A stretch of 12,104 nucleotides of DNA from Brachyspira pilosicoli (lineage in GTDB: Bacteria; Spirochaetota; Brachyspiria; Brachyspirales; Brachyspiraceae): NCBI RefSeq assembly GCF_019402445.1, contig NZ_SRZM01000047.1:1-12104 (forward strand), read 5' to 3'. Below the pieces are notes generated by a model. The model was not told where the DNA came from and did no database searches. It saw only the letters and a program-made list of their open reading frames with translations. Position 1 is the first letter of the stretch. Each line of letters opens with the position of its first letter. Below are positions 1 to 12,104 of the stretch, piece after piece. Both the position numbers and the translations under genes were made by a program.

Positions 1-816
1 ATAATAACTGTAATACTTACTTTAAATGTTATAAATATAATAGGCATAAATTTATCATTAAATAATAAACTTATAATACTATTTATTGAAGGATATTTGA
101 CTTTCTCTATAATATCATCATTAATACCAAATATATCAAATATATTAAAACTTACAAAAACTGATAAAATAAAAACAGCTAAAATATTAGATACTTCTGT
201 AATAGTAGATGGAAGAATATATGATATAGCAGAAAAAAAATTCTTTGACGGGCTTTTAATACTTCCAGAGTTTGTAATAAAAGAAATACAATTTTTAAGC
301 GATTCAAGAGACCCTCAAAAAAGAATAAGAGGAAGAAGAGCTTTAGAAATATTAAATAAAATGAAATCTTCAAAAAATATATTACTTTCTGTAACAGATG
401 TAGATTTTCCAAACATCAAGGAAGTGGATTTAAAACTCATAGAACTTGCCAAAAAAATGGACGCTAAAGTTATTACTAATGACTTTAACTTGATGAAGGT
501 AGCTTCTATTCATGGAGTTGATATATTAAATATTAATGATTTAGCTAATTGTTTACAAGTTGTTGTGCTTCCAGGAGAAACTATAAAGATTGATTTAATA
601 AGAGAAGGCAAAGATAAACAGGCATTAGGTTATTTAGAAGACGGTACTATGATAGTTGTAGACAATGCTAAACATTTAATAGGCAAAACTGTTGATATAG
701 AAATAGATAATGTACTTCCTAAAGAGGCTGGAAGAGTAATATTTGCTTCTTTGGTGAGTAAACAAAATAATAATCAGCAAAACAATAAGAAAAAACAAAA
801 CCGAGAGCATAAATAA
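1..816 (+). CDS. PIN/TRAM-domain membrane protein, YacL family (5' end outside window)
   Basis: The reading frame is open from base 1, so the gene is truncated by the window edge. A TTG at 97 could serve as a start but would discard hydrophobic sequence that continues upstream in frame, so I treat the CDS as partial (271 residues visible). Residues 1 to about 50 are hydrophobic and look like the last membrane helices of a YacL-type protein. A PIN nuclease-fold domain follows from about residue 60: KILDTSVIVDGR carries the first acidic residue, LPEFVIKEIQ the next, and VITNDFNL the TNDF acidic motif. LNINDLAN leads into a C-terminal TRAM domain containing LPGE, GYLEDGTMIVV and AGRVIF. A polar Asn/Lys tail ends the protein. 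Membrane helices, then PIN, then TRAM is the Bacillus YacL layout. The family is thought to bind or cleave RNA at the membrane, but its substrate is unknown. It converges with mreD. Confidence 0.9.
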   Translation: MITVILTLNVINIIGINLSLNNKLIILFIEGYLTFSIISSLIPNISNILKLTKTDKIKTAKILDTSVIVDGRIYDIAEKKFFDGLLILPEFVIKEIQFLSDSRDPQKRIRGRRALEILNKMKSSKNILLSVTDVDFPNIKEVDLKLIELAKKMDAKVITNDFNLMKVASIHGVDILNINDLANCLQVVVLPGETIKIDLIREGKDKQALGYLEDGTMIVVDNAKHLIGKTVDIEIDNVLPKEAGRVIFASLVSKQNNNQQNNKKKQNREHK

Positions 817-866
817 TTTTTAGTTAATTTTATAACTTTCTTTCATAAATATATTTTTTTACTGAA

Positions 867-888
867 GTAAATACATTTATATATTTAC
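867..888. repeat. AT-rich inverted repeat between convergent genes
   Basis: The 149-bp gap between the PIN/TRAM gene and mreD contains a perfect 7-bp inverted repeat, GTAAATA at 867-873 and TATTTAC at 882-888, with an 8-nt loop. Both upstream genes end here, so a bidirectional terminator would fit. However, the stem has only one G-C pair and neither strand shows a clear U-tract straight after it. I see no gene or promoter in the gap. Confidence 0.3.
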
Positions 889-965
889 GACTATAAAAAA
901 AGCTGATAATAATTGATAAAAACATATAAATTAGCAAACATATATTTTTATAATAATTTAAAAAA

Positions 966-1505
966 TCAATCTTCGTAAGTTTTGGTACTGTCATCTACAT
1001 GTATCTTATTTTTGTCATACACTATAGGAGCAATCTTTTCAAATAGTATAAACAACGGTGAAGAAAGTATTACTGTGAGAGGAAGACCTATAAATAATTC
1101 AGAACGCATAAGCACAGCAACACTTGATAAATCTGCATATATAGCCATTACAAAAAATAAAGCAATAATCTTTATTAAATACCCAATTAAAGTAACAAAT
1201 ATACCCGCTGCAATTTGCTTAATAAATATTCTGCTATTAAAGAAACCAACAACCAAACCAATATTAAGAAATATTATAGCATAAGAACCAAATGTAGAGC
1301 TAGAAACAATATCCTGCATTATTCCTATTAAAAAACCATATATAATTCCTTCAAAAGAACCATATCTAAATGATAAAAATACTAAAAATATAAGAAGCAA
1401 ATCAGGTTTAGCACCCAATGTTATTCTAATCAAATCATAAGCAGGAGAAGATTGTATTATTAAAAGGATTAATGAACTTATTATAACAGTTATTGCTCTT
1501 TTCAT
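966..1505 (-). CDS. mreD: rod shape-determining protein MreD
   Basis: A 179-residue integral membrane protein with about five hydrophobic helices. It has the MreD family pattern: a charged MKR start, a first helix, KPDLLLIFLVFLSFRYG near residue 35, GFLIGIMQDIVSSSTFGSYA near residue 60, and a hydrophobic C-terminal half ending in a charged tail. MreD works with MreC and MreB in the elongasome, which inserts lateral-wall peptidoglycan. Its start overlaps the mreC stop in an ATGA arrangement (1502-1505), a strong sign of translational coupling. It is the last gene of the minus-strand operon. The pbp2 and rodA genes that often follow mreD are not here. The family call is secure from topology, motif and position after mreC. 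Confidence 0.93.
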   Translation of the reverse strand: MKRAITVIISSLILLIIQSSPAYDLIRITLGAKPDLLLIFLVFLSFRYGSFEGIIYGFLIGIMQDIVSSSTFGSYAIIFLNIGLVVGFFNSRIFIKQIAAGIFVTLIGYLIKIIALFFVMAIYADLSSVAVLMRSELFIGLPLTVILSSPLFILFEKIAPIVYDKNKIHVDDSTKTYED

Positions 1506-2389
1506 TTATTTGTAACTTCACCCTCTTCATATTCTTCATTAGCAAGCATAATAATTTCTCTGTCTGGAATCTTTTTTATCACATACACATTCTCTAAAGT
1601 TGAAAAATCTACTATAGGCTCAATATATAAATCGTGAAAGAGTCCATAATTCTTTTTCTCAACTTTAAACACATTTCCAACCAATATTCCGCTTGGGAAA
1701 ACTCCACCCATTCCGCTAGTATAAACTTTTTCACCCTCTTCAACATCAATCTGCAAATCAATATACTGCAAATGTGTTTGAGTAGAACGAGGATTCTGCC
1801 CGCTCATAATACCAGTAGCCTTAGAACTTTCAAGCATAACAGATATCTGCGACCTTTCATCTATAAGAGATAAAACTCTGCTGTTGTACTTTCTCACTTC
1901 TACAACCTTACCAACAAGCCCCTTGTATCCGCTTTTATATGATATAACAGGCATACCCACAACAATACCATGAGCCCTTCCTTTGTTAATCACTATAGTG
2001 TTGTAAAAGTTTTGAGGGTCTTTTGAAACTATCTCAGCATATTCTAATGGGTATTCATCGGTTGGAGCTTCATTTAATAATGCTCTTAACCTTGAATTCT
2101 CCTGACGAAGCTGTTCATATTCTAAAGCTGTGCCGTTTAATTCTGCTATTCTATCTCTAAGAACTTGAAGCTGACTTTGAAGTGTAAATATATCTGTAAT
2201 GCTTGTATAAAGATAAACAAAAGCTTTTGATATATTTTGCGTAGCATTTTGTACAGGATATACACCGAGTGCATATATAGAACGTAAATCAAAAACAAAA
2301 TTACTCCTATTAAGCACCATAAATATTGACGCTATAAGACTAAGCGTAATATAAAGTATAAGTAATTTGTGTTTTAATATATTATTCAC
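1502..2389 (-). CDS. mreC: rod shape-determining protein MreC
   Basis: A 295-residue bitopic protein. It has a short cytoplasmic N-terminus, one membrane helix at about residues 8-26, and a coiled coil at about 67-108 (LQSQLQVLRDRIAELNG, then YEQLRQENSRLRALLNE). The periplasmic beta-rich MreC domain follows, with VSKDPQNFYNTIVINKG, GMPVIS, GLVGKVVEV, SRVLSLID and the late GEKVYTSGMGGVFPSGILVG motif. MreC scaffolds the elongasome and activates the PBP2-RodA synthase. The start is GTG, only 3 bp after the mreB stop, with no clear Shine-Dalgarno sequence of its own, so translation is probably coupled to mreB. Length and domain order are normal for the family. Confidence 0.95.
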   Translation of the reverse strand: MNNILKHKLLILYITLSLIASIFMVLNRSNFVFDLRSIYALGVYPVQNATQNISKAFVYLYTSITDIFTLQSQLQVLRDRIAELNGTALEYEQLRQENSRLRALLNEAPTDEYPLEYAEIVSKDPQNFYNTIVINKGRAHGIVVGMPVISYKSGYKGLVGKVVEVRKYNSRVLSLIDERSQISVMLESSKATGIMSGQNPRSTQTHLQYIDLQIDVEEGEKVYTSGMGGVFPSGILVGNVFKVEKKNYGLFHDLYIEPIVDFSTLENVYVIKKIPDREIIMLANEEYEEGEVTNK

Positions 2390-2392
2390 TTT

Positions 2393-3418
2393 TTAAGAAA
2401 ATCTTCTATAATTTTTTAAATTTCTAGTTTCTTCTATAAACTTACCGCATCCAATAGCCACACAAGTAAGAGGGCTCTCAGCAAGTATAACAGGAACACC
2501 AGTTTCTATAGATATTAAATCTGTAAAACCAGGAAGTAAAGAAGTACCACCACTCATAACAATGCCTCTCTCAACAATATCAGCAGCTATCTCTGGAGGT
2601 GTTTGATTAAGTACATATTTTACAGCTTCCAATATTTCAAGTAATATATCAGATATAGCATCTTTTACTTCAGCACTGTTAATAGTTAAAGTTTTAGGAA
2701 GACCAGATACAGAATCTCTTCCTCTTATATCCATAGTCTTAGATATATCACCCTTATAAGCATGACCAATATTAATCTTAATCTCTTCAGCAGTTTTTTC
2801 ACCAATATATAAGTTGTGAGTTCTTTGCATATATTTAATGATAGCATCATCAAGTTCATCACCACCCACACGTATAGAAGCACTGCGTACCATACTTCCA
2901 AGTGAAAGTACAGCAACCTCAGTAGTACCGCCCCCTATCTCTATAATCATATTACCATGAGGCTCATTAATAGGCATATCTGCTCCAATTGCAGCAGCCC
3001 TAGCTTGCTCTATTAAAAATATAGTTCTAGCTCCCGCCTGCTCGCAACTCTCACGTACGGCTCTCCTCTCAACTTCTGTAATACCTGTAGGAATACCTAT
3101 TGCAATTCTAGGCTTTACTAAAGTTTTTTTATTGTGAACTTTATTGATAAAATATCTTATCATCTTTTCAACAGTTTCAAAATCTGCAATAACCCCATCT
3201 CTCATAGGTCTAATAGCAGCTATAGAATTTGGTACTTTACCAAGCATTCTTTTAGCATCATTACCAACAGCTATCACATTACCAGTGCTTTTTTCTATAG
3301 CAACCACAGAAGGCTCTGCTAAAACAATCCCCTCTCCCTTAACATAAACTAAAGTATTTGCAGTACCTAAATCTATTCCCATATCACTTGAGAACATATT
3401 ATACAACCAACTAAACAT
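2393..3418 (-). CDS. mreB: actin-like rod-shape protein MreB, with substituted active-site residues
   Basis: A 341-residue actin-fold ATPase that assembles membrane-bound filaments and directs wall synthesis. The N-terminus [10 protein letters not shown] looks like the amphipathic membrane-binding helix. The phosphate-1 loop is DLGTANT (about residues 16-22), followed by [12 protein letters not shown]. The phosphate-2 loop is [12 protein letters not shown], and the adenosine region is [11 protein letters not shown] near residue 290. Two normally near-invariant features differ. The LIEEPMAAAIG segment reads [11 protein letters not shown], so Gln138 stands where the proposed catalytic Glu lies, and the adjacent Pro-Met is Ala-Arg. 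The phosphate-2 Asp is Glu160. The second catalytic candidate, Thr of GGGTT, is kept. A Shine-Dalgarno AAGGAG lies inside the 3' end of the upstream TPR gene, about 12 nt before the start. Identity is certain; ATPase competence is open. Confidence 0.97.
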
Positions 3419-3423
3419 ATATA

Positions 3424-4362
3424 CTATAATCTCCTTAATGCATCCCTAGCGGGTTTATAGTTATTATCTATTTTTAATGATTCTCTAAACATAGCAATCG
3501 CTTCGTTTATCCGCTTTGTTTTTCTAAATAATTCCCCTATACTATAATATAAATCAGGATTTTTGTCATCTAATAATAGTGCTTTTTTGTAAAAAAATTC
3601 GCTTTCTTTATATAATCCCTGTCTATAATATAAATCACCAAGTTTAGAATATGATTTAGCTTCCAACTTATAATCATTGTTAAACTTACCATCTATATAG
3701 GAAAGTATTTGTATTGCTTTAGTGTAATTTTTATTTCCTTCATAAGCAACAGCAAGTTCATAATATAATTCTAAGTTTAAAAACTCTTTGTTATTCTCTG
3801 TATCTCTTTTTATAGCATATTCTAAATTCTCTATTGCCTCTTCATAATATCCAATTCTATAACATATCTTAGCAAGCTCTATTACAGTAGATACTCTATT
3901 ATCGCCATTTTTTATAGCCTCTAAATAAGAATTATAAGCATCTATATAATAAGAACTTCCAAGCCTCTGAAATCCATAAGCTAATCTTTGATATATTACA
4001 TATTTATTTTTTATAAACTTTGATGTTAATAACATCTGCTTTGCATATTTAGTAATATTTTCACTTGCCGTTGTAATTGTATCTTTATCGGTAGTTATTA
4101 AAAGAATATTATAATACAAATCAATACCAGCCATTAATATATTTTTATTTAAAGGTTTTCTGCTATAAAGGTCTTTAAATATAAAAGAAGCATTATCATA
4201 ATCTTCTAAAGCTATATAATCATAAATATATCTAATTCTCTTTCTCTCTATATAATTTGAAATAAATAAATAAGATACTATAACAGTTACAATAATACCC
4301 GCTAAAGTTGCAACAATGATTTTTGCATTAATCTTTCTTTCAACATCATACAAATAAGGCAT
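3424..4362 (-). CDS. membrane-anchored tetratricopeptide-repeat protein
   Basis: A 312-residue protein with a short charged N-terminus, one membrane helix at about residues 14-36, and then almost entirely TPR-like helical repeats. Recognisable units include [78 protein letters not shown] and [20 protein letters not shown], so about five or six repeats. No enzymatic motif is seen. The TPR domain is probably cytoplasmic or periplasmic scaffold material; orientation cannot be settled from sequence alone. It sits 2 bp after the bactofilin gene and 5 bp before mreB, so it may connect bactofilin or MreB filaments to the membrane (inference). No strong ribosome binding site precedes it, suggesting coupling to the bactofilin gene. 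Confidence 0.85.
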
Positions 4363-4364
4363 AT

Positions 4365-4769
4365 TTATTGATTATTATTTGAAGAAGAGTTATATAAATT
4401 AAGTATAGTTTCTCTAGGATTAGTTTTAGGCTCAGGTGATACTATACAAACTCCTTCAAGTATAACACCATTTTGTATAATAAGCTCAGGTGTGCGAATC
4501 TCTCCAAGAACTCTGCTTGTAGGCATAAGCATCACTCTATTTTTTGCCTCAATATTTCCTATTACTATACCCTCTATAATAGCTGAATTAGTTTTTATAT
4601 TAGATTTTACCTTTCCGCTATTTCCTACAGTAAGGCTATCAACCTCAAGATTGTCACCTTCGTAACAACCATCTATTCTTAAACTACCATTAAGTGTAAA
4701 CTCACCTCTAAAATATGAACCTTCACCTATTATTGAATTTGATTCTGATATTTCATTCTTTCTAAACAT
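4365..4769 (-). CDS. bactofilin (polymer-forming cytoskeletal protein)
   Basis: A 134-residue protein with the bactofilin (DUF583) pattern. A short disordered N-terminus precedes IIGEGSYFRGEFTLNGSLRIDG, and the regular beta-helix repeats follow: GCYEGDNLEVDSLTVG, SGKVKSNIKTNSAIIEG, VIGNIEAKNRVMLMPTSRVLGEI, and TPELIIQNGVILEG. The tail is Asn/Ser-rich. Bactofilins self-assemble without nucleotide into filaments that localise wall enzymes or cell-pole structures; in Helicobacter and Leptospira they affect helical shape. The start codon overlaps the cheR stop by one base (TAATG) and is preceded by a strong Shine-Dalgarno sequence, so it should be well translated. Being between cheR and mreB in one operon suggests a shape role coordinated with MreB (inference). 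Confidence 0.93.
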   Translation of the reverse strand: MFRKNEISESNSIIGEGSYFRGEFTLNGSLRIDGCYEGDNLEVDSLTVGNSGKVKSNIKTNSAIIEGIVIGNIEAKNRVMLMPTSRVLGEIRTPELIIQNGVILEGVCIVSPEPKTNPRETILNLYNSSSNNNQ

Positions 4770-5599
4770 TAAAATACCTCCTCACTTTTAGTATATACAA
4801 TCGAATTATCTATATTATTAAATTTAAATTTCGTATCAAGTCCAAATAAAGACTCGCTATGCCCTATAAATAAAAATCCATGTTTATTTAATATATCATA
4901 AAATCTATTAACAGTCAATTTAACAGATTCATTATCAAAATATATAAGCACATTCCTACAAAAAACTATATCTATATTTAAATATCTATTATTTGGAGTA
5001 ATAAGATTATGATATTCAAAAGTAACCATACTTTTTACATCATCTTTAACCTTATATTTTCCATTAGGCATCTCATCAAAATATTTAGTTAAATACTCAT
5101 CACTTATATTAGTAACTTTATCTTTATCGTAAATTCCAATTTTTGCAACTTCTAACGATTGCATAGAAATATCTGTTGCATATATTTTTACATTATTTCT
5201 ATATAGATTTGGAGTTTCTAAACAAGTCATCGCTATGGAATATGGCTCCTCCCCTGTAGAACAACCAGAACTCCATATATATATAGGCTCTGAATATTTT
5301 TTATTATTCAATACTATAGGTAAAACTTTATTCTTTAATAAATTAAAATTACTCTCTGTTCTAAAAAATTTAGTAAGATTGGTTGTTATATTATCTAAAA
5401 ATAACTTTAATTCCTGTTTATCAGTAGAAACAAGATGAAAATAGTCCCCTACATTAAAAATATTTCTTTCCTTCATAGAAGACTCTATTCTAGATTCTAA
5501 TATTACCTGATTGATGAGATTAAAACGTATACCGCTTTTATTATAAATAAACTCCTTGAATAATTCTAAATATTCTTCAGTTAAACCATTATTACTCAA
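4769..5599 (-). CDS. cheR: chemotaxis receptor methyltransferase CheR
   Basis: A 276-residue S-adenosylmethionine-dependent methyltransferase that methylates glutamates of chemoreceptors for adaptation. The N-terminal helical domain carries ITTNLTKFFRTE (about residues 71-82), the CheR signature. The SAM-binding fold shows WSSGCSTGEEPYS (109-121), YATDIS (140-145), FCRNVLIYF (213-221) and FIGHSESL (244-251). Length and motifs are normal. The start is TTG at 5599; an in-frame TAA lies seven codons upstream and no ATG or GTG is available between them. The gap to cheY is 23 bp and no clear Shine-Dalgarno sequence is seen, which suggests low or coupled translation. Its partner methylesterase cheB is not in the window. 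Confidence 0.94.
   Translation of the reverse strand: MSNNGLTEEYLELFKEFIYNKSGIRFNLINQVILESRIESSMKERNIFNVGDYFHLVSTDKQELKLFLDNITTNLTKFFRTESNFNLLKNKVLPIVLNNKKYSEPIYIWSSGCSTGEEPYSIAMTCLETPNLYRNNVKIYATDISMQSLEVAKIGIYDKDKVTNISDEYLTKYFDEMPNGKYKVKDDVKSMVTFEYHNLITPNNRYLNIDIVFCRNVLIYFDNESVKLTVNRFYDILNKHGFLFIGHSESLFGLDTKFKFNNIDNSIVYTKSEEVF
4777..4783 (-). promoter_or_regulatory. strong ribosome binding site for the bactofilin gene
   Basis: GAGGAGG on the minus strand lies 7 nt upstream of the bactofilin ATG and inside the 3' end of cheR. It is the best Shine-Dalgarno match in the operon, so the bactofilin may be made in excess over its neighbours. Confidence 0.8.
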
Positions 5600-5622
5600 A
5601 TTAAAAATACCGTATTCTTAAA

Positions 5623-6039
5623 TCATTTCTTATCTAGAACCATTTTTATACGCTCTAGAACTTTCTTTCTATCCAAAGGTTTAGTAATATAATTTTTAGC
5701 ACCAGCAAGAAGTGCCTTTTTAACCATATCTTCTTTACCTAAAGCACTAACCATAACAACTTTAGCATTTTTATCAAACTCTATTATTTTAGTGAGAGCT
5801 GTAATACCGTCCATCTTAGGCATAGTAATATCCATAGTAACAACATCAGGCTTTAATTCTTTATACATCATTACGCCCTCTTCGCCGTTTTCTGCTGTTC
5901 CTACTACACTATACTGCTCTGATACCAATATTTGCTGTAATTGTTTCACTACAAATGCTGAATCATCTACTAATAAAACTCTAAAAGATTTACCAAACTC
6001 ATTTATACCATCTGCCACTTTTTTATTTATATCAGACAT
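5623..6039 (-). CDS. cheY: single-domain response regulator, CheY type
   Basis: A 138-residue receiver domain with no output domain. An extension of about 18 residues precedes FRVLLVDDSAF. Expected residues are present: acidic pair Asp25-Asp26, phospho-acceptor Asp70 in TMDITMPKMDG, Ser98 at the conserved Thr/Ser position (VMVSALG), and Lys120 in ITKPL. It should be phosphorylated by a CheA-type kinase and bind either the flagellar switch or another target. It is the first gene of a minus-strand cluster continuing into cheR, a bactofilin, a TPR protein and mreBCD. Its ATG has a good AAGGAG ribosome binding site 9 nt upstream (6049-6054). The CheY fold is certain; whether it controls the flagellar motor rather than the cytoskeleton genes behind it cannot be told from sequence. 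Confidence 0.9.
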   Translation of the reverse strand: MSDINKKVADGINEFGKSFRVLLVDDSAFVVKQLQQILVSEQYSVVGTAENGEEGVMMYKELKPDVVTMDITMPKMDGITALTKIIEFDKNAKVVMVSALGKEDMVKKALLAGAKNYITKPLDRKKVLERIKMVLDKK

Positions 6040-6127
6040 ATTATATTACTCCTTAAACTCTAAAAAATATTATCGTATTAGAAATTCTTATAATTTAGTG
6101 TAAATTTATAAAATTCTACTAGTATGT

Positions 6128-6155
6128 ATTATTATATACAAATCTATTTTATCAA
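6128..6155 (-). promoter_or_regulatory. candidate promoter of the cheY-cheR-bactofilin-TPR-mreBCD operon
   Basis: On the minus strand TTGATA (6155-6150) and AATAAT (6133-6128) are separated by 16 bp, each one mismatch from the sigma-70 consensus. A TATAAT also lies at 6136-6131 but has no well-spaced -35. Transcripts would carry a leader of roughly 80 nt before cheY. No flagellar-type sigma-28 box was recognised. In such AT-rich sequence chance matches are common. Confidence 0.4.
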
Positions 6156-6213
6156 AATAATAATTTTTTGCAAGTAAAGATTTAAATTACATTATTATTT
6201 TTTAATGAAAATA

Positions 6214-6241
6214 TTGACAACTTCCTTAAAAAACATATAAT
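6214..6241 (+). promoter_or_regulatory. perfect sigma-70 type promoter for the 6273-7274 gene
   Basis: TTGACA at 6214-6219 and TATAAT at 6236-6241 are both exact consensus hexamers with a 16-bp spacer. The predicted transcript begins near 6248, giving a leader of only about 25 nt before the ATG at 6273. The ribosome binding site is weak (AGAG, about 12 nt before the ATG). Confidence 0.8.
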
Positions 6242-6272
6242 TTCCGCTAAAAAATCTAGAGAAAAATAGAAA

Positions 6273-7274
6273 ATGATTAAACATACATTACTGTGCTTTA
6301 TACTTCTTACTATTATACTAAATGCTCAAAATACAAACTCTTTAGAACAAAAAATGGATAACTATTCACAAAAAGTAAAAACTCAGTGGAAATATAACCC
6401 TCTAAGAAATCCAGAAACTGATAAATACTTTTCAGGCTACGCAGACATAAATAACTACAACACAAAATTCTGGTTTGGAACAATATTTAATGCTAATAAA
6501 CTTTATAATAATAAAAACTTCACTATAGATAAAGTAATAATATTTCATAGCCCAACACTATCTACAGAATTAGCACCAATAGCTTTTAATATAAATGAAG
6601 AAACACATAGATTTAGAATAGGTGTAGCTTATTCTGCAAAGTTTAATTTTGCACACTATCAATACAAATACGACAAACTATACGGCACTAGTTTTTTATT
6701 TAGCACATATATGCAAGTAGAGGCGTATTTTGACTACATATTTAAAAATAAACTTAAAATAAGATTCGCTCCTTTAAAACATGTATGCTACCACATGGGC
6801 GGAGATATATTAGGAGATAATTCATTGCATAACAAGATAAATGATGAGTTTATAGATGTAGGCTTTGAACAGATGCATATTGCTGCATATTATAGATGGG
6901 GTTGGTTTTCTTTTTATGGCGGTACTCTATTTGCAATTACTGGTTTTAAAAAGTCTAATTTAGTTAATATATTTACTATATATGCAGGAAGTGATTTTAG
7001 ATTTCCTTTGTGGGGAGAGATGAATTTAATTACAGGATTTTATGTAGCTGGTGAATATGATGAGTTTAATAGAATAGATAGAAAAGCTGCTGGAGATGGA
7101 TATAATGCAATAGAATCCATTTATAAATGGTCGCCTTCTGTATCTGTAGCTTTAGGGCTAGAAATTTATAGATTTGCAATCGGCATTAAATACGAATATC
7201 TTCGCTCTAGACAGCTTTATGCTTTTAAAAAGATGGAAAGCAAGATTGGTTTAGAGGCTAGTTTATTCTTTTAA
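6273..7274 (+). CDS. secreted protein, probable outer-membrane beta-barrel (weakly DUF1207-like)
   Basis: A 333-residue protein with a clear signal peptide: positively charged residues 3-4, hydrophobic core 5-17, and probable signal peptidase cleavage after Ala18 in LNAQN. The mature protein is rich in Tyr, Phe and Trp in alternating strands and ends in Phe-Phe, as outer-membrane barrels often do. A central segment, VCYHMGGDILGDNS, followed about 30 residues later by SFYGGTLF, resembles the YHxSSHLGDE...YGG pattern I remember for DUF1207 proteins, but the match is partial. No enzyme motif is seen. It is transcribed alone from a consensus promoter, divergent from the cheY operon. Surface or barrel function is inferred, and the family assignment is tentative. 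Not a lipoprotein: the only early Cys (Cys8) is not in a lipobox. Confidence 0.75.
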   Translation: MIKHTLLCFILLTIILNAQNTNSLEQKMDNYSQKVKTQWKYNPLRNPETDKYFSGYADINNYNTKFWFGTIFNANKLYNNKNFTIDKVIIFHSPTLSTELAPIAFNINEETHRFRIGVAYSAKFNFAHYQYKYDKLYGTSFLFSTYMQVEAYFDYIFKNKLKIRFAPLKHVCYHMGGDILGDNSLHNKINDEFIDVGFEQMHIAAYYRWGWFSFYGGTLFAITGFKKSNLVNIFTIYAGSDFRFPLWGEMNLITGFYVAGEYDEFNRIDRKAAGDGYNAIESIYKWSPSVSVALGLEIYRFAIGIKYEYLRSRQLYAFKKMESKIGLEASLFF

Positions 7275-7305
7275 ATTTATTATTTAAATATAATCACACT
7301 TTTAC

Positions 7306-7329
7306 AATAAAAACAAATAGTTTTTTATT
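7306..7329 (+). terminator. possible weak terminator after the barrel gene
   Basis: AATAAAAAC (7306-7314) can pair with GTTTTTTATT (7320-7329) with one bulged base and a 5-nt loop, placing an A-tract before and a T-tract after the turn. The stem is nearly all A-T, so it is a weak candidate. It lies just upstream of the next promoter. Confidence 0.25.
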
Positions 7330-7336
7330 ATAAAAA

Positions 7337-7364
7337 TTGACATTATTATCTTTTAATATATAAT
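7337..7364 (+). promoter_or_regulatory. perfect sigma-70 type promoter for the glycosyltransferase gene
   Basis: TTGACA at 7337-7342 and TATAAT at 7359-7364 are exact consensus hexamers with a 16-bp spacer, the same arrangement as the promoter at 6214-6241. Transcription would start near 7371, so the 7-bp tandem repeat at 7383 lies within the first 50 nt of the message. The leader to the ATG is about 165 nt and contains no recognised riboswitch. Confidence 0.75.
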
Positions 7365-7382
7365 ACGAATATGATTAATATA

Positions 7383-7417
7383 AGTCTACAGTCTACAGTC
7401 TACAGTCTACAGTCTAC
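7383..7417 (+). repeat. five perfect tandem copies of AGTCTAC
   Basis: Five exact copies of the 7-bp unit AGTCTAC run without interruption from 7383 to 7417, in otherwise AT-rich non-repetitive sequence. They begin about 12 nt after the predicted transcription start and 120 bp before the glycosyltransferase ATG. Perfect short tandem repeats expand and contract by slipped-strand mispairing, so copy number could vary between cells and tune the leader. The unit is not self-complementary. Confidence 0.95.
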
Positions 7418-7536
7418 ACTAATGCTTTAATATCATATAAGGATACTTCTAAATACTTAATACATATTATATTTGTATTGCAAAATTTTTATTTATTTCA
7501 AAATTTTATTTTTATAAAAAATAGAGGTATAAAACT

Positions 7537-8661
7537 ATGAAAAAAATTCTAATAATATCATCAGAATATACAGGACATGGTCATAAAAGCGTTGATACAG
7601 CTTTATTACAATATTTTAAACTAAAATACAAAGATAAAATAGAATGCAAAGTAATAAATGGTTTTAAATTAGGAAATAAAAAACTAAAACAAATTGAAAT
7701 GTTATATAATCCTTGTATAAAATATTTACCTAATTTATGGGAAAAAATATTTTTTATTTCTAATAAAAATAGCATTTTTTTTAACAAAAATACATCTAAA
7801 AATATACAAAAGAAATTTATAAAATTGATAAATTCTTATGAACCAAATCTAATATTAAGCGTTCATCCAATGTTTAATGGCAGTATATTAAATATATTGG
7901 AAAGAAATAATATTCATAACATAGAATTTTATACTTTAATAACAGATTTAGTTAGTGTTTCAAGAATATGGCTTGATAATAGAACAAATAAAATAATAAG
8001 TCCATCTAAAGAAGCTACTGAATTTATAATAAATAATGGCATAGATAAAGATAAAGTTCTAACCTTTGGTATTCCAGTTAGAAATCACTTTATTTCTAAA
8101 TACAAAACAATAGATGAAATAAGAGCAAATACAAACTTTAATAACAAATTAAGAATATTAATATTAAACAATACAGAAAAATCAAAAAGAATATTTTATA
8201 TGATAAAAAATATTCATGAAAAATTTGATTGCGATATTACAGTTGTATGTGGTAGAAATAAAAATAGTTATATCAGAATAAAAAATAGATTAAAAAACTA
8301 CGATAAACCTGTTAATATTATAGGATACACTAAAGAATTATTTAATTTATTTTATAACAATGATGTTTTAATAACAAGATGCGGTACTTTATCAGTGGTT
8401 GAAGCTATTAATTGTATTATACCTATTATTTCTATGGGGGCTTTACCAGGACAAGAAGAAGATACACCTCTTTATTTAGAAAATAATAATTTAGGATATG
8501 ACACTTCATCTACAGATGATATATTTAACAAAATAAATTTATTACTCGAAAATAATAGAGAGAGATTATTAAAAATAAGAGAAGCTCAATTTAACTATTA
8601 TGGTAGAGATGTTACATCGAAAATTGTTGAATATATAGCTAATCAATTAATTAATGATTAA
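7537..8661 (+). CDS. MGDG synthase / UgtP-type glycolipid glycosyltransferase, divergent
   Basis: A 374-residue GT28-like (GT-B fold) protein. The N-terminal acceptor domain starts with SSEYTGHGHKSVDTAL (residues 8-23), matching the GxGHxxxAxAL motif of MGDG synthases and diacylglycerol glucosyltransferases. LSVHPMFNG and YTLITDLVS follow as in that family. The C-terminal donor-binding domain has ITVVCGRNKNSY, IGYTKELFNLF, TRCGTLSVVEA (280-290) and PGQEED (304-309). The likely role is moving a hexose from a nucleotide sugar to diacylglycerol at the membrane; the sugar cannot be predicted. The usual Gly-rich loop at the domain start is replaced by NNTEKS (211-216). The gene is visibly richer in Asn, Lys and Ile codons than efp next door, a possible sign of transfer. 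The AGAGG ribosome binding site (7523-7527) is well spaced from the ATG. Confidence 0.8.
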   Translation: MKKILIISSEYTGHGHKSVDTALLQYFKLKYKDKIECKVINGFKLGNKKLKQIEMLYNPCIKYLPNLWEKIFFISNKNSIFFNKNTSKNIQKKFIKLINSYEPNLILSVHPMFNGSILNILERNNIHNIEFYTLITDLVSVSRIWLDNRTNKIISPSKEATEFIINNGIDKDKVLTFGIPVRNHFISKYKTIDEIRANTNFNNKLRILILNNTEKSKRIFYMIKNIHEKFDCDITVVCGRNKNSYIRIKNRLKNYDKPVNIIGYTKELFNLFYNNDVLITRCGTLSVVEAINCIIPIISMGALPGQEEDTPLYLENNNLGYDTSSTDDIFNKINLLLENNRERLLKIREAQFNYYGRDVTSKIVEYIANQLIND

Positions 8662-8706
8662 TATAGCATTATATAAATTATTATATTTTAATATTATTTA
8701 AATTAT

Positions 8707-8735
8707 TTGCTTTTTTTCTGCTAATAAAATATAAT
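8707..8735 (+). promoter_or_regulatory. candidate promoter for efp
   Basis: TTGCTT (8707-8712) and a perfect TATAAT (8730-8735) are separated by 17 bp. Transcription from about 8742 would give a leader near 43 nt. The efp ribosome binding site AGAGG is at 8772-8776, 8 nt before the ATG. Confidence 0.6.
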
Positions 8736-8784
8736 GCTTAAACTATCTATCTTAAAAAATATATTATAATCAGAGGTTTTATTT

Positions 8785-9345
8785 ATGGATGTTAATGATT
8801 TAAGAAAAGGCGATGCTATTATATTAGACGGTGAAACTTATCTAGTAATAGATGCTCACTTTCATAGAGCTCAGCAGAGAAAAGCCAATGTAAGAACTAA
8901 ATTAAAAAACATGATTAAAGGCAATATGGTTGAAAAAACTTTTGCTTCTACTGAAACTGTTGAAGAGGCTGATATTGCATACAAAAAAGCTCAATATCTA
9001 TATAGCGAAGGAAATGAGTATATATTCATGATACTTGATAACTATGAACAAGTGCATGTTAATGAAGATATTTTGGGTGATAACAAATATTATTTATTAG
9101 ATAACAGCGAAGTTGATTTGCAATATATAAATGAAGAAGTTACTGCTGTAAGATTCCCTATACATGTAATCTTGGAAGTTACTTATACAGAACCTGGTTT
9201 TAAAGGAGATACTACTGGAAGTACCTTAAAACCTGCTAAATTAGAAACTGGTATAGAAGTTAATGTACCATTATTCATAAATATTGGAGATAAAATTAAA
9301 GTAGATACTAGAGATGACAGTTATGTTGAACGCGTAAATAAATAA
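8785..9345 (+). CDS. efp: translation elongation factor P, with an atypical loop tip
   Basis: A 186-residue protein with the full three-domain EF-P layout. The N-terminal KOW-like domain starts DLRKGDAIILDGETYLV. The second domain contains KAQYLYSEG, FMILDNYEQ and YYLLDNSEVDL. The C-terminal OB domain has the EF-P signature TEPGFKGDTTGSTLKPAKLETG, then GDKIKVDTR near the end. EF-P binds between the P and E sites and rescues ribosomes stalled at polyproline. The beta3-beta4 loop reads HRAQQRKANVRTKL instead of the usual KPGKGxAFVRTKL. At equal length, the residue aligned with the modified Lys (E. coli Lys34) is Gln31, with Arg32 and Lys33 next to it. It is probably cotranscribed with the membrane protein 2 bp downstream. 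Confidence 0.96.
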   Translation: MDVNDLRKGDAIILDGETYLVIDAHFHRAQQRKANVRTKLKNMIKGNMVEKTFASTETVEEADIAYKKAQYLYSEGNEYIFMILDNYEQVHVNEDILGDNKYYLLDNSEVDLQYINEEVTAVRFPIHVILEVTYTEPGFKGDTTGSTLKPAKLETGIEVNVPLFINIGDKIKVDTRDDSYVERVNK

Positions 9346-9347
9346 TT

Positions 9348-9923
9348 ATGCTTTATATAACTTCTATTATATTAGCTTTATTCTTATTCATAATCATTTT
9401 TACTGTAAAAGTAAACATATTAATATATATAACAGTAGCCTTATTTATAATTCATATAATACTTACAAAGTCTTTATATAAAACTATAAAAAGGCTATTG
9501 CATCTTATACCATATTTTTTGGCTGTATTCATTATTCAAGGGTTAAATTCCAGAGGAGAATATTATAATATATTAGGCATATACATAGATAAAGTGGGTG
9601 CTAATTTTACAATAATATACTTTATTAGAATATTAAGTTTATTATATTTCTTATCTATATTTTTCATTCTTATAAAGAAAATTAAAATACCAAATGGAAT
9701 AATTTTTGATGAGATGATAAGAATTAATATATTTATGAATATAGTAAAAAAATCATTTTTTTTAGAGTTTAATAAAATAAAGGATAAAAATAAAACTTTT
9801 AGAGAAAAAATTAATTTAGTAAAAAAACTACTAGAAAATGTTTATAGAGATTCTTTTAAACTTTACCCATACGATAGATTCATTAATAATTATAGAAAAT
9901 CTCAAGATATAAAAACTTACTGA
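9348..9923 (+). CDS. small integral membrane protein, weakly EcfT/CbiQ-like
   Basis: A 191-residue protein starting 2 bp after the efp stop, so very likely cotranscribed and translationally coupled. It has about four hydrophobic helices (roughly residues 2-20, 24-40, 52-66 and 86-112), then a Lys-rich cytoplasmic half ending LLENVYRDSFKLYPYDRF. The layout and the pattern of a glycine-containing loop (LNSRGEY), a second loop (GIYIDKVGANF) and an Arg-Ile-Leu helix resemble the membrane part of ECF-transporter T components, but the coupling Ala-Arg-Gly motifs are not seen. I therefore treat that as a weak resemblance. No vitamin-transporter partners are nearby. Its stop overlaps the convergent gene by 7 bp. 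Function unknown. Confidence 0.65.
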   Translation: MLYITSIILALFLFIIIFTVKVNILIYITVALFIIHIILTKSLYKTIKRLLHLIPYFLAVFIIQGLNSRGEYYNILGIYIDKVGANFTIIYFIRILSLLYFLSIFFILIKKIKIPNGIIFDEMIRINIFMNIVKKSFFLEFNKIKDKNKTFREKINLVKKLLENVYRDSFKLYPYDRFINNYRKSQDIKTY

Positions 9924-10279
9924 CTTCCAAATAAAAATTGAGCACAATTACTGCATAAATAATTCTTAAGTAAAACGGCAACAACAATAGTATCTTCTCT
10001 GCTCTCTGTCATAAATATACCATTAGGATTTTTATAATATTTATATTTTAACATTTTATTTCTACCATCTTTCAATTCTATATTAATAGAAATATAATTC
10101 TCTTTAAAATTGTTATTTACCATGTTTTTATATCTAGGTTTTATTTTTATATGCAAACTAGATATAGAGTGAACATTAATAGTGATGGTATTATCATTGA
10201 TGTTAAAATATGCTTCAAATATATGATATTCATTTGTATCGCCTTCAATACATTTTGGAGGCACTATCGCATATATCAT
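9917..10279 (-). CDS. hypothetical protein with C-terminal CxxC
   Basis: A 120-residue protein I do not recognise. It begins MIYAIVPPKCIEGD, has a middle section of alternating short beta-strand-like segments rich in Ile, Asn and Lys, and ends in LLKNYLCSNCAQFLFGSQ, containing Cys-x-x-Cys. No signal peptide or membrane helix is seen. It is supported as real by a strong ribosome binding site (AAGGAG, 6 nt before the ATG), a plausible promoter upstream, and its own strand between two genes of the other strand. Its 3' end overlaps the preceding convergent gene by 7 bp. The CxxC pair might bind metal or be redox active, but one pair is weak evidence. Confidence 0.7.
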   Translation of the reverse strand: MIYAIVPPKCIEGDTNEYHIFEAYFNINDNTITINVHSISSLHIKIKPRYKNMVNNNFKENYISINIELKDGRNKMLKYKYYKNPNGIFMTESREDTIVVAVLLKNYLCSNCAQFLFGSQ

Positions 10280-10316
10280 ACCAAACTCCTTCTTATATTG
10301 TTTTAGTAGTTATTAT

Positions 10317-10345
10317 TTTATATTTTTATAAAATTATGAAAACAA
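10317..10345 (-). promoter_or_regulatory. candidate promoter for the 120-residue protein
   Basis: On the minus strand TTGTTT (10345-10340) and TATAAA (10322-10317) are separated by 17 bp. The -10 has one mismatch, while the -35 keeps only TTG. The leader would be about 30 nt. Confidence 0.4.
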
Positions 10346-10392
10346 TATATAGTTCATGTTTTATATAATTTTATATTAAAACCCACAAAAGT

Positions 10393-10421
10393 TTGAAAAC
10401 AAATTACTTATAATATATACT
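10393..10421 (+). promoter_or_regulatory. candidate promoter for the AAA+ ATPase gene
   Basis: TTGAAA (10393-10398) and TATACT (10416-10421) are separated by 17 bp, each one mismatch from consensus. The transcript would start near 10428, about 37 nt before the ATG at 10465. The ribosome binding site is weak (AGAG, about 6 nt before the ATG). Confidence 0.5.
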
Positions 10422-10464
10422 AAAATAATAATTAAGATAATTATTTTTAAAAAAAGAGAATAAA

Positions 10465-11565
10465 ATGCCAAATAATAACAATCAACATCAAAAACCATTA
10501 ATGGAAGAACTTTACAAAGAAGAATTAGAAATATTAAAAAACAGAGATAAAAATCTAAAGCCAAAAAATTGGAAATTATCCCCTCAAGCAGTGAGAGATT
10601 TTATACTTGGCAAAGAGTTTGAAGACGGCACTATTATAAAAAAGAAGTTTTATGGAGATGATGCTTTAGTTGAAAGAGCAATAATTACATTAGCAGGCAA
10701 CAGAGGCTTAATGCTTGTAGGAGAGCCAGGAACAGCAAAAACAATGCTTAGCGAATTATTATCTGCAGCCATTAGCGGAAACAGCACAATCACAATACAA
10801 GGAACTGCAGGAACTAACGAAGATAATATAAAATATTCTTGGAACTATGCTTTGCTATTTGCTAAGGGACCTGTCGATGAAGCATTAATACCATCTCCTA
10901 TTTATACAGGCATGAGTAATGGATTTATAACAAGATTTGAAGAGATTACAAGATGCCCTATTGAAATACAAGACTCTTTAATAAGTATATTAAGCGATAA
11001 GATAATGAATATACCAGAGCAAAACAGAGTATTATTTGCAAATGCTGGTTTTAATGTAATAGCTACAGCAAATACAAGAGATAAAGGCATTAATGAAATG
11101 AGTAGTGCTTTAAAGAGAAGATTTAATTTTGAAACTGTTGAGCCTATAAAGGATATAAAACTAGAATCTGAAATAATAACTAATCAATGCGAAAGTTTAT
11201 TTGAACTTGCTAATATTGATATAAATATAGATTATGATGTAGTTAATGTACTAGCTACTACTTTTAATGAACTTAGAAACGGAATAAGCGAGGATAATAC
11301 CAAACTTCAGGAGCTTAATTCTATAATGAGTACAGCTGAGGCCGTATCAGTTTATTATCAGTCGGCACTTCATTCATACTATTATGCTGATGGAAATATT
11401 AATATGTCTACAGTAGTTGAAAATCTTATTGGAAGCGTTGTAAAAGAAAATAAAGACGATGTATCAAAACTTAGGCACTATTTTAATAATGCTGTAAAAA
11501 TAAAAGCACAAAAACTAGGCCGCAGGTGGCAGGAATATTATGACAGCAGGAATATTATAAAATAA
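10465..11565 (+). CDS. MoxR-family AAA+ ATPase, YehL-like
   Basis: A 366-residue AAA+ ATPase. Walker A is GEPGTAKT (residues 86-93). The Walker B region reads FITRFEEITRC with Glu159-Glu160, followed by QDSLISILSDK. Sensor 1 is IATANTRDKG (Asn203), and the arginine finger region is SALKRRF (Arg218/Arg219). The GTAGTNEDNIKYSW segment after the first helix and the acidic Walker B are typical, from memory, of the MoxR subgroup that includes E. coli YehL. Members usually act as chaperone-like remodelling ATPases next to a VWA-domain protein, often with DUF5682 and SWIM-domain proteins. No such partner follows here: 540 bp of non-coding repeat sequence lies directly downstream. Its substrate is unknown. 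Length is close to YehL, so it appears intact. Confidence 0.88.
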   Translation: MPNNNNQHQKPLMEELYKEELEILKNRDKNLKPKNWKLSPQAVRDFILGKEFEDGTIIKKKFYGDDALVERAIITLAGNRGLMLVGEPGTAKTMLSELLSAAISGNSTITIQGTAGTNEDNIKYSWNYALLFAKGPVDEALIPSPIYTGMSNGFITRFEEITRCPIEIQDSLISILSDKIMNIPEQNRVLFANAGFNVIATANTRDKGINEMSSALKRRFNFETVEPIKDIKLESEIITNQCESLFELANIDINIDYDVVNVLATTFNELRNGISEDNTKLQELNSIMSTAEAVSVYYQSALHSYYYADGNINMSTVVENLIGSVVKENKDDVSKLRHYFNNAVKIKAQKLGRRWQEYYDSRNIIK

Positions 11566-11704
11566 TTGATTTTATATAAAACTATACTCCAAGCTTTTAT
11601 TTTAGGCTAAAAAATGCATCCTTTTTGGTTCTTTGTGGCACGCCGCAAGGGCACTTCCTTCGGTCGCAAAAGAACTGGGGTGCTGCACGGTGTGTACTTC
11701 GTTA

Positions 11705-11717
11705 AGGGCAAAGCCCT
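11705..11717 (+). repeat. AAA-loop hairpin, copy 1
   Basis: AGGGC, loop AAA, GCCCT: a perfect 5-bp stem. It corresponds to the hairpin at 11972-11990, which has the same loop but a different stem. Confidence 0.7.
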
Positions 11718-11779
11718 GCAAATAACTAAAATAAAAAAGTTAAAAATTTTTAATATATATTAAAATAATAATTTTCTAT

Positions 11780-11805
11780 CAACTTTTTCCCGCCGCAAAA
11801 AGTTG
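11780..11805 (+). repeat. CCCGCCGC-loop hairpin, copy 1
   Basis: CAACTTTTT (11780-11788), loop CCCGCCGC (11789-11796), AAAAAGTTG (11797-11805): a perfect 9-bp stem. The same 8-base loop recurs at 12084-12091 on a stem with different but still complementary outer bases. Confidence 0.85.
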
Positions 11806-11919
11806 CAAAAAGTGCAAATACTTTAGCTTTGTATTCAATAAATATTTATAAAAGAAGTAATACCAACATTTTAGATAAAAAAATGCAGTTCTTCGCGAAG
11901 CGTATCCGAAGGATATAGG

Positions 11920-11964
11920 GTTCTTTTATACCAATACCGAGTAGGTGCCTATCGGCAAAAGAAC
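11920..11964 (+). repeat. GTTCTTTT/AAAAGAAC stem with internal hairpin, copy 2
   Basis: GTTCTTTT (11920-11927) pairs perfectly with AAAAGAAC (11957-11964). Inside, CCGA-g-TAGG (11937-11945) faces CCTATCGG (11948-11955), giving a second stem with one bulged G. A competing outer pairing exists: CAGTTCTT (11886-11893) is complementary to AAGAACTG (11959-11966). Confidence 0.7.
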
Positions 11965-11971
11965 TGGGGGC

Positions 11972-11990
11972 GTGGTGGCAAAGCCACCAC
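11972..11990 (+). repeat. AAA-loop hairpin, copy 2
   Basis: GTGGTGGC, loop AAA, GCCACCAC: a perfect 8-bp, GC-rich stem. It would be a very stable RNA hairpin but is followed by AAGCAAAAAA rather than a U-tract, so it is not a normal intrinsic terminator on this strand. Confidence 0.85.
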
Positions 11991-12074
11991 AAGCAAAAAA
12001 CTTAAATTCTTTTAAGATATGTTAAACAACTATATTTTACAATGTAATTTTTTGTTTTATTCAACTTTTTTGTC

Positions 12075-12100
12075 GTTCTTTTTCCCGCCGCAAAAAGAAC
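12075..12100 (+). repeat. CCCGCCGC-loop hairpin, copy 2
   Basis: GTTCTTTTT (12075-12083), loop CCCGCCGC (12084-12091), AAAAAGAAC (12092-12100): a perfect 9-bp stem, with the loop identical to copy 1. The element may continue beyond the window. Confidence 0.85.
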
Positions 12101-12104
12101 CAAA

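Follow-up and report, generated by a model that had tools for sequence, protein, structure and literature searches.

In the filament form of Caulobacter crescentus MreB (4cze, 4czj), residues E140 and T167 keep the attacking water in place, and E140 is also where the inhibitor MP265 binds directly (PMC4051119). Caulobacter cells with substitutions at E140 or D162 were reported to be viable and A22-resistant, E140G cells being straighter, and the Asp at the D162 position was said to be conserved throughout the actin superfamily (PMC3137890). The motif E...T-X-[D/E] was found in 95.8% of 4832 non-Spiroplasma MreBs (PMC9597168). For Spiroplasma citri MreB5, where E134 has been proposed to be the sensor of the ATP state, the rates per min were 0.15 for the wild type, 0.01 for E134A, 0.08 for D156A and 0.0005 for T161A, such that E134A was 15-fold and D156A about 2-fold slower (PMC9195046).

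Spiroplasma eriocheiris has five MreBs, and its MreB3 (7e1c, 7e1g) carries Asp in place of E140, Lys in place of T167 and Ser in place of E169 (PMC9597168). In the same paper, phosphate release by MreB3 went up with D147E and was 1.2 nM/s at 3 uM when the Thr/Asp pair was restored together, and among Spiroplasma MreB variants deficient in hydrolysis, all but one had a critical concentration that was lower or similar. In eukaryotic actin the E140 position is occupied by Gln137 (PMC9597168, PMC3137890), and according to a 2026 review actin D154 has a part in proton removal via a bridge water in F-actin (PMC13310574). The Caulobacter partner of D154 is D162 by sequence (PMC3137890) but E169 in the review (PMC13310574); where the two disagree, we adopted the sequence pairing. 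The need for ATP hydrolysis by MreB in the shaping of walled cells is unsettled.

The window, by which we mean the whole 12,104-nucleotide stretch of Brachyspira pilosicoli DNA that was analysed, carries an mreB gene in the following setting:

966..1505, minus strand: mreD (Pfam MreD, 43.5 bits), with a 4-base overlap with mreC
1502..2389, minus strand: mreC (Pfam MreC, 155 bits), starting 3 bases past mreB
2393..3418, minus strand: mreB, 341 aa, the single full-length MreB gene detected in the source genome
3424..4362, minus strand: gene of a TPR-repeat protein, directly upstream of mreB
4365..4769, minus strand: bactofilin (Pfam, 82.8 bits)
4769-6039, minus strand: CheR and a CheY-like response regulator, just upstream of bactofilin-mreBCD on the same strand

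The mreB reading frame was intact, with 0 internal stops, and its product matched the MreB_Mbl profile PF06723 at 473 bits (cut-off 27). The closest named locus was L034 of Brachyspira pilosicoli PC5538III-hc, at 99% identity. The gene order mreB, mreC, mreD that is expected around an MreB was present, with mreC and mreD directly downstream. A predicted model of the protein (pLDDT 89.0, pTM 0.86) had TM-scores by query of 0.92 to 1jcf and 0.90 to 4cze, and every one of its 25 best PDB matches was an MreB or an Mbl (with integrative models in the top two places), which suggests an ordinary MreB fold. Based on this model, the adjoining mreC and mreD, and a RodZ-type domain that was present in 3 of 3 other family genomes searched and not found in the fragmented source genome, the window MreB is likely a working elongasome filament. 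We take the species tag BRAHW to stand for B. hyodysenteriae. MreB is listed under that tag in an exopeptidome table (PMC4955376), which indicates that Brachyspira MreB is made.

The residues at issue, together with two changes that mark the clade, are encoded as follows:

3005..3007, minus strand: codon 138, CAA, Gln; Caulobacter E140 and actin Q137 (actin pairing from PMC9597168)
2939..2941, minus strand: codon 160, GAG, Glu; Caulobacter D162
2918..2926, minus strand: codons 165-167, Thr-Thr-Glu; the retained Thr/acid pair, Caulobacter T167 and E169
3371..3373, minus strand: codon 16, Asp; retained, Caulobacter D16, the Mg-site Asp
3233..3235, minus strand: codon 62, GTA, Val; clade-marking change
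2894..2896, minus strand: codon 175, AGT, Ser; clade-marking change

An earlier note on this DNA had proposed that Gln138 (CAA, 3007-3005) and Glu160 (GAG, 2941-2939) replace Caulobacter E140 and D162 while Thr167 is kept. Both codons read as described, and aligning the window MreB to chain 4cze of Caulobacter with phmmer placed its residues 138, 160 and 165 at chain positions 133, 155 and 160, which an offset of +7 (our own reading of the construct) converts to native E140, D162 and T167, so that the equivalences hold and the retained threonine is window Thr165. The note was looser in taking LIEEP as the usual MreB reading, since many spirochaete MreBs read LIEEA and the Ala after Gln138 is therefore not unusual. 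Compared with the canonical E...T-X-[D/E] motif, the window protein has Gln138 in place of the Glu and matches at Thr165 and Glu167, and it reads as an MreB without the full motif. We take the D162 position to be the phosphate-2 Asp of the actin superfamily; the window MreB has Glu160 there instead. The remainder of the Caulobacter-type site (equivalents of Asp16, Thr165 and Glu167) was shared with the window protein and was close to universal, with Thr165 in 496 of 498 MreB rows, an acidic residue (Glu or Asp) at 167 in all 498, and Asp16 in all 490 rows having a letter there.

At the two clade-marking sites, MreBs outside the clade had mostly Thr at 62 (459/463; Val in 2) and Gly at 175 (450/467; Ser in 6). 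Val62 adjoins Lys61. If a constant offset of 4 applies, Lys61 would be Lys57 of S. citri MreB5, a residue that makes a contact within the protofilament and whose mutation lowers ATPase activity (PMC9195046). Val62 may possibly be tied to a contact of this type.

The search for these residues covered 31 genomes of the class. Gln138 and Glu160 occurred together in all 29 genomes of the Brachyspira family, which span three genera; this recurrence, with varied codons, rules out a sequencing or assembly error. The two further genomes of the order differed, one having Gln138/Asp160 (L033) and the other (G159) being without MreB. A first tally over 111 MreB loci, which holds some genes twice under different locus ids, gave Glu/Asp in 65, Gln/Glu in 45 and Gln/Asp in 1. 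Within the phylum, 343 genomes had an MreB match, and the sites were read in those whose loci were fetched. Glu/Asp was found in all loci read from the two families taken as those of Treponema and Borrelia (24/24 and 12/12), in Leptospira interrogans, Leptonema illini and Turneriella, and in one Chlamydiales and one Elusimicrobiota protein. It was also the state of P0017, P0021 and P0109, which have 72-78% identity to the window MreB.

The widest tally covered 498 distinct MreBs (190 rows from loci and 308 from protein searches), with breadth beyond Spirochaetota coming from protein hits of mixed origin. It contained 433 Glu/Asp, 31 Gln/Glu, 13 Ala/Asp, 11 Gly/Asp and 10 Gln/Asp proteins; spirochaetes and relatives of a single Brevinematia query are overrepresented among the rows, so that the shares of Ala and Gly should not be taken as population frequencies. 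Seven chimeric-looking or overlong rows that had Glu/Asp where read (P0018, P0022, P0024, P0057, P0123, P0125 and P0126) were dropped before counting, as were 12 rows outside 250-430 residues, including the Gln/Glu clade fragments P0023, P0122 and P0124.

Outside the Brachyspira clade, 34 of the 467 distinct MreBs had Gln, Ala or Gly at site 138, all of them with Asp160 retained. Ten of the 467 rows combined Gln138 with Asp160, and three of these ten belong to the order of Brachyspira. Site 160 was Asp in 467/467 and Glu in 0/467, such that Glu160 was in no MreB examined outside the clade. Within each group site 160 was invariant, and Glu160 was always on a Gln138 background (31/31). Thirty-five columns were invariant in the 467 outside MreBs (gaps aside, at least 95% filled), and column 160 was the only one replaced throughout the clade; among these 35, column 77 varied in one clade row of 30 and column 273 in eight of 31. 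The first reading, then, appears right on the sites, but it had treated Gln138 and Glu160 alike, and the cross-species alignment that it called for separates them: Gln138 recurs in other MreBs that keep Asp160, and Glu160 alone is exceptional. It is Glu160 that would seem to deserve attention. An additional search with residues 127-172 against a protein database showed no Gln138 or Glu160 outside the clade among its 120 best hits, although this search was insensitive, as it did not list P0019 and P0020, two relatives with Gln/Asp. A Brevinematia MreB query later found Gln, Ala and Gly at 138.

The earlier note had also suggested looking for a second mreB, and none was found in the source genome (463 contigs, 98.5% complete), where PF06723 matched mreB and two other frames, whose 647- and 425-aa products look like DnaK and FtsA. 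Each of the 29 family genomes had one match to the window MreB at E 1e-20 or better. In five family genomes searched with PF06723, including the source, the other matches were of DnaK or FtsA length, one genome having a DnaK-length match alone. A normal second MreB serving as a backup is thus ruled out in the source genome (463 contigs) and, at E 1e-20, in the other 28 family genomes. Eleven genomes of the genus had an extra weak MreB match of 286-298 aa that was not seen in the source genome; the two of these that were read proved to be EutJ (372.8 and 373 bits, cut-off 182) with the usual Glu and Asp kept. EutJ-family proteins of 279 and 294 aa were met as weak MreB matches in two same-genus genomes (L288, L289). 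A single full-length MreB was likewise detected with PF06723 in each of six genomes with Gln, Ala or Gly at 138.

For the history of the two sites, a tree was built from 71 of 397 rows with columns 138 and 160 removed. Its 21 Gln/Glu rows formed one clade, and site 138 required five changes and site 160 one (branch support 100/99). A clean path from Glu/Asp through Gln/Asp to Gln/Glu was not upheld, since the tree joined the Gln/Asp and Glu/Asp relatives (support 99/72, branch 0.012). A single origin of Gln was not rejected by the AU test (p 0.483), and Gln138 would have had either one origin and a reversal, or two origins. Among 29 distinct clade genes, the codons were CAA in 9 and CAG in 20 at site 138, and GAG in 11 and GAA in 18 at site 160. 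Compared with the window mreB, dN/dS was 0.011-0.064 in 25 of 26 comparisons (one of these values rests on a dS of 4), the remaining comparison having saturated dS, and both residues were kept through a dS of 0.77-1.15 in 19 of the 26. These values indicate that mreB of the Brachyspira family is under strong constraint, and the synonymous codon variation and low dN/dS argue that Gln138 and Glu160 are maintained by selection at the protein level. General drift of actin-fold proteins was not seen in DnaK of the order, whose matching Glu and Asp loops were usual in 7/7 genomes read, nor in EutJ (2/2).

The FtsA of six of six Gln/Glu-clade genomes read (L003, the source genome, and L274 and L276-L279) had DIGHSTTS at its phosphate-2 loop, so that this clade has, besides MreB, another wall-associated actin in which that loop is unusual. 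Four other spirochaete FtsAs had D[IV]GGGT[TI]D, and two order relatives had DIGAATTS and DIGGSTTT. We did not use this difference as support because Glu at that site was absent in three aligned FtsA chains too.

The bactofilin that the earlier note placed in the mreB operon is real by its Pfam match. The order cheY-cheR-bactofilin-TPR-mreB-mreC-mreD was present in 13 of 15 Gln/Glu-clade contigs of the contig set, the remaining two being cut by contig ends, and in 3/3 additional Gln/Glu-clade genomes. A tblastn scan with a Brachyspira bactofilin query (E 1e-4) found none near mreB at 65 non-clade loci, although such a scan would miss divergent bactofilins or ones past short flanks. The Gln/Asp relative (L280) had TPR-mreB-mreC-mreD, with the TPR-repeat gene again next to mreB and with no bactofilin, CheR or CheY within the 9 kb read. 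As Glu160 and the bactofilin each appear once, on the same part of the tree, no link between them can be claimed. On the plus strand of the window, a 333-aa frame (6273-7274) was without a Pfam match.

Based on these observations, our preferred reading, to which we give a probability of roughly 0.5, is that the single Gln138/Glu160 MreB of the Brachyspira family likely binds ATP and polymerises, with a predicted slow hydrolysis and phosphate release and longer-lived filaments. Its ATP pocket has Gln138 where the Glu that positions the water would be, and Glu160 in place of the Mg-site Asp. In the proposed mechanism, Gln138 would fix the attacking water in the manner of actin Gln137, with a weaker coupling to Mg than Glu, the longer Glu160 would shift the water shell of Mg, and Thr165-Glu167 would still accept the proton. 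The net effect would be an ATPase that is slowed and not dead, and with slower phosphate release the subunits may stay longer in the filament. Total loss of hydrolysis is unlikely because Thr165 and Glu167 are present and Gln can hold water, and a lower rate is likelier than a normal one because the carboxylate is gone at 138 and the Mg-site carboxylate is longer at 160.

Slow hydrolysis is plausible by analogy with mutants in which the same two positions are changed, namely the A22-resistant Caulobacter E140A/G and D162G and S. citri MreB5 E134A and D156A. However, these laboratory mutants have Ala or Gly, whereas the clade has conservative replacements fixed by evolution, and the alanine mutants are a harsher change than Gln/Glu. 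Natural losses of the catalytic Glu are seen in the MreBs with Gln, Ala or Gly at 138 (of Brevinematia, the Gln/Asp order relative and others), all of which keep Asp160. The Spiroplasma critical-concentration data fit stable filaments only indirectly. The window MreB is also predicted to bind A22 poorly, since MP265, a relative of A22, contacts E140 in Caulobacter MreB. Searches of the open-licence literature found no publication on MreB E140Q and no report of Brachyspira MreB substitutions, D162E not being among the search subjects. To our knowledge, no MreB mutant carrying E140Q or D162E has been published.

The expectation of a lower rate has to be set against eukaryotic actin, which works with Gln at this site, so that Gln need not slow hydrolysis. 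It is conceivable, if somewhat unlikely in our judgment, that the pocket was rebuilt along actin lines, with Gln138 positioning the water and Glu160 taking the carboxylate role of Glu140, giving a near-normal rate by altered chemistry. The likeness at Gln137 (PMC9597168, PMC3137890), the sequence pairing of Caulobacter D162 with D154 (PMC3137890), a residue that aids proton removal (PMC13310574), the strong constraint on the clade and the restriction of Glu160 to a Gln138 background would all suit such a rebuilding. The pairing of D154 with E169 in the review (PMC13310574) means that the chemistry may not transfer, and an actin-type site (Gln137, Asp154 and His161) is matched at Gln138 but not at Glu160 or Glu167, the counterparts of Asp154 and His161 when paired by sequence (PMC3137890). 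In addition, Glu160 arose once, such that its link to Gln138 is not statistically testable, and Gln138 persists elsewhere with Asp160. Since other lineages keep Gln, Ala or Gly at 138 with Asp160, Glu160 is not required to offset Gln138. The broader proposal of a re-engineered actin site, which would combine an actin-like, Gln-positioned water and a phosphate-2 Asp-to-Glu change with different chemistry, persistent filaments and inborn indifference to A22 in the lineage whose mreB shares its operon with bactofilin, CheR and CheY, we consider unlikely.

The five changes that site 138 needs on the tree and the Gln, Ala or Gly there in 34 of 467 outside rows could also be taken to mean that MreB works without fast hydrolysis and that the spirochaete pocket drifts, the changes being near-neutral; Caulobacter strains with pocket substitutions can indeed have a normal doubling time (PMC3137890). 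We find this relaxed pocket quite improbable in the Brachyspira family, as both residues were kept over considerable synonymous divergence at low dN/dS and site 160 never varies inside either group.

The earlier note had pointed to Spiroplasma MreB3, which likewise has a substituted catalytic centre and comes from a helical bacterium. The parallel is a weak one: a Glu at the first site raised phosphate release in MreB3, which agrees with the note, but MreB3 has Asp, Lys and Ser at E140/T167/E169 and four sister MreBs, whereas the window protein keeps Thr and Glu, is changed at E140/D162 and is the one MreB of its genome. With Gln, Thr and Glu it does not have the Asp, Lys and Ser/Thr that define the MreB3 class. 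Two pocket residues important in other MreBs are changed, yet a dead scaffold like MreB3, with ATP bound in static filaments and no hydrolysis, is very unlikely given the intact Thr/acid pair, which MreB3 has lost, and the absence of a partner MreB in the genome for turnover, compared with the five of S. eriocheiris (PMC9597168).

The Gln/Glu state is of interest because all members of a family carry it in a strongly constrained MreB that has no second copy beside it. The natural graded series of Glu/Asp, Gln/Asp, Ala/Asp, Gly/Asp and Gln/Glu MreBs bears on how much catalysis MreB needs, and a natural Asp-to-Glu change at a superfamily-conserved position is a test of the role of that Asp. As the ATP pocket is also the A22 site, these states bear on where MreB inhibitors should work.

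Several MreBs outside the clade were of note in their own right. Ala at the catalytic Glu position was seen in L165, L173, L183, L184, L205, P0225-P0231 and P0233; some of these proteins bear the label Brevinematales or Brevinematia, and the genomes of L165, L173 and L205 had one full-length MreB each. The 11 MreBs with Gly at this position and Asp160 were P0262-P0265, P0267-P0269, P0271, P0274, P0275 and P0278. In the genome of the order that was without MreB (G159; 98% complete, 5% contamination; L245, L256), there was no MreC match either and the RodZ domain had a weak match alone (E 3e-4), so that G159 is apparently an elongasome-free member of the order. In the family of genomes G324 and G356, 19 of 21 genomes had no MreB match at E 1e-10. 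G324 (L287, 4242-7371) and G356 had three tandem divergent MreB genes; those of G324, a genome with no MreC match, were 38-39% identical to the window MreB. This tandem arrangement is reminiscent of the multiple MreBs of Spiroplasma.
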